From Bdellovibrionales bacterium (lineage in GTDB: Bacteria > Bdellovibrionota > UBA1018), in contig JAFEAP010000025.1 in NCBI GenBank assembly GCA_018266355.1, positions 1 through 64,000 of the forward strand: a stretch of DNA of 64,000 nt. The letters are read 5' to 3'. Positions 1-64,000 of the stretch are shown here, piece by piece (positions within the stretch are counted from its first letter, which is position 1; each line of letters begins with the position of its first letter). The position numbers were made by a program, and so were the translations under genes. The notes below the pieces were generated by a model that searched no databases, was not told the origin of the DNA, and saw only the letters and a list, made by a program, of their open reading frames with translations.

Positions 1-1
1 G

Positions 2-574
2 AGCGCCTCGCAGGAAGTCGGTTACCTCTCTCGCATGGTCGAGCAGCTCCTCATCATCGCGCGGCTCGAATCCGGCCACGCGGGTCACCTCGAGATGCAC
101 CCTACTCGCCTCGACGAACTCGCGATCGAAGTCGTCTCGCGGATGCAGCGTCACGCCTCGGTCTCGAAGCGGAAGACGAAGCTCACCTTCCGTTTCGAAG
201 GCGCCGAAGACGCCGATTACACCGTCCCGGGCGACTTCGACCTCGTGCGGACATTGATGGAATCGCTCATCGACAACGCGCTTAAGTACACCCGCGACGA
301 GACCACGGTCGCCGTCGAAATCCGCGACCGCGCGGAAACGATCGAATTCCGGGTCGTCGACCAAGGCGAAGGGTTCCAAGCCGGGGAAAAAGAACGGATC
401 TTCGGCCGGTTCTGGCGGGCCCCGAAAGTCGAGAATTCCCCAGTGAAGGGGTCAGGATTAGGCCTTTCGATCGTCCGTAAAATCGCGGACGTCCACCACG
501 CACGGGTCGAGCTCAATACGACGCCCGGAGTCGGAAGCCAGTTTTCGGTTTTCTTCCCGAAAACCACCGCCTAA
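2..574 (+). CDS. Sensor histidine kinase, C-terminal part (5' end outside window)
   Basis: The reading frame is open from the window edge, so this is the 3' part of a longer gene. The visible 190 residues start in the second helix of the HisKA dimerisation domain (SRMVEQLLIIARLESG) and continue through a complete HATPase_c domain. That domain shows an N box (LMESLIDNALKYTRD), a G1 box (VVDQGEGF), an F-box-like segment (RIFGRFWR) and a G2 box (GSGLGLSIVRKIAD). It should bind ATP and phosphorylate a His located just upstream of the visible sequence. The sensor region and any partner response regulator lie outside the window, so the signal is unknown. An ATG at 35 is internal to the helix and is not the true start. 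Confidence 0.9.
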   Translation, partial: SASQEVGYLSRMVEQLLIIARLESGHAGHLEMHPTRLDELAIEVVSRMQRHASVSKRKTKLTFRFEGAEDADYTVPGDFDLVRTLMESLIDNALKYTRDETTVAVEIRDRAETIEFRVVDQGEGFQAGEKERIFGRFWRAPKVENSPVKGSGLGLSIVRKIADVHHARVELNTTPGVGSQFSVFFPKTTA

Positions 575-587
575 AGGCAGAAAGTAG

Positions 588-661
588 GCTCGAGTCGCGG
601 ATGGGACCGGCTCCTAACGGCCAGCGTAAGCTGGCAGTTACCGGCCCGTAGCGACCCGAGC
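588..661. repeat. Long imperfect inverted repeat, hairpin or cruciform
   Basis: Outer arms GCTCGAGTCGC (588-598) and GCGACCCGAGC (651-661) pair at 10 of 11 positions. Inside them TAACGGCCAGC and GCTGGCAGTTA pair at 10 of 11 around a GTAA loop. No T-tract follows, so it is not a classic intrinsic terminator. It lies between the kinase stop and the aminotransferase start and could be a structured leader, an attenuator or a non-canonical terminator. I do not recognise a known riboswitch. Confidence 0.5.
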
Positions 662-700
662 TGTTCTAAACCCGGCTTCTCGTGTTAGAAACGACCGGTC

Positions 701-1849
701 ATGAAGAAAAATTATCTCTTGGCCCCCGGACCGACCCCCGTCCCCGAACGCGTCGCCGCTATCCTCGGCCAGCCGATCCCGCACCACCGCACTCCGGGAT
801 TCGAGAAGACGTTCGCGGAAGTCCGCGAAGGACTGAAGTGGGTCTTCCAAACGAAGTCCGAAGTGATCATGCTCACCGCGACCGGCACGGGCGCGATGGA
901 CGCCGCGGTCTCGAACCTCTTCTCGCGCGGCGAAAAGGTGATCACCGTGAACGGCGGGAAATTCGGCGAACGCTGGACGAAGATCGCGAAGGTTTACGGG
1001 CTGAACGCGATCGAGGCGAAGATCCCGGCGGGTTCGGCGATCGATCCCGCGGACCTCGCGAAGCTCGTCGACGCGAACCCGGACGCGAAGGCGATCCTCT
1101 TCCAAGCCTCCGAGACCTCGACCGGCGCGCGGATGCCGGTGAAGGAAATCGTCGATCTCGCGAAGAAGAAAAACCTGCTCTCGGTTTGCGACGCGATCAC
1201 CGCGCTCGGCGTGATGGATCTTCCGATGGACGCGTGGGGCATCGACGTGCTGATCACCGGTTCGCAGAAAGCGATGATGATCCCGCCCGGTCTCGCCTTC
1301 ATCGCGCTTTCGGATAAGGCCTGGGAAAAATCGAAAACGGCGGACCTGCCTCGGTTTTACTTCGACCTCGCGAAGGAAAAGAAGGCGCACGAGACGAACC
1401 AGACGGCGTGGACGCCCGCGATCTCGCTCGTCCTCGGCCTCGCGGAATCGCTGCGCATGATGAAGGAAGAAGGGCTCGCCGAAGTCTTCAAACGCCACGA
1501 GACGCTAGCCCGCGCGACCCGCGCGGCGGTCGAGGCGCTCGGGCTCGAATTGCTCGCGAAAAAATCGCCCTCGCCGGCGGTGAGCGCGGTCGTCGTGCCG
1601 CCGACGGTGAAGGAAGGGAAGAAAATCCCGAAGCTCATGCGCGACAAGCACGGCGTGACGATCGCCGGCGGCCAGGACGAACTCGAGGGGAAGATCTTCC
1701 GGCTCTCCCATTTCGGGTATTGCTCGCCGTTCGACGTGACGACGGGGATCTCCTGCCTCGAACTCGTCTTGAAGGAACTCGGACATCCCGTCGAATTCGG
1801 GAAGGGCGTCGGAGCGGCGCTGAAGGTCTTCGCGGAGGCGGGCGCGTAA
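701..1849 (+). CDS. Class V PLP aminotransferase (alanine-glyoxylate / phosphoserine aminotransferase-like)
   Basis: This 382-residue protein begins with the LLAPGPTPVPERV motif typical of the alanine-glyoxylate / serine-pyruvate branch of class V aminotransferases. The PLP lysine lies in ITGSQKAMMIPPG, and a DAITALG segment supplies the conserved Asp that contacts the pyridine nitrogen. The gene is followed after 15 bp by serA, and no separate serC is visible. The likely role is therefore transamination in the phosphorylated serine pathway or glyoxylate-to-glycine conversion; family members are known to do either. The context favours serine synthesis but the substrate is not proven. The ATG at 701 lacks a strong Shine-Dalgarno sequence. 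Confidence 0.85.
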   Translation: MKKNYLLAPGPTPVPERVAAILGQPIPHHRTPGFEKTFAEVREGLKWVFQTKSEVIMLTATGTGAMDAAVSNLFSRGEKVITVNGGKFGERWTKIAKVYGLNAIEAKIPAGSAIDPADLAKLVDANPDAKAILFQASETSTGARMPVKEIVDLAKKKNLLSVCDAITALGVMDLPMDAWGIDVLITGSQKAMMIPPGLAFIALSDKAWEKSKTADLPRFYFDLAKEKKAHETNQTAWTPAISLVLGLAESLRMMKEEGLAEVFKRHETLARATRAAVEALGLELLAKKSPSPAVSAVVVPPTVKEGKKIPKLMRDKHGVTIAGGQDELEGKIFRLSHFGYCSPFDVTTGISCLELVLKELGHPVEFGKGVGAALKVFAEAGA

Positions 1850-1864
1850 GCCCGGGATAGCGCG

Positions 1865-5111
<3,247 letters not shown>

Positions 5112-5121
5112 GGCGCGCGCG

Positions 5122-5619
5122 ATGAAGAAAGGGAAACCTTTTTCCGAGACCTACCTCGGCCAGCTCCGCGAGAAAGTCGGCTCCCGGCTCCTTATGGTTC
5201 CCGGCGTTCGGATCGTCGTCGAGAACGACTCGAGCGAGATCCTCCTCCAACGCCGGCGCGACATCGCGATCTGGGGTCTGCCGGGCGGCGGGTGCGAGGA
5301 AGGCGAAAGCGTCGAGTTCGCGTTCGCGCGCGAGCTCCGAGAGGAGACCGGCCTCGTGGCGACCGAGTACCGCGCCTTCGGGATTTCTTCCCATCCCGAG
5401 ATCGAGACGTTCACTTATCCGAACGGACACGTCATCCACTCCTACGCGGTGCTTTTCCACGTGACGAAGTGGACCGGGGAACCCGATCTTTCGAACGACG
5501 AGTCCCAAGCACTACGTTTCTTCGCGCCGGGCGAACTCCCCGAAATGCTGCCGAACGAACGGCAGAGCCTCGAGCTTTTCTTCGCCTACCGGGCGAAAAG
5601 GGTCTTCCAGCTCGCCTAA
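5122..5619 (+). CDS. Nudix hydrolase
   Basis: The 165-residue protein has a complete Nudix box: G-x5-E-x7-R-E-L-R-E-E-T-G-L, in the stretch GGGCEEGESVEFAFARELRE and the residues after it. This motif binds Mg2+ and hydrolyses nucleoside diphosphate derivatives. The preceding WGLPGGG and later YPNGHVIHSYAVLF are typical of MutT-like members. The ATG at 5122 is chosen because it lies 10 bp after the esterase stop; an upstream in-frame GTG at 5098 would overlap that gene. The substrate (oxidised nucleotide, NDP-sugar or other) cannot be told from sequence. Confidence 0.88.
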   Translation: MKKGKPFSETYLGQLREKVGSRLLMVPGVRIVVENDSSEILLQRRRDIAIWGLPGGGCEEGESVEFAFARELREETGLVATEYRAFGISSHPEIETFTYPNGHVIHSYAVLFHVTKWTGEPDLSNDESQALRFFAPGELPEMLPNERQSLELFFAYRAKRVFQLA

Positions 5620-5726
5620 CCCGGCTGCCCTAAACTCCCGAGATCGGAAGGGAATTTTCCTCGAAAGGTGGCTTAATTGCGACGCGTTATTTTTCTCGTT
5701 TCGGCAGTCACTCGAGAAATTGAGCG

Positions 5727-5755
5727 TTGCAGTCGAACCTTCGGTTAGGTAAAGG
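5727..5755 (+). promoter_or_regulatory. Possible sigma-70 promoter for the tRNA-Lys pair
   Basis: TTGCAG (5727-5732) is separated by exactly 17 bp from TAAAGG (5750-5755), placing a transcription start about 15 bp before the first tRNA. The -35 is good and the -10 weak. The assignment rests on spacing and position only. Confidence 0.35.
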
Positions 5756-5778
5756 AAAGAACCTGTCCTCAAGGGTGA

Positions 5779-5854
5779 GAGTCGTTAGCTCAGCTGGTAG
5801 AGCATCACACTTTTAATGTGAGGGTCGATGGTTCGAACCCATCACGACTCACCA
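5779..5854 (+). tRNA. tRNA-Lys (anticodon TTT)
   Basis: A full cloverleaf is visible. The acceptor stem GAGTCGT pairs perfectly with ACGACTC. The D arm has AGCTCAGCTGGTAGAGC, the anticodon loop CTTTTAA gives anticodon TTT, and the T arm contains GGTTCGAACCC. The discriminator A is followed by an encoded CCA. It is 76 nt with CCA and decodes AAA/AAG. Confidence 0.97.
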
Positions 5855-5881
5855 TTTGAGCGACGGATTTGAAAAGTAGGT

Positions 5882-5957
5882 GGGTTCGTAGCTCAGTTGG
5901 TAGAGCAGAAGACTCTTAATCTTCGGGTCAGAGGTTCGATCCCTCTCGGACCCACCA
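5882..5957 (+). tRNA. tRNA-Lys (anticodon CTT)
   Basis: A second complete tRNA, 27 bp after the first. The acceptor GGGTTCG pairs with CGGACCC (one T-G wobble). The anticodon loop is CTCTTAA (anticodon CTT), the T arm contains GGTTCGATCCC, and CCA is encoded. Together with the TTT isoacceptor it gives full lysine decoding; in this GC-rich genome AAG is the common Lys codon. Probably co-transcribed with the first tRNA. Confidence 0.97.
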
Positions 5958-5959
5958 TT

Positions 5960-6010
5960 TTCGAAACAAAAAAAGCCGGTCCCTTCGGGGCCGGCTTTTT
6001 TTGTTTCGAA
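5960..6010. terminator. Strong bidirectional intrinsic terminator
   Basis: A nearly perfect palindrome of about 51 bp: TTCGAAACAAAAAAAGCCGG, then a UUCG-capped GC stem, then the complementary half ending in GTTTCGAA. The GC stem is flanked by A7 on the left and T7-8 on the right, so it should terminate on both strands. It follows the tRNA-Lys pair directly. Confidence 0.9.
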
Positions 6011-6091
6011 GATGACGCGCGCGAAGAATCGCCGGCTCACCACCCTCTCAGTCGGTAAGAATTGCCGAGCTCCCGGAGAAGTTTCGTCGTC

Positions 6092-6097
6092 TATAAT
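6092..6097 (+). promoter_or_regulatory. Consensus -10 box (TATAAT) 7 nt before a GTG start
   Basis: A perfect TATAAT ends 7 nt before the GTG at 6105, so transcription would start at or next to the start codon and give a leaderless mRNA. No convincing -35 is seen at 17 bp, and no Shine-Dalgarno sequence precedes the GTG. Confidence 0.45.
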
Positions 6098-6104
6098 TTA
6101 TGGC

Positions 6105-7676
6105 GTGATTCGGTTTGGGTTCATCGCTCTTTTAGCGCTCGTCGGACTGCCGGGCATCGCGTTCGCCGGTACCGTCACGCACACCGTTTACGCCGCGTCC
6201 GCGTTCAGCGACGGCGGGCTCCAGCTCCGATGGAATTCGACCCCGGACGGATGGATCCCGGAGAACTCGCTCACGCACCACCGCCTCGTCGACTTCGACT
6301 GCACGTCCCTTCTCGAGCACCAGCAGATGTTCGCGCTCGGAGCGATGGTGAAGCGAGGAGTCCTCACCGCGGAACAAGCGAAGATGTACGCGGCGCTCGG
6401 CGATAAGCTTCCGCCCCGCCAAGTGAGCTTTTTCGAGCTCGAAGAAAAAGGACAGCAGGTCGGATCGCTCTGGAGCGTCGGCGGCCAGGACCTCGAGGCG
6501 GGAAAAATCCAAGACCGGATCCTTCCCTGGATGCTCGAGGAAAAGTGGAAGGCGCTCGCCGGAGAAGTCGACCGAACGAAATACAAATACCTCTGGGAGT
6601 GGGGCCGCGCCGCGATCGAAGACGGCGCCGACATCGATACTCTCCTCGACTTCGCGGTCCAGAAGGCTTACCGCGACCTGAAGACCTTCGGCGGAAAGGT
6701 CGACGACGCATACGTCATGATCCACGCGATTTCCCCGGCGCATACCGTGAGCTACCTTCGCCGCTTTCCGGGCACCCAGTTCTCGAAGAACGCGCTCAAG
6801 GACGGAGACTCGGTCCTCATGATCCCGCTCTCGATGGTGCTGAAGTCCCACCCCCTCCGCCGTCACTCCGCGCTCCTCGCGGACCTCGGAAAAATCGTCG
6901 ACGATCCCCGTTTCACCGACGATATCCTCGTCGACCTCGTCGACGCGTTCCGGGGCACGCTCTGGACGGAGGCCGACTTCCAAGGAACGCACTTCCGTTC
7001 GGACCATCCTCTCATCCTCCAGGATTTTTCCGTCTGGGGATTGAACTCCGTCCACGCCCAGCTCCGCGCCGCCGGCATCCCCGAAGCGAAGTCGAAAGCC
7101 GCGATCGAAAGGCTTCTCCAGGAACCGATCACGAAACGCCTCCAGCGCGCGAACTACTACGTCGACGCCACGAACAAGAACGGCGCCCAGATCCTCTGCC
7201 GCGACCGGGGCGCGGTCGAAGTCTCGGGCCTCGATCCGAAGCAGCTCGCCGACGATCCGAAGTACCTCCTGCGAGTCCTCTTCGGCGCGGCGATCGGCGC
7301 GGTCCGGAAAGTCCAGGCGATCAGTCCGCAGTCCTCGATCCGCGACGTCTGGCAGAGCTTGATCCTCCGCCGAAGCGAGATCGCCCTCACCACCCGCGAT
7401 CCCGCGATGGCCGACGCCATCCGGAAGCTGAAGCCGGAATATTCGAAGGGCTTCGTTTCGCTCCCGGTACCGCCCGGCACGCCGAAGGAGATGGCCGCCG
7501 CGCTCGGCGACGATTGGGGCACGACGACGGAGGCGTTCTTTTTCCCTTTCGGCCGCATCCTCGAAATGACGATGGAAGACCCGACGCTCGACCAGGTCTT
7601 CAACGACGCCGCGAACCGCATCATCCGCGGGAACTTCCAGCGGAACTACTCGTTCGTGAATCCGGAACTTTTCTAG
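6105..7676 (+). CDS. Secreted protein of unknown function
   Basis: A 523-residue protein. I place the start at the GTG at 6105 because the next residues (IRFGFIALLALVGLPGIAFA) form a clean signal peptide with an AFA-like cleavage site, and TATAAT sits just upstream; the longer frame from 6012 runs into the terminator. The mature part is soluble and mixed alpha in character (for example FELEEKGQQVGSLW, SDHPLILQDFSVWGLNSVHA, NYYVDATNKNGAQILCRDRG). I see no catalytic motif that I recognise. It converges with the metalloprotease gene, the two stops being 1 bp apart with no terminator between them. Probably periplasmic or exported. Confidence 0.75.
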   Translation: MIRFGFIALLALVGLPGIAFAGTVTHTVYAASAFSDGGLQLRWNSTPDGWIPENSLTHHRLVDFDCTSLLEHQQMFALGAMVKRGVLTAEQAKMYAALGDKLPPRQVSFFELEEKGQQVGSLWSVGGQDLEAGKIQDRILPWMLEEKWKALAGEVDRTKYKYLWEWGRAAIEDGADIDTLLDFAVQKAYRDLKTFGGKVDDAYVMIHAISPAHTVSYLRRFPGTQFSKNALKDGDSVLMIPLSMVLKSHPLRRHSALLADLGKIVDDPRFTDDILVDLVDAFRGTLWTEADFQGTHFRSDHPLILQDFSVWGLNSVHAQLRAAGIPEAKSKAAIERLLQEPITKRLQRANYYVDATNKNGAQILCRDRGAVEVSGLDPKQLADDPKYLLRVLFGAAIGAVRKVQAISPQSSIRDVWQSLILRRSEIALTTRDPAMADAIRKLKPEYSKGFVSLPVPPGTPKEMAAALGDDWGTTTEAFFFPFGRILEMTMEDPTLDQVFNDAANRIIRGNFQRNYSFVNPELF

Positions 7677-7677
7677 G

Positions 7678-9615
7678 TCAGCGGACCGAGCAGCTTTGGA
7701 GCGTCTTGTAGTCGCCGTCCTGATAGTTCATCGGCGGAAGCAAGATCGATTCGCAGCTCGCCGGCAGTTTTTCGCCGAGGCCGAGCCGGTAGAGGATCTC
7801 GCGTCCGAGGATGCCCGAGTGCGGGTCGGACGGGTTCGAAGACTCGAGTTCGGCAGGTACGAGGCGGTCGCCCATCGGATTCTTGAGCGCGAGCATCGTG
7901 CCGAGGAGTCCGGCGACTTCCGTCCCGAGCTTCGCCTTCATGCGGGAAGTGACGGTCGCGGAGAACGCGTCCGCGAAATCTTCCTGGGCGAAACGTTTGT
8001 CGCCGTCGCCCGGAAGGTTCGAACGGAGGTAAGCGTGGTTTTTCTGGCTGCAAGCCATCGCGAACGTCGGGAGAACCCATCCGTCGGCGGTCGTTTGACC
8101 GATGAACGAGGCGGCGTGGCCGATTTCGTGCGCGTAGGTCGCGACGCCGTACTCGGGGTAAAAGACCGACTGCCAGCCGACGTAAATCGTGCCGTTCAAA
8201 TATGCGTCGAGTTCGAAGGGCGAATAAGACTGGAGGAGTTCGCCGCATTGGCCGCGAAGTCCGGCGAGGTAAAGAGGCTCGTCCTGAGTCGTCCCGTAGG
8301 AGACCGAAGCGCCGCCGCCTCCGAGGAAATCCCCGGCGACCTCGAGGAGCGCCATCGCCCGTTCCTTCACGGAATTCCCGTCGATCGCCTTGGAAGCGCG
8401 GTCGATCTCCTTCCGGCTTTCCGAAAATACGTCGAGGAGGATCGTCGACTCGGCATCCTGGCTTTCCGGAAGGTCGAAATTCACCTCGGCGAGCCGCTTC
8501 TGCGAGATCTCAGTATACGGAGAACCGATGTACTCGGGAGCGGCGAGGATCGCCTCCGAGCGCACGGCCTCGATCAAGGTCCGTGCCTTTTCGAGCTGGG
8601 CCGTCGTCGGGAAATGCGCGAGCGCGGCGCCCGCGTACGAACGGCAGCGATCCATCACTTTTTTCCGAAGTGCGGTCCGCCGCTCTCCGGCCACCCCGAC
8701 CGCGGCTTGGAGCCGCTTCTCGAGCTCGGTGACCCGGACGACGTCGACGAACGTGAGGGAAGACTTTTCGAGAACTTTCCGCACCGGCCCGTCGAGAATG
8801 ATCAGCTGCATGACCCACTGAGGATAAAACTTCACGAACGCCCGTCGGTCGGCCGAGTTCAGCGGATAACGGGCGGCAAGCTTACCGAGGGCGACGCGCA
8901 TCGCACCCGAGCCTTCCGTCGGTCCGATGCGATTTTCGAGCTGAGCAAGCCAGGCGACGCCTTGGGTCCCGACATCCGCGAGGATCGCCTCCCGCGAAGC
9001 TCGGATTCCTTGGCGGGCGGCGAGGCCGACGAGGTAAGAAACGAGGTAATCGAATCGGGTCATCCGCGAGTCGTTCAGAACGTAAATCGCCGGCATTTTA
9101 TAGAGCGTTTCCAATGCGTCGGCGAGGACGTCGCTCTCCGACCGCGCGACTCCCGGGAGGTAACCCGCGAGGGCGTCGCGATTCACCCGGAGAAGCGAAG
9201 GTTGGTCGGCGGGAGGCGCAAGGAAGAGGTCCCGGGCGTGACTCGAGAGGACGTCGCCGATCATGAGGAAAAGTCCCATCACGCGGATGTCCGGACCTGC
9301 GTCGACGCTGGCGGCATCGGACGCGAGCGACTTCAAGTTCGCGAGCGTCTTCGAAACGAGCGCTTCCTCGGCGTCCGCATAGCGGTCCATCGCGGGCGAG
9401 TAGCGGTCCGCGAAGTAAGTTCCGATCCCGGCCATCGGCGGCACCGAGGTGTACTTCGACGGATTCGTCACAAGGTCGCTCGCGCAAGCGTTCGCGTCGG
9501 GAACCGCGCTCGGCGTCGGTACCGGACGAAGGCGGAAAGTCGCGTGGTCGACGCGGGCGTGGGCGGAAGAGACGGTGAACGCGAGTATCCCGGCGACGAA
9601 AGCGGCGTTTCTCAT
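7678..9615 (-). CDS. Secreted zinc metalloprotease-like protein (HEIGH)
   Basis: A 645-residue exported protein with an N-terminal signal peptide ending near SSAHA. Near the C terminus it has the zincin motif HEIGH (residues 496-500) in GVATYAHEIGHAASF. About 45 residues later comes FAQEDFADAFSATV, where E545 or D546 could be the third zinc ligand, as in gluzincins. The first 450 residues are helix-rich and unassigned. The gene is last in a reverse-strand operon: its ATG overlaps the stop of the caspase-like gene (ATGA). Inferred role: secreted or periplasmic proteolysis together with that protein. The peptidase family and substrate are not known to me. Confidence 0.75.
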   Translation of the reverse strand: MRNAAFVAGILAFTVSSAHARVDHATFRLRPVPTPSAVPDANACASDLVTNPSKYTSVPPMAGIGTYFADRYSPAMDRYADAEEALVSKTLANLKSLASDAASVDAGPDIRVMGLFLMIGDVLSSHARDLFLAPPADQPSLLRVNRDALAGYLPGVARSESDVLADALETLYKMPAIYVLNDSRMTRFDYLVSYLVGLAARQGIRASREAILADVGTQGVAWLAQLENRIGPTEGSGAMRVALGKLAARYPLNSADRRAFVKFYPQWVMQLIILDGPVRKVLEKSSLTFVDVVRVTELEKRLQAAVGVAGERRTALRKKVMDRCRSYAGAALAHFPTTAQLEKARTLIEAVRSEAILAAPEYIGSPYTEISQKRLAEVNFDLPESQDAESTILLDVFSESRKEIDRASKAIDGNSVKERAMALLEVAGDFLGGGGASVSYGTTQDEPLYLAGLRGQCGELLQSYSPFELDAYLNGTIYVGWQSVFYPEYGVATYAHEIGHAASFIGQTTADGWVLPTFAMACSQKNHAYLRSNLPGDGDKRFAQEDFADAFSATVTSRMKAKLGTEVAGLLGTMLALKNPMGDRLVPAELESSNPSDPHSGILGREILYRLGLGEKLPASCESILLPPMNYQDGDYKTLQSCSVR

Positions 9616-11276
9616 CCGGATTTGCCCTTCTTCTTCTCGAGGTACTTCACGCTCCCCGATCGGATACGGAGAAGTTCCGCGGTCGTGCTCTCGAGCGCTT
9701 CCTTCGTTTCACCGACGCGGGGTTTCGCGGCTTGTTTCTTCAGCATCGCCAATATCCGGTCGACGTAAGCAATGTGCTTCTCTGGCCCCATGGAGGAAAA
9801 CGAATGACCGAGATCCTTCGCGGTATCGAGGATCAAGTAAAGCTGGCGATCGCCGAGGACCTTCGATCCGAGCGCGGCGAGCGCCGCTTTTTCGAAGCGT
9901 TCGTCGTCGCCGAGGTCCATACAGCGCAAGGCTTCGAGCGCGTTCAAGTCGTTCAAAGCCGCGGGCTGAATCCGGAAGTCATCGTTGTCTTCGAGGTAAC
10001 TGCCGTCGCCGAAAGGTCCTTCGTTCGCGTAGATCCCGCAGAGGGTGTCTTTCGAGAGAAGCGACATCGGAAGCTTGAAAAGGGCGTTCGCGATTTTGGC
10101 GTGAGCCGACTCGATCTCGGCTTCCGTCAGCCACTCCATCCGGGTCTGGAGCCGCAGCAGGGTCACGATCGCGCTCGGGGCCTGGAGAAGGGAGCGCGTC
10201 CGGGCGATTTCGTTTTTAGCCGTCACGTTCGCCTTCATGCGATCGATCACGGCCTGCTCCTCGGCGGAAGGTTTCGCCTCATAATAGACGTATTTCGTCT
10301 CGAAGAATTCGACGATGGCGGAAACGTATTTAAGCCGGTCCGACTTTCGCAAAAGTCCCTCCGCGAATTCCGTCTGCTGGAGGCGCGTATACGACGGATC
10401 GAAGAGACCGCAGTTCGTCGGGGAATCCTTCGAGCTCGTGCATTGGCTGAGCGCGGTCGGTTTCAAGGCGCGCTCGAGCAAGGGATTCAGGATCTGATCT
10501 TCCGAAGTGACCTCGATTTTGGCCATTCGCTCGAGGTGTTCGCGATAGTCGCCGACCGAACGAAGATAGCTTTCCAAGAGCGGGTCGACGGTCTTCCCGC
10601 TCGGAGCGATGGAATCGAATCCATAGATGTTTTTCACGCCCCGAAACGCCATGCGCATCCGTTCGCGATTGTCCTGGGCCAGGGCGCCGTACCGCGCTTC
10701 CGCGACGGCCTGGGCATCCGTTGGGTTCCATCCGTCTTTCACGAGAACCTGAAAATATTCTTCGACCGTACGGGAATCCTTTTTCTTTCCGGCGAGCGTG
10801 TTGCACCCGAACAGAAAGGCTTCCGTCGGATTCGAGGTGATCCCCGCGCAGTCGCGCGCGCAGGCATGGGATTCGATCGTCCCGAGATCGAGCGAAAAAC
10901 CCTTGTCGCCGACGAATTTGCCTCCGAAATGGCCGGAGATGACGAGAACGTCGCATTTCACGTCGCTTTTGCAGGCCTGGTCGAACCACGCGTCGTCGCC
11001 GAACTTGTCGTCCGAATCGTCTTCTGCTTTGGACGCATTCTTCTCCGGAGTGAGCTCGATGAACTGGAAGTCCTTCGGATCGAGGTATTTCTCGAAAAGT
11101 CGGCGTTCGTTGTCGCTATTGATCGTGATCGTGCAGACCGTCTTTTTCGCGTGATCGAGCAAAGCGGACTGGAGCGCGACGTCGGAACGCAGGAAGTCCC
11201 GGCTACGGTATCTCGCCTCCGCGGCGGGAACGAGGAGAAGCAAGAGGAGGATCAACGTCGGAAATTTTTTCTGCAT
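9612..11276 (-). CDS. Exported caspase-like (CHAT/C14-type fold) protein
   Basis: A 554-residue protein with a signal peptide (LILLLLLLVPAAEA). Residues 105-165 look like the core of a caspase-hemoglobinase fold: a hydrophobic strand ending in a His (CDVLVISGHFGG, His116) and a second strand ending in a Cys (EAFLFGCNTLAG, Cys158), the usual His-Cys dyad arrangement of caspases, gingipains and CHAT proteins. A motif that follows, KNIYGFDSIAPSGKTV, looks conserved. The C-terminal 300 residues are helical. The gene lies 3 bp after a lipoprotein gene and overlaps the metalloprotease gene by 4 bp, so the three are probably one operon. The protease assignment is inference from the dyad; no profile search was possible. 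Confidence 0.65.
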   Translation of the reverse strand: MQKKFPTLILLLLLLVPAAEARYRSRDFLRSDVALQSALLDHAKKTVCTITINSDNERRLFEKYLDPKDFQFIELTPEKNASKAEDDSDDKFGDDAWFDQACKSDVKCDVLVISGHFGGKFVGDKGFSLDLGTIESHACARDCAGITSNPTEAFLFGCNTLAGKKKDSRTVEEYFQVLVKDGWNPTDAQAVAEARYGALAQDNRERMRMAFRGVKNIYGFDSIAPSGKTVDPLLESYLRSVGDYREHLERMAKIEVTSEDQILNPLLERALKPTALSQCTSSKDSPTNCGLFDPSYTRLQQTEFAEGLLRKSDRLKYVSAIVEFFETKYVYYEAKPSAEEQAVIDRMKANVTAKNEIARTRSLLQAPSAIVTLLRLQTRMEWLTEAEIESAHAKIANALFKLPMSLLSKDTLCGIYANEGPFGDGSYLEDNDDFRIQPAALNDLNALEALRCMDLGDDERFEKAALAALGSKVLGDRQLYLILDTAKDLGHSFSSMGPEKHIAYVDRILAMLKKQAAKPRVGETKEALESTTAELLRIRSGSVKYLEKKKGKSG

Positions 11277-11279
11277 TTT

Positions 11280-12008
11280 CTACTCCGCCGAATCCCATCC
11301 GTACACGGCCTCGACGCGGATGAAGAGACGGGACAGATTCGCGTCCATACCGACGAACTCGGCCTTCACGTTCAGCGAACCGTCTTCCGATTCGGAGACG
11401 GCGAACGCGAGCGTCTTGTAGTTCGCGGCGTAGTCCTTTCCGAGGAGAAGCGCGGCCTCGGGCACCTTACCCGCCGGAAGCGCGCTTTCACCCGGCACCG
11501 GGACGCGGCTTTCCGCGCTCATCTTCCCGGCTTCGGAAACGGCGAACGAGAACGGTTGGGACTCGAGGATCAAGCCCGTCGAGGAGTCGATACGCGTGAC
11601 CGGGGCGACGTCGACCGATTCGGCGGCGCCCTTCAAGTCCACGCACTTCGAGTCGATCGCGAGCCGCGGAGCCGCGCTCGCGAAGTCTTCGAATTCAGTC
11701 ACGGTGTAGATGCCGTTCGGGACCGAACGGTCCGCCCGATCGGTCGCTTTCGAAATTTCGTAGGAATCGAGCTTGAAGATGCCCTTCCGATCGGTCGTGA
11801 ATTTTTCCTTCCCGCTGATCGAAACCGTCGCGCGAAGGCGCTTCGGATCGAGCGAGACGCAGCGGGGCTGGGCCGCGGCCATCGCCTCTTCGATCTTTTC
11901 CATCCCGGGATAAGCCCGCTCGCGCGCGCCGGGATTCCGCCCGCAGGCCGTGAGGGCCGCGGAACCGACGAGGACGGCTGAAATGGAATAAAGGGCGAGC
12001 TTCTGCAT
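11280..12008 (-). CDS. Predicted lipoprotein of unknown function
   Basis: The 242-residue product has a type II signal peptide: a basic start, a hydrophobic core and the lipobox LTAC followed by Gly, so it should be lipidated at that Cys. The remainder is mostly polar beta-type sequence (for example VSISGKEKFTTDRKGIFKLD, YKTLAFAVSESEDGSLNVKA) with two further Cys. No family is recognised. It is first in the reverse operon with the caspase-like and metalloprotease genes and may anchor or inhibit one of them, but that is a guess. Confidence 0.75.
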   Translation of the reverse strand: MQKLALYSISAVLVGSAALTACGRNPGARERAYPGMEKIEEAMAAAQPRCVSLDPKRLRATVSISGKEKFTTDRKGIFKLDSYEISKATDRADRSVPNGIYTVTEFEDFASAAPRLAIDSKCVDLKGAAESVDVAPVTRIDSSTGLILESQPFSFAVSEAGKMSAESRVPVPGESALPAGKVPEAALLLGKDYAANYKTLAFAVSESEDGSLNVKAEFVGMDANLSRLFIRVEAVYGWDSAE

Positions 12009-12027
12009 AGCCGAGGCCCTTTGAGCG

Positions 12028-12072
12028 AAAAACGGGCCACGCCCCGACCCCTATAGAGGAGCCGAGGCGTGG
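12028..12072 (-). terminator. Intrinsic terminator (reverse strand)
   Basis: Read on the minus strand, CCACGCC (12072-12066) pairs with GGCGTGG (12043-12037) around an interior region that itself pairs (CTCCTCTATAGGGG). This is followed within a few bases by TTTTT. It lies just after the Cys-rich repeat gene and before the lipoprotein gene. Confidence 0.5.
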
Positions 12073-12099
12073 AAACTGTCTAAGTCTTCGACGGGTGAA

Positions 12100-13131
12100 C
12101 TAAACGCAGCGGTTCTGGCGCGGGTCCCAGTGCCTCCCCGGAGGGCAAGTTTCCGGCGGTACCGGGTTCGGCTGGGGATGCGGATTCGGCTGCGGGTGCG
12201 GTGGAGGGACCGGCGTCGGATTCGGGTGGTTCGAAACGCAGCGGTTCGTTCGCGGATCCCAGTGCGTTCCCGACGGACACGTCGGAGGAGGCGGAGGCGC
12301 GTCCGGAACGCAGCGCTGTCGGCGATTGTCCCAGTGGGTTCCCCACGGGCAGCTCGGCGGAGGCGGCGGAGCGTCCGGAACGCAGCGATTCTGCCACGGA
12401 TCCCAGTGCGTGCCCCACGGACACGTCGGAGGAGGCGGCGGATTCGGGAGGTTCAGCGCGCAGCGGAGCGTGCGCGGGTCCCAGTGCATATTGCGCGGAC
12501 AAGCGACCTGCGGCGGTTGGGCGAGCGGTCCTTTATGGATCAGCGCGAGTTCGCCCGGGAAGGCGATCGAATACGTCGTATCGCCCGCGGCCATCGTCAC
12601 GAGCATATCGTTCGAGCCAGGGAAGGAATATTTCGCGACGACGTTCGTGACCCGGCCGTCGGTCCGGTTCAGAACGGTATCGTTCACGCAGTAGAGACCC
12701 ACGCAACCCCACGTCGTCGCGATCGATTGGCGATTCACGTCGGCCATGAGCAGGTTCGTCGTCGCCGAACGCACGACGAAACGCCCGTCGAGCTGGAGAC
12801 CTGCGATGCGGGCGGCGTCGAAAGTCGGATTCAAGTTCAACACGGGGAAGTCGACGCAGAGGTCGCCTTCACACCCGACGGTCGTCGCGAGCGACGCGCG
12901 CGGAACGTCGGAAACGATCTCTCCGGTATCGAAGAGCCGAGTGACGAACCACCCGCGATAATCGACGGCGAGGATCGAGACGTCGCGATTCGCGCGGACG
13001 AGATCGAGCGCGTGATCGCCGACGCAAAGGTCGCCGTAACAGTTCAAATCTTTCGAAGCCGCGGCGGCGAAATTCGGGAGCGCACCGAGGGCGAAAGCGA
13101 GACCAAGGAGGAACGGGCGTAAGGCTTTCAA
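12100..13131 (-). CDS. Secreted Cys-rich repeat protein with five C-P-x-G-x-H-W-D modules
   Basis: I choose the TTG at 13131: a GGAAAGG Shine-Dalgarno sequence precedes it and a good signal peptide (PFLLGLAFALGALPNFAAA) follows. The 343-residue product has two kinds of repeats. The N-terminal half has three copies of a C-x-G-x-x-C-V segment (CYGDLCVGDHALDL, CEGDLCVDFPVLNL, CVGLYCVNDTVLNR). The C-terminal half has five copies of a 15-residue unit of the form C-P-x-G-x-H-W-D-x4-R-C-V, each with two Cys, joined by poly-proline linkers (PDAPPPPP). The last unit ends at the stop codon. The short two-Cys aromatic units resemble small carbohydrate- or chitin-binding modules, but I cannot assign a family. 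Probably a cell-surface adhesin-like protein. Confidence 0.75.
   Translation of the reverse strand: MKALRPFLLGLAFALGALPNFAAAASKDLNCYGDLCVGDHALDLVRANRDVSILAVDYRGWFVTRLFDTGEIVSDVPRASLATTVGCEGDLCVDFPVLNLNPTFDAARIAGLQLDGRFVVRSATTNLLMADVNRQSIATTWGCVGLYCVNDTVLNRTDGRVTNVVAKYSFPGSNDMLVTMAAGDTTYSIAFPGELALIHKGPLAQPPQVACPRNMHWDPRTLRCALNLPNPPPPPTCPWGTHWDPWQNRCVPDAPPPPPSCPWGTHWDNRRQRCVPDAPPPPPTCPSGTHWDPRTNRCVSNHPNPTPVPPPHPQPNPHPQPNPVPPETCPPGRHWDPRQNRCV
12103..12501 (-). repeat. Five tandem coding repeats (Cys/Trp module plus proline linker)
   Basis: The repeats encode C-P-[RWSP]-[NG]-[MTR]-H-W-D-x4-R-C units. Copies two to four also share nearly identical DNA for the linkers (for example the complement of GAGCGTCCGGAACGCAGCG). 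The unit length is about 70-100 bp. Such repeats can change copy number in frame. Confidence 0.75.
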
Positions 13132-13334
13132 GAGAGGCTTACCTTTCCGGATCGAGTTTGGGTTCGAGCCTACGCTAAGAGCAACTCGCTCTAATCTCCA
13201 GGGAGAATTTCCGACGAGGCGCGTGGTTCGCGCTCCGCGATCTTTTTCCTTTTCAAGAATTTCGACCCCTGCTAGTCCCGACGAACACGACCGCTTGAAC
13301 ATTTTTAGCCGCACACGCGGAGTTAGGTGAAGCA

Positions 13335-13742
13335 ATGATCCGGTTTTCGAAAAAAGTTCTCGTCCTGGCCTCGTTCACGTTCGTCCTTTCCGCCGCGAGC
13401 GCATTCGCGGGCGACTTCACTTGCCGACTCACGCTCGCTAATTCGGGCGGCTCCCGCGCGGCGACGAAAGGCGTGATCAAGCTTCACGGCATCGTCGGCG
13501 AACGCGTCGCCGGTAACGACGAAGGCACGCGCTTCCGTTACAAGGTCGAAGTCGTCGACGGAAACGCGATGTCCTGCCGCGGAAACCGCCGGCAAGCCCT
13601 CGTTTCGCTCGCGCGCGACAACGACCACCGCGCGCTCATCACGGCCGGCACCTGCTTCGAGCCGAACCGCGACTTCCTCATCACGAGCGCGGCCGACGAT
13701 CACTGGATCTACTTCCAGTGCTATGCGGACAACCTACGCTAA
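13335..13742 (+). CDS. Small secreted protein, unknown function
   Basis: A 135-residue protein with a standard signal peptide (KKVLVLASFTFVLSAASAFA). The mature part of about 110 residues has four Cys (TCRLTL, MSCRGN, GTCFEP, FQCYAD) that could form two disulfides, and beta-rich sequence. The start is the ATG at 13335, preceded by AGGTGAAGC as a Shine-Dalgarno sequence. It is divergent from the Cys-rich repeat gene (203 bp between them) and is followed by a strong terminator, so it is monocistronic. Family not recognised. Confidence 0.7.
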   Translation: MIRFSKKVLVLASFTFVLSAASAFAGDFTCRLTLANSGGSRAATKGVIKLHGIVGERVAGNDEGTRFRYKVEVVDGNAMSCRGNRRQALVSLARDNDHRALITAGTCFEPNRDFLITSAADDHWIYFQCYADNLR

Positions 13743-13774
13743 TCGACCGATTCGATCGGACTAAGAGTAGAGAG

Positions 13775-13810
13775 AACGCCCTGGGCCCTCGGCCCAGGGC
13801 GTTTATATTT
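13775..13810 (+). terminator. Intrinsic terminator
   Basis: Perfect 13-bp stem AACGCCCTGGGCC / GGCCCAGGGCGTT with a CTC loop, followed by TATATTT. It closes the small secreted-protein gene and isolates it from cysD. Confidence 0.9.
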
Positions 13811-13907
13811 GAGCCTACCGATTCGAGTGACGGAATTCTCCGCCGCCGTTACCCCTCGCTTTTGCCTTCTACGGCTCAAAGCGGCAATTTCCTGACGCTT
13901 GAAGGCA

Positions 13908-13925
13908 TACCTCCGAAATGAGGTA
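13908..13925 (+). promoter_or_regulatory. Dyad operator-like site upstream of cysDNC
   Basis: TACCTC-CGAAAT-GAGGTA is a perfect 6-bp inverted repeat with a 6-bp spacer. It lies between a possible -35 (TTGAAG, 13899-13904) and a possible -10 (TAATAG, 13924-13929), where a repressor would act. The shape is that of a dimeric regulator site; the regulator is unknown. Confidence 0.4.
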
Positions 13926-13945
13926 ATAGGAGCGGTGGTCTGGGC

Positions 13946-14845
13946 GTGAAACGGCGTAATTATCTCGAATACTTAGAGTCGGAATCGGTTTCCCTCATTC
14001 GAGAGGTCGCCGAAGAATTCGAAAATCCGGCCATCCTCTTTTCCGGCGGAAAAGACTCGCTGCTCCTTATCCACCTCGCCGTCCGGGCGTTCTGGCCCGC
14101 GAAGGTGCCGTTCAAGATCGTGCACGTCGACACCGGCCATAACTTCCCCGAGACGATCGCGTTCCGCGACGAACTCGTGAAACGCTTCGGACTCGACCTC
14201 GTCGTCGGTTCGGTCGAAGACTCGATCCGCCGCGGGACCGCGGCCGACGAGAAGGGACCCGACGCGACCCGAAACCGCATCCAGAGCGTGACCCTCCTCG
14301 AAACGATCGAGAAGCATCGCTTCGACGCGCTCATCGGCGGCGCCCGGCGCGACGAGGAAAAAGCGCGCGCGAAGGAACGTTTCTTTTCTCACCGGAACGA
14401 GTTCGGCGAATGGGATCCGAAGAACCAACGCCCGGAACTCTGGTCGCTCTTCAACTGCAAGAAAGCCGTCGGCGAAAGCTTCCGCGTCTTCCCGCTGAAC
14501 AACTGGACCGAGATGGACGTTTGGAACTACATCCACTACCGCGGCATCGAAGTGCCTTCGCTCTACTTCGCGCACAAACGCGAAGTCTTCGTCCGCCACG
14601 GCATCCTCTACGCGGTCACCCCGTTCAAGCCGCCGCTGCCGAACGAAAAGCCCTATGAAGCGGAAGTCCGCTTCCGCACGATCGGCGACGCGACCTGCAC
14701 GGGCGCGCTCGTTTCCTCCGCGAAGACGGTGCCCGAAGTGATCGCGGAAGTCGCGGAGCTCAAGACCACCGAACGCGGAACGCGCGCGGACGACAAGGTC
14801 TCCGAGACCGCGATGGAAGACCGGAAGAAGCAGGGGTACTTCTGA
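13946..14845 (+). CDS. cysD: Sulfate adenylyltransferase subunit 2
   Basis: CysD is the ATP pyrophosphatase subunit of ATP sulfurylase and forms adenosine 5'-phosphosulfate (APS) from sulfate and ATP together with CysN. The 299-residue length is normal. The PP-loop FSGGKDSLLLIHLA, the segment HVDTGHNFPE, GGARRDEEKARAKER and the C-terminal RFRTIGDATCTGA are all hallmarks. The start is the GTG at 13946, with AGGAG upstream. TGA overlaps the cysN ATG by one base. It is the first gene of a run that leads into a sulfotransferase and lipid-modifying enzymes. Confidence 0.97.
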   Translation: MKRRNYLEYLESESVSLIREVAEEFENPAILFSGGKDSLLLIHLAVRAFWPAKVPFKIVHVDTGHNFPETIAFRDELVKRFGLDLVVGSVEDSIRRGTAADEKGPDATRNRIQSVTLLETIEKHRFDALIGGARRDEEKARAKERFFSHRNEFGEWDPKNQRPELWSLFNCKKAVGESFRVFPLNNWTEMDVWNYIHYRGIEVPSLYFAHKREVFVRHGILYAVTPFKPPLPNEKPYEAEVRFRTIGDATCTGALVSSAKTVPEVIAEVAELKTTERGTRADDKVSETAMEDRKKQGYF

Positions 14846-16119
14846 TGTCGAACCCGACGAACTTCGACCTCCTGAAGGTCGCCTTCATCGGCAACGTCGA
14901 CGACGGGAAGAGCACCCTCATCGGGCGCCTCTTCCACGACACCGACTCGATCTTCGAGGACCAGCGCTCCGAGCTCGAACGCTCTTCCGCGCGGCGAGGC
15001 GAAACGAAGCTGAATCTCGCCCTTTTCACGGACGGTCTTCGCGCGGAACGCGAGCAGGGCATCACGATCGACATCGCTTACCGTTACTTCGCGACCGAGC
15101 GGCGGAAATTCATCGTCGTCGATTGCCCGGGCCATTTCCAATACACGCGCAACATGATCACCGGCTGCTCGACGGTCGACGCGGTCGTCGTCCTCATCGA
15201 CGCCGAAAACTACGTCCGTCACGGACTGATGGAGCAAACGAAGCGCCACCTCGCGATCGCCTCGCTCCTCGGCATCCGCGGATTCGTCGTCGGAGTGAAC
15301 AAGATGGACCTCGTCGGCTACGACGAGTCGGTCTTCCGCCGTATCGCGGACGACGTCCGCGCGGCCGCGATGAAAGTCGGGGCGCCGGATCTCCACCTCA
15401 TCCCGATCTCCGCGGTCGACGGCGATAACGTCGTCGCGCGCTCGGAAAAGCTTCCGTGGTACCCGGGCGCGACGCTACTCACGACCCTCGAGACCTTGAA
15501 CGTCGGAGCGCGCGACGCGGCCGCCGCGTTCCGCTTCCCCGTCCAGCGGGTGATCCGCGGGGCGACGGCGACGAACCCTAATTTCCGCGGCTACGCGGGA
15601 CGCATCGCGAGCGGTACCGTCCGCGTCGGCGATGAGATCGCCGTCGGCGTCTCGGGCTTCCGTTCGAAAGTCCGCGGCATCCACACCTTCGACGAACCCG
15701 AACGACGGGTCGCATCCGCGCCCGACTCGATCGTCCTCACGCTCGAGGACGAAATCGACGTTTCGCGCGGCGACCTTCTCGCCGAGCTTCCGCGCGCGCC
15801 GCGGACCGGATCCGAGATCACCGCGCGCATTTGTTGGTTGGGCGCGACGTCCGCCGATCCGGCGACGACCTACCTCGTGAAGCACCACCATCGCTACTTG
15901 AAGGCGAAGCTCGTCGGCGTGCGGAAAAAACTCGATATCTCGACGCTGGTGGCGACCGAGGGCGACGAGGCGCTCGGATTGAACGAGATCGGCGAAGTGA
16001 GTTTGAAGCTGAGCCAGCCGGTCGCGTTTGACGCCTACGCGGAGAATCGCACGACCGGGTCCGTGATCGTGATCGATCCGCGGACGAACCAGACGGTCGG
16101 AGCGGGGCTCTTCCTGTGA
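14845..16119 (+). CDS. cysN: Sulfate adenylyltransferase subunit 1 (GTPase)
   Basis: CysN is the EF-Tu-like GTPase that drives APS formation by CysD. The motifs are complete: P-loop GNVDDGKSTLIGRLFHD, switch I region EREQGITIDIAYRYF, DCPGHFQYTRNM and NKMD. The GTPase domain is followed by EF-Tu domain 2- and 3-like barrels. At 424 residues it is at the short end for CysN and has no CysC fusion; the APS kinase is encoded separately just downstream. It overlaps cysD by one base and lies 10 bp before cysC. Confidence 0.96.
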   Translation: MSNPTNFDLLKVAFIGNVDDGKSTLIGRLFHDTDSIFEDQRSELERSSARRGETKLNLALFTDGLRAEREQGITIDIAYRYFATERRKFIVVDCPGHFQYTRNMITGCSTVDAVVVLIDAENYVRHGLMEQTKRHLAIASLLGIRGFVVGVNKMDLVGYDESVFRRIADDVRAAAMKVGAPDLHLIPISAVDGDNVVARSEKLPWYPGATLLTTLETLNVGARDAAAAFRFPVQRVIRGATATNPNFRGYAGRIASGTVRVGDEIAVGVSGFRSKVRGIHTFDEPERRVASAPDSIVLTLEDEIDVSRGDLLAELPRAPRTGSEITARICWLGATSADPATTYLVKHHHRYLKAKLVGVRKKLDISTLVATEGDEALGLNEIGEVSLKLSQPVAFDAYAENRTTGSVIVIDPRTNQTVGAGLFL

Positions 16120-16129
16120 GGAAATTCGG

Positions 16130-16711
16130 ATGAAAGGCGACGTGCTGAAGCCGTTCGCGAACGCGATCGGCGAGACCGAATACGCGGAGCTCCTCGGCCA
16201 AAAGGGCCGAGTGGTCTGGTTTTACGGCCTGAGCGGGAGCGGGAAATCGACGCTTTCCGACGCGCTCAATCGCGATTTGCACGGCCGCGGGCGCTACTCG
16301 ATCATCCTCGACGGCGACACCATCCGAAGCACGATCAACCAGGATCTCGGCTTCTCCGACGCCGACCGGGCGGAAAACCTCCGCCGGACGGCGGAATTAG
16401 CTCGGTTTCTCGCGAAACGCGGCGCGATCGTCATCGTCAGCTTCATCACGCCGTTCCGGGCGGTCCGCGAGAAAATCGCCGGTATTCTCAGGGACGTCCC
16501 CCACGAACTCGTTTTCGTGAAGGCGGGGATCGAGACTTGTAAAAAGCGCGACCCGAAGGGTATCTATCAGGCCTACAACGAGGGTAAGATTAAATCTCTG
16601 ACCGGAGTGGACGCGTCATTCGAGATTGGGCCGCACGACTGCGAGCTCGATACCGAAAATCTGACCATCGACGAAACGCTTCGGGATCTCGTTCGAAAGA
16701 TTCGAATTTAA
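16130..16711 (+). CDS. cysC: Adenylylsulfate kinase
   Basis: CysC phosphorylates APS at the 3' position to give PAPS, the universal sulfuryl donor. The 193-residue protein has the Walker A motif GLSGSGKST, the APS-binding segment LDGDTIRSTINQDLGFSDAD and the lid region ENLRRTAELARF. The following FVKAGIETCKKRDPKGIYQ is typical of the family. GAGGA precedes the ATG. With cysD and cysN it forms a complete PAPS pathway. No PAPS reductase (cysH) or sulfite reductase is found in this window, whereas a PAPS-using sulfotransferase is 1.2 kb downstream. Confidence 0.96.
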   Translation: MKGDVLKPFANAIGETEYAELLGQKGRVVWFYGLSGSGKSTLSDALNRDLHGRGRYSIILDGDTIRSTINQDLGFSDADRAENLRRTAELARFLAKRGAIVIVSFITPFRAVREKIAGILRDVPHELVFVKAGIETCKKRDPKGIYQAYNEGKIKSLTGVDASFEIGPHDCELDTENLTIDETLRDLVRKIRI

Positions 16712-16729
16712 GAAAGAAGCAGGACGGCT

Positions 16730-17752
16730 ATGCCATCGACCCTCGATTTTCACCACGTCGACTCCCCGGATTTCCATATCCAGCGCCGTAAGGATCTGAT
16801 GAAAAAGTACGGGAAAGAAATGCGCGCCATCATGGGGAACAATCCGGGAACCTTCTTTTGGATCCTCGGTTGCGTGGTCACCCAGTTCGCCGTCGCGACC
16901 GCGCTTCGTCACCAGCCTTGGTACGTGATCCTCGGCGTCGCCTACGTCTTCGGCGCGTTCCTGAACCACGCCCTTTTCGTCTTCATCCATGACGCCGCCC
17001 ATAACCTCGTCTTCAAATCCTCGAACGCGAACCGCTGGGCGGGTATCTTCGCCGACTTCGCGCAGTTCGTCCCGAGCGCGATGGCGTTCCGCAAGTACCA
17101 CCTGCTCCACCATAACAAGATGGGGCAGTACGACTACGACGGCGACCTCTCCCCGCTCTGGGAAGCGAAGTTGGTCGGGAACAACCCGCTGAAGAAACTC
17201 GTTTGGGTCCTGCTCCTCGGCGTTTCCGAAGCCATGCGACCGATGCGTTTCAAGGCGCCGCCGTTCTGGGACCGTTGGATCGTGACGAATCTCGCGATCC
17301 AGCTCGGCGTGATCGCCGCCACGTTCTTCTTCCTCGGCGTTCCGGGCGTCGGTTACCTCCTCGCCTCGACGATCTTCGGACTCGGACTCCACCCGCTCGG
17401 AGCGCGGTGGATCGCGGAACATTTCCTTTCCGAGTCGAAGCAGGAAACCTACTCGTACTACGGGCCGCTGAACCCGATCATGTTCAACGTCGGTTATCAC
17501 GTCGAGCACCACGACATCATGACCGTGGCTTGGAACCGCCTTCCGATGATCAAGGCGATCGCCCCGGAGTACTACGTCGAACTCGAGACGGTGAAATCCT
17601 ACCCGGGACTCCTCTTCAAGTTCATCACGAACCCGACGATGAGCCTCTACTCGCGGATCCACCGGAAATCGGAGAGTCGCTCGGAAGCGCTCGCACCGAC
17701 GAACGCCGGCGACGACGGCGCGACCTACGTGCCTAATCCCGCTTCCGCGTAA
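16730..17752 (+). CDS. Sphingolipid delta-4-desaturase-like (DES/DEGS family) fatty acid desaturase
   Basis: A 340-residue membrane di-iron desaturase with three His boxes: HDAAH (87-91), HLLHH (124-128) and HVEHH (257-261). The segment from LGLHP through ETYSYYGPLN to NVGYHVEHHD matches the signature of the dihydroceramide delta-4-desaturase family as I remember it, as does an N-terminal FH...RRKDLMKKYGKE lead. Family members insert the 4,5-trans double bond into the sphingoid base, or hydroxylate C4. At least four membrane segments are visible. It begins 18 bp after cysC with an AGCAGGA Shine-Dalgarno sequence, so it is probably in the same operon. The substrate here could be ceramide or another N-acyl or long-chain lipid. 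The family call is strong; the substrate is inference. Confidence 0.82.
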   Translation: MPSTLDFHHVDSPDFHIQRRKDLMKKYGKEMRAIMGNNPGTFFWILGCVVTQFAVATALRHQPWYVILGVAYVFGAFLNHALFVFIHDAAHNLVFKSSNANRWAGIFADFAQFVPSAMAFRKYHLLHHNKMGQYDYDGDLSPLWEAKLVGNNPLKKLVWVLLLGVSEAMRPMRFKAPPFWDRWIVTNLAIQLGVIAATFFFLGVPGVGYLLASTIFGLGLHPLGARWIAEHFLSESKQETYSYYGPLNPIMFNVGYHVEHHDIMTVAWNRLPMIKAIAPEYYVELETVKSYPGLLFKFITNPTMSLYSRIHRKSESRSEALAPTNAGDDGATYVPNPASA

Positions 17753-17978
17753 GCGCGAAGTAGGTCGCTAAAAATCCGAACGTGATCCAAGCTTCGATTG
17801 CGTAAAGACGCCGTTCCACGAGAAGATCATGGGGCATTTGGCGACTCGCACCCCAAAGCGGTCCGAATCCGCCGCCTTCCGGGTGGTAGACGACGAAGAC
17901 CATGTAGAGCGCGCTCAAGAAACCCGTGATCAGGTTCGCATAGACGAAATAATGGAAAAGCCGAGCAAGCGTCTTCAT
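17733..17978 (-). CDS. Small two-helix membrane protein, antisense to neighbours
   Basis: The 81-residue product starts at an ATG at 17978 preceded by a good Shine-Dalgarno sequence (GAGAGGACTGATCGT). It has two predicted membrane helices (FVYANLITGFLSALYMVFVV and IEAWITFGFLATYFAL) separated by a loop GGGFGPLWGASRQMPHDLL. The 3' end overlaps the desaturase end by 20 bp and the 5' end overlaps the proposed sulfotransferase start by 27 bp. No family recognised. The lipid-enzyme setting suggests a membrane accessory role, but that is only a guess. Confidence 0.6.
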   Translation of the reverse strand: MKTLARLFHYFVYANLITGFLSALYMVFVVYHPEGGGFGPLWGASRQMPHDLLVERRLYAIEAWITFGFLATYFALTRKRD

Positions 17979-19076
17979 ACGATCAGTCCTCTCTTCGACT
18001 TTACCTATACTCTGCTGAATTACGAGCCGAAGTTGACGAGCGCGAAGTACCTGACGAGCATCTTGATCTACTACATCAAATTCTCGTTCTTCGAGCCCTT
18101 CCGCATCGCCGAACGGATCTTCCTCGGGCGGAAAATCCGAAACGCGAAGCTTTCGCGCGATCCGGTCTTCATCCTCGGCTATTACCGCTCCGGGACCACG
18201 CACCTCCAGGAGGTCATGCTCCAAGACCCCCAATTCGGTTACCTGAACTTCTACCAGTGCTACTTCTGCGCGGCATTCAACCTCACCGAAAAATGGTTCA
18301 AGAACCTCTTCCAGTGGATTCTCGACCTGCCCTTCATCGCCTTCCGGCATCCGGCGCATAACATCCCGTTCAAGTTCTATCTCCCGGGTGAGGAGGACGT
18401 GAGCATGGTCGCCTCCGGATTTCGTTTCGCCTCGAACTGGGGCCAGCTCTATCCGCGGAAATTCCGCGAGATCTTCGGGAAGACGGTTTTCTTCGATAAC
18501 TGCCCTCCGGAGGAGAAGGACCTTTTTCGCCGCGAGATGATGGATCTCTTCCGGCGGGTTTCGCTCGCGAACGACGGGAAGCCTTTACTCCTGAAGAGTC
18601 CGCCGCAAACCGCACGGATCCAGTTCCTCCTCGAGATGTTCCCGAACGCGAAGTTCCTCTTCATTCGCCGGAATCCGCACCTCGTCTTCAAATCGAACCG
18701 GAAGCTTTGGAAGACCTTCAAGATCCACCAGCTCCAGGACTTTTCGGACGCCGAGGCTGACGAGGAGATTTTCTGGAGCTACGAAAAGTGCCACGAGTAC
18801 TACGAAGAGCAGAAGAAACTCCTCCGCTCCGACCAGCTCTTCGAACTTTCGTACGAGGAGTTCATGAAGGATCCGATGGGCCACCTCGGGCGAATCTACT
18901 CGACGCTCGAAATCCCGGGATACGCCGTGGCCGAACCGCGGTTTCGGGATTACCTCGCGAAGAAGCACGGCCAGAACATCGACCGGTACAAGTACACCGA
19001 GGAAGAACTTAAGATGGTCGAAACGCGGTGGGCGAAGTGGTTTAAGCTTTGGGGCTATGGACGGCCGGGTGTCTGA
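17952..19076 (+). CDS. PAPS-dependent sulfotransferase
   Basis: A 374-residue Sulfotransfer_3-like enzyme. The 5'-phosphosulfate-binding loop is FILGYYRSGTTHL (residues 73-85), with Arg79, Ser80, Gly81 and Thr82 contacting PAPS. The 3'-phosphate site is FLFIRRNPHLVFKSNRKL (Arg240, Ser248). A segment LLLKSPPQT and a C-terminal LSYEEFMKDP are also typical. It would transfer sulfate from PAPS, made by the CysDNC proteins upstream, to a hydroxyl or amino group of an acceptor, most likely a lipid given the neighbours. The ATG at 17952 has no Shine-Dalgarno sequence and overlaps the opposite-strand gene; a later non-ATG start is possible since the conserved part begins near residue 70. Confidence 0.88.
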   Translation: MEKPSKRLHTISPLFDFTYTLLNYEPKLTSAKYLTSILIYYIKFSFFEPFRIAERIFLGRKIRNAKLSRDPVFILGYYRSGTTHLQEVMLQDPQFGYLNFYQCYFCAAFNLTEKWFKNLFQWILDLPFIAFRHPAHNIPFKFYLPGEEDVSMVASGFRFASNWGQLYPRKFREIFGKTVFFDNCPPEEKDLFRREMMDLFRRVSLANDGKPLLLKSPPQTARIQFLLEMFPNAKFLFIRRNPHLVFKSNRKLWKTFKIHQLQDFSDAEADEEIFWSYEKCHEYYEEQKKLLRSDQLFELSYEEFMKDPMGHLGRIYSTLEIPGYAVAEPRFRDYLAKKHGQNIDRYKYTEEELKMVETRWAKWFKLWGYGRPGV

Positions 19077-19094
19077 TTGGTACGGTCCGGAAGT

Positions 19095-19547
19095 ATGTAT
19101 AAAGCAATCATCGGATTCGCGGTTCTATTCCTGTCGGTCGGTTGCACTACTCCTCCGGTGAAAACGGTGAAGGATCCGAAATGCCGCACCGAAATCTACA
19201 GTCTCCAGGCGAAGGAAAATGCCGGGACCAAGATCACCGAGGACGCCGGACTTCGCTCCGAAGAGGTCGCTTTGACGATCGAAAAGCACATGCCCCAGGT
19301 TCGGCGATGTTATGAAACGTCGAAGCTCGGCCAGAGCTATAACGAAAAGCGCGCGATTCAGTTCGGGTTCCTCGTGAGGAAAGACGGAAGTGTCGGCCGA
19401 ACTTGCGTGGAAGAAACCCAAACCGACGACATCGAGTTGCAGGCTTGCCTGACTCAAATATTGCGGACGGCCCATTTCCCTTTCCCGCGCGGCGGCAGCG
19501 CCGTCGCCATCTCGTTTCCCTTCACATTCGAGACGCACTCGCGCTGA
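19095..19547 (+). CDS. Lipoprotein with AgmX/PglI-type C-terminal domain
   Basis: 150 residues beginning at ATG 19095. The lipobox LSVGC (signal peptide AIIGFAVLFLSVGC) predicts a lipid-anchored protein. Residues 55-150 match the AgmX/PglI C-terminal domain pattern: IEKHMPQVRRCYE, then FGFLVRKDGSVGRTCVEE, then ACLTQILRTAHFPFPRGG and a final ISFPFTFE strand. This TonB-C-like fold is common in myxobacteria and relatives and is often envelope-associated. It lies 18 bp after the sulfotransferase. Its role in the lipid locus is unknown. Confidence 0.8.
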   Translation: MYKAIIGFAVLFLSVGCTTPPVKTVKDPKCRTEIYSLQAKENAGTKITEDAGLRSEEVALTIEKHMPQVRRCYETSKLGQSYNEKRAIQFGFLVRKDGSVGRTCVEETQTDDIELQACLTQILRTAHFPFPRGGSAVAISFPFTFETHSR

Positions 19548-19746
19548 ATCACCCGCGACTTTCGGTGTCTAAACTTTATGCACCCGCCACCTCCATCGAC
19601 TCGTAGGCGTCCCTAAAACGAGGAAAAACCACGGAATTCCGAGGGTTTTACCCGGGTATCGACTGGCATATCCCGTGCTCTTCTAGGTGTTCATCGCGGT
19701 GTGTGTTATTCGCGGTGCGGGACCGAGAGCCCGGTTTGAGGAGTCG

Positions 19747-20820
19747 ATGGTTTACCTGATTTCCGCATTCCTGATTTTGATGATTTGGGAAGTCGCCTAC
19801 GCGAAGAAGCACGGGCTCCCGGTCTATGATTTCGCCGCGACGGTTTCGCACCTGAACCTCGGAGCCGGCCAAACCGCGATCAACGCCCTCACGGCCGCCG
19901 CGATCGTCGGAGCGTACGTTTGGCTCTACGACACTTTCCACCTCTTCGAGATGAATCCCGACTCGAAGATCCTCGCCGCCGTCCTGATCGTCGTCGCCGA
20001 TTTCTGCTACTACTTCGGCCACCGCGCGAGCCATCGCGTGAACTTCTTCGTCGCCGCGCACGTCGTCCACCATCAGGCGAACGACTTCAACCACGGCTCC
20101 GCGATCCGCCAGAGCTGGACGAGCCGCCCGTGCCTCTTTCTCTTCTACGCCCCGCTCGCGATCATCGGCGTTCCGGTGAAGCCGCTCCTCGCGGCGTTGC
20201 TCGTGAACCTCTTCATCCAGTTCTTCTCCCATAACGGCGTCGTTCGCCGGAAGCTCGGATTCCTCGAGTATGTCTTCGTTACCCCGCGCTCTCACCGCGT
20301 CCACCACGGCACGAACGCCCCGTACCTCGACAAGAATTTCGCCGGCATCTTCATCTTCTGGGACCGCCTGTTCGGATCTCACGCCGAACTCGACGAGAAG
20401 AATCCCGTCCAAATCGGTCCGACGGAAGGCACGAACCCGTACGATCCGGTGAACGCGAACTTGAGCTATTACCGGCAGATCCTCTTCGTCGCGCGCCACC
20501 GCCCGACGCTCTTCGGGAAGATCTCGATCTGGTTCGAAACGCCGGAAACCCTCGAAGCCGAAATGGCCCGTTTCGGATACGTCGAAGCCGAAACCCGCCC
20601 GATTCTTCCCGCCTACACGCGCGACGCGAAGATCGCGATCGTCGCCGTGCTCGGAGCGACGCTCACGACGCTCGTCTACTACATGCTGAATAAAGATGGA
20701 CTCGCCGCCGGCGAGCGCGCGGCGCTGACTTTCGGCGTCCTCGCGGGCGCGTGGGTCGCCGGTCGTCTGATCTTGAACCCGTCGCTCCTCGACGGAGAAA
20801 AAGCCGAGAGCCGCTCATGA
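19747..20820 (+). CDS. Sterol-desaturase/fatty-acid-hydroxylase family protein, alkylglycerol-monooxygenase-like
   Basis: A 357-residue polytopic membrane di-iron oxygenase. The His motifs are HRASH (92-96), HVVHH (105-109) and HRVHH (183-187), plus a conserved SHN (His162). The segments SAIRQSW and TPRSHRVHHGTN...DKNFAGIFIFWDRLFGS match the alkylglycerol monooxygenase (AGMO/TMEM195) branch of the superfamily, from memory of that family. Members hydroxylate or cleave ether lipids, or hydroxylate sphingolipids and sterols. The ATG at 19747 has GAGGAG just upstream. The ATGA overlap with the next desaturase implies co-translation. A lipid hydroxylation that creates the sulfate acceptor site would fit the locus (inference). 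Confidence 0.82.
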   Translation: MVYLISAFLILMIWEVAYAKKHGLPVYDFAATVSHLNLGAGQTAINALTAAAIVGAYVWLYDTFHLFEMNPDSKILAAVLIVVADFCYYFGHRASHRVNFFVAAHVVHHQANDFNHGSAIRQSWTSRPCLFLFYAPLAIIGVPVKPLLAALLVNLFIQFFSHNGVVRRKLGFLEYVFVTPRSHRVHHGTNAPYLDKNFAGIFIFWDRLFGSHAELDEKNPVQIGPTEGTNPYDPVNANLSYYRQILFVARHRPTLFGKISIWFETPETLEAEMARFGYVEAETRPILPAYTRDAKIAIVAVLGATLTTLVYYMLNKDGLAAGERAALTFGVLAGAWVAGRLILNPSLLDGEKAESRS

Positions 20821-22034
20821 CGAAGTACGCGAAGACGGTGAAATACAATCACGAGAAGGAACCCGCGTTCCAAGCCGAGATGAAGGCGCGCATCGACGCG
20901 CACTTCGCCCCGCGCGGCGGAAACAAGAAGGCGACCCTCGGCATGTGGGCGAAGCTCGCACTCTTCTTCGGCCTTTTCTGGGCGAATTGGGCCGCGCTCG
21001 CGTTCCACACCCACTCGCTCGGCACGACGATCGCCCTCCTTTTCTCCTTCGCGCTCCTCTTCAAGTGCATCGCCTACAACATCGCCCACGATTCCGTGCA
21101 CGGAGCGCTGACCGGAAACGCGAAGATCGACGACAAGATCTTCTTCGTCTCCTTCAACATGCTCGGGCCGAACGGCTACCTCTGGAAGATCCGCCACAAC
21201 AACGCCCACCACTTCTTCGTGAACATTCCCGACTGCGACGTCGATATCGAAGGCACGAGGCTGATCCGGCTCGCGCCGCACAAGCAGTGGAAGCCGTACC
21301 ACCGCTTCCAGCACCTCTACGCGCCGCTGATGTACATGGTTTTCACCCTCGACTGGATCTTCCGGAAGGACTTCGCCCTCTACTTCCGCAAGGAATTCGG
21401 GAACGTCACGGGCCTCAAACACCCGTGGTGGCGCTTCGCCGAGCTCGTCGCGCTCAAGGCCTTTTATGTGGGCTACATGATCGTGCTTCCGTGCCTCATG
21501 CTTCCGTACTCCGTGGGTACGATCCTCACGGCCTTCGTCGGCTTCCACCTCTTCCTCTCTTTTTACGTCGTGATGACCTTCGCTTCCTCGCACATCGGCG
21601 AAGACGCGCTCTTCGTCGACTCGGACGAGGACGGCCGCCTTCCCCACTCGTTCCTCGAACACCAACTCCGCACCTCGGTCGACTTCCATCCGCGGAATCC
21701 CGTCGTCGGTTTCTTCTACGGCGGATTCAACGCCCACGTCGCGCACCACATGTTCCCGAACATGTCTTCGGTCCACTACGGACCGGTAACGAAGATCATC
21801 CAGGAAACCGCGGCCGAGCACGGACTCCCCTACCACGAGCGCACGCTCCTCGACCTCTTCGCCTCGCACTTCCGCTTCCTGAAGCTCATGGGCCGCTCGC
21901 CGGACGCCGGCGCCCACCATCTGCTCGGCGGCGCGACGCCCCCGACGCTCGACCGGATGATCGAATTACACCGCGGGGCCGTCGCGAAGGATTTTGCCGT
22001 CGCGGATCTCGACGATACGGCGGACTCGGCCTAA
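20817..22034 (+). CDS. Fatty acid desaturase, linoleoyl-CoA/front-end type
   Basis: A 405-residue membrane desaturase with HDSVH (91-95), HNNAHH (127-132) and HVAHH (307-311). The pattern NIAHDSVHGA ... KIRHNNAHHFFVNIPDCDVDIE ... FNAHVAHHMFPNMSSVHY is that of bacterial linoleoyl-CoA desaturase-like enzymes (acyl-lipid or acyl-CoA). Membrane helices fall around 45-90 and 210-260. The ATG overlaps the stop of the AGMO-like gene (ATGA); an upstream in-frame start would only extend into that gene. It converges with, and overlaps by 69 bp, the ABC ATPase gene on the other strand. Likely modifies the acyl or sphingoid chain of the same lipid. Confidence 0.85.
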   Translation: MTKYAKTVKYNHEKEPAFQAEMKARIDAHFAPRGGNKKATLGMWAKLALFFGLFWANWAALAFHTHSLGTTIALLFSFALLFKCIAYNIAHDSVHGALTGNAKIDDKIFFVSFNMLGPNGYLWKIRHNNAHHFFVNIPDCDVDIEGTRLIRLAPHKQWKPYHRFQHLYAPLMYMVFTLDWIFRKDFALYFRKEFGNVTGLKHPWWRFAELVALKAFYVGYMIVLPCLMLPYSVGTILTAFVGFHLFLSFYVVMTFASSHIGEDALFVDSDEDGRLPHSFLEHQLRTSVDFHPRNPVVGFFYGGFNAHVAHHMFPNMSSVHYGPVTKIIQETAAEHGLPYHERTLLDLFASHFRFLKLMGRSPDAGAHHLLGGATPPTLDRMIELHRGAVAKDFAVADLDDTADSA

Positions 22035-22667
22035 GAGCTGAGGGTCGTGGGTCGAGAAGAGGAAAGTGATCCCGGTTTTCCGGTTCATCTCCTCGAAGAG
22101 CTGGATCAATTCGTCGGCCGTCTTAGAATCCAGGTTCGCCGTCGGCTCGTCGGCGAAAATCATCGCCGGGTTCATCGCGATCGCGCGCGCGACCGCCACG
22201 CGCTGCTGCTGACCGCCGGAAAGCAGTTTCGGGAAATGGTGGAGCTTCGATCCGAGGCCGACGTCGTTCAGCGCCCGTTCGGCCCGCGCCCGCGCCTCCG
22301 TCGGATCGTCGCCGCGGAGTACGGAGGTGAACTCGACGTTCTCGATCACGGTGAGGTCCTTGAAGAGGTTGTAGGCTTGGAAGACGAATCCGATCCGGCG
22401 CGAACGGAACTCCGTCAATTCTTTTACGCTCTTTCCGGTGATCTCCTCGCCGTCGAGGATCACGCGTCCCTCGCTCGGATGATCGAGGCCCGACGCGATG
22501 TTCAAGAGGGTCGTTTTCCCGCTGCCGGAGGAGCCTTTCAGCGCGACGAACTCGCCCGAGTCGACCGAGAGCTGGATGTCGTCGAGCGCGCGCACGGCTT
22601 GGGCCGACCGTTCGGAATAGACCTTCGAGACATGCTGAAGCTGGATCACCGCGCTCATTTCTTTCAT
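21966..22667 (-). CDS. LolD-like ABC transporter ATP-binding protein
   Basis: A 233-residue ABC ATPase of the MacB/LolD/FtsE branch. It has Walker A GSSGSGKTT, a Q-loop in FVFQAYNLF, the signature LSGGQQQRVAVARA, Walker B MIFADEPT and the switch His in STHD. The LTEFRSRRIGFVFQ segment and the short length fit LolD-type exporters that pair with FtsX-like permeases. A matching permease lies at 25550-26788 on the same strand. Start: ATG at 22667 (a second ATG at 22658). Divergent from the two LolA-like genes, with only 27 bp between. The gene's 3' end lies inside the desaturase gene. Confidence 0.88.
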   Translation of the reverse strand: MKEMSAVIQLQHVSKVYSERSAQAVRALDDIQLSVDSGEFVALKGSSGSGKTTLLNIASGLDHPSEGRVILDGEEITGKSVKELTEFRSRRIGFVFQAYNLFKDLTVIENVEFTSVLRGDDPTEARARAERALNDVGLGSKLHHFPKLLSGGQQQRVAVARAIAMNPAMIFADEPTANLDSKTADELIQLFEEMNRKTGITFLFSTHDPQLLGRVRRIVEIRDGKILRDGPAV

Positions 22668-22694
22668 GTTAACCTGGAACCAATCCGAGTCACT

Positions 22695-23495
22695 ATGGGA
22701 ATCACGATGCCGAAAACCGCACCGAAGCTCCTCGTCCTGGCCGCGTTATCGTTCAGCCTTGCACCGCACGTGAAGGAGGCGCAAGGCGCCACCGCCGCCG
22801 TGCCGAATGCGACCGAACTGATCAAAAAATCGGAGTTCCAAACGCGCGGGAACTCCGTCGAATCGCACATGGCGATGACGGTCATCCGCGGCTCGACCGA
22901 ACGGAACCTCGAGATCAAGGTCTGGTCCTCGGGCACGGACAAGGCCGTGGTGAAGATCCTCGCGCCGGCGAAGGACCGGGACACGGGAAACCTCCGGCTC
23001 AAGTTCGACCTCTGGCAGTACCTCCCGAACCTCGAACGCACGATCAAGATCCCGCCCTCGATGATGCTCCAGTCTTGGATGGGCTCCGACTTCACGAACG
23101 ACGACCTCGTGAAGACGACCTCGATCAGCCGCGATTACACGCATAAGCTCCTCGGCGAGGAGACCGTGAACGGGATGAAGACCTACAAGATCGAGTGCAT
23201 CCCGAAAAAAGACGCGCCGATCGCCTGGGGGAAAATCCTGATCTGGGTGAGAAACCCCGACGCGGTCCCCGTGAAGAACGAGTTCTACACCGAGAACGGC
23301 CAGCTCGCGAAGGTGATGATCGGCACCGAACTGAAGACCTTCGGCTCCCACACGATCGCGACGAAACTCACGATGAAGCTCCCGCGGAAGGCCGACAACG
23401 AAACCCGGATCGAGTACTCCGACGTGAAATTCGATCACGAGATTCCGGCGAACACCTTCACCCAGGAATTCCTGAAGAAACGTGCGAAGAACTAA
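22695..23495 (+). CDS. LolA-like outer-membrane lipoprotein-sorting protein, copy 1
   Basis: The 266-residue exported protein has a signal peptide (KLLVLAALSFSLAP...) and the pattern of the 'outer membrane lipoprotein-sorting protein' family, a LolA/LolB-like open barrel that carries hydrophobic cargo through the periplasm. Visible landmarks are ATELIKKSEFQTRG, KVWSSGTDKAVVKILAPAKD, LWQYLPNLERTIKIPPSMM, QSWMGSDFTNDDLV and a final FTQEFLKKR. Two ATGs (22695 and 22707) are possible. It is followed by a paralog overlapping by 14 bp. Next to a LolD-like ATPase and a LolC/E-like permease it probably receives lipid or lipoprotein cargo. Confidence 0.83.
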   Translation: MGITMPKTAPKLLVLAALSFSLAPHVKEAQGATAAVPNATELIKKSEFQTRGNSVESHMAMTVIRGSTERNLEIKVWSSGTDKAVVKILAPAKDRDTGNLRLKFDLWQYLPNLERTIKIPPSMMLQSWMGSDFTNDDLVKTTSISRDYTHKLLGEETVNGMKTYKIECIPKKDAPIAWGKILIWVRNPDAVPVKNEFYTENGQLAKVMIGTELKTFGSHTIATKLTMKLPRKADNETRIEYSDVKFDHEIPANTFTQEFLKKRAKN

Positions 23496-24330
23496 CCCGC
23501 GCTCCGCGCTCCTCCCGCTTTCGATCCTCTTCCTCGTCGCGAGCGTCGCCCTCGGCGCTCCGAAGAAGATCCTCCGCGCCCGGAAACCTTCGCCCCCGGC
23601 GGCGACCGGGACGGAAGCCGCTCCTTCCGCCGCCGACTTGATCAAGAAAAGCGACTGGCAGATGCGCGGACGGTTCCTCGAATCGCGCGTGATGATGCGG
23701 GTCGTGCGCGGCAAGGAAACCCGCACGCTCGAATTCCTCCTCTGGGCGAAGGGAACCGAACGCGCGGTGGTGAAGATCCTTTCCCCGGAGAAGGATCGCT
23801 CGACGGCGCATCTGCGGATCGGCACCGACCTCTGGAACTACACGCCCGCCGTCGAACGCGTCCAAAAGGTCGCACCGTCGATGATGCAAACCGCTTGGAT
23901 GGGCGCGGACTTCTCGAACGGCGACCTCGTGAGGAGCACGAACCTCTCGCGGTATTACGACCACCGGCTTATCGGCCGCGAGAAGATCGAGGGCCTCGAC
24001 GCGTACAAAGTCGAGAGCCTGCCCCGCAAGGACGTACCCGTCGAACCCGGAAAGATCGTGACGTGGGTGACCGCCGACGGACTCCAGCTCAAACAGGAAT
24101 ACTTCGGGGAAGACGGAAAGCTCCAACGCACGCTCGTCGGGAAGAACTTCAAACAATCGGGCGAGCACCACTATCCTTCGACCCTCGTCGTGACGAAGGC
24201 CGGAGAGAAAGACGCCTTCACCCAGGTCGACTACCGGGCGATGCGCTTCGACCGCCCCCTCGACGAGACGATCTTCACCCAGGAGTTCCTGAAGAAGCGG
24301 ATCGACGCGCCGGACGTCCCGCGTCCTTAG
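23482..24330 (+). CDS. LolA-like outer-membrane lipoprotein-sorting protein, copy 2
   Basis: A 282-residue tandem paralog of the preceding gene with the same landmarks: ADLIKKSDWQMRG, LLWAKGTERAVVKILSPEKD, LWNYTPAVERVQKVAPSMM, TAWMGADFSNGDLVRSTNLS and IFTQEFLKKR. The GTG start at 23482 overlaps the end of copy 1 by 14 bp. A signal peptide (LLPLSILFLVASVALG) precedes a basic, proline-rich linker. Two different carriers in one locus suggest either a heteromeric relay or two cargoes. It converges with the barrel gene, ending 7 bp before it. Confidence 0.83.
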   Translation: MRRTNPRSALLPLSILFLVASVALGAPKKILRARKPSPPAATGTEAAPSAADLIKKSDWQMRGRFLESRVMMRVVRGKETRTLEFLLWAKGTERAVVKILSPEKDRSTAHLRIGTDLWNYTPAVERVQKVAPSMMQTAWMGADFSNGDLVRSTNLSRYYDHRLIGREKIEGLDAYKVESLPRKDVPVEPGKIVTWVTADGLQLKQEYFGEDGKLQRTLVGKNFKQSGEHHYPSTLVVTKAGEKDAFTQVDYRAMRFDRPLDETIFTQEFLKKRIDAPDVPRP

Positions 24331-24337
24331 ACCGATC

Positions 24338-25543
24338 TCAGAACGTCGCTTTCAACCCGAGCGTGAACTGATTTCCGCTCCCGAGGTAGTTTCCGTCGCG
24401 GAAAACGAACGTCCGCTTCGAGAACTCCGCGCCGTCGGAAGCGAACGGGAGGTTCGCCTCGCCGAGCACTTCGATGTCGTCGCTGAGCGAGTAGTTCAAC
24501 TTCAGGATCGCGATCTGCCCGCCGTCGACTCCGTTCAGCAAGTCCCCGATCCCCGCCTTCCAAAGCGTGCTCACCTGCCAGTTCAAGAGTGCGATCGAGT
24601 AGTACCGCGCGCGAAGCGAGGTGAACCGGGACGGGTCGAAGACGGAGTAGTTCGAAGTATCGACGGCGCCGTTCGACTGGTAGTACGTCTCGAGAAGCAG
24701 CGAAAAATCCGCGCTGATCGCGCCGTCGAGTCCGATGCCGACCTCCGTCTCGGAACTCCCCTCGCGGTTCAGGTAGAGCGATTCGAAGCGGAGCATCCAA
24801 TCGAAGACCGTCTTCGAAAACGCGAAACCGATCGCGGCGTGGTCCCACCACTTCCCGCCGAGGATCCGCATCTCCGCGAACGGGCTGAAGATCGTCGTTT
24901 CGAGGAGGTGGGCGTCGTCCTCTTTCTCCGGTCCGTAGAGGCTCACACCCTTGAACGAGAGCGAGTCGCCGGACTGATACGATCCGCCGAAGCCGTCCGA
25001 TCCGTAGACGATCGTCGGACCGAAGAGGCCGGAGACCGGACGCGTGAACTTGTTCCAGACCTTGAAAAAGGAGAGCGTACCGAGCGAGACCGGTCGACGA
25101 CCGATCCAGATTTCGCCCGATGAAAACGTGTACGAGGCGCGCAGCCGCTCGATGTCGGAGATCGTCTCGACGTGATTCGTGTCGATCACCGATCGTTCGG
25201 CGTCCATGTACCGCTCGGGAGAACGGATGTTCAGCCGCGCGAGATCACCGTCGGGATAGTTCGGCGTATCGCCGAATACGGTTCGCAGCTCGTGACGGAT
25301 CTCGAACTCGAAATGATCGTCGCTCGCGATGACCTGGGTCCCGAAAAAAAGAATCCCGTCGAGCATCGAATCGGCCTGGGTGAACCCTTGTTGCGAGAGC
25401 TGCCGGTAGATCCCGTTCGCCTGGATGTCGAATTTCGTGCGTAGGTCCCAGGCGCTCGCGGGAGAGGTCCCGACGAGGACCGCGAGCGCCGCTCCGGCTG
25501 CCAGTCTCGCGGTTCCTCGATTCGGAGCGGTGCCGCCTCCCAT
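24338..25543 (-). CDS. Predicted outer-membrane beta-barrel protein
   Basis: A 401-residue protein with a signal peptide (AAGAALAVLVGTSPASA). The rest consists of alternating hydrophobic/polar strands (DDHFEFEIRHELRTVFG, SFSLLLETYYQSNG-like strands) and ends in FTLGLKATF, a C-terminal Phe typical of barrels inserted by BAM. The sequence suggests 16 or so strands, of the TonB-independent porin or DUF1302-like type, but no family is certain. It is 6 bp after the FtsX-like permease gene, so it may be the outer-membrane partner of the Lol-like transporter. The function is inference. Confidence 0.72.
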   Translation of the reverse strand: MGGGTAPNRGTARLAAGAALAVLVGTSPASAWDLRTKFDIQANGIYRQLSQQGFTQADSMLDGILFFGTQVIASDDHFEFEIRHELRTVFGDTPNYPDGDLARLNIRSPERYMDAERSVIDTNHVETISDIERLRASYTFSSGEIWIGRRPVSLGTLSFFKVWNKFTRPVSGLFGPTIVYGSDGFGGSYQSGDSLSFKGVSLYGPEKEDDAHLLETTIFSPFAEMRILGGKWWDHAAIGFAFSKTVFDWMLRFESLYLNREGSSETEVGIGLDGAISADFSLLLETYYQSNGAVDTSNYSVFDPSRFTSLRARYYSIALLNWQVSTLWKAGIGDLLNGVDGGQIAILKLNYSLSDDIEVLGEANLPFASDGAEFSKRTFVFRDGNYLGSGNQFTLGLKATF

Positions 25544-25549
25544 CGCGCC

Positions 25550-26788
25550 TTAACCGCGGATCGTGTCGACCGGCGTGAGGCGGCCGGCGCGGTAAGCGGG
25601 AAGGATCCCGGCGATGGTGACGAAAAGGATCATGATCGACGAAGCGCGGACGAACGGGGCGAGCGCGTAAACCGGGTAGACGATCGTCGAATCGAGCATG
25701 AGGCCCTGGAACGAGTTCGCCTTCCCGATGAAGAACGCGAGGTCGAAGCCGTAAACCTTGTGGTACGCGATCGCGGCGCCGCCGATGAGGATGCCGCCGA
25801 CGAACCCGACGATCGCCATCAGGAACGCCTCGATCACGATGATCGTCATGAGTTGGCGCGGCTGCATTCCGAGAGCGAGCATCACGCCGAATTCCTTCGA
25901 ACGCTCGTGCACGCTCATGAGAAGCGTGTTCACGGTGCCGAAGATCACGATGGAGACGAGGATCATGGTGAGCATCGCGATGATCCCGTCGTTGAATCGG
26001 AGGATCTGGGCGACCATCGGGTTCGCCTGTTTCCATCCGATCGCGACGAGATCCGGCGGGAGGATCTTCGTGAGTCCGGCTTCGATCTTCTCGATCTCGT
26101 TCGGGTGTTCGACCTTGAACGCGACCTCGTGCACTCCGTTCAGCACGCCGACTTTCTTCGTGCAGGAGAGAGTCGTGAAGGCGTAAACCTTGTCGTAGTC
26201 GCCGGTCTTCGAGTTGTAGATGCCTTTGATCCGGAAGAGTTCGTTTCCGAGAGTGCCGTCGGCGGCTTGCCCGAGGAATACGACTTTCTCGCCCACCCCG
26301 ACCCGTAAAAGGTCGGCGAGCTTCTTCCCGAGGTAGATCGGCCGATCTGCGCAGTTCCCCTCGACGTCCGGTTCGAGGAAGGAACCCTCGACGAGGAAGT
26401 CCTTGATGCGGCTGAGCTTCGGCTCGTTCACCGGATCGATGCCGTTCAGGAAAAACGGAAAGGATTCCTCGGCCGCGGCGATGAGGCCCGGCAGGCGGAT
26501 GCGCTCGGTCTTCCGCGGATCGGGACCGAGGACGGAGCTGAGGTCCGGGAGCGGCGCGGTCATCACGTCGGCGAGACGCTTGTCTTCGGCGTAGACTTTC
26601 TTGAAAACCTGCACGTCTCCGCCGGAAAGAGAGAGGACTTTGTCGATGAGGTAGTCCGAGCGGGCGGCCATCACGGATTGGAGCCAGAAAATGACGGCGA
26701 GGCTGAACGCGATGCTCAGCACGGTGATCGCCGTGCGGCGCTTGTTTCGAAGCAGCGTGCGTACGGCGGTCTTGAACAGGAGTTTCAT
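25550..26788 (-). CDS. FtsX/LolC-E-like ABC transporter permease
   Basis: The 412-residue protein has the standard MacB/FtsX plan: a first helix after a basic start (RTLLRNKRRTAITVLSIAFSLAVIFW), a periplasmic domain (about residues 45-265), then three C-terminal helices. The conserved motif NTLLMSVHERSKEFGVMLALGM marks the FtsX domain, and the end (AYRAGRLTPVDTIRG) resembles LolC/MacB. It abuts pdxH with no gap and precedes the barrel gene by 6 bp. With the LolD-like ATPase and the LolA-like carriers it can form a complete lipid or lipoprotein export machine. Confidence 0.88.
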   Translation of the reverse strand: MKLLFKTAVRTLLRNKRRTAITVLSIAFSLAVIFWLQSVMAARSDYLIDKVLSLSGGDVQVFKKVYAEDKRLADVMTAPLPDLSSVLGPDPRKTERIRLPGLIAAAEESFPFFLNGIDPVNEPKLSRIKDFLVEGSFLEPDVEGNCADRPIYLGKKLADLLRVGVGEKVVFLGQAADGTLGNELFRIKGIYNSKTGDYDKVYAFTTLSCTKKVGVLNGVHEVAFKVEHPNEIEKIEAGLTKILPPDLVAIGWKQANPMVAQILRFNDGIIAMLTMILVSIVIFGTVNTLLMSVHERSKEFGVMLALGMQPRQLMTIIVIEAFLMAIVGFVGGILIGGAAIAYHKVYGFDLAFFIGKANSFQGLMLDSTIVYPVYALAPFVRASSIMILFVTIAGILPAYRAGRLTPVDTIRG

Positions 26789-27382
26789 CTAGGGCCAGAG
26801 CCTCCCGATTTTCCAAGTCTTGCCCGCTCGGGTGTACGTGATCCGCTCGTGGAGCCGGCTCGGCCGGTCTTCCCAGAACTCGAAGTATTCCGGAACAAGC
26901 TCGAAACCGCCCCAGTTCGGGGGACGCGGAACGTCCTTGCCTTCGAACTGAAGCGTGAGCTCTTCGACCCGTTTCTCCATCTCGGCCATCGACCCGAGCG
27001 GCCGGCTTTGGTCGGAAGCGATTCCGCCGATGCGGCTCTCGCGCGAACGCGAATTCCAGTACTCGTCCGACTCCTCCTCGGAAAGCCGCGCGATCTTTCC
27101 CTCGACGCGAATCTGGCGACCGAACGACGGCCAGTAAAAAAGGAGCTGCGCTTGGGGATTCGAAAGGAGCTCGCCCGCCTTCCGGCTTTCGAAGTTCGTA
27201 TAGAACCGGAAGCCGCCGTCGTCGCCGATTCCCTTCAGGAGCACCATCCGTCCGGAAGGCTTCGCGTCGGGCGTCGCCGTGATCAGCACCATCGAGTCGT
27301 ATTGCGGGAGGCGGTCGGCCTTCGCGCGCGCGAAGCACGTCTCGAAAAATTCGTAAGGGGAAGCCGGGACGGTCTCGCTCAA
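26789..27382 (-). CDS. pdxH: Pyridoxamine 5'-phosphate oxidase
   Basis: PdxH oxidises pyridoxine or pyridoxamine 5'-phosphate to PLP using FMN and O2. The 197-residue length is normal. FMN- and PLP-contacting motifs are present: [40 protein letters not shown] and the C-terminal signature [20 protein letters not shown], then SRLHERITY and GRLWP. It is the first gene of the reverse operon with the FtsX-like permease. PLP is a cofactor of many enzymes, so no special link to the transporter is implied. Confidence 0.95.
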
Positions 27383-27579
27383 TCCACACCTCGCTCATGC
27401 GCGGCAGACGCGCATCGTTACCGGCGCGAACCCTCTATAACGGGGGAAACGCTAAACCTCCCCCTGCCAAAGAATCCTCGGTGCCGGTTTCCGGAATCTT
27501 CTCTTAGAATCCAGTGAAACTCCAGACGGTTATCGCCGCTTCGGGTCATCGTCTTAACTCCCCCGACTTAGGAGGTCGT

Positions 27580-28206
27580 ATGAAGCTCTATTATTCCCAA
27601 GGCGCGTGCTCGCTCGCTCCGCACATCATCCTCGAGGAACTCGGAATCCCCTACACGGCCCAGCAAGTCGTGATGGATAAGGGCGAAAACGAGCGTCCGG
27701 AATTCCTGAAACTGAATCCGATGGGCGCGGTTCCCGTCCTCGAAACCACCGACGGAAAGGTCATCACCGAAGGCGTCGCGATCCAGCAATACCTCGCCGA
27801 CCTGAAGCCCGAGCTGAACCTCGCGCCGCGGAACGGCACGTTCGAACGCACCCAGCTCCACGAATGGCTGAACTTCATCTCGACCGAGATCCATAAGAGC
27901 GTCGGCGCGATCTTCTCCGTCGGCGCCTATGCCCAGTCGCCCGCCGCCCAGGAGGAAGTGAAGACGAACCTGATCGAAATGGCCGGAAAGAAACTCGACG
28001 TCGCCGAGAAACTCCTCGGCACGAAGAAGTTCGCGATGGGCGACACGTTCACGATCGCCGACGCCTACCTCTTCACCATCTTCAGCTGGACGCCGTACGT
28101 CGGCCTCCGCCAGGAAAAATGGCCGAATCTCGTCGCGCACTCGAAGCGGGTGATGGAACGCCCGGCGGTCCGCCGGACGATGGCGGCGGAAGAACTGCTC
28201 GACTAG
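27580..28206 (+). CDS. Glutathione S-transferase, beta-class-like
   Basis: 208 residues, with ATG 27580 preceded by TAGGAGGT. The N-terminal thioredoxin-fold domain begins MKLYYSQGACSLAPHIILEE, where Cys10 sits at the usual beta-class catalytic position, and has the cis-proline region NPMGAVPVLET and the glutathione-contacting ITEGVAIQQYLAD. The C-terminal helical domain has the N-cap motif GDTFTIADAYLF. Such enzymes conjugate or reduce electrophiles with glutathione. It stands alone: it is transcribed divergently from pdxH and converges with the COG4705 gene. Confidence 0.9.
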   Translation: MKLYYSQGACSLAPHIILEELGIPYTAQQVVMDKGENERPEFLKLNPMGAVPVLETTDGKVITEGVAIQQYLADLKPELNLAPRNGTFERTQLHEWLNFISTEIHKSVGAIFSVGAYAQSPAAQEEVKTNLIEMAGKKLDVAEKLLGTKKFAMGDTFTIADAYLFTIFSWTPYVGLRQEKWPNLVAHSKRVMERPAVRRTMAAEELLD

Positions 28207-28210
28207 TTTC

Positions 28211-28981
28211 TCAATCTTGGATCGCCGAGACCCGGGCCGGATTCCGAGCTCGGGTCTCGTTCGCGAAAATGAGGCCGAATATCGCGACTAAAAAGAGGTT
28301 CGTCGAAACGTTCCCGAGATTCAGTCCGATCGGTTTGCTGACGTAGTTTCCGATCGTCGCTCCCACGGGATGCATCAGGACGAGCGCCGCCCAATACGCG
28401 GGAGCGAGCGCGAGCCAACCGCGCCGGAAAGCCGCGAAAACGCCGATAAGCAGAACAAGAAGCGCGACGCTGCCTCCGAACGCCCCGAGCGGCGTATCGT
28501 TCGTGATGAAATCGCCGCTGGTCGTCCCGAAAGTGCTGCTGATCAAGATCGCGCCCCAATACAAAACGCCGGCGGCGATCGAGGCTTCGCCCCGTCTCCG
28601 CACGAAGACGTAGCGGACGAGCAACACCGAAACGAGCGCTCCCAGCACCGCCAGCGACCCCGCTCGGGTCCCGAGTTGAAGGGGCTGAAGCGCCGCCCAT
28701 TTTCGGTCGTTTTCGAGCGGTTCGAGGGTGACCCAATCCGCCAGGTTCGTTCCCCCGATATTTCCCGCGAGGATGAGCAACCAGTAGAAAAAGTCGTGGC
28801 GCAGCTTAAACGAAAGAACCGAAATGATCAGGATCGAAAACACGCAGACGTCGATCAAGGCGCCCTTCGTATATCCGAACTCGAAATTCCGGGAGATCAG
28901 ATTCCCGATGAGTTCCCCCATCGTGGTGCAGATCAGCATTAAGATCCAATAACTCGGGTTCAATTTCGGCAAATTCTTCAT
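28211..28981 (-). CDS. COG4705-type (DUF347) integral membrane protein, copy 1
   Basis: A 256-residue polytopic protein. I use the ATG at 28981 because the protein then begins MKNLPKLNPSYWILM, like its relatives. It has about eight helices and four copies of a short T-x-G-x3-[GN] motif: TTMGELIGNLIS, GNIGGTNLADWV, SSTFGTTSGDFI and HPVGATIGNYVSKP. This is the pattern of the DUF347/COG4705 membrane-anchored protein family, whose function is unknown. A paralog lies 1 kb away on the other strand. Confidence 0.78.
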   Translation of the reverse strand: MKNLPKLNPSYWILMLICTTMGELIGNLISRNFEFGYTKGALIDVCVFSILIISVLSFKLRHDFFYWLLILAGNIGGTNLADWVTLEPLENDRKWAALQPLQLGTRAGSLAVLGALVSVLLVRYVFVRRRGEASIAAGVLYWGAILISSTFGTTSGDFITNDTPLGAFGGSVALLVLLIGVFAAFRRGWLALAPAYWAALVLMHPVGATIGNYVSKPIGLNLGNVSTNLFLVAIFGLIFANETRARNPARVSAIQD

Positions 28982-29100
28982 TCGGGGCCTCTCGGGGAGA
29001 CGAAAACACAGGTCGCGGCCGACCGCAATCGACGCCGAGGAAAGGCGCCGGCGTTTGACCTCCGGCATCCGTCAGGATCTCATTAAATTCGCGGCGACCG

Positions 29101-29129
29101 TTGACTCCCTCTCGGCGACCCCATAGCGT
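29101..29129 (+). promoter_or_regulatory. Sigma-70-like promoter for the phosphoesterase gene
   Basis: TTGACT (29101-29106) and TAGCGT (29124-29129) have an ideal 17-bp spacer. The predicted start is about 29136, and AGGAGT lies 6 nt before the ATG at 29165. Best canonical promoter in this stretch. Confidence 0.55.
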
Positions 29130-29164
29130 TTCGGCGAGTCCCCGCTCAGAACCAGGAGTCGTCC

Positions 29165-30001
29165 ATGTCGATGAATCGCGTTCTCTTTTTCGGGCTTTTC
29201 GGTCTCTTCGCCGCGCTTTCCGCCTCCGCCGCCGTTCCCTTCAAGAAGGTTATGATCGTCGTCTTCGAAAACGAAGACGCCTCTCGGGTCCTCGACCAAC
29301 CTCACTTCAAGGACTTCGCCGCGAAAGGCGCATACCTCGGAAATTTCGTCGCCGAAACCCACCCTTCGCAGGGAAACTACATCGCCCTCGTCTCGGGCGA
29401 CTTGCACGGAGTGCGCACGGATTCGAACGTGAATATCGACGCGAAGCACGTGGGCGACCTGCTCGAGGCGGCGGGTATGAACTGGAAGATCTACCTCGAG
29501 GGTTACCCGGGAAATTGCTTTACGGGCGCCCGATCGGGTCAGTACGCCCGGAAACATAATCCCTTCGTCAGCTTCAAAAACGTCCAGACCGATCCCGCCC
29601 GTTGCAATCGGCACCTCGTCGGGGCCGGCGAGGTCGATCGCGATATCCAAGCGGGAACGCTGCCCGAATTTTCGGTTTACGTCCCGGACTTGCAGAACGA
29701 CGGCCATGACACGGGCGTCGCCTACGCCGACCGCTGGTTCGGAAACGTCTTCGGCGCCTTCGCGCGAAATCCGAAATTCATGAAGGACATGCTCGTGATC
29801 GCCACCTTCGATGAAAGCAGCCTGACCGGCGGAAACCGGATCTACACCGCGCTTTACGGCGACAGCGTCGTCGGGGGATCCGTCTCGAAGGCGCCGGCGA
29901 CCCACTACAGCATCCTTCGCCTCGTGGAAGACGCGTTCGGACTCGGGAACCTCGGGGCGAGCGACCGTTCCGCGAACCGGATCACGGGGATCTGGCGATG
30001 A
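29165..30001 (+). CDS. Exported phosphoesterase (acid phosphatase / phospholipase C family)
   Basis: 278 residues with a signal peptide (FFGLFGLFAALSASA). The mature protein starts with the phosphoesterase-family pattern KVMIVVFENEDASRVLDQPH and THPSQGNYIALVSGD, where the Thr/Ser and Asn residues form the metal/nucleophile site of PF04185-like enzymes. PDLQNDGHDTGVAYADRWF and IATFDESS supply further metal ligands. Likely hydrolyses phosphomonoesters or phospholipid head groups in the periplasm or outside the cell. The next gene overlaps by 4 bp (ATGA). Confidence 0.82.
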   Translation: MSMNRVLFFGLFGLFAALSASAAVPFKKVMIVVFENEDASRVLDQPHFKDFAAKGAYLGNFVAETHPSQGNYIALVSGDLHGVRTDSNVNIDAKHVGDLLEAAGMNWKIYLEGYPGNCFTGARSGQYARKHNPFVSFKNVQTDPARCNRHLVGAGEVDRDIQAGTLPEFSVYVPDLQNDGHDTGVAYADRWFGNVFGAFARNPKFMKDMLVIATFDESSLTGGNRIYTALYGDSVVGGSVSKAPATHYSILRLVEDAFGLGNLGASDRSANRITGIWR

Positions 30002-30783
30002 CCGCGGCGACGGACCGGGACGACGGAGACGTTCTCGCGGGAAAACTCCCGGCGATCACCGCCGCTTTCTGGGTGATGAAGATCTCGGCGACCACGCTCG
30101 GGGAAACCGGCGGCGACTGGCTCTCGATGACGATGAACCTCGGCTACCTCGCCAGCACCCTCGTGTTTTTCGGGATCTTCGTCGTCGCGCTCGGCACCCA
30201 ACTCGCCGTGAAACGCCACCACCCCTTCCTTTACTGGACCGTGATCGTCGCGACTTCGACCGCCGGCACGACGATGTCCGACTATATGGATCGCACGCTC
30301 GAACTCGGATACGCGAAGGGCGCCGCGATCTTGGTCACGATTCTGATCGCCCTGCTCGTCGCTTGGAAGGCGAACGTCGGGAACGTCGACGTCTCGAACG
30401 TCCGCTCGCGCAAGGCCGAGATCTTTTATTGGATCACGATCCTCTTCTCGAACACCCTCGGTACGGCGCTCGGGGATTTCCTGGCCGACGACTCGGGCCT
30501 CGGTTTCTTCGGGAGCTGGTGCCTCATCACCGGCATTCTGGGCGTCGTCCTCGCGCTCGCCTTCACGACGAAAATTTCCCGAGTGCTCCTGTTTTGGATC
30601 GCTTTCATCCTCACGCGTCCGTTCGGAGCAACCTTCGGCGATCTCCTCACGAAAGCCCACGAGAACGGCGGCCTCGAATTCGGCCGTGGCGCGTCGTCCC
30701 TGATTCTCCTCGCGGTCCTGCTCGGGGCGATCGCCGTCTCCTACCGGAACGCGGGGAACGGGACGGGCCCCGAACCCGCCTGA
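29998..30783 (+). CDS. COG4705-type (DUF347) integral membrane protein, copy 2
   Basis: A 261-residue polytopic protein with the same four repeated motifs as copy 1: ATTLGETGGDWLS, TSTAGTTMSDYM, SNTLGTALGDFLAD and TRPFGATFGDLLTK. About eight helices. It is translationally coupled (ATGA) to the exported phosphoesterase. The acidic residue that follows the glycine in each repeat lies in or near the membrane and might bind a cation, but the family has no known function. Confidence 0.8.
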   Translation: MTAATDRDDGDVLAGKLPAITAAFWVMKISATTLGETGGDWLSMTMNLGYLASTLVFFGIFVVALGTQLAVKRHHPFLYWTVIVATSTAGTTMSDYMDRTLELGYAKGAAILVTILIALLVAWKANVGNVDVSNVRSRKAEIFYWITILFSNTLGTALGDFLADDSGLGFFGSWCLITGILGVVLALAFTTKISRVLLFWIAFILTRPFGATFGDLLTKAHENGGLEFGRGASSLILLAVLLGAIAVSYRNAGNGTGPEPA

Positions 30784-30828
30784 CCCGTACGGCTAAGGGA
30801 TCGCGTGGTCTTTTACGCCTTCGTCCGC

Positions 30829-30834
30829 TAATAT
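30829..30834 (+). promoter_or_regulatory. -10 box (TAATAT) 7 nt before the TerC start
   Basis: TAATAT ends 7 nt before ATG 30842, with a weak -35 candidate (TGGTCT, 30806-30811) 17 bp upstream. No Shine-Dalgarno sequence lies before the ATG, which suggests a leaderless mRNA. The 58-bp spacer is too short for a yybP-ykoY manganese riboswitch. Confidence 0.45.
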
Positions 30835-30841
30835 TTCCGTA

Positions 30842-31522
30842 ATGCATATCACGTCAAACGACCTCTTCCTCGTCGGTCTGCTCGCGTTCCTCGAAGGCAT
30901 CCTCTCCGTCGACAACGCCCTCGTGCTCGCGATCCTCGCGAAACACCTTCCGAAGGAAGAGCAGAAGAAGGCGCTCAGCTACGGCCTCATCGGCGCGTTC
31001 GTCTTCCGCTTCATCGCGCTCGCGATGGTCTCTTTCCTCGTGAAGTGGACGTGGGTGAAGTTCGTCGGCGGCGGCTACCTTCTATACATCGCCGTGAAGC
31101 ACCTCTTCTTCGCGGCGAAGGACGAGGACGCTCACGCCAAGAAGGGCGCGACCTTCTGGCAAACGGTGATCGCGATCGAGCTCACGGACATCGCCTTCGC
31201 GCTCGACTCGATCCTGGCCGGCATCGCGCTCACGCCGAAGATCTGGATCGTCTTCACGGGCGGCATCCTCGGCGTCGTCATGATGCGATTCGCGGCGAGC
31301 GCGTTCATCAAACTGATCGAAAAATTCCCGGGCCTCGAGAAGGCGGCCTACCTCCTCGTGATGATCATCGGCGTGAAGGTGATCGTCGAAGCGTGCGATT
31401 TCCCGGGAGTGGATTTCCACTCCCCGAGTGCGGTCTCGTTCTGGGTCTTCTGGGGCCTCATGGCCGCGGGCATCGCGTACGGATTCCTCGCCAAGGGCGA
31501 TTCGAAGAAGGAGTCCGCCTAG
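30842..31522 (+). CDS. TerC family membrane protein
   Basis: A 226-residue protein with seven likely membrane helices and the two TerC signatures, LEGILSVDNALVLAILAKHLP and AIELTDIAFALDSILAGIAL. The in-membrane Asp, Asn and Glu residues in these motifs are thought to handle divalent metal. Family members are linked to tellurite resistance and, in some bacteria, to Mn2+ export or metallation of secreted enzymes. It is monocistronic and converges with a CheY-like gene 9 bp away. The metal specificity cannot be read from sequence. Confidence 0.9.
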   Translation: MHITSNDLFLVGLLAFLEGILSVDNALVLAILAKHLPKEEQKKALSYGLIGAFVFRFIALAMVSFLVKWTWVKFVGGGYLLYIAVKHLFFAAKDEDAHAKKGATFWQTVIAIELTDIAFALDSILAGIALTPKIWIVFTGGILGVVMMRFAASAFIKLIEKFPGLEKAAYLLVMIIGVKVIVEACDFPGVDFHSPSAVSFWVFWGLMAAGIAYGFLAKGDSKKESA

Positions 31523-31531
31523 GCCGAAGCG

Positions 31532-31942
31532 TCAGGATTTCGCCGCCGTGGGCGCGACCGACGCGCCGTGAGCGACGGAGGCTTCCTCCATTCTCAGGAG
31601 GAGATCGGGCATCCCGAACGGTTTGACGAGGTAGCTCGAAACGCCGGCGCGGCGGGCTTCCTCGATCTGCTTCGGGTCGTTGTTCGAGGTCATCATGACG
31701 ATCGGAAGCTCGCGGGTCGCTGCGAATGCCCGGATTTGGCGCAGGAATTCGATTCCGCTCCGTCCGGGCAGGTTCCAATCGAGGAGCGCGATCGCGATGT
31801 CCCCGGCCTGAACGCGCTCGAACGCCATATCGGCGTTCTCGGCTTCCACGACGTCGGCGAATCCGAGGTCGTTCAGCATGTTCGTGACGATCATGCGCAT
31901 GGTCGGCGTGTCGTCGATGATTAGGATCTTCCGGTCGCTCAT
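31532..31942 (-). CDS. CheY-like response regulator receiver protein
   Basis: A single receiver domain of 136 residues with no output domain. All key residues are present: acidic pair Asp10-Asp11 (LIIDDTPTMR), phosphorylated Asp55 (ALLDWNLPG), Thr85 (VMMTSN) and Lys107 (LVKPFG). The Ala/Pro-rich tail of about 15 residues is probably disordered. It is divergent from the CHASE2 cyclase gene with 30 bp between starts. No kinase is adjacent. Such stand-alone receivers act on flagellar motors, phosphorelays or enzymes; which applies here is unknown. Confidence 0.9.
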   Translation of the reverse strand: MSDRKILIIDDTPTMRMIVTNMLNDLGFADVVEAENADMAFERVQAGDIAIALLDWNLPGRSGIEFLRQIRAFAATRELPIVMMTSNNDPKQIEEARRAGVSSYLVKPFGMPDLLLRMEEASVAHGASVAPTAAKS

Positions 31943-31972
31943 CCGTCATTCAGTTTAGCATCGTTCCTTCCG

Positions 31973-34360
31973 ATGAAAGAGCGTAATCCCCGGGACCCCG
32001 TAGCCATAAACTTGACGCTTATGAAATCGAAACTCTGGCTCTTCCAAATTCCGATCGTCGCGCTCTTCGCCTGGGCCTATTGGGTCCACGAAGCCGGTAT
32101 CCAAGGAAAGCTCCAGAACGCGTTCCTTCGGGAGACGCTTTTCCCGAAACTCCAGACGATCGCCGGCCAACACACGAACCTGAAGTTCCAAACCCGCGGC
32201 CCCCAGGCGCCGAAGAACAAGATCGTGATCGCCGAGATCGACAACGATTCGATCGAAGAATACGGCCGCTGGCCGTGGCACCGGGACAAGACCGCGATGC
32301 TCGTCCAGAGCATCTTCGACGCCGGCGCGAAATTCGTCGCCCTCGATATCACCTTCTCGGAGCCCGATCAGCGGGTCTCCGACGAACTCGCCACGTTCCT
32401 GAAGGAAAAGAAGTTCGCCGAAAGCATGGACGGCTTCGAAACCGACCATAACCTCGAGACCGTATTCGCGTTCAATTCGGGGAAGGCCGCCCTCGGATGG
32501 ATGGCCGCGCGCGAATGCCAGCCGGCGTTCCAGGCGTCGAACCCGCTCCTCTGCCCGGTCGACGATCCGGAATTCATCAACGTACCGAAGGAGATGGCGA
32601 AGTTCGCGGTGAAGGACCAGATCCTTTCGCGCCCGCTCGACCTCCGGAAGATCCCGCTCGTCTACGTCCCGAACGTGCTCTCGAACTTGAAGATGTACAA
32701 CGACGCCGCCGACCACGCGGGCTTCCTGAACACGTATCCGGAACCCGACGGCTACATCCGCCGGACCCAGCTCGTCCTCATGGGCGCGGACGGCCATCTC
32801 TATCCTTCGCTCGCGCTCGCGACGGCCGCCGCCGTCCTGAACGATGAAATCGAAGTGAAGCTGAACGATCGCCAAACGATCGATTCGCTCCGGTTCAAGA
32901 AATCCGGCCGCGCAATCCCCGTCTCGCCCCTCGGCATGATGGAAATCAATTTCCGCGGCGGCGCGCAGTCGTTCCAATACATCAAAGCGCGCGAAATCAT
33001 GGCGCCCGAAGAACAAATCCGGATCGAGGTGAATCGCCAGATCGCGAGCGTCTCGAAAAAGGAACTCCTGAAGGACGCGATCGTCTTCGTCGGCGTGACC
33101 GCGATCGGCGTCTTCGATATGCGGGCTTTCCCGTTCGACTCGAACGTCGCGGGCGTCGAAGGCCACGCGAACATCCTCGACAACCTCCTCTCCGGCGACA
33201 TGCTCCGCCACGGCGACGGCAACCTCGGCATGCTTTGGATCTATCTCATCATGACGGCGGGCGCCCTCTTCTTCGCCTTCGCCGTCGAGCGCCTCGAATC
33301 GATTCCGGCGATCCTCCTCTTCATCGCGGTGATGGGCGGCGGATGGTACGTCGACCAGAAGATCCTCTTCGCGTCGAACGAGAGCTGGAACACCTCGCTC
33401 CTCATGCTCGAGATCTCGTCGATCTTCCTGATCACCTTCGCGATCAAGTACGTGATGGAAGAGAAGAACAAGAAATTCATCCGCGGCGCGTTCGCGAAGT
33501 ACGTCTCGCCGACCATCATCGACTCGATCATGAAGGATCCGTCGAAGCTCACCGTCGGCGGCGAAAAGCGCGACCTCACGATCGTCTTCTCCGATATCCG
33601 GAGCTTCACGTCGTTTTCCGAGAAGATGGACGCGAAGACGCTTTCGACCTTCCTGAACGAGTACCTCGGCCAGATGACCGATATCGTCTTCGAAACCGAG
33701 GGCACGCTCGATAAATACATCGGCGACGCCGTCATGGCGTTCTGGGGCGCTCCCCTCGACCAGCCGAAGCACTCCGTGAACGCCTGCAAGGCCGCGATCA
33801 AGATGCAGCAGGCGCTGAACGCCCGGCGTCCGTACTTCCGCGAGAAATACGGCATCGAAGTGAACGTCGGGATCGGCGTCCATTCCGGATCGGTTTCCGT
33901 CGGGAACATGGGTTCCGAACGGATCTTCGAATACACCGTCATCGGCGACCACGTGAACCTCGCGTCGCGGATCGAAGGTCTGACGAAGGATTATCACTCG
34001 AAGATCCTCACCACGCGCTCGACGATGGACTTGATCGCCCAGACCGGCGAGCCGCTCCCTCCCCACCGCGTGCTCGACTTCGTGAAGGTGAAGGGCAAGA
34101 AAGTCGCCGTCGAGCTGATCCAGGTCCTCGACGTCGAGATGCCGAAGGAAGGCCTCGACGAGTTCCTGGCGGCCCGCGAGCTCTACGCGAAGCAGGAGTG
34201 GGACGCGGCGATCGCGAAGTTCGAGATCTGCTCGAAGCTCCTCGCCATCGAAGGCGTCGAGGACGAGATGTCGAAGGAATTCATCGAACGCTGCAAGGAA
34301 TTCAAAATCGATCCTCCGGGAGCCGACTGGGACGGCGCCTGGGTAATGAAGACGAAGTAG
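31973..34360 (+). CDS. CHASE2-domain adenylate cyclase (class III)
   Basis: A 795-residue membrane receptor cyclase. It has an N-terminal helix (about 20-38), an extracytoplasmic CHASE2 domain (about 75-405, with IAEIDNDSIEEYGRWPW and VGVTAIGVFDMRAFPF), three more helices (420-495) and a class III cyclase domain (530-710). The catalytic residues are complete: metal-binding Asp541 (FSDIRSF) and Asp585 (GDAVMAFW), adenine-selecting Lys581 (LDKYIGD) and Asp659, and transition-state Asn662/Arg666 (VNLASRIE). This favours ATP as substrate, giving cAMP. A short C-terminal helical region follows. ATG 32021 is an alternative start. It is 13 bp upstream of a cyclic-nucleotide-binding protein gene. Confidence 0.93.
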   Translation: MKERNPRDPVAINLTLMKSKLWLFQIPIVALFAWAYWVHEAGIQGKLQNAFLRETLFPKLQTIAGQHTNLKFQTRGPQAPKNKIVIAEIDNDSIEEYGRWPWHRDKTAMLVQSIFDAGAKFVALDITFSEPDQRVSDELATFLKEKKFAESMDGFETDHNLETVFAFNSGKAALGWMAARECQPAFQASNPLLCPVDDPEFINVPKEMAKFAVKDQILSRPLDLRKIPLVYVPNVLSNLKMYNDAADHAGFLNTYPEPDGYIRRTQLVLMGADGHLYPSLALATAAAVLNDEIEVKLNDRQTIDSLRFKKSGRAIPVSPLGMMEINFRGGAQSFQYIKAREIMAPEEQIRIEVNRQIASVSKKELLKDAIVFVGVTAIGVFDMRAFPFDSNVAGVEGHANILDNLLSGDMLRHGDGNLGMLWIYLIMTAGALFFAFAVERLESIPAILLFIAVMGGGWYVDQKILFASNESWNTSLLMLEISSIFLITFAIKYVMEEKNKKFIRGAFAKYVSPTIIDSIMKDPSKLTVGGEKRDLTIVFSDIRSFTSFSEKMDAKTLSTFLNEYLGQMTDIVFETEGTLDKYIGDAVMAFWGAPLDQPKHSVNACKAAIKMQQALNARRPYFREKYGIEVNVGIGVHSGSVSVGNMGSERIFEYTVIGDHVNLASRIEGLTKDYHSKILTTRSTMDLIAQTGEPLPPHRVLDFVKVKGKKVAVELIQVLDVEMPKEGLDEFLAARELYAKQEWDAAIAKFEICSKLLAIEGVEDEMSKEFIERCKEFKIDPPGADWDGAWVMKTK

Positions 34361-34373
34361 TAAGAAAGGGTAA

Positions 34374-35417
34374 ATGGCGGGACCGTCCGGCGCACGCAGA
34401 CTTCAGAAAGGCGATCTTCTCTTCAAGGAAGGGGACAGTTCGAACGCGATGTACCTCATCCGTTCCGGGATGGTGCGTATCTTCAAGAAGAAGGGCGACT
34501 CCCAAATCGAGATCGACACGCTCCGCAGCGGTCAGATCGTCGGCGAGATGGCTTTCCTCGACGGAAACCCCCGTTCCGCTTCCGCCGAAGCGCTTATGGA
34601 GACCGAGCTCGTCGAGATCTCGAAGTCGATCTACGACTCGACGATGGTCCAGGTTCCCGAATGGCTGAAGGTGCTCCTCAAGGCGATCGTCGCCCGTCTC
34701 CGCTCGACGACGACGAAGATGAAGAACCTCGAAAGTTCCTCGTCCGAAATGAACTACGCGGACGGTCGCCGGAACTTCGTCTTTCTCGGCGTGCACGACT
34801 GCTTGAAGATCGCTTCCGCGATCCTCCTCGTCGGGTCGAACTCGAAGGAAGATCTGCCCGAGGGTAAACGGATCAAGATGGGCTCGCTCGAACGCTACGC
34901 GAACCAGGTGATGGGCGTACCGGTCGCGAAGGTGACGAGCTTCCTCGACATCCTGAAACAGGCGAACCTCATGCACATCTCCGAGAACAGCCAGGACGTC
35001 GCCTTGAAGGACGCGGGCCTCCTCGAGTCGTTCATCCAATACGTCTGCGACGAGAACCTCCTCGAGCCCTCGAAGCGCCACGACATCTCGATCCGCGGAT
35101 TCCTCGTCATGGGTTTGATCGCGAAACACCTCGACAAGTTCTCGAAGGACGACGCGAGCGGGATGGCGACGGTGAACGTGAGCGAAGTCTTGAAACTCGA
35201 AACGACCGCCGCCGGGAAAGAACCGTTCCGGATGGACGAATTCGTCGAGCTCGTGAAGATCGGCTACGCTTCGAACCTCACGGTGCTCGCGTCCGATAAA
35301 CAAACGACGATGATCCAGCCGGACACCTTCCGCCGCGCCTACCGGATCCAACGGATCCTGAAGATCATCGAGGCGATGAACGAGGAAAAACAGAAGAACG
35401 CCCTTGGGTTTCGCTAA
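34374..35417 (+). CDS. Cyclic-nucleotide-binding protein with novel C-terminal region
   Basis: 347 residues. Residues 5-115 form a cNMP-binding domain: KGDLLFKEGDSSNAMYLIRSG and the phosphate-binding cassette GEMAFLDGNPRSAS, with Glu58 for the ribose and Arg67 for the phosphate. The C-terminal 230 residues are mostly helical and do not look like the CRP winged helix in the usual place, although segments such as GSLERYANQVMGVPVAKVTSFLDILK could be a helix-turn-helix-like element. The gene is 13 bp after the adenylate cyclase and is probably its cAMP receptor. The output (DNA binding or protein interaction) is unclear. Confidence 0.85.
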   Translation: MAGPSGARRLQKGDLLFKEGDSSNAMYLIRSGMVRIFKKKGDSQIEIDTLRSGQIVGEMAFLDGNPRSASAEALMETELVEISKSIYDSTMVQVPEWLKVLLKAIVARLRSTTTKMKNLESSSSEMNYADGRRNFVFLGVHDCLKIASAILLVGSNSKEDLPEGKRIKMGSLERYANQVMGVPVAKVTSFLDILKQANLMHISENSQDVALKDAGLLESFIQYVCDENLLEPSKRHDISIRGFLVMGLIAKHLDKFSKDDASGMATVNVSEVLKLETTAAGKEPFRMDEFVELVKIGYASNLTVLASDKQTTMIQPDTFRRAYRIQRILKIIEAMNEEKQKNALGFR

Positions 35418-35464
35418 CTTAGCCCCCGCTTGCGCCCCTTCCCGGGTCGCGGTACTCCCGCGGG

Positions 35465-36982
35465 ATGAAACTTTCCTTATCCCGGACGCTTTCTCTTTCT
35501 CTAGTCACCGCCCTCTTCGCCGCCTCTTCCGCGAACGCGATGTTCATCGATCGATTCGTGAAGCAGTGGCGCGAAGCCCGTCTCGCGGCCGCCGAAGCCG
35601 AAGTCGCGAAGTTCCCGCTCTTCGATTCGAAGTTCATCCGCGGAGAACGCGGCGAACCGAAAGCGGCCAACGGGACGTTCTCGCAGAAGCTCGATCACGA
35701 GACGGCGGGCGATACCCGTACCTTCACCCAGCGCTACTGGGTGAACTCGACCTACGCCGCGGGCAAGGACTCCCCGGTCATCTATTATATCTGCGGCGAA
35801 TCGCGCTGCTCGGGCAGCGGCGGCTTCGCCGTCCAACTCGCGAAGGAGATGAAGGGTTACGCCGTCACCCTCGAGCACCGTTATTATGGGGACTCCGTTC
35901 CGACGGCCGATTACTCCGCGGATAACCTGAAGTACCTCTCCGTCGAGCAGGCGCTCGCGGACATGGAAGCGTTCAAGGCCTTCCTCGTGAAGGACCAATC
36001 GCTCACCGGCCAGTGGATCACAGTCGGCGGTTCGTACGCCGGCGCGATGTCCGCGTATTATCGTTTGAAGCACCCGGACTCGATCGCGTTCGCGCTCGCC
36101 TCTTCCGGGCCGGTCCAAGCGAAGGCCTCCTTCGAGGAATACGATCACCAGGTCGCCACCGTCGTTCCGGCGGCGTGCCTCGCGGCCATGCAGAAAGTCA
36201 CCGCCGAGATCGAGCGCGACCTCGCGACGCCGGCTTCGCGCGAATCGGTGAAGAAACTCTTCGGCTCCGTCGACGTCGCCGACGACGTCGATTTCCTCTA
36301 TATCGTGGCCGACATGGCCGCGATCGCGATCCAATACGGATCGCGCGATTCGTTCTGCCAGGCGATCCAAACGACGGGCGACGCGAAGGCCGCCTACGCG
36401 AAGATCGGTCTCCAGCTTTTCGACGATTTCGGCATGACGACGATGGAAGACACCGCCCAGGGCAATATGTCCGTCGATCCGAACCAGTACCGGAAAAACG
36501 GCATGCGCCAGTGGCTGTACCAGTCCTGCACGCAGTTCGGCTTCTGGCAGGTCGCCTACCACGATCCGAAGGAATCCTCGCGTTCGGCGCGCATCGATCT
36601 CCCGTTCCACAACGAGATCTGCCATCGCATGTTCGGGATCACGGGCGAAGTCGACACGAACCCGATCAACCAAAACTACTTCCAACCGATCCTCGACGGA
36701 AAGATCACGAAGACGTTCTTCACGAACGGCTCGGACGATCCGTGGCAGCACCTCTCGATCAACCCGGCCCGCCGGAACGTTCCGGGCACCGTCGAAGCGA
36801 TGCTGATCCCGGGCGCCGCTCACTGCGACGACCTCGGTGGTCCGGCGAACGCGAGCGTGGTCGCGGCCCAAGACAAGTTCCGCGCCCTCGCGAAGACGTG
36901 GGCCGAACCGGCTCGCACTCCGCCGGCTCCGCCGTCGAAGAATCGCTCCGTGTGGCCGAAGGTCAGTCTCGGACGGAACTAA
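35465..36982 (+). CDS. Exported serine carboxypeptidase/aminopeptidase, S28 family
   Basis: A 505-residue secreted protein (signal peptide TLSLSLVTALFAASSANA) of the prolyl carboxypeptidase / dipeptidyl-peptidase II family. The landmarks are GTFSQKLDH, YWVNSTY, LEHRYYGDS, the nucleophile motif VGGSYAGAMSAYYRLKHP, the Asp region FFTNGSDDPWQHLS and the His in PGAAHCDD. It cleaves peptides next to proline. The family is best known in eukaryotes but occurs in some bacteria. The proline-rich C-terminal tail is unusual. Likely acts on host, prey or scavenged peptides in the periplasm or outside (inference). Confidence 0.88.
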   Translation: MKLSLSRTLSLSLVTALFAASSANAMFIDRFVKQWREARLAAAEAEVAKFPLFDSKFIRGERGEPKAANGTFSQKLDHETAGDTRTFTQRYWVNSTYAAGKDSPVIYYICGESRCSGSGGFAVQLAKEMKGYAVTLEHRYYGDSVPTADYSADNLKYLSVEQALADMEAFKAFLVKDQSLTGQWITVGGSYAGAMSAYYRLKHPDSIAFALASSGPVQAKASFEEYDHQVATVVPAACLAAMQKVTAEIERDLATPASRESVKKLFGSVDVADDVDFLYIVADMAAIAIQYGSRDSFCQAIQTTGDAKAAYAKIGLQLFDDFGMTTMEDTAQGNMSVDPNQYRKNGMRQWLYQSCTQFGFWQVAYHDPKESSRSARIDLPFHNEICHRMFGITGEVDTNPINQNYFQPILDGKITKTFFTNGSDDPWQHLSINPARRNVPGTVEAMLIPGAAHCDDLGGPANASVVAAQDKFRALAKTWAEPARTPPAPPSKNRSVWPKVSLGRN

Positions 36983-36994
36983 GTCGCGATTGGT

Positions 36995-37339
36995 TCACTG
37001 GACCATCGCGTAATAGAGGACGCCGAATCCGTAGGAAGTCGCGTTCATCACGAGGCTGAGGACGAGTACCTCGACTTTCCATTGCCGCCACGCGACCGCG
37101 AGGACGAGCGCCTCGAAGACGACGACCGCGATCTCGAGGATCGGTACCGGTCCGCCGGCGAGCGCGAGTGACCACAAAAGCGGATGGGAGAGGACCGTTG
37201 CCCCGCAAACGGCCGCGTAGTACTTCGGACGTCCGATCGCGGCGAACGCGCTCCATCGGCGCTTAAACGCGAACGCGACGGCGCCCTCGATGAAGAGCGT
37301 GAGGAGTTCGGATTCGATTTGAGTGAGGGGCCTGGACAT
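36995..37339 (-). CDS. Small integral membrane protein, unknown function
   Basis: A 114-residue protein with three to four hydrophobic segments (YYAAVCGATVLSHPLLWSLA, ILEIAVVVFEALVLAVAW, VLVLSLVMNATSYGFGVLYY). The internal pattern resembles small membrane proteins encoded near surface-protein genes, but I do not recognise a family. It converges with the S28 peptidase and is divergent from the 69-residue protein gene, with 30 bp between starts. Confidence 0.6.
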   Translation of the reverse strand: MSRPLTQIESELLTLFIEGAVAFAFKRRWSAFAAIGRPKYYAAVCGATVLSHPLLWSLALAGGPVPILEIAVVVFEALVLAVAWRQWKVEVLVLSLVMNATSYGFGVLYYAMVQ

Positions 37340-37369
37340 CGTTTCGAACCCACCCTACCCTGAGGGCCG

Positions 37370-37579
37370 ATGAATCGACTAATGTTCGCTTTCGCGGGAA
37401 TGATCGCCCTATTTCCTCTTTCTCCGGCGTTGGCCGATATTCCGCCCCATACGTTTCGGGAAACGGACCTCGGACGACGCCTGGTCCAGCTTGCCGCGGA
37501 TCCGTCGCTTTGGGCGATGGTCGCGGTCGTCGTGGCCGGCGCCGGCTTGCTCCGATTCGTCCGACGCAATCGGAAATGA
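37370..37579 (+). CDS. Small exported membrane-anchored protein
   Basis: 69 residues: an N-terminal signal sequence (LMFAFAGMIALFPLSPALA), a short polar stretch of about 25 residues, then a C-terminal membrane helix (LWAMVAVVVAGAGLLRFV) followed by a basic tail (RRNRK), a layout like a tiny GlyGly/PEP-CTERM-type sorted protein but without a clear sorting motif. The ATG is preceded by TGAGGG. It overlaps the following gene by 4 bp (ATGA), so the two are probably co-translated and functionally linked. Confidence 0.6.
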   Translation: MNRLMFAFAGMIALFPLSPALADIPPHTFRETDLGRRLVQLAADPSLWAMVAVVVAGAGLLRFVRRNRK

Positions 37580-38454
37580 ACCGTTTCGCGATCCCCCTCT
37601 TCACGCTCGCCGCCTTCGCGAGCGCAAAATTCCCGTTTCTCATCTACGTCGTCACGCTCGCCTTCTTCGGGATTCCGCATGTCCTGCGCGAATACCGCTA
37701 CGTCGCGCCTCGCATCGGCGCGGTTCGAGAAAAATCCTTCTTGTACGGACTCATGGGGGCCGTGGTCGCGATCCGCGCGATCGGCCTGTTTTTTCCGGCG
37801 ACCTTCCCGTACGGCCTTGAACTCGGCTTAGGCTTCGGCGCGCTCGGCCTTTTCCTCGCGGGTACCGGAAGCGCGCAAGGAGCCACGGCAATCGCGATCG
37901 CGATCGCGATCGCGGCGATCGGCCTATTCGCCCCAGCTCCGGTGTTCATCATCTTCGCGTTCGCGCATAACCTGATCGCCGTCGGCGTCCTCGCGACAGC
38001 ACGACGGATTCCCCGCGCAATCGTTTATGCACTCGCGCTCGCCCCGCTTGTTTTCGCACTCGCGGGCTCGCCCTCGGAATTCGATCGCGCGATCGGCGGG
38101 GCCCGCCCTGAGGACCTCCTCGCCGCCTACCTACCCTCGTCCCTCTGGTTTGGGTCGCTCGGTTACCGCGTCTTCTCGGTTGCGGCCTACCTCCAGATCG
38201 TTCACTACGCCTGTATCCTCGGCTACTTGCCGGTGCCCTCATTTCGGTTTCGCGACGCCGTTTTGAACCCGTACGCGCTCGCCGCGACGACGGCGTTTTT
38301 CGCGGATTTCGCGACGACGCGGTCTTTCTACGCGTTACCAGCGGGATTCCACGCGTGGTTCGAACTTCCGCTCCTCGCGCTCGCCTTTATTCCTGGGACG
38401 TCGAAGCCGGCGCTTTCACGACCACGAATTCCGCGATCCGGCGTTCCTTCTTGA
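37576..38454 (+). CDS. Polytopic membrane protein with conserved-looking histidines
   Basis: 292 residues with eight or so helices. Several His lie in or near helices: FFGIPHVLREYRYV, FAFAHNLIAVG, LQIVHYACILGYLP and ALPAGFHAWFE. This His layout is faintly like membrane oxygenases of the Brp/Blh kind, but I cannot confirm that. The middle has an Ala-Ile dipeptide run (AIAIAIAIAAI) encoded by a GCGATC-type microsatellite. The ATG at 37576 overlaps the stop of the small exported protein. The 3' end overlaps the SPOR gene on the other strand by 68 bp. Confidence 0.65.
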   Translation: MNRFAIPLFTLAAFASAKFPFLIYVVTLAFFGIPHVLREYRYVAPRIGAVREKSFLYGLMGAVVAIRAIGLFFPATFPYGLELGLGFGALGLFLAGTGSAQGATAIAIAIAIAAIGLFAPAPVFIIFAFAHNLIAVGVLATARRIPRAIVYALALAPLVFALAGSPSEFDRAIGGARPEDLLAAYLPSSLWFGSLGYRVFSVAAYLQIVHYACILGYLPVPSFRFRDAVLNPYALAATTAFFADFATTRSFYALPAGFHAWFELPLLALAFIPGTSKPALSRPRIPRSGVPS

Positions 38455-39106
38455 AGCTCTTGCCGGCCTTTTCCGCGTCCTTCACGGAATCGAACTGACC
38501 GACGAAAAGGCGGAACCACTTTCCTTTACCCGCGAGTTCGACCTCGCGCACTTCGGCGCGCAGTCCGTTCTCGTTCAGACGGAGGAGGACCGGTTCGGCG
38601 TCGTGCAGACTCGGATAGGATCCGACTTGGAGCGTGTAACGGGAGCCGGCGGATTCCGCGGCGACCTTAGGCTCGGTCTTGGCGACTTTCTTCTCGGTCT
38701 TCGGTTCGGCGTTTTCCGTCGCGTGTTCGTTCGCGCCGACTTCCGGTTTGGACGATTCTTCGTGCACGTTCTTCGGCAGCTCGAGCTGGCGGGTCTTGTC
38801 GACCTTCATGCCCGTCTTCGCGATCTCGTCGCGGAGGCTTTGGTCGAGCGTTTCGTCGACGGCCGCCGGAACGTTCTTCACTTCCTGGGAGATCTCGACT
38901 CGGCTCGGCGCCTGGGTTTCGGCGGTCGTGAGCGGATCGACCGGCTTCGCCTCGCCCGCGGCTTCGATCGCCTTCGGCACGACCTGTTTCCCGAGGTGGA
39001 CGCCGAGGGTGAAAGCGAAAAGGGCGACGCCGACCCCGAGCAGGATCAATACGCCGACTTCCTTGCGATCGTAGATAAAGAGGCGCCGTTTCCGGTCCAA
39101 ATCCAT
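38387..39106 (-). CDS. SPOR-domain cell-envelope protein
   Basis: 239 residues from the ATG at 39106, chosen for its GAGGG Shine-Dalgarno sequence; a further ATG at 39127 has none. A cytoplasmic basic lead (LDRKRRLFIYDRKE) is followed by one membrane helix (VGVLILLGVGVALFAFTLGV), a long charged linker rich in Lys, Glu and Thr, and a C-terminal SPOR domain (YTLQVGSYPSLHDAEPVLLR to the end). SPOR domains bind glycan strands stripped of stem peptides at division septa, so a role in cell division or septal wall remodelling is likely. The FtsN-like layout is notable but not proof. Confidence 0.85.
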   Translation of the reverse strand: MDLDRKRRLFIYDRKEVGVLILLGVGVALFAFTLGVHLGKQVVPKAIEAAGEAKPVDPLTTAETQAPSRVEISQEVKNVPAAVDETLDQSLRDEIAKTGMKVDKTRQLELPKNVHEESSKPEVGANEHATENAEPKTEKKVAKTEPKVAAESAGSRYTLQVGSYPSLHDAEPVLLRLNENGLRAEVREVELAGKGKWFRLFVGQFDSVKDAEKAGKSFKKERRIAEFVVVKAPASTSQE

Positions 39107-39264
39107 ATCCCTCAAGTTTGCGGTCATTGACGGGTTTAGTCAACCGGAGGTCCCGGTCCCGGCCCGGCCCTCCGGATTCGAGTCGGGCTTTCCCCCCGGA
39201 CCCGCGCCCGGCGGCCCTCGGCCGGCCCGGAAATTCCAATGACCCGGGCGACGGAGGATTGCCG

Positions 39265-39438
39265 ATGAACTTATTGAAAGACGAAAGCGGTCAGGGCCTG
39301 ACCGAATACCTCGTGCTCCTGATCCTGATCGCGGTCGCGAGCATCACGATCGTGACCCAGATGGGCGGCGCGGTCCAAAACCGGTTCCGGGCGGCGAAGG
39401 AGAAGATCCAGTCGCTCTCCGTGAACTCGGATGGATGA
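39265..39438 (+). CDS. Flp-type (type IVb) prepilin
   Basis: 57 residues. A short basic leader ends at Gly before QGLTEYLVLLILIAVASITI: cleavage after that Gly would give a mature pilin with Glu5-Tyr6, the hallmark of Flp pilins, and a hydrophobic assembly helix. A GGAGG Shine-Dalgarno sequence precedes the ATG. It overlaps the next gene by 8 bp. The Tad secretion ATPase, secretin and prepilin peptidase are not in this window. Confidence 0.85.
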   Translation: MNLLKDESGQGLTEYLVLLILIAVASITIVTQMGGAVQNRFRAAKEKIQSLSVNSDG

Positions 39439-39721
39439 CGAACGCGGGCAGGCGTTGATCGAGTTCGTCGCGTTCGCCCCGGTGATCGCGTTCGCGCTCA
39501 TCGACTCGGCCTACCTCCTCCGCGAGAGTTTCCGCCGGACGGAATGCTCTCGCCTGGTCTTCGAAGCCGTACGGTCGCGCCTCGAGGATCCGACGTATCG
39601 CTCGCGATCGGGAGTCGAACTTCGCGCGACCTCGGACGGAATCGAAGGGAGTCGCCAATGCGGAAAACATCGCGAAGCGCTTTTTCTGCCGCGAATCGAC
39701 CGGCGGAAACCGGGAGCGTAG
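39431..39721 (+). CDS. TadE-like pseudopilin
   Basis: A 96-residue protein whose N terminus ERGQALIEFVAFAPVIAFAL has the type IVb prepilin processing site (Gly before Gln, with Glu5) and assembly helix of TadE/TadF minor pilins. The rest is a short basic, Arg-rich region. It overlaps both the Flp pilin gene and the next gene (by 64 bp), so the cluster is tightly packed. Probably a minor subunit of the same pilus. Confidence 0.7.
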   Translation: MDDERGQALIEFVAFAPVIAFALIDSAYLLRESFRRTECSRLVFEAVRSRLEDPTYRSRSGVELRATSDGIEGSRQCGKHREALFLPRIDRRKPGA

Positions 39722-40332
39722 GTCTCCCGCTCCTCATCGTCGGATCGGTTCTCGCGACGGCGGCGATCGGCGCGCTCGGATATGCGGTACTCTGGCGTTC
39801 GAAGATGAACCTCCAGCTTCGTCTCGATCGGTGCGTGGAGGAAGTCGCGCGCGAACTCGTCGCGATCCAAGACGGAATCGAGGATTCAAACCTCCGGATG
39901 AAGGCCGAGCGCGCGGCGGCGGCCGCCGCCGCGGCTCCGTCGTTCGGCGCTTCCATCGAGGCCGCCCAGCCCGCGCTCGAGGCCGAAGTCGCTTTCCAGG
40001 AAATCCAGCGCGGGCGCTGGCTCCTGCGGCAAGCCCGGTGGATCGCCGTGCGCGGTTGCGACGGAAAACGGGATGCGCTTTGGCCCCTGCCGAATCTCCG
40101 TTGGTCACGGAAGGCGGCGGACTCGATCGGACCCCGGCCCCTCGAATGGGACGGGACGGATACGCGCCTCGCGATCCGGCTCTGGCGCTCGAATCGTTTC
40201 TCCCAGGCCCGCGTGTCGAGAACGGACGAAAAGAAAAAGGATGGCGGCGATGAAGAAAACGAATCGACCCGGAAATCGGTTCCGGGACTTAACCGGTGGA
40301 AGGCGAAATGGATTCCGCGAGCGGGCGGATGA
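39658..40332 (+). CDS. Pilus-associated protein with one membrane helix
   Basis: 224 residues from ATG 39658. A membrane helix (GLPLLIVGSVLATAAIGALGYAV) near the N terminus is followed by a helical stretch with an Ala-rich run (AERAAAAAAAAPSF), then Arg/Trp-rich sequence. It resembles TadG-like or other minor Tad-pilus proteins in position and layout, but no family signature is seen. It overlaps the genes on both sides (64 bp with the TadE-like gene and 83 bp with the next). Confidence 0.55.
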   Translation: MRKTSRSAFSAANRPAETGSVGLPLLIVGSVLATAAIGALGYAVLWRSKMNLQLRLDRCVEEVARELVAIQDGIEDSNLRMKAERAAAAAAAAPSFGASIEAAQPALEAEVAFQEIQRGRWLLRQARWIAVRGCDGKRDALWPLPNLRWSRKAADSIGPRPLEWDGTDTRLAIRLWRSNRFSQARVSRTDEKKKDGGDEENESTRKSVPGLNRWKAKWIPRAGG

Positions 40333-40492
40333 GCGGGGCCAAGTTTGGATCGAGGGAATGTTATGGATCGGATTTTTCATGATTGGCGCGCTCGGATTTC
40401 TCAGGCTTTCGAATCTCGATTACCTCGCCTACCGCGCGGGACTCGAACGGCACGACTTCCGCGCGAAGCCTGGCTCCTCCCGCTCGCGTTGA
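40250..40492 (+). CDS. Second TadE-like small pilin
   Basis: 80 residues from the ATG at 40250 (AAGGA upstream). The N-terminal 30 basic residues end in ERADERGQVWIEGMLWIGFF, again Gly-Gln with Glu at +5 and a hydrophobic helix to follow, so a type IVb prepilin-like processing site. It overlaps the preceding gene by 83 bp and the following frame by 130 bp. The short length and the overlaps leave some doubt, but the processing motif is convincing. Confidence 0.6.
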   Translation: MKKTNRPGNRFRDLTGGRRNGFRERADERGQVWIEGMLWIGFFMIGALGFLRLSNLDYLAYRAGLERHDFRAKPGSSRSR

Positions 40493-40920
40493 TCCTCGGG
40501 ATCTACGCGAACCGGGGCAGCCGCGAAGAGGGACGCCTCGCGTGGCTGAAGGGAAACCCGCCGACCCTCGAAACGTGGCGAGCCGTGCTCGGTCGCCGCG
40601 GGTTCGGGCCGATCGAGGACGCCGGTTGGCGGGAGAAGGCTTTCGTGGAAATGCCGGACGTCGGCCGCGAGCCGGCGGTCGCGCTCATCTCGGAAGACCG
40701 CGCGACCTTCGCGCTCCGGGCCGAGTCGGACTGGCTCTTTTTCGGGCTCGGCCGGAAGGGAGGTTCGGGCGGAGCGACGGTGAAACGGGAGCTTTGGGAA
40801 CGGCTCGGCCTCGGATGGGAGGCCGTCGCCCGTTTCGATCGGCTCGAACTTCCGGCATTTCACGGACTGAAAACCCCGAAAAAAGCCGAATGGCGCGACG
40901 ACCGAAGCCTCGACTATTGA
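40363..40920 (+). CDS. Pilus-cluster protein of unknown function (start uncertain)
   Basis: Up to 185 residues from ATG 40363. A hydrophobic segment (AWLLPLALILGIYA) precedes a soluble region with ETWRAVLGRRGFGPIEDAGW and SDWLFFGLGRKGG. The ATG lies inside the second TadE-like gene; a TTG at 40489 that overlaps that gene's stop (TTGA) is an alternative but would cut the helix. The end of the gene contains the -35 of the next gene's putative promoter. Last gene of the pilin cluster; no known family. Confidence 0.5.
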   Translation: MDRIFHDWRARISQAFESRLPRLPRGTRTARLPREAWLLPLALILGIYANRGSREEGRLAWLKGNPPTLETWRAVLGRRGFGPIEDAGWREKAFVEMPDVGREPAVALISEDRATFALRAESDWLFFGLGRKGGSGGATVKRELWERLGLGWEAVARFDRLELPAFHGLKTPKKAEWRDDRSLDY

Positions 40921-40945
40921 CAAGGCGCGTGGAAAACGGTTCAAC
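40917..40945 (+). promoter_or_regulatory. Promoter with consensus -35 upstream of the PfkB kinase
   Basis: TTGACA (40917-40922) is a perfect -35; 17 bp later TTCAAC (40940-40945) is a weak -10. The GTG start of the kinase is 9 nt after the -10 with no Shine-Dalgarno sequence, so the mRNA may be nearly leaderless. Confidence 0.45.
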
Positions 40946-40954
40946 ACGGGAATC

Positions 40955-41896
40955 GTGAAAAATCCTGCGACGATTCTGACGGTTGGTTCGATGGCGTTCG
41001 ATTCCGTGCAAACCCCGGCCGGCAAGGCCGACAAGGTTCTCGGCGGATCGGTGAATTACTTCTCGGTGGCGGCGTCCTTCTTCGCTCCCGTCCAGATCCT
41101 CGGCGTCGTCGGCGAAGATTTCCCGAAAGAACACCTTTCGTGGCTCGCCGCCCGCAAGATCGACACCTCGGGCGTCGAAGTCGTCGCCGGCCAAACCTTC
41201 CACTGGGTCGGTAGCTATAATGACAACCTGAACGAGGCGAAAACGCTTTCGACCGCGCTGAACGTCTTCGAAAAATTCGATCCGCGCCTCTCCGAGAAGC
41301 ATCGGAACGCCGAATTCATCTTCCTCGCGAACATCGACCCCGTCCTCCAAACGAGCGTGCTCGACCAAGCGAAGACCCATCGCCTCGTCGCCGCCGATTC
41401 GATGAATTTCTGGATCACCGGGAAGCCGAAGGAGTTGAAGGAGACTCTCAAGCGCGTCGACATTCTCTCGATCAACGAAACCGAAGCGTTCATGCTCTCG
41501 GGCGAAAAGAACCTGCACAAGGCGATCGCCGCGATCCGCGCGATGGGCCCGTCGGTGATCGTCGTGAAACGCGGCGAATACGGCGCGATGCTCTTCACGC
41601 CGCGCTCGATCTTCCTCGCTCCGGCCTTCCCGGTCGATCGCGTGGTCGATCCGACCGGCGCGGGCGATTCGTTCGCGGGCGCCTTCATGGGTTTCCTCGC
41701 GGAACAAAACGCCGACCGCGAGATGGCGAAGAACGACCCCGCCGGATTCGACAAGATCCTCCGCCGCGCGGTTCTCGCCGGCTGCACGATGGCGAGTTTC
41801 ACCGTCCAGGACTTCTCGCTCCATCGGCTGATGCGGCTCGAGGCGAAAGAACTGGTCGAGCGGCAAAACGCGTTGCTCGGTATGATCGCGGTCTAA
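40955..41896 (+). CDS. PfkB family carbohydrate kinase
   Basis: 313 residues from a GTG. Ribokinase/PfkB signatures: an N-terminal GGSVNYFSVAASFF, a central SINETEAFMLSG and the anion-hole/catalytic motif VDPTGAGDSFAGAFMGF with the catalytic Asp. It phosphorylates a sugar or nucleoside with ATP. The start LTVGSMAFDSVQTPAGKADKVLGGS resembles a conserved subgroup often annotated simply as sugar kinase, so the substrate is unknown. It ends 6 bp before the convergent SGNH gene. Confidence 0.9.
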   Translation: MKNPATILTVGSMAFDSVQTPAGKADKVLGGSVNYFSVAASFFAPVQILGVVGEDFPKEHLSWLAARKIDTSGVEVVAGQTFHWVGSYNDNLNEAKTLSTALNVFEKFDPRLSEKHRNAEFIFLANIDPVLQTSVLDQAKTHRLVAADSMNFWITGKPKELKETLKRVDILSINETEAFMLSGEKNLHKAIAAIRAMGPSVIVVKRGEYGAMLFTPRSIFLAPAFPVDRVVDPTGAGDSFAGAFMGFLAEQNADREMAKNDPAGFDKILRRAVLAGCTMASFTVQDFSLHRLMRLEAKELVERQNALLGMIAV

Positions 41897-41902
41897 CGAC
41901 GG

Positions 41903-42679
41903 CTAAATCGCCGATCCCTGGGACGTCGACGAGTTCTGCGGAGAGTAAGGCGTTCCGCCACCGGAACCGCCTTTCGCGGTTTCGTTCCCTTTCGGCCAGT
42001 ACTGGATTTTCTGGAGGATTTCGTTCCCGGTTGCCGTCCCCCAGTCGATGCCTTTCTGGTTCTCGTAATGGACGTGATATTTCTTATCGACGTATTTGTT
42101 GTTCGTGCGAGGCGCGCGACTGTCGATTTTCTTGCATCCCGTATCGTGCTCGACGCGATCGAGCATGTCGTAGAACGCCTTGAGATTCTTCGCGCCGATC
42201 GCTTGCGGGCCGACCTCCGGAGGTCCGACCCACATGCACTTCGCGCCCTTCGCGGTCGCTTTCGCGATCAGATTGCGGACGCTTCTCTCCGACTCCTTCG
42301 AGTTGTCGCCGAGCTGGTTCGTTCCGAGCGCGATCACGACGTAGTCGGGATTTCCGGCGTTCACGAGCGACTCGAGGGTCGGCGTCGAGTGATTCGTCAC
42401 GTTCGGCCTCAGCTTGGTCTCACCGTAGTCTTTTTCGAAATAGCCGCAGGTCGTGGCGTGCTTCCCGCTGAGCCAATCCCGCGCCCGGCTTCCGCAGCTC
42501 CCGACCATTTCCGTCGAGAGACCCGTTTTCGTGGTGGGCATCAGCATCTTGAGAAGCCCATCCTTGAATTGGCCCGTCGAGTGCGAATCGCCGACGACGA
42601 GCACGCGCTTGCCCGCGAATGCCGAAGCGCTGAGAGCGAAACCGAAAATCAGGGTGAAGAAAACGGACCGACGAACCAT
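41903..42679 (-). CDS. Exported SGNH-hydrolase-like protein
   Basis: 258 residues from ATG 42679. A signal peptide (SVFFTLIFGFALSASAFA) precedes the GDSL-type block I motif VLVVGDSHSTGQ with Ser32. Block III is VVIALGTNQLGD, with the oxyanion Asn. A candidate catalytic His lies in the segment KKYHVHYENQKG. SGNH enzymes deacetylate or esterify polysaccharides, lipids or peptidoglycan. The Gly/Ser/Gln-rich tail is disordered. It is at the end of a reverse-strand polysaccharide cluster, so it may edit acyl groups on surface glycans (inference). Confidence 0.8.
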   Translation of the reverse strand: MVRRSVFFTLIFGFALSASAFAGKRVLVVGDSHSTGQFKDGLLKMLMPTTKTGLSTEMVGSCGSRARDWLSGKHATTCGYFEKDYGETKLRPNVTNHSTPTLESLVNAGNPDYVVIALGTNQLGDNSKESERSVRNLIAKATAKGAKCMWVGPPEVGPQAIGAKNLKAFYDMLDRVEHDTGCKKIDSRAPRTNNKYVDKKYHVHYENQKGIDWGTATGNEILQKIQYWPKGNETAKGGSGGGTPYSPQNSSTSQGSAI

Positions 42680-42754
42680 CGCCCTAGGATACCAAAGCCT
42701 CGCCCGGGAAGGGAGCGACAAGCGGCTGACGACGGGCGGTCGCCGGTTACCCGG

Positions 42755-43873
42755 TCAGCGCGGTCCGTAAACGGATCCGACCGCGGCCAGGAATTCGCGC
42801 TGGAAGCGCGTCTTCGTGAAATCGGCGGCGCGCCGACGGCAGGCGGACTCGGTGATTTTCACGTCGCCGCGCTCCAAGGCGAGAACCGCGCCCGTGAGAC
42901 TTTCCACCGTTTGTTCGCCGAAAAAGACGCCGGTTTCCTTCGTCACCGTCTCGCGCGCGCCGCCCGCGTCGATCGTGATCACCGGCGCCCCGGCGGCCAT
43001 CGCTTCGAGCGGCGTGATCCCGAAGTCCTCGATGCCGGGGAAAACGAGCGCGCGGCACTGCGAGTAGAGTTTCTCGACTTCTTGATTCGTCGGATTCGGA
43101 AGGAGCTCGATCTTCGTCCCCTTCACGAGGTCGCGGATGCGGTCGGCGTCCTGCCCTCCGCCCGCGACGATGAGCGGAAGGTGCAAACGCCGGAACGCCT
43201 CGATCGCGAGGTCGACCCGCTTATAGGGCGCGAACGCGCCGAAGACGAGATAGAAATCGCCCGGAGACCGCGGTCCCGCGAACCGCGTGAGATCGACGAA
43301 CGGGTGCACGACTCGCGACTCGCGTCCCCAGAATTCGAGGATGCGGTCGGAGATGAATTTCGAGTTCGCGAGGATCAAATCGAGGTTCGCCTTCGTGCTC
43401 GTGCGGCGATCCCATTTCTGGAGTTTTCCGCGGAGGACGTTCGCCGCAACCCGCACCGGGATCGACGCGCGGCCGGACCCGAAGTAGTCCTCGAAGCGGT
43501 CCCAAATATAGCGCATCGGCGAATGCACGTAAGAAACGTGCACCGCGGACTGCGGTTTGCGGATCCCCTTCGCCACGCAATGCGAACTCGAAAGGACGAG
43601 GTCGTAGCCGGACAAATCGAACGCTTCGATCGCGCGAGGCATGAGCGGAAGGAAGTGGCGATAACGAGTCGTCGCGCCCGGGATTTTCTGGAGGGAGGAA
43701 GTGTGGATCTTGTGGCGTCCGATCTTTCCCGAAATCCGCTCGGGATCGCAGACGAGGGTGAAAATCTCGGCTTGCGGGTAAAGATCGAGGATCGCCTCGA
43801 GGACGTATTCCCCGCCGCGCATTCCGGTAAGCCAGTCGTGGACGACCGCGACCCGTGGTTCGCGCGAACTCAT
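42755..43873 (-). CDS. Glycosyltransferase, GT4-type (GT-B fold)
   Basis: 372 residues from ATG 43873. The N-terminal domain begins RVAVVHDWLTGMRGGEYVLE and the C-terminal nucleotide-sugar-binding domain has VFPGIEDFGITPLEAMAAG, the E-x7-E motif of retaining GT4 enzymes, with VITIDAGGARETV after it. The segment VSYVHSPMRYIWDRFEDY is typical of WbaZ-like mannosyl or related transferases. The gene overlaps the UDP-xylose-synthase-like gene (ATGA). It should add a hexose during O-antigen or exopolysaccharide assembly at the inner membrane. Confidence 0.88.
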   Translation of the reverse strand: MSSREPRVAVVHDWLTGMRGGEYVLEAILDLYPQAEIFTLVCDPERISGKIGRHKIHTSSLQKIPGATTRYRHFLPLMPRAIEAFDLSGYDLVLSSSHCVAKGIRKPQSAVHVSYVHSPMRYIWDRFEDYFGSGRASIPVRVAANVLRGKLQKWDRRTSTKANLDLILANSKFISDRILEFWGRESRVVHPFVDLTRFAGPRSPGDFYLVFGAFAPYKRVDLAIEAFRRLHLPLIVAGGGQDADRIRDLVKGTKIELLPNPTNQEVEKLYSQCRALVFPGIEDFGITPLEAMAAGAPVITIDAGGARETVTKETGVFFGEQTVESLTGAVLALERGDVKITESACRRRAADFTKTRFQREFLAAVGSVYGPR

Positions 43874-44898
43874 GCGCGATCGCCCGAGCCTATAGAATCG
43901 GACGCCTTCCGGAAGAATTCGAGCGTGCGCCCGAGTCCTTCGCGAAGCCCGACCTTCGGCGACCAGTCGCCGAGGTTCCGTTTCGCGCGCGCGATGTCCG
44001 GGCACCGGCGTTTCGGGTCGTTCGGTCGAGCGGCGCGATGTTCGATCGGGGAATCCGATCCGGTGAGCTCGCGGACGACTTCGGCGAACTCGAGGATCGT
44101 CCGCTCCTCGGGATTACCGAGGTTCGTCGGCGCGACGAGCGAGGACTCGAAATAGCGGAGAATGCCCTCGACGAGGTCGTCGACGTAGCAGAACGAACGC
44201 GTTTGGAGTCCGTCGCCGTGGATCGAAAGTTTGTCCCCTCGGATCGCCTGCATACAGAGCTCCGGCACGACTCGACCGTCGTCCGGACGCATGCGCGGTC
44301 CGTAGGTGTTGAAGATCCGCACGATCCCGCCGTTCAGCTTGCCGTAATTCTTCTTCCCGTTCCACTGGCCGACGCCGCGAGCGGCGGTCGAAACCACCGC
44401 CTCTCCGAAACGTTTCGCTTCGTCGTAGCACGCGCGCGGTCCGATCGAATTTACGTTCCCCCAGTACTCCTCCGTCTGCGGGTGAACGAGCGGATCGCCG
44501 TAGATCTCGGACGTCGAAGCGAGCACGTACCTCGCCTTGAACCGAAGGGCGAGATCGACGGTATTGAACGTTCCCGCCGAATCGACGAGCAGGATCTCGA
44601 AAGGGATCCGATCGAAGTCGGTCGGACTCGCCGGGCAGGCGAAATGGAGGAGGCCGTGCAGCCCGTGGGACTCGAGGAAAGCGAGGCCCTCCTCCGGCAG
44701 CGGCTTCGATACGTCGGCTTCGACGAGCTGGAAGCGCGGGTTCTTCAGGATACCGTCGACGTTCGCCCGCGTCCCGCTCACGAAATTATCGATCGCGGTC
44801 ACGAAATAGCCGCGCTCGAGCAATCGTTCGCAGAGGTGCGAACCGATGAACCCGGCGCCTCCCGTGACGATGACGTGCTTTTCTCCGCTACCCTTCAT
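43870..44898 (-). CDS. UDP-glucuronate decarboxylase (UDP-xylose synthase)-like SDR
   Basis: A 342-residue extended short-chain dehydrogenase: Rossmann motif VTGGAGFIGSHL, ACPASP at 88-92 and the catalytic YxxxK (Tyr158, Lys162 in CYDEAKR). The blocks STSEIYGDPLVHPQ, EYWGNVNSIGPR and FNTYGPRMRPDDGRVVP are diagnostic of UXS enzymes, which turn UDP-glucuronate into UDP-xylose with NAD+. UDP-xylose would feed the two glycosyltransferases next to it. dTDP-glucose dehydratase is less likely because of the UXS-specific SEIYGDP and NSIGPR blocks. Overlaps the downstream GT by 4 bp. Confidence 0.88.
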   Translation of the reverse strand: MKGSGEKHVIVTGGAGFIGSHLCERLLERGYFVTAIDNFVSGTRANVDGILKNPRFQLVEADVSKPLPEEGLAFLESHGLHGLLHFACPASPTDFDRIPFEILLVDSAGTFNTVDLALRFKARYVLASTSEIYGDPLVHPQTEEYWGNVNSIGPRACYDEAKRFGEAVVSTAARGVGQWNGKKNYGKLNGGIVRIFNTYGPRMRPDDGRVVPELCMQAIRGDKLSIHGDGLQTRSFCYVDDLVEGILRYFESSLVAPTNLGNPEERTILEFAEVVRELTGSDSPIEHRAARPNDPKRRCPDIARAKRNLGDWSPKVGLREGLGRTLEFFRKASDSIGSGDRA

Positions 44899-44913
44899 GA
44901 CCCGTGATTTTCC

Positions 44914-45999
44914 TTAAGGAATCCCTAACACACGCCGGTAAATCCGGTCCATCGCCTGACCGAGTTTCGCGACCGAATACCTCGCGGCCATTTTATCGCG
45001 GGAGGCCCCCAAAACGGGGTGCAAACCGCCCGTCGCCGCGCGTTTGAACGCGGCCGTCCACTCGGCCTCGGCGAGCGGTTTCACCCAGAGCGCGTCCGCC
45101 GGACCGAGATCTCGGAGAGCCTCGCGGTGGGCCGGAATATCGCTCACGAGGAGCCGCGCGCCGAGCGCCGCGGCCTCCACCGGCGGAAGACCGAATCCCT
45201 CGTAGATCGAGGGAAACGCGAGCGCCCGCGATCCGCGGATGAGCGCGTGGGCGTCCGAATCGGACATCCCTTCGACGGCGAGCACGCCCGACTCGTTCGC
45301 GTATTTTTTCGCGGTCACGACGAGGCGGAACTCCTTTGCCGCCGCTCCGGATTCGCGAAACGCGTGGAACGCGCGAACGAGCGTGTCGAGGTTCTTGTGC
45401 GGCTTTTCGTTCGAGAGACAGATGAAGTAGCGGTCGCGCTCGAGCCGGAACCGTTCGAGCGCGGGCAGGATATCCCCGCCCTCCTTCAAGAATTGAGGAT
45501 CGATCGCGTTATAGACGACCTCGGGCCGGAGCCGCGGATCCCACCGCTCGATCTCCCCTTTCGAGAATTCCGAAACCGTCGTCACGACCTTCGCCCGCTG
45601 CGCGAAACTTCGGAGCAGCGTCTCGTAATACGCGCGCTCCATCGCCCCCCCGTACGTGAGGTGATTCAAATCGTGGATCGTCACGATCCACGGGCAAGGA
45701 GCCGCGGGCAGGCTCGAAAAGCTCGGCGAATGGTAGAGTTTCGCTTTCGCGCGGTAGAGCGCGATCGGAATCAGCGCGAGTTCCTTCGGGTCGAGGAACG
45801 GCGTCCTTTGCTCGATCGTCTCGAATCCGGAGAAATACGCGCCCATGCCGGGAGCGACGAAGAAGACCGGCTCGTACGGAAGCGACGGACGTTCCGCGAG
45901 CCCCTTCGCGATCATGCGCACGTAGCGCGAGATCCCGTGGGAGACGTCGCCGACCATCCGGCCGTCGATGAGGACGCGCGGAAGCCCGGAAGTTTTCAA
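44914..45999 (-). CDS. Glycosyltransferase family 4-like protein
   Basis: 361 residues. I take the TTG at 45999, which overlaps the O-antigen ligase stop (TTGA); the long frame upstream is a shadow of that gene. The N terminus then reads LPRVLIDGRMVGDVSHGISRY, the usual donor-fold start of this family (compare DARMVGR...GIGRY forms). The C-terminal domain has FICLSNEKPHKNLDTLVRAF and FPSIYEGFGLPPVEAAALG, the E-x7-E motif. It should transfer a sugar in surface polysaccharide synthesis. Confidence 0.87.
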   Translation of the reverse strand: MKTSGLPRVLIDGRMVGDVSHGISRYVRMIAKGLAERPSLPYEPVFFVAPGMGAYFSGFETIEQRTPFLDPKELALIPIALYRAKAKLYHSPSFSSLPAAPCPWIVTIHDLNHLTYGGAMERAYYETLLRSFAQRAKVVTTVSEFSKGEIERWDPRLRPEVVYNAIDPQFLKEGGDILPALERFRLERDRYFICLSNEKPHKNLDTLVRAFHAFRESGAAAKEFRLVVTAKKYANESGVLAVEGMSDSDAHALIRGSRALAFPSIYEGFGLPPVEAAALGARLLVSDIPAHREALRDLGPADALWVKPLAEAEWTAAFKRAATGGLHPVLGASRDKMAARYSVAKLGQAMDRIYRRVLGIP

Positions 46000-47252
46000 G
46001 CACCGCCCTCCGAACGCTCGGCGGGCGCGACCTTCGCCGACTTCTCGGCGAGCGCGACGAGGATCATCGCGATCGATCCCATCATCGAGTGCAGGACTTT
46101 CGACTCCCAGAGGTTCACCTGAGTGAGGCCGTTCAGATGGAACACGACCCAAACCGAAAAGAACGCCGCGCCGAGCGCGCCACCGACCCGCCAGGCTTGG
46201 CGAAGCGTCGTCCACGTCCAAAAGAAATACGCGGCGACGCCGAAGAGCCCGAGGCCGCCGAGGAACTCGAAGAAATTCGAGTGCGCGTGGCCGACGAACG
46301 GCGACGCGATCTCCGGGTGGAATTCGCGGTACCACGCACCCGCCATGGGCAGGTTATGGTGCCAACCGATTCCGGTGAGCGGCCGCATCTTGAAGAATTC
46401 GAAATTGATCCGCCAGAGATCGAGCCGCTCGTGGATTCCCATCCCGTTCATCGCCCGGTCGCGCACGGCCGGGATTTGGAACACGACGAAAAGCGCGAGG
46501 GCCCCGCCGGCGATCGCCGCGATCGCCTTTTTCCGCGGAAGCCGGAGCACGGCGAAAAGAAAGAGTCCGACCGGAAGCGAGAGCCAAACTTGGCGCGAAT
46601 AAGTCCCGAAGATCGCGAGCAGCCCGAGCGCGGTGATCGCGATCGCGTGCGCGCGCGGAAGGATCTTCGGTTCGAAAATCTCGGCGAGCGCGACGAAGCA
46701 CGGAAAGATCGCGATCGACGCGAACGAGAGGTGAAACCCGGGGAAACCGGTGACGTGATACCGCCCGGGCAGGCCGGGGATTCCCTGCGCGATCGGCCAC
46801 CCGGTGAAAAACTGGACGATCCCCATCAGCGCCATCGCCCCGAACGTGTAGAGGTAAACCCGGTAAACCCTCCGGCGCACCGGCGGCGAAAGCGCGAGCA
46901 GGCACGGCACCGTCATGAGCGGCCAGTAAAAGTACCACGCCTTCCACATATCCGAGACGAACCGGACCTCGGGCTTTTCGCCGTGAAGGACCACCGGCGC
47001 GAGCCAAGCGAAGAGCAGGCTCAGGAAACACGCGAGCGTCAGGAAATTCGTCGCGCGCAGGTACCGCCGAGTCTCCGGCATCCGCGCCGAGTCCCGCATC
47101 GCCTCCCACACCCGCTTCGGCGAGCCGAAACCGAAGAACGCGCCGAGGAGCACGACGCCGATGCCGAGGCTCATCGTGGCTTGGGACCCTAGGATGACGA
47201 CGAAGTAGATCGCGAGGCCCGCGAAGAGAGCCCTTTCCGAGCGAATCGGCAT
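45996..47252 (-). CDS. O-antigen ligase/polymerase-like membrane protein (Wzy_C)
   Basis: A 418-residue protein with about eleven helices. The Wzy_C signature region is LTGIGWHHNLP and GHAHSNFFEFLGGLGLFGVAAY, with His in the periplasmic loop as in WaaL and Wzy enzymes. It would ligate or polymerise undecaprenyl-linked glycans. TTGA coupling to the GT downstream supports a common pathway. The 5' end overlaps the TIGR02757-family gene by 64 bp. Ligase and polymerase cannot be separated by sequence alone. Confidence 0.85.
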   Translation of the reverse strand: MPIRSERALFAGLAIYFVVILGSQATMSLGIGVVLLGAFFGFGSPKRVWEAMRDSARMPETRRYLRATNFLTLACFLSLLFAWLAPVVLHGEKPEVRFVSDMWKAWYFYWPLMTVPCLLALSPPVRRRVYRVYLYTFGAMALMGIVQFFTGWPIAQGIPGLPGRYHVTGFPGFHLSFASIAIFPCFVALAEIFEPKILPRAHAIAITALGLLAIFGTYSRQVWLSLPVGLFLFAVLRLPRKKAIAAIAGGALALFVVFQIPAVRDRAMNGMGIHERLDLWRINFEFFKMRPLTGIGWHHNLPMAGAWYREFHPEIASPFVGHAHSNFFEFLGGLGLFGVAAYFFWTWTTLRQAWRVGGALGAAFFSVWVVFHLNGLTQVNLWESKVLHSMMGSIAMILVALAEKSAKVAPAERSEGGA

Positions 47253-48256
47253 ACGGGTAGAAGATCACACCCGCCGCAGATTTCCACGCGAAACCGGCGC
47301 TGACACAGCTCGAGAATCCCGAGACGGGCGAGCGCGAAATCGTACTTCACCGGATCCTCGGGATCGCAGGAGCGGAGGCGCTCCGTGATCTCGACCGCGG
47401 CTTGCCACCCGAGGCTCTTCCGATCGGTGAGCCCGAGGTACTGGGAGATCCGACCGGTGTGGGTATCGAGCGGCATGACGAGCTGCCGCGCCTCGATTCC
47501 GGGAGAATCCGAGGGAAGGAGCCGACTCCCCGCGCGCCAAAGCCCGAGGTCGAGCGCGTCTTTTCGCCCCATCCACCGAAGCAGCATGCACCAGCGCTTG
47601 CACGCGCTTCCGAGTTCGGGCGGCGTCAGCAAATACGCGAACGAAGCCGGAGCCGGGGGAAAATCCTTCCGCCATTCCTCCCATTCCGAGAAGAGCGCCG
47701 ACAAGCCCGGTCCGAAATCCGCGGCCTCGGGTTCCATCTTCGCCACGAGATGAGCCCCGAACGATCCGTGAAGCCTCCACGAACGCGCGAGCAGACGCGT
47801 GAAGAGCCCGAAATCGGCGCCGACGTTGAAGCGGTGGACGAAACCCGCGAGTGCACGGTCCCACGCGGCGGCTCCGGCTTCGGTTTCGACCGAACGAACG
47901 AGGGCGGCCGGAGAAAGACCGAGGCTCGCGATCCGCGCGAGCAGGTCTTCGACCGAGCGACGGATCTGCGCGACCTTTCCGTAGGCGAGGACCGCCGAAA
48001 AGAGCGCGACCGCCTCCTGATCCCACGGGTCGACGAAGCGGTGCGGGAATTCAAGCGGGTCGGAACCGAGAAACGCGGCCTGATGATACTTCGCGAAGAG
48101 CGGATCGAGCGCCCGCTTTAGACCCTCGTCCGCATCCCTTTTTCGGGCCGATTTTCGACGAGTTTTAATGCTACGCGTCTTCGAGCGAGACCGGAGTTCC
48201 GCATTGTTTTTCGCGGCGTTTAAAGCTATCCGATTTCTCGATGTTCCGGACTTCAT
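47189..48256 (-). CDS. TIGR02757 (DUF2400) family protein
   Basis: A 355-residue protein with the conserved blocks HRFVDPWDQEAVALFSAVLAYGKVAQIRR split around a central helix, KRWCMLLRWMGRKDALDLG, LVMPLDTHTGRISQYLGL and DPEDPVKYDFALARLGI, and a C-terminal Cys-containing tail (CGGCDLLPVC) that may bind an Fe-S cluster, as in HhH/endonuclease III-type proteins. The family function is not known. The start at 48256 overlaps the divergent gene by 16 bp; the conserved part begins about residue 45 and no better ATG, GTG or TTG was found between. Overlaps the O-antigen ligase start by 64 bp. Confidence 0.82.
   Translation of the reverse strand: MKSGTSRNRIALNAAKNNAELRSRSKTRSIKTRRKSARKRDADEGLKRALDPLFAKYHQAAFLGSDPLEFPHRFVDPWDQEAVALFSAVLAYGKVAQIRRSVEDLLARIASLGLSPAALVRSVETEAGAAAWDRALAGFVHRFNVGADFGLFTRLLARSWRLHGSFGAHLVAKMEPEAADFGPGLSALFSEWEEWRKDFPPAPASFAYLLTPPELGSACKRWCMLLRWMGRKDALDLGLWRAGSRLLPSDSPGIEARQLVMPLDTHTGRISQYLGLTDRKSLGWQAAVEITERLRSCDPEDPVKYDFALARLGILELCQRRFRVEICGGCDLLPVCRFARKGLSSRASRSTSSSS
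48204..48232 (+). promoter_or_regulatory. Promoter candidate for a leaderless gene
   Basis: TTGTTT (48204-48209), 17-bp spacer, TATCCG (48227-48232). The ATG at 48241 is 8 nt after the -10 and has no Shine-Dalgarno sequence. Confidence 0.4.
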
Positions 48257-48819
48257 GCTTCACGATTTTAGCATGGACCGCACTGGCGGGCGAAGTCGCC
48301 GTTGCCGCTCCCACGGTCGATCCGGGAACTCCCCGGGCCCCCATGGCGCCCCCCTCGCTTACGGCGCGGAAGATCCCGGACAACCCCTTTCGGTGCGACC
48401 GACTGATTCAGTTTCGCGGGAAAACCCTCCCTTGCGACTCCGCGCTTCGTCGAGACGGCGAGAGCCTGCGTGCGATCTTCGAAAAGGCCAAGGCGACCTC
48501 CTCGATCGAGGAACTCGACGCCTACCAAACCGGCCGGAGCCAGGTGCGCTATTCCGCCTACGTCGGCACCGCGGGTCTCCTGATCGCCGCGACCGGCGGA
48601 GTGCTCGCGAACATCTTCATCGATTCGAGCCGCCCGACCGCCCGCCAGGACACGGCGAAAGTCCTTCGTTTTTCGGGCATCGGACTCACCGTCGGCAGCG
48701 TGATTTTCGGGCTTTCCGCGCTCCGTTCGAACGAGTCGCATTTACAAAACGCGATCATCCAGTATAACGCCTCTCAGCCCGATAAACCGATTTCGATCCT
48801 CTTCAAATCCGACTTTTAG
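48241..48819 (+). CDS. Exported or membrane protein, unknown function
   Basis: 192 residues. A signal peptide ([18 protein letters not shown]) leads to a Pro-rich region, a Cys pair ([16 protein letters not shown]), and two C-terminal membrane helices ([20 protein letters not shown] and [18 protein letters not shown]). This layout resembles small 'DUF' membrane proteins of Bdellovibrio-like bacteria, but I cannot name the family. It is 14 bp upstream of carB and may share its transcript. Confidence 0.65.
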
Positions 48820-48833
48820 GAGTTCACCCCGCA

Positions 48834-52103
<3,270 letters not shown>

Positions 52104-52115
52104 TTCGGGACCGGG

Positions 52116-53255
52116 ATGCGCGCGCGAATCGAGCAATTCGATCACGCCGCCATGCTCGCGATCGCGCGAAAGCGCCATCCCGCGCTCACGCGCGCGCTGC
52201 AAGTCCTCACCTGGACCGGCCAGGGGTGGTGGTGGGCGTTCCTCGTCGTTCTGCTCGCCTCGGGCATTCGGTTCGATTTCCTCCGGTTCCCGCACCGCGA
52301 ATACGTCCTCACCTCGATGATCGCGCCCGGAATCGCGTGGGTCTTCGTCCAGGCATTGAAGCTTCGGTACCGCCGACGGCGACCTTTCCAAGTCCTCCCG
52401 GGATTCGAAAAACTCACGCCGGCACCGGTCGACGAGTCGTTCCCTTCCGGACATACCGCCTCGGTCTTCGCGTTTTTCGTCGCGATGCTTCCCCTCGGTC
52501 CGGTCGTTTCCGCCGCGCTCGCGGCTTGGGCTAGCGTCGTCGCGTTCTCGCGGTATTATCTCGGCGTGCACTTCCCTTCGGACATCTTCGTCGGCGCCTT
52601 GATCGGGATCCTCGCGGGCGCGAGTACGGGCGCCGTACGTCCGGCGCTCGGCGCCGATCGCCCGGACAAATACGGGAGCTACGTCGAACTCGCGAAGCAC
52701 GCGAAGGAAGGAAACGATTTTCGCGTCGAGGCGAGGGACCGAGGCGCGAAGGTCCTCGTACTCGCGATCCACGGGGGAATCGAACCGGGATCCGCGGAAC
52801 TCGCCGAGGCGATCGCGGGCGAGAACGCGAACCTCTACACATTCCGCGCGCTCGAGTCTTATGCGGGAGACTTCTTCGACCTCCACGTCACGGCGGCGAA
52901 TTTCGACGATCCCCGCGCGCTCGCGCTCGCGAAGGCTTCCGACGTCTGCGTCTCGATCCACGGATACCGGGACGCTAAGACCGAAACGGTTTGCCTCGGC
53001 GGCGGAAACCGCCGGGTCCGCGCGCGCGTCGAAAACGCGCTCCACGCGACATTCCCCGAGCTCGTCCTTCGCGAGGAGTGCAAGTCGATCGAAGGAGTGA
53101 ATCGGAAGAACATCGTGAACCGGTGCCGCGAAAAAGGAGTGCAACTCGAGCTCTCGAAAAAACTCCGTGATCGCCTGGCGAACTCCGCCGCCGACTTCTC
53201 GAAATTCGCGGCGGCCACCCGAAGCGCCGTTTTATCGGGCCGGCCGAAGGATTGA
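52116..53255 (+). CDS. Fusion protein: PAP2 phosphatase plus poly-gamma-glutamate hydrolase-like domain
   Basis: 379 residues. The N-terminal 175 residues form a PAP2/type 2 phosphatidic acid phosphatase with membrane helices and the three-part active site: KLRYRRRRP (Lys82-Pro90), PSGHT (110-114) and SRYYLGVHFPSD (145-156). The C-terminal 200 residues (from DKYGSYVELAKHAKEG) match the poly-gamma-glutamate hydrolase family: VLVLAIHGGIEPGSAELAEAI with a zinc His/Glu, FFDLHVTAANFDDP, VCVSIHGYRD with His282, and GVQLELSKKLRD. The combination suggests a membrane enzyme that acts on a lipid phosphate and a gamma-glutamyl or amide bond, but this is inference. Starts 12 bp after carB. Confidence 0.82.
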   Translation: MRARIEQFDHAAMLAIARKRHPALTRALQVLTWTGQGWWWAFLVVLLASGIRFDFLRFPHREYVLTSMIAPGIAWVFVQALKLRYRRRRPFQVLPGFEKLTPAPVDESFPSGHTASVFAFFVAMLPLGPVVSAALAAWASVVAFSRYYLGVHFPSDIFVGALIGILAGASTGAVRPALGADRPDKYGSYVELAKHAKEGNDFRVEARDRGAKVLVLAIHGGIEPGSAELAEAIAGENANLYTFRALESYAGDFFDLHVTAANFDDPRALALAKASDVCVSIHGYRDAKTETVCLGGGNRRVRARVENALHATFPELVLREECKSIEGVNRKNIVNRCREKGVQLELSKKLRDRLANSAADFSKFAAATRSAVLSGRPKD

Positions 53256-53266
53256 TCCGGAGCGTT

Positions 53267-53563
53267 ATGGTCGCGACTTCCTCGGGAAACTGCTGGCACT
53301 GCGGAAACGAGCTCGGGCCGCTCGATTACGGCCGAGAAGCGACATGCGGGAAGTGCGGACGAGACACCCGCGTCTGTAAGAATTGCATTTTTTACGAGCG
53401 CGGCGCGCAGAACGACTGCCGCGAACCCCAAGCCGAACGCGTCGTCGACAAAGAACGCGGGAATTTTTGCGATTATTTCAAACCGAAGTCCGGCGGCGGG
53501 TCCGGCGCGCCGACGCGCGACGCGCTCAAAGCCGCGGCCGACGCCCTCTTCAAAAAGAAGTAA
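53267..53563 (+). CDS. Small zinc-ribbon protein
   Basis: 98 residues from ATG 53267 (CGGAG upstream); the TTG at 53252 overlapping the previous stop is an alternative. Four CxxC-like knuckles (CWHCG, CGKCG, CKNC and later Cys) plus CREPQAERVVDKERGNFCDYF suggest two zinc sites. The CREPxAE...DKExxNFCxYF pattern recurs in small proteins of deltaproteobacteria whose function is unknown. The C terminus is a Lys/Ala-rich helix. Confidence 0.75.
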   Translation: MVATSSGNCWHCGNELGPLDYGREATCGKCGRDTRVCKNCIFYERGAQNDCREPQAERVVDKERGNFCDYFKPKSGGGSGAPTRDALKAAADALFKKK

Positions 53564-53657
53564 GTCCGCGAAAAACCCCGTATTTACGGGTAGATTTCGC
53601 TATACCCCGGGAGAGCACCGCGCCTTTTCTCTGGTGGTTTTCGCCAATTGTTTCTAG

Positions 53658-53663
53658 TAGCTT
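53658..53663 (+). promoter_or_regulatory. Possible -10 box for leaderless greA
   Basis: TAGCTT ends 7 nt before ATG 53671, the same spacing as TATAAT and TAATAT before the genes at 6105 and 30842. A weak -35 (TGGTTT, 53635-53640) is 17 bp upstream. No Shine-Dalgarno sequence. Confidence 0.35.
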
Positions 53664-53670
53664 ACGCCCT

Positions 53671-54147
53671 ATGTCCGACAAAGTTCCCATGACTTTAAAT
53701 GGCAAACGCCTGCTGGAAGAAGAGCTGCGTCAGCTGCTCTCCGTCGAACGTCCGACCGTCGTGAAAGCGATCGAAGTCGCCCGCGCGAACGGCGACCTTT
53801 CCGAGAATGCCGACTATTCGGCGGCGAAAGAACGCCAGAGTTTCATCGAAGGCCGCATCATGGAGATCAACGCGAAGATCGCGGCGGCCCAGGTCATCGA
53901 TCCGAAAACCATCAAATCCGAAAAGGTCGTCTTCGGCGCGCAGGTGAAACTGCTCGACGTCGATAAGGACGAGAAGGTCGAATACGCGATCGTCGGCGTA
54001 GACGAAGCCGACGCGAAGTCCGGTAAGATCAGCATTACGAGCCCGATCGCGCGCGCGCTCATCGGAAAGTCGGTCGGTGATGAAGTCGTTGTCAACGCCC
54101 CCAAAGGTAAATACAGCTTCGAAATCCTCGAGATCAGCTACGGCTGA
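53671..54147 (+). CDS. greA: Transcription elongation factor GreA
   Basis: 158 residues. The N-terminal coiled coil carries the signature RANGDLSENADYSAAKERQS with the acidic tip residues that reach the RNA polymerase active site and stimulate cleavage of backtracked transcripts. The C-terminal FKBP-like domain has ISITSPIARALIGKSVGDEV and the final SFEILEISYG. Full length. The ATG at 53671 lacks a Shine-Dalgarno sequence. The 3' end overlaps the recG start by 68 bp. Confidence 0.97.
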   Translation: MSDKVPMTLNGKRLLEEELRQLLSVERPTVVKAIEVARANGDLSENADYSAAKERQSFIEGRIMEINAKIAAAQVIDPKTIKSEKVVFGAQVKLLDVDKDEKVEYAIVGVDEADAKSGKISITSPIARALIGKSVGDEVVVNAPKGKYSFEILEISYG

Positions 54148-56395
54148 CCGATCGGCGAAGGCTTCCGCCGCCGCGGGCGACTCGGGAGCCCTCACGCCGG
54201 TCCAATTCGCGAAGGGCGTCGGTCCGCGCCTCGCCGTCATTTTCAAATCGCGCGGCATCGAGACCGTGCGCGACCTCCTGCACTTTTTCCCGCGCGCGTA
54301 CGAAGACCGCACGCGCGTCCTCGGCGTCTCCGAGCTCCAAGAAGGAGTGAAAGCGACGATCGCCCTTCGCACCCTTTCCTCGAGGAAAGTTCCTACGCGC
54401 GGATTCGGCAAAAACATGTTCGAAGTGCGTGCGACCGACGATTCGGGAGTCGTCACGCTGAAGTGGTTCTACCTCCCGCGCGGGATGGACATGAAATTCG
54501 TCGCCGGCGCCCAGTTCCTCGCCACCGGCACGCCGAAGACCTACCGCGGAAACCTCGAGATCATTCATCCGGAGATTTCTTGGGGGAAGTCGGCCGACCT
54601 ATCCAAACCGTCGACGGGCGCGAACGCGCCGGCCGGAGCCACCGCCGCCGATCCCGCGGCCACCGATCCCCTGAACGCCGGCCGCGTCGTTCCGATCTAC
54701 ACCGAGATCGAGGGACTGCCCTCGCGCACACTCCGGAAGATCCTCTGGGACGCGTTCGCGAAATTCCGCACGACGCTGACCGAGGACATCCCGAATCGCT
54801 TTCTCGCGAAACACGGCCTTCCGAAGATCTCGGACGCCGTCTTCGATATCCATTTCCCGAAATCGGCCGCCGACAACGACCAGGCGATCGCCGACTTGAT
54901 CGCGTTCCGCACTCCCTCGGCCGCGCGCCTCATCTACGACGAGTTCTTCAAGTTCGAGTTCCTCGTCCTTCGCCAACGCCTCCAAATGGAGAAGGAAAAC
55001 GCGCTTTCGATCGGACTGAACGGCGGCCGCCAAGCGGTCGAAGCGGTCGAGAAGGACCTTCCGTTCAAACTCACCGGCGATCAGAAGCGCGCGATCGACG
55101 AAATTCTGGCCGACCTCGCGGCACCCCACCCGATGAACCGCCTGGTCCAAGGCGACGTCGGCTCCGGGAAGACGGCGGTCGCGCTTCTGTCGGCGGTCGC
55201 CGCGCTCGCCGAAGGATACCAAGTCGCGCTGATGGCCCCGACCGAGATCCTGGCCGAGCAGCATTTCCGGAACGCCTCGAAACTCTTCGGCACGAAGCTT
55301 TCGATCGCGCTTCTCACCGGCCGCACGTCGAAATCCGAATACGAGGCGCTCCTCGGCCGCCTCGCCGCCGGGCAGCCCACGCTCGTCATCGGAACCCACG
55401 CGCTCATCGAGGACCCGGTGGTCTTCAAATCGCTCGCGCTCGTGATGATCGACGAGCAGCACCGCTTCGGCGTCGAACAACGCCGCATCCTCCGCGAAAA
55501 AGGCGTCCACCGCTCGGGGGAATCGGGGAAGCTCGTGAACCCGCACTTCATCGTGCTTTCCGCCACGCCGATCCCGCGCACGCTCGCGCTCACCGCCTAC
55601 GGCGATCTCGCCGTCTCGCTCATCCGCGAGATGCCACCCGGTCGTTCTCCGGTGGCGACGAAGGTCGTCCGCGGCGCCGGTCGCACCGGCGCGATCGAAC
55701 GGGTCCGCGCCGAGCTTCGCGCCGGTCGCCAGGCCTACTTCATCTATCCGCTCGTCGAGGAAAGCGAAGCGGAAGGATTCCAATCGCTGCGCGCGGCCAC
55801 CGTCGAGGCCGAACGGCTGCAGAAAGAAGTCTTTCCCGAGTTCAAAATCGGTCTTCTCCACGGGAAGATGAAGCCCGACGAGAAGAACGCCGTGATGGAG
55901 GACTTCAAGCAGAACCGCGTCCAAATCCTCGTCTCCACGACGGTGGTCGAAGTCGGCGTCGACGTCCCGAACGCGACCGTGATCTGCGTCGATCACGCCG
56001 AACGATTCGGTCTCTCGCAGCTCCACCAGCTCCGCGGCCGCGTCGGCCGCGGTTCGTTCGCCTCGTTTTGTTTTTTCTTCACCGGAACGAGCGGATCGGA
56101 GGCGACCCGGGCCCGGCTCGAAGTCCTCGAGGAAACGACCGACGGCTTCGAGATCGCCGAAGCCGACCTCCGCATCCGCGGCCCCGGCGAGTTCCTCGGC
56201 ACCCGACAGGCCGGCGGTCTGCCTTTCAAACTCGCGGATCTCGTGCGTGACCGCGAATGGCTGCTCGTCGCGCGCGACGACGCGATGGAACTTCTGAAAT
56301 CCGACCCCGATCTCCGCTTGCCCGAGCACGCCCCGCTCCGCGCCTATTTCGAGCGCGAGGGAAAACTCCAGGGCGATCGCTTGAAAACGTCCTAA
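54080..56395 (+). CDS. recG: ATP-dependent DNA helicase RecG
   Basis: 771 residues from ATG 54080. RecG remodels stalled replication forks and branched DNA. After a short variable tail, the wedge domain begins TPVQFAKGVGPRLAVIFKSRGIE. Helicase motifs: Walker A LVQGDVGSGKTAVA, DEQHRFGVEQ (DEQH box), SATPIPRTLALTAYGD, TTVVEVGVDVPNATV and HQLRGRVGRG. The C-terminal region ETTDGFEIAEADLRIRGPGEFLGTRQ is characteristic. A 30-residue Ala/Pro-rich insertion (KPSTGANAPAGATAADPAAT) in the wedge/linker is unusual. Starting within greA implies translational coupling; the N terminus is uncertain (GTG 54077, TTG 54089). Confidence 0.95.
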   Translation: MKSLSTPPKVNTASKSSRSATADRSAKASAAAGDSGALTPVQFAKGVGPRLAVIFKSRGIETVRDLLHFFPRAYEDRTRVLGVSELQEGVKATIALRTLSSRKVPTRGFGKNMFEVRATDDSGVVTLKWFYLPRGMDMKFVAGAQFLATGTPKTYRGNLEIIHPEISWGKSADLSKPSTGANAPAGATAADPAATDPLNAGRVVPIYTEIEGLPSRTLRKILWDAFAKFRTTLTEDIPNRFLAKHGLPKISDAVFDIHFPKSAADNDQAIADLIAFRTPSAARLIYDEFFKFEFLVLRQRLQMEKENALSIGLNGGRQAVEAVEKDLPFKLTGDQKRAIDEILADLAAPHPMNRLVQGDVGSGKTAVALLSAVAALAEGYQVALMAPTEILAEQHFRNASKLFGTKLSIALLTGRTSKSEYEALLGRLAAGQPTLVIGTHALIEDPVVFKSLALVMIDEQHRFGVEQRRILREKGVHRSGESGKLVNPHFIVLSATPIPRTLALTAYGDLAVSLIREMPPGRSPVATKVVRGAGRTGAIERVRAELRAGRQAYFIYPLVEESEAEGFQSLRAATVEAERLQKEVFPEFKIGLLHGKMKPDEKNAVMEDFKQNRVQILVSTTVVEVGVDVPNATVICVDHAERFGLSQLHQLRGRVGRGSFASFCFFFTGTSGSEATRARLEVLEETTDGFEIAEADLRIRGPGEFLGTRQAGGLPFKLADLVRDREWLLVARDDAMELLKSDPDLRLPEHAPLRAYFEREGKLQGDRLKTS

Positions 56396-56409
56396 GAAAG
56401 GTCCCGTCC

Positions 56410-57177
56410 ATGTTCGGTTTGTTCCTCCTCGCTACTTCGCTCCTCGCCTCTCCCGCCCATTCCGAAGTCGATTCGACGCTTCGACCGATCCGAAACGAGA
56501 AATGCGAGATGACGGAGACCGAGGCCCGCACGGTCATCGAGGCGCGGCTCGCGGAAGGAACCGCGCTTTGCGGAAAAGGTAACTCCGCGAAGCAAATCGG
56601 CGGCTGGTCCTGCAAGCATTCGGGCTGCGCGAAGGGTCAGTACAAGTGCGTGACCCAATACTCCTGCGCGGAAGGCACGCTCACCTTGAGTCTGCCCGGT
56701 AAGTCGGCGCCGTCGGGAACTCCGACGCCCCCGGCCGGTTCGCGCGTCGAACCCCAGGCCGTGCCGAACGCGAAGTTCACCGGCGGCCCCTCCTCGAACG
56801 ACAAACTCCTCCCGAAGGCCGAGCGCCGCGATATCCCGAACGGAAACCAGGTTTTCGTCGAGGAAAAGGGCGTCGACGCGAACGGCGTTCCGTCGGCGAA
56901 GGTCTACGATCCTAAGAAAGGTGTGCCGAATGACTTGAAGGTCTACGGCGCTCCGTCGGCTTCACCGGTACCGACTCCGGTGACGACTCCGGTACCGACT
57001 CCGGTGACGACTCCGGTGACGACTCCGTCATCGGCCGTCCCCCCGCCGGCACCGGCCGCTCCCTCCCCGGCCGAGTCGCCGACCGCCGTCGATAAAGCCG
57101 CTGCGGCCGCCGCCGCCCCGGCCATCGATGCGCTCCAAAAATCCTCCGACGCCTTGAACCAACTCGACAAAGAATGA
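56410..57177 (+). CDS. Secreted Cys-rich and Pro/Thr-repeat protein
   Basis: 255 residues from ATG 56410 (AAAGG upstream). A signal peptide (MFGLFLLATSLLASPAHS) precedes a Cys-rich segment of about 90 residues with six Cys (including WSCKHSGCAKGQYKC and QYSCAEG), then a linker with tandem PVPTPVTTP-type repeats encoded by 12- and 24-bp direct repeats (about 56966-57026), then an Ala-rich helical end. The layout suggests a surface protein with a stalk. Not recognised as a family. Starts 14 bp after recG. Confidence 0.68.
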   Translation: MFGLFLLATSLLASPAHSEVDSTLRPIRNEKCEMTETEARTVIEARLAEGTALCGKGNSAKQIGGWSCKHSGCAKGQYKCVTQYSCAEGTLTLSLPGKSAPSGTPTPPAGSRVEPQAVPNAKFTGGPSSNDKLLPKAERRDIPNGNQVFVEEKGVDANGVPSAKVYDPKKGVPNDLKVYGAPSASPVPTPVTTPVPTPVTTPVTTPSSAVPPPAPAAPSPAESPTAVDKAAAAAAAPAIDALQKSSDALNQLDKE

Positions 57178-57214
57178 GTCGCGCTTCGAACGGTTCGATC
57201 CGACGAAGGGACGT

Positions 57215-57766
57215 CTAGGTCGGACGGTCACCCTTTCCGAGGATCACCCGGAACGAAGGATTCGCGACCGGCGAGCGCTTCAGGTTTTCGATCAAGAAGA
57301 TGGCGCGCTCGAGTCGAAGGTGCGTGCTTTTCACGAGCCCGACGTAATAGACGATGTAGCGTTGCTTACTCGGCGGGAGGCCCGAGAATTTTTTCTTTCC
57401 CTCGGGATCCTGCGCGAAGAGCGCGCGAAGTTCCTCCGGATACTCCATGCCGAACTTCGACCGGTCGACCGAAAGCTCGAGGGAGACGGTATCCCCCGCC
57501 TTCGCCCCGAGTTCCTTCATCCGCGCTTTCGAAATCGAGACGTATCCTTTCCCGCCGCCGAGCGCGACAAGCCCGCCTTGGAACCGCAATTTCCCGTTCA
57601 CCCGGCACTCGAACCGACGGCTGAACGTCCCGCCGAACGCGGCGATCGCGCGCGCCGGAATCTCGAGGTAGTGGAGATTCAGTTTCGGGAGATGACCGAT
57701 GCGCGTGCGGATCTTCATCGCCTTCGGCTCCTTTTTTTTGGCCGTCTTTTTCTTAAGTGCGGGCAT
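57215..57766 (-). CDS. YdeI/OmpD-associated family protein with DUF1905 domain
   Basis: 183 residues. A Lys-rich N-terminal tail (KKKTAKKKEPKAMK) precedes a DUF1905-like beta barrel: LHYLEIPARAIAAFG, FECRVNGKLRFQGGLVALGGGKGYVSIS and AKAGDTVSLELSVDRS. The C-terminal YdeI/OmpD-associated region has ELRALFAQDPEGKKKF, LPPSKQRYIVYYVGLVK and RLERAIFLIENLKR. The family is linked to bacteriocin or peptide resistance in some bacteria, but its biochemical role is unclear. It overlaps the GT87 gene by 14 bp. Confidence 0.78.
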   Translation of the reverse strand: MPALKKKTAKKKEPKAMKIRTRIGHLPKLNLHYLEIPARAIAAFGGTFSRRFECRVNGKLRFQGGLVALGGGKGYVSISKARMKELGAKAGDTVSLELSVDRSKFGMEYPEELRALFAQDPEGKKKFSGLPPSKQRYIVYYVGLVKSTHLRLERAIFLIENLKRSPVANPSFRVILGKGDRPT

Positions 57767-58901
57767 GGGATCTCACTTTCGTCGCGGCGGCCCCGAGAAG
57801 GAGAAGTCCGGCGAAGATCCCGCCCTGCCAAGCCCACCGGGCGTGCTGACCGTTAAACGCCGCGAAAACCAGCAGCGCGGCCAGGGAACCGCCGACGCGA
57901 ATCGGGATCGACCGACGGCGGAAGGCGCCCGCGAATTCGCGCGCATAGGTGCCGAAAAGCGGAAGCGCGTAGAGGATCCAATACGACCAGACGAGCGGAT
58001 TGAAGATCGCGATCGCATAGAGGAGCCGGTCCCGGAACCATTCCACCGGGCGAGTTCGGTTGCGCCAAAGGTAAACGAGGAACCCCGCGCCCGCGGCTAT
58101 CCATAGGAGCTTGCCGAGCGCGAGACCGAAGATTTTTCCGAACGTTCCGAGCGCGGCGACGTTTTGCTCGGAGAGGAGCAGCACGTCCGTCGAATCGGCG
58201 AGGCTCGACATCCACGCCCGGTTTTCCGCGACCGCGAAGCTCCACCCGTGCTCGAACGCGACGAGGCCTACGCTCAAGACCGGCAGGAAGAGGAGACCGA
58301 GCGAGAGCTTCCGCCACTCCCTTTTGAAGACGAGTAACGGAACGAGCACCAACGCGAAGAGTTTGAGTTGGACCGCGAGCGAGAAGAGAACGCCGAACGG
58401 AACGTCTTCCTTCCAACTCCGCGGGCGGCCGAGCGCCTCGAAGAGGAGCACGAGACAATAAAGCACGAGCGCGTTCACTTGTCCGAGTTCGAGATCGAGT
58501 CGAAGCGCGTTCCCGAAGAAAAGGAGGGAGACGAAAAGAACCGCGGTGTCCTTCCGAGCGAACTTCACGAAAAGCGCGACCCAAACGAGGAGCATCGTCC
58601 GCTGGAAAATCGCCGACGCGGTCTCGAAGGAATAAGCGCCCAAGGCCTTTCCGAAGAGCAACGCCACGAGCGGCGAATACTTGTACTGGAAATGTCCGAC
58701 GACGTCGTAGACCGTCCGGCCGGCGACCGCCTTAGTTCCGGCCTCCCAGTAGACGGGAAAATCGAGCCACCGCGAGGTGATCACGGGAAGAAAGAAGAGA
58801 TAGAGGAAGATCCCGGCGGCGAGCCCCCCGAGTAGGACCTTTTCGACCCGCCCCGGATTATGCGGGATGGTATTCAATCTCGGTTGATTCAACGAGCCCA
58901 T
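57753..58901 (-). CDS. GT87-type (DUF2029) polyprenyl-phosphate mannosyltransferase-like membrane protein
   Basis: 382 residues with ten or so helices. The first periplasmic loop has SRWLDFPVYWEAGTKAVAGR and VYDVVGHFQYKYSPLVALLF, the D-F-x-V-Y and KYSP motifs of the GT-C fold GT87 family, which use polyprenyl-phosphate mannose or similar donors. The Asp in LDFPVYWE is the likely catalytic base. The first helix is preceded by 20 polar residues. Probably adds a sugar to a lipid or glycan on the outer face of the inner membrane. First gene of the reverse pair with the YdeI-like gene; divergent from the XRE gene. Confidence 0.82.
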   Translation of the reverse strand: MGSLNQPRLNTIPHNPGRVEKVLLGGLAAGIFLYLFFLPVITSRWLDFPVYWEAGTKAVAGRTVYDVVGHFQYKYSPLVALLFGKALGAYSFETASAIFQRTMLLVWVALFVKFARKDTAVLFVSLLFFGNALRLDLELGQVNALVLYCLVLLFEALGRPRSWKEDVPFGVLFSLAVQLKLFALVLVPLLVFKREWRKLSLGLLFLPVLSVGLVAFEHGWSFAVAENRAWMSSLADSTDVLLLSEQNVAALGTFGKIFGLALGKLLWIAAGAGFLVYLWRNRTRPVEWFRDRLLYAIAIFNPLVWSYWILYALPLFGTYAREFAGAFRRRSIPIRVGGSLAALLVFAAFNGQHARWAWQGGIFAGLLLLGAAATKVRSHART

Positions 58902-58955
58902 AAAAAACTATCTTATTGAAAACACGGAGAAATTCCAAATAATCCCCAACCCAGG

Positions 58956-58985
58956 TTGACCTAAATCGACGCAAAGCGTTAAGAT
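58956..58985 (+). promoter_or_regulatory. Sigma-70-like promoter for the XRE gene
   Basis: TTGACC (58956-58961), 18-bp spacer, TAAGAT (58980-58985) in the AT-rich 93-bp divergent spacer. The ATG at 58995 is 9 nt after the -10 and lacks a Shine-Dalgarno sequence, so the leader would be 0-3 nt. Confidence 0.55.
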
Positions 58986-58994
58986 ATCTTTATT

Positions 58995-59447
58995 ATGGCT
59001 GACAACCGCAGTACGTTTTCCGCGTCGCCAGGATTCGTGGGTCTATTTCTGAGAGAGAAGCGCGAGGCCGTGGGCCTAAGCCAGCGGGCCCTCGGGCAGC
59101 TCTTCGAACCTCCCGTCACGACCCAATTCATTTCGAATATCGAGCGCGGAGTGACTCCGCTCCCCCACGTGCACATCCCCACCCTCGTGCGCGCGCTCCG
59201 ACTTCAGGAAGCCGAGCTCATCATGGTGCTCGAGCGGGAGTACGCGGCGAAGATCTCGAACCGCGTCGGACGCCCCGATCTCGCATCGACGGTCCCGGGT
59301 CTGCCCGGCTTCCGGATCGCGGACGAGGACCGGGCCTACTTCCAGGCGCTTTACGATTCTTACCGGGTGTCGGATCCGAAAACGCGTGAAGCCTTCCAGT
59401 CCGTCTGCGATACTCTACTCCGGACCCCTAAACCTCACTTGAAATGA
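58995..59447 (+). CDS. XRE-family helix-turn-helix transcriptional regulator
   Basis: 150 residues. Residues 14-75 form a Cro/CI-type helix-turn-helix: VGLFLREKREAVGLSQRALG, then FISNIERGVTPLPHVHIPTL with the typical recognition helix and IERG turn. The C-terminal half (GFRIADEDRAYFQALYDSYR) is probably for dimerisation or ligand sensing. The gene overlaps the following hydrolase by 4 bp (ATGA). It likely regulates its own divergent promoter region. No repressor site was identified, though the AT-rich spacer is the obvious place. Confidence 0.87.
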   Translation: MADNRSTFSASPGFVGLFLREKREAVGLSQRALGQLFEPPVTTQFISNIERGVTPLPHVHIPTLVRALRLQEAELIMVLEREYAAKISNRVGRPDLASTVPGLPGFRIADEDRAYFQALYDSYRVSDPKTREAFQSVCDTLLRTPKPHLK

Positions 59448-60388
59448 AATCCACGGAAACTCGAAGCCGCCCGAGCGGATCCCGAAAAAAAAGCCTGCGC
59501 GACCGCCTGCGGCCCGAGACCGACGTCCCGACGAAGCACGGATACTTTCGTTCCTTCGACGGCACGAAACTCTTTTACAGCGTCGAGGGCGAAGGCAAAC
59601 CGCTCGTGTTTTGCTACGGTCTCGTCTGCTCGAGCCTCCACTGGACCTATCAGATCGAGCACTTCCGGAAAAATTACCGGACGATCTGGATGGACTACCG
59701 AGGCCACCAGAACTCCGACGTTCCCGAGGACCTCGGATCCCTGAACCTCGAATCGCTCGCGAAGGACCTGAAGCTCCTGCTCGACGAGTTGAAGGTCGCG
59801 GACGCCGTGCTCCTCGGCCACTCGATGGGCGTGAACGTCGTGCTCGAATTCGCGCGTCTCTTTCCCGAACGCGTCGCCGGAATGGTGCTCTCGAACGGCA
59901 CCGTGAACCGCCCGCTCGAGACGCTGCTGAACTCGAACGCGCTCGTCCCGGGCTTCCGCGCGCTCGAGTTCCTCCGCGATAAATCGCCGAAACTCCTGAA
60001 CAAGATTTGGACGCTCCAAAAAGGAAACCCGCTCGTTCACCGCACGATCGGAATGCTCGGGTTCAATCCCCATCTGACCGCGAAGGAAGACGTCGCGCTT
60101 TACGTCGACCAGATCGCGGATATGGATCCGCGCGTGTTCCTCTCCCTCATCCGGAATTACGACCGCTACGACGGCTCGACGTGGCTGCACACGATCAAAG
60201 CGCCGACGCGAATTCTCGCCGGCGAGGACGACTACATCATCCCGCTCGCGCAGCAAGAACTCCTGCATCAGCTGATCGCGGGTAGCGAACTCGAGATCAT
60301 CCGTCACGGCAGCCACTGCCCGCAGATGGACCTGCCCGACCTCGTGAACTCGAAGATCGAGGAGTTCCTCCGCCGAATCAGTTACTGA
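59444..60388 (+). CDS. Alpha/beta hydrolase
   Basis: 314 residues. The fold starts at GYFRSFDGTKLFYSVEGEGK. The nucleophile elbow is LLGHSMGVNV (Ser127), the acid is Asp in GEDDYIIPLA, and the His is in GSHCPQMD, giving a full catalytic triad. The oxyanion region is FCYGLVCSSLHW. A cap region (about 150-230) is rich in Asn, Leu and Phe. Substrate unknown; esterase, lactonase and haloperoxidase-like activities are all possible. It is coupled to the XRE regulator, a common arrangement for small-molecule-responsive hydrolases. Confidence 0.85.
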   Translation: MKSTETRSRPSGSRKKSLRDRLRPETDVPTKHGYFRSFDGTKLFYSVEGEGKPLVFCYGLVCSSLHWTYQIEHFRKNYRTIWMDYRGHQNSDVPEDLGSLNLESLAKDLKLLLDELKVADAVLLGHSMGVNVVLEFARLFPERVAGMVLSNGTVNRPLETLLNSNALVPGFRALEFLRDKSPKLLNKIWTLQKGNPLVHRTIGMLGFNPHLTAKEDVALYVDQIADMDPRVFLSLIRNYDRYDGSTWLHTIKAPTRILAGEDDYIIPLAQQELLHQLIAGSELEIIRHGSHCPQMDLPDLVNSKIEEFLRRISY

Positions 60389-62385
60389 AGTTTCCCCGGA
60401 TCGATCTTCCAGTCCGACCACGGAAAACGCCAGTCGAGGTGACCGCGCACTTCGTTCGGATCGAGACCGGCCCTCTCCAAACACCGCTTCGCCGGACCGA
60501 CGCAAAGCTGACCGTGGCAGCGCCCCGAACCGAGGCCCGTACTCTCGAGCGCGGCGTCGACGGAAAGGAGGTTCCCCTGCTCGACCCGCTCGAGGAACGC
60601 GCTTTCCTGGATCCCGAGACACGGGCAAAGGTCGTCGGAGGCCGCCTCGTCGCGCACGGATTTGATCGCCATGCCTTTCCGGACCATCGTCTGGCAGGCG
60701 AGTTGTTTCAAGCCGTCGACCTCGACTTCGCAAAGGCCGCAGGATCCGTCCTCGCAAAGCAATCGATCGCTCGAACGCTGGTAGCCCGTCTCGAAGAACG
60801 CGGTCGAGATCGGAATGCCGTTCCGCACGAAGCGCCGCTCGCCGTTCCAGGAGATCTCGACCCGGTCAGGGAGGAACTCGCGCGCGTTTTGGCGAAGAAA
60901 CTCGTTATCGACCGCCGACGCGTGCGCGCGCGGACGACGAACGCCCCGCGCTTCCCAGACGAGATGGGTCGGCACTTCGACTTCGACGAGGAATTCGGAA
61001 AAAAGCACGAGTCCCGCCGGCGTTTCGCTCGGCCGATCGGGCGGACGATGACCGAGCACCCGCCCGGTACCGAGCGCGTCGCCCTTCCGGTTCAGAAGCG
61101 TGAGGAAAGACCCGGCTTCGGGCGGCTCGTCGGCCTCTCGCCAGGAAAAGACGACTTTCCCCATCGAACGCCCTTCGGGCTCGTGGACCATCACCGGGGT
61201 CGCGCTCGGACAGGCCTGGACGCAAAGGCCGCACGAAATGCAGGCCGTTTCCTCGAGGATCGAGCGCGGCGGTTCGTCGCCTTTCCGCGAACGGAGCCGA
61301 TCGAGCCGAATGGCGTCGGTCGGACACGCCCGTTCGCAGAGATCGCATCCGATCGTTTCGAAACATTCGACGGAAGCGATCGGCTTCTCGAAGTGCGCGC
61401 GCTTCGGCACCCCCGAAAACGACTTCACGTTCTTCAGCACCGCGCCCGCCGTCCACTTTCCAGTGAACGCGAGTTCGAACGGCTCCTCGAGGTAACGCCC
61501 CATCCGCTTCATACGCGAGCGCGAGCGCCGAAGGATCGCCTCGATCTCGTCGCGCGACGATCCGAGTTCGGGCACGAGCGCCTTCGCGATCCGCGCCGCG
61601 AGGACCCGCGCGCGTTCTTCCTCGAGCATCCAACCTTCCGGATCGCCCGCGCGCGCCGCCGGCGCGGTCTGCTCGATCTCGAAGAGGAGGCTTCCCGGCG
61701 GATATTCCTTGAAACCCTCGGTGGGCGAAAAAGGACCGAAGCTCACGATTTTCGCGGCCTCGATCACCCGAACGCCGCGCTGATCGCGCACGCGGAACTC
61801 CCCGATCGCCGATCCGACTTTCTGGAAACTCACCGGAATCGCCTCGATGATCCGGCCGCCGAGGATCTCGAAGCGCCGCCGTTCGACTTCCCACCCCGCG
61901 TAACGTTTTCCATCCCAAGCCGCGAACGGTTCGATGACCGAAACCTCCGGACATCCCCGCTCGAGGAGCCCTCGCGCGAATCGGAGCGCGCGGTTTCCCG
62001 AGCCGAGGATCGAGACCGGCTCGTTCCAAACGAACGCGCGATCGTCGACGAGTTTGGTCGCGGTCGATCCGAGCAACAACGAGGGATGACTCGATCCCTC
62101 GAACGGACTCGGCGTTTCGTCGGGAAGCACGAAGCGTACGACGGCTCTGGCTTGGATCCGATGGGCGCGTCCCTGGGCGTCCTCGACGAGCGCGAGCCCT
62201 CCCGATCCGTCCGCGGGAAGCACGCCCTTCGCGAAAAGCCCTTCGCCGCCGACCCACCCCGCCTCGAGCCCGAATTTCGAGACGAGGGAGGAGAGTTCGC
62301 GGACGCCGACCGTCGGCCACTCGGGCAACCGAGGCCCGGCGACGATCGCGACGTCGAAACGCGTGGAGTGGAAGTTCCTGATCAC
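60382..62385 (-). CDS. Composite iron-sulfur flavoprotein (FAD/NAD domain, two 4Fe-4S, two 2Fe-2S sites)
   Basis: 667 residues from the GTG at 62385, which overlaps the upstream gene's stop (GTGA). Domains in order: a two-dinucleotide-fold region (about 8-300, with PVSILGSGNRALRFARGLLE as the NAD/FAD-binding loop); a dicluster ferredoxin region, first set Cys347, 350, 354 plus Cys341 and second set Cys382, 385, 388, 392; a plant-type 2Fe-2S domain (Cys544, 549, 552, 564 in LCEDGSCGLCEVEV and later); and a BFD-like 2Fe-2S domain (Cys587, 589, 623, 628). The pieces are those seen separately in HcnA/HcnB, GlpA or sarcosine-oxidase-like complexes. Function: electron transfer from an amine, amino acid or glycerol-type substrate (inference). 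Confidence 0.82.
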   Translation of the reverse strand: MIRNFHSTRFDVAIVAGPRLPEWPTVGVRELSSLVSKFGLEAGWVGGEGLFAKGVLPADGSGGLALVEDAQGRAHRIQARAVVRFVLPDETPSPFEGSSHPSLLLGSTATKLVDDRAFVWNEPVSILGSGNRALRFARGLLERGCPEVSVIEPFAAWDGKRYAGWEVERRRFEILGGRIIEAIPVSFQKVGSAIGEFRVRDQRGVRVIEAAKIVSFGPFSPTEGFKEYPPGSLLFEIEQTAPAARAGDPEGWMLEEERARVLAARIAKALVPELGSSRDEIEAILRRSRSRMKRMGRYLEEPFELAFTGKWTAGAVLKNVKSFSGVPKRAHFEKPIASVECFETIGCDLCERACPTDAIRLDRLRSRKGDEPPRSILEETACISCGLCVQACPSATPVMVHEPEGRSMGKVVFSWREADEPPEAGSFLTLLNRKGDALGTGRVLGHRPPDRPSETPAGLVLFSEFLVEVEVPTHLVWEARGVRRPRAHASAVDNEFLRQNAREFLPDRVEISWNGERRFVRNGIPISTAFFETGYQRSSDRLLCEDGSCGLCEVEVDGLKQLACQTMVRKGMAIKSVRDEAASDDLCPCLGIQESAFLERVEQGNLLSVDAALESTGLGSGRCHGQLCVGPAKRCLERAGLDPNEVRGHLDWRFPWSDWKIDPGKLQ

Positions 62386-63590
62386 GGCCGCACGTCCTCG
62401 ACGAAACGCGTGGCCGCGATCCGCGCCGTACGCACGACGTCGGCGACGAACCCCTCGGATCCGGTGACCACGCGGGATTCGAATTTCTCGCGGAAAAGGA
62501 TGAAACTCGGGTAATGACCTTCCCACTCGAAGGTCTGGCGGACTTTCAGCGAACGGAGCGTGAATCGCCCCCATCGGAGAACGTCGTCGCAAAGGTTCGA
62601 GATCTTCTCGAAGGAATCCCCCGAAACGACTTCGTTTTCCCAAGCGCGAAACGTTTCCGAGCGGTCGGAAATCGGATGAAGCGGACCGGGCTTCAGCACG
62701 CCGAGCCTTTTCCCGTCCGTTTCGATCGGGTCCCCTTCGCCTTCCGCCCAACAGACGAGGTCGTCGATCATTCCGATCGACGAAGGATCGACGGGGTCCT
62801 TCGAAAGCAGCGACCACTCCTCCCAAAGGCGGATCCCTTTCGGGAGGCTCGGCTTCACCTCGTGGCGCGCGGCGAGCGAGAGGATCCACGTCGTCAGCTT
62901 CGGCGTCCAGAACGTGAGCACGCCCTCGGCGACCCGGACGTTCACCGGCTTTCCCTGCTTCCGGAACCGGACGCCTTCCGTCGTGAACTCGATCGGAGCG
63001 GCGCCGACGACGAGGCGATCTTCGCCGAGCCGTTCGCGGACGAACTCGCGCACGCCGTTCCGAAAACGGACGGCGTCGACGTCGGCGAGTTTCGGTATTA
63101 CGATCCCGCGGTAGCGGTCCGGATCGACGATCTTCGCCGTCGCGACGCCCGGGAATCCCTTCAGCGCGTCCCACCCTTCGAAGGATTGGGCGCGCGCGCC
63201 CTTCTCCATCGCGTGGAGCGCGACTTCCTCGCGCCCCGCCCACGATTCGTCTTCTTTCCGGCCGACGATGAGCCGGTTCCTCACGCGGAGGAACGGCGCG
63301 AGCGGATCTCGGAATCCAGCGGGCGCGCCCGGCCAGACTTCGATTGAGCCCGGAAATTCGGGTTGGATCTCGCGGAGGACGGCGTCGCTCTCCGAATCGC
63401 GGAGCCGCATCGCGGTTTCCCGACCCGCCCACGGAAAAAACGGATCGAAGGAGAATTCCGAGTTTTCGCCGAAGAAATCGTATTCCGGATTCAGGAGGAG
63501 GACGGTTTTTCCCTGGCGCAGAAGGATCTGGGCGGCCACGAGCGGAGCGAGTCCGGTTCCGATGAGAACCATGTCGCTATCGAGACGCAT
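62382..63590 (-). CDS. FAD-dependent oxidoreductase-like protein (GlpB/HcnC-like partner)
   Basis: 402 residues. The N terminus DMVLIGTGLAPLVAAQILLRQGKTVLLLNPE is a dinucleotide-binding fold (G-x-G-x2-[AP]) for FAD, and the C-terminal region SLAARHEVKPSLPKGIRLWEEW may close the site. It is not a full D-amino-acid oxidase by sequence, and the middle part is divergent. It overlaps the composite protein by 4 bp and the preceding gene by 14 bp, so all three form one operon. It is probably the substrate-oxidising or adaptor subunit. Substrate unknown. Confidence 0.7.
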   Translation of the reverse strand: MRLDSDMVLIGTGLAPLVAAQILLRQGKTVLLLNPEYDFFGENSEFSFDPFFPWAGRETAMRLRDSESDAVLREIQPEFPGSIEVWPGAPAGFRDPLAPFLRVRNRLIVGRKEDESWAGREEVALHAMEKGARAQSFEGWDALKGFPGVATAKIVDPDRYRGIVIPKLADVDAVRFRNGVREFVRERLGEDRLVVGAAPIEFTTEGVRFRKQGKPVNVRVAEGVLTFWTPKLTTWILSLAARHEVKPSLPKGIRLWEEWSLLSKDPVDPSSIGMIDDLVCWAEGEGDPIETDGKRLGVLKPGPLHPISDRSETFRAWENEVVSGDSFEKISNLCDDVLRWGRFTLRSLKVRQTFEWEGHYPSFILFREKFESRVVTGSEGFVADVVRTARIAATRFVEDVRP

Positions 63591-64000
63591 CCGCGAGGGC
63601 TCCCATCACTCGGCGCATCGCCGTTTGTAACTGCGCCTTCTTGTACTCGCTGTGCGCGCTCCGGCCGCGCTCGTTCTGCTCGTGGTTTCGGATGTCGACG
63701 ACCTGGATCTCGTAGGGATAGAAGAAGCGCACGTCGCGCTGGATGTTCTTCAAGTCGATCTTCTCGATGAGCTTCGCGAGCTCCTCGGAAACGCCTTCGC
63801 CGTCCTTCTTCCCGATCGCTTTCAGTTCCTTCAGGTCCCCGTAAAGCGGATTGCGGAGTTTGATGAGCTGACGGCAGGTGAACTGGATCGAGCGGTAGAA
63901 TTCGCTCGTGTGGGGATTGTCCGGCGAGACGATCGGCGGACGGGCGGCTTCCTCGACGGCGAGTTCGAATTGGGTCTCGGTGTATTCGCCCGAATCGAGA
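63577..64000 (-). CDS. Conserved protein of unknown function, C-terminal part (5' end outside window)
   Basis: The reverse frame is open to the window edge; the 141 visible residues end at the TAG at 63577. The sequence is soluble and charged: EYTETQFELAVEEA, FTCRQLIKLRNPLYGDLKEL, FFYPYEIQVVDIRNHEQNE and HSEYKKAQLQTAMRRVMGAL. The PYEIQVVD...N...HSEYKKAQ pattern recalls an uncharacterised family in deltaproteobacteria (possibly TIGR04552), but I am not sure. It overlaps the FAD protein start by 14 bp. Confidence 0.65.
   Translation of the reverse strand, partial: LDSGEYTETQFELAVEEAARPPIVSPDNPHTSEFYRSIQFTCRQLIKLRNPLYGDLKELKAIGKKDGEGVSEELAKLIEKIDLKNIQRDVRFFYPYEIQVVDIRNHEQNERGRSAHSEYKKAQLQTAMRRVMGALADASR

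Follow-up and report, generated by a model that had tools for sequence, protein, structure and literature searches.

Layout of the gene pair and its products

The window, a stretch of 64,000 nucleotides from an uncultured Bdellovibrionales bacterium related to the predatory Bdellovibrio, carries two genes on the minus strand of 60382–63590, P2 followed by P1, downstream of a gene assigned to the NCBIfam family TIGR04552. The features of the locus are as follows:

63577–64000, minus strand: 3' part of the TIGR04552 gene, overlapping the start of P2 by 14 bases
62382–63590, minus strand: P2, 402 aa, ATG start, DAO fold with a GTGxAP loop and an invariant N34-P35
62382–62385, minus strand: GTGA overlap, shared by the P2 stop and the P1 start
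60382–62385, minus strand: P1, 667 aa, GTG start at 62385 and stop at 60382–60384, with orthologues of like length
62026–62385, minus strand: P1 residues 1–120, shortened first dinucleotide half, beta-alpha-beta and beta meander without GxGxxG
61741–62025, minus strand: P1 residues 121–215, second Rossmann unit with a G[ST]GNxAL loop and E152
61192–61377, minus strand: P1 residues 337–398, 2x[4Fe-4S] ferredoxin domain with 8 invariant Cys (44/44), Fer4_7 E 1.2e-9
60931–61191, minus strand: P1 residues 399–485, small beta domain with the conserved pattern NRxGexLG..RV...evP.HL.WeaR, lying after the 4Fe-4S domain and before the 2Fe-2S domains
60655–60864, minus strand: P1 residues 508–577, plant-type [2Fe-2S] domain, Pfam Fer2_4 E 9e-7, with NuoG/StnC-type matches
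60466–60639, minus strand: P1 residues 583–640, BFD-like [2Fe-2S] domain, C-x-C-x33-C-x4-C, Cys in 44/44

An ORF of 1016 aa at 60382–63432 is merely the P1 frame left open upstream, and the homologues start close to the first residue of the 667-aa version. The initial annotation had described an unusual multi-cluster flavoprotein, with a dinucleotide fold, a 2x[4Fe-4S] ferredoxin and both a plant-type and a BFD-type [2Fe-2S] domain in one polypeptide, coupled by GTGA to a second FAD-fold protein. This domain content is correct, as is the coupling to the DAO-fold protein P2 by the overlap at 62382–62385. From its N-terminus, P1 consists of a two-part dinucleotide fold, the 2x[4Fe-4S] domain, the small beta domain, the plant-type [2Fe-2S] domain and the BFD-like [2Fe-2S] domain. 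The cluster ligands of the supposed flavoprotein are in place. A flavin in P1 is uncertain, since the first nucleotide loop is missing family-wide.

Among the structural matches to the AF2 model of P1, built from a 41-sequence alignment (mean pLDDT 88.9, pTM 0.89), are thioredoxin reductases and lipoamide dehydrogenases, as well as StnC and the alpha chain of L-proline dehydrogenase (1y56_A). The front half is accordingly predicted to adopt the two-dinucleotide fold of the thioredoxin reductase and lipoamide dehydrogenase type. The dinucleotide fold proposed initially is retained in this form, but a GxGxxG in the first beta-alpha-beta is absent from every aligned homologue inspected, where AGPR..WPS.G.R or a similar motif stands instead; this motif and D.Q.R.H are the conserved motifs of residues 1–120. 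The second Rossmann unit alone has a loop (G-x-G-N-x-A); members of the main family have it as G[ST]GNxA, and the divergent family f2 has GS[ST]N.

With regard to the clusters, the ligands of the 2x[4Fe-4S] domain are C341/347/350/354 and C382/385/388/392, and Pfam places a 4Fe-4S dicluster domain at residues 345–394 (E 1.2e-9). The plant-type domain has the ligands C544-x4-C549-x2-C552-x11-C564, and Fer2_4 is present in 39 of the 41 family members searched with Pfam. In the BFD-like domain the ligands are C587-x-C589-x33-C623-x4-C628; 15 of the 41 homologues gave a Fer2_BFD match, the best at 6e-10, with no Pfam match there in the window P1 itself, and the region gave a weak profile match to the PH1363 chain 1y56_A. 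A profile search against the PDB returned no convincing relative of the beta domain: its top matches were WRAP-T proteins, with no stretch passing alone, and there was a weak match to the C-terminal domain of formate dehydrogenase (E 1.9).

The AF2 model of P2 (mean pLDDT 91.6) was matched by Foldseek to monomeric sarcosine oxidase, D-arginine dehydrogenase, NikD and SoxB (1vrq_B), with TM values of about 0.5–0.6. At the sequence level, recognition is confined to the N-terminal beta-alpha-beta, to which the likeness to DAO paralogues of the same genome is also limited in hhalign comparisons. The Pfam DAO model (PF01266) reached E<=0.1 in 14 of 42 P2 homologues, the window P2 not being one of them. 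The loop glycines G11 and G13 are kept in 45/45 sequences. The third loop glycine is mostly Pro, the loop reading GTGxA[P/S/A/T]; Asn34 replaces the usual ribose-binding acid (45/45), and FWTP stands in place of the customary DAO 'atG' strand in most members. Because of these three departures in the sequence, flavin binding by P2 is not assured. A candidate for the FMN Arg-X-Trp motif, of tentative positional equivalence, is R254-x-W256 (Arg in 27/45, Trp in 39/45). Beyond the loop, P2 contains many invariant aromatic and charged residues.

Conservation and distribution of P1 and P2

All 44 homologues share the 16 ligand Cys of P1 without exception, which bears out the four Fe-S sites in one chain that had been noted at the outset; Cys145 and Cys635, the remaining two Cys of the window P1, are not conserved. 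The 44 include three members of the divergent family f2 (L089–L091), 22–24% identical to the window P1 over a first-half alignment, and divergence within the P1 family reaches under 30% identity. The f2 P1/P2 pair (L089:3221-5236, L090:2055-4262 and L091:2850-4940) retains all 16 Cys, but its N-terminus differs and the second dinucleotide loop of P1 is gone (GSSN/GSTN). Between the window P1 and its counterpart in a congener, there are 167, 102 and 437 substitutions at codon positions 1, 2 and 3, respectively, and this predominance of third-position changes shows that P1 is under selection at the protein level.

At E<=1e-15, P1 orthologues were found in 46 of the 192 phylum genomes sampled, every one inside one uncultured Bdellovibrionota order, and none was found in the sampled genomes of the phylum outside that order. 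Within the order, P1 is near-universal in the sampled genomes and the pair is single-copy. The search beyond the phylum covered 84,980 species with two peptide patterns, which miss the divergent f2 even within the order, so that remote relatives may exist elsewhere. The named relatives come from metagenome assemblies that bear the labels Oligoflexia, Bdellovibrionales or Bacteriovoracaceae bacterium. Two further records, under the names Nitrosovibrio sp. Nv4 (L070) and Lysobacteraceae bacterium WA131c (L076), coincide by match position with G046 and G037, genomes of the same Bdellovibrionota order, so that these organism names are probably mistaken. One member of the family with a small genome of 2.0 Mb (G015, 97% complete) has TIGR04552 in two pieces and no P1, possibly through loss.

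An assembly or sequencing error that fused separate genes, which the initial annotation had raised as a concern, has a negligible probability. Nothing was found to favour it except the odd domain combination, and it is refuted by an unbroken frame across dozens of independent assemblies, with orthologues across the order, 16 invariant Cys and third-position-biased substitution.

Since the 16 Cys are invariant and the loops of P1 and P2 are altered, the clusters are conserved more strictly than the nucleotide sites of the two proteins. Such strict conservation fits an electron wire, with nucleotide binding by P1 uncertain. The same difference between invariant cluster ligands and altered P-loops, family-wide in P1 and seen as GTGxAP and N34 in P2, would suit a cofactor-poor scaffold, in which both dinucleotide folds are relics, P2 is structural or regulatory and the cluster wire of P1 alone is functional, serving an enzyme encoded elsewhere. 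However, the loop glycines of P2, kept in all 45 sequences, and its many other invariant residues go beyond what a scaffold needs, and we regard this reading as improbable.

Relation to multi-subunit amino-acid dehydrogenases

In the heteromeric DAO-type dehydrogenases, a DAO beta subunit oxidises the amino or imino acid, and an alpha subunit (dinucleotide fold, C-x-C...C-x4-C) and a gamma subunit (C-X4-C-X2-C-X11~12-C) pass the electrons onward; OpnDH contains FAD, FMN and [2Fe-2S] (PMC4575208). The opine dehydrogenase OdhABC / D-hydroxyproline dehydrogenase (D-HypDH; alpha4beta4gamma4) and HcnABC resemble the pair described here in several respects. Their catalytic partner has a DAO fold, as does P2, and their alpha subunit combines a two-dinucleotide fold with a C-terminal C-x-C...C-x4-C, as does P1. 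Furthermore, the spacing of the gamma ligands recurs in C544/549/552/564 of P1 (44/44), and the genes overlap tightly, likewise in P2-P1. In contrast to these enzymes, P1 incorporates the gamma part within its alpha chain, on the C-terminal side of the dinucleotide fold, and carries an additional 2x[4Fe-4S] unit and the beta domain. Its alpha part is without GxGxxG, and the DAO part in P2 has an altered GxGxxG and acid. The spacer of the alpha motif is X33 in P1, compared with the reported X15~20, although the order of the Cys and the X4 agree. Overall sequence similarity to OdhABC, D-HypDH and HcnABC is absent, and the similarity of P1 and P2 to heteromeric DAO-type dehydrogenases is essentially restricted to the cluster domains, the best profile scores of P1 against the PDB being those of 1y56_A (E 0.095) and 2gag_A (E 0.26). 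A tblastn search of plasmids for close named relatives, meant for an alignment with OoxA/NoxA, returned none, just NuoI-type ferredoxin matches.

The archaeal dye-linked L-proline dehydrogenase shares with P1 and P2 an organisation of an alpha chain and a DAO beta chain. Its alpha chain in P. horikoshii (PH1363, 1y56_A) combines, as P1 does, a domain derived from a 2Fe-2S ferredoxin, a dinucleotide fold and a C-terminal BFD-like region. The ferredoxin-like domain of PH1363 sits at the N-terminus and no longer has its Cys (PMC1949818); it lies at the opposite end of the chain from that of P1. In addition, 1y56_A has no 2x[4Fe-4S] inside, and its cofactor set may differ from that of P1 and P2. 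Heterotetrameric sarcosine oxidase likewise pairs a dinucleotide alpha subunit (SoxA) with a DAO beta subunit (SoxB), and there is a weak profile match of P1 to 2gag_A and a fold match of P2 to 1vrq_B. Compared with SoxA, P1 is without the aminomethyltransferase half and has four clusters. P1 as SoxA itself (TIGR01372) or SO_alpha_A3 (PF17806) was rejected, the P1 locus not being among the matches of these models in its own genome. The likeness to HcnA/B-type and sarcosine-oxidase-alpha-type parts, pointed out in the initial annotation, is upheld.

StnC contains six [4Fe-4S], one [2Fe-2S], FAD and NADPH and works with the StnAB bifurcating module (PMC10482914). As in StnC and other GltD/NfnB-type chains, P1 unites a two-Rossmann fold with several Fe-S clusters in a single chain. 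However, its cluster domains and their order differ from those of StnC and its partner is a DAO subunit; of the intact FAD and NAD(P)H P-loops of the GltD/NfnB/StnC type, the first is absent throughout P1 and the second is degenerate in f2. These loops bear on a rather unlikely alternative, in which NAD(P)H, bound at the second Rossmann unit, supplies electrons that cross the clusters of P1 in the reverse direction, and a biosynthetic substrate is reduced or saturated by P2. In members of the main family the second unit still has both E152 and the G-x-G-N-x-A loop, the best fold matches of P1 are NAD(P)H-dependent reductases, and StnC, among the matches, passes NADPH electrons to clusters with a GltD-like fold (PMC10482914). 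Nevertheless, the flavin-binding first unit of P1 is without a P-loop, which makes the conversion of a hydride into single electrons unclear, and the f2 homologues lose the second loop (GSSN/GSTN) yet retain the 16 Cys.

In the searches made of Pfam, NCBIfam and the PDB, no family covered the whole P1 architecture with its DAO partner, in agreement with the view that it was unusual and not already assigned. This unusualness applies to the assembly as a whole, given that a multi-cluster GltD/TrxR-type chain has a precedent in StnC (PMC10482914): single-chain multi-cluster folds of this type and a ferredoxin-alpha fusion are already known. P1 and P2 work most like the multi-subunit opine, hydroxyproline and proline dehydrogenase class, in which they are not filed as formal members because both ADP-binding GxGxxG motifs are altered and similarity in sequence beyond the clusters is negligible. 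The pair is probably ordinary in chemistry and unusual in assembly.

Our preferred reading, to which we give a probability of about 0.5, makes P1 and P2 a two-subunit dehydrogenase of the cytoplasm that functions in the manner of HCN synthase and of the heteromeric enzymes that oxidise opines, D-hydroxyproline and, in archaea, L-proline. The gene structure, conservation, ligands, predicted folds and constant pairing are observations, and the physical complex, the flavin in P2, the direction of electron flow, the substrate class and the acceptor belong to the model. In such a dehydrogenase, P2, with its DAO fold, would bind a flavin and remove an electron pair from its substrate, an amine, imino or 2-hydroxy acid. 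P1 would correspond to an alpha subunit (two dinucleotide units and the BFD-like [2Fe-2S]) fused with a gamma subunit (the plant-type [2Fe-2S]), with the 2x[4Fe-4S] ferredoxin unit and the small beta domain inserted in the fusion. It would split the electron pair and move single electrons across the four clusters towards an external one-electron acceptor, presumably a ferredoxin or a quinone-side partner. The invariant ligands, the gamma Cys spacing and the order of the alpha Cys, the folds of P1 and P2 and the adjacency of the two genes in 42/42 loci where both are seen argue for this model; the negligible similarity outside the clusters, the altered loops, the Arg of the candidate FMN motif kept in just 27/45 and the lack of a metabolic neighbour argue against it. 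The initial idea of an electron-passing dehydrogenase is supported, but not as a self-contained P1, as this protein always adjoins P2, likely the catalytic half of the pair.

The TIGR04552 neighbour and the wider locus

No metabolic gene neighbours P1-P2; the constant neighbour is RelA/SpoT-like. TIGR04552 lies directly upstream of P2-P1 in 41/41 loci where it is visible; the whole gene occupies 63577–64827 of the contig (L078:3578-4828), running beyond the window. Its product exceeds the Pfam cut-off for RelA_SpoT, and the motifs conserved among 57 homologues (KpkK.R.S...KLLHK, FDrvG.RF.T, Y..iQFT and YP.EvQ..D...G...H.eYK) resemble those of a synthetase domain, which suggests a RelA/SpoT-like protein. 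A candidate for the canonical Rel/SpoT, a 774-aa frame, is located elsewhere in the same genome. In the searchable literature, no description of TIGR04552 as RelA/SpoT-like was found, the sole mention being its listing in a table of mutated genes (PMC9888234).

This constant order, with overlapping genes in the window, could also reflect a redox- or metabolite-sensing module for TIGR04552, in which a degenerate amino-acid dehydrogenase was recruited in one order and its four Fe-S clusters couple an alarmone-type nucleotidyltransferase to redox or amino-acid status. The synthetase-type motifs of the RelA/SpoT-like neighbour and the degenerate nucleotide sites of P1 and P2 would suit such a role. 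However, adjacency is not interaction, and TIGR04552 occurs phylum-wide, in 165 of the 184 Bdellovibrionota genomes sampled, mostly without P1, and has unrelated neighbours in three class-level relatives examined beyond the order. TIGR04552 thus functions without P1-P2, its linkage with them is a trait of this order, and a sensing module seems a doubtful explanation.

On the other side of P1, genes for an HTH regulator and an alpha/beta-hydrolase (abh) lie at 58995–60388, convergent to P1. Homologues are found near P1 loci in 34/45 (abh) and 33/45 (HTH) cases, abh being directly downstream in at least 19; this neighbourhood is conserved, without a clear link to the P1-P2 pair. A phage-defence reading of the locus was dropped, as PADLOC gave no meaningful match.

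In the dehydrogenase reading, the electron wire of a multi-subunit amino-acid dehydrogenase would have been condensed into a single polypeptide that gained a 2x[4Fe-4S] unit while its nucleotide loops decayed. If the enzyme is active, this four-cluster single chain would be a compact system in which to study electron wires, and the substrate would represent a metabolic trait common to nearly the entire order. The constant RelA/SpoT-like neighbour, conserved across the phylum, offers a testable link.
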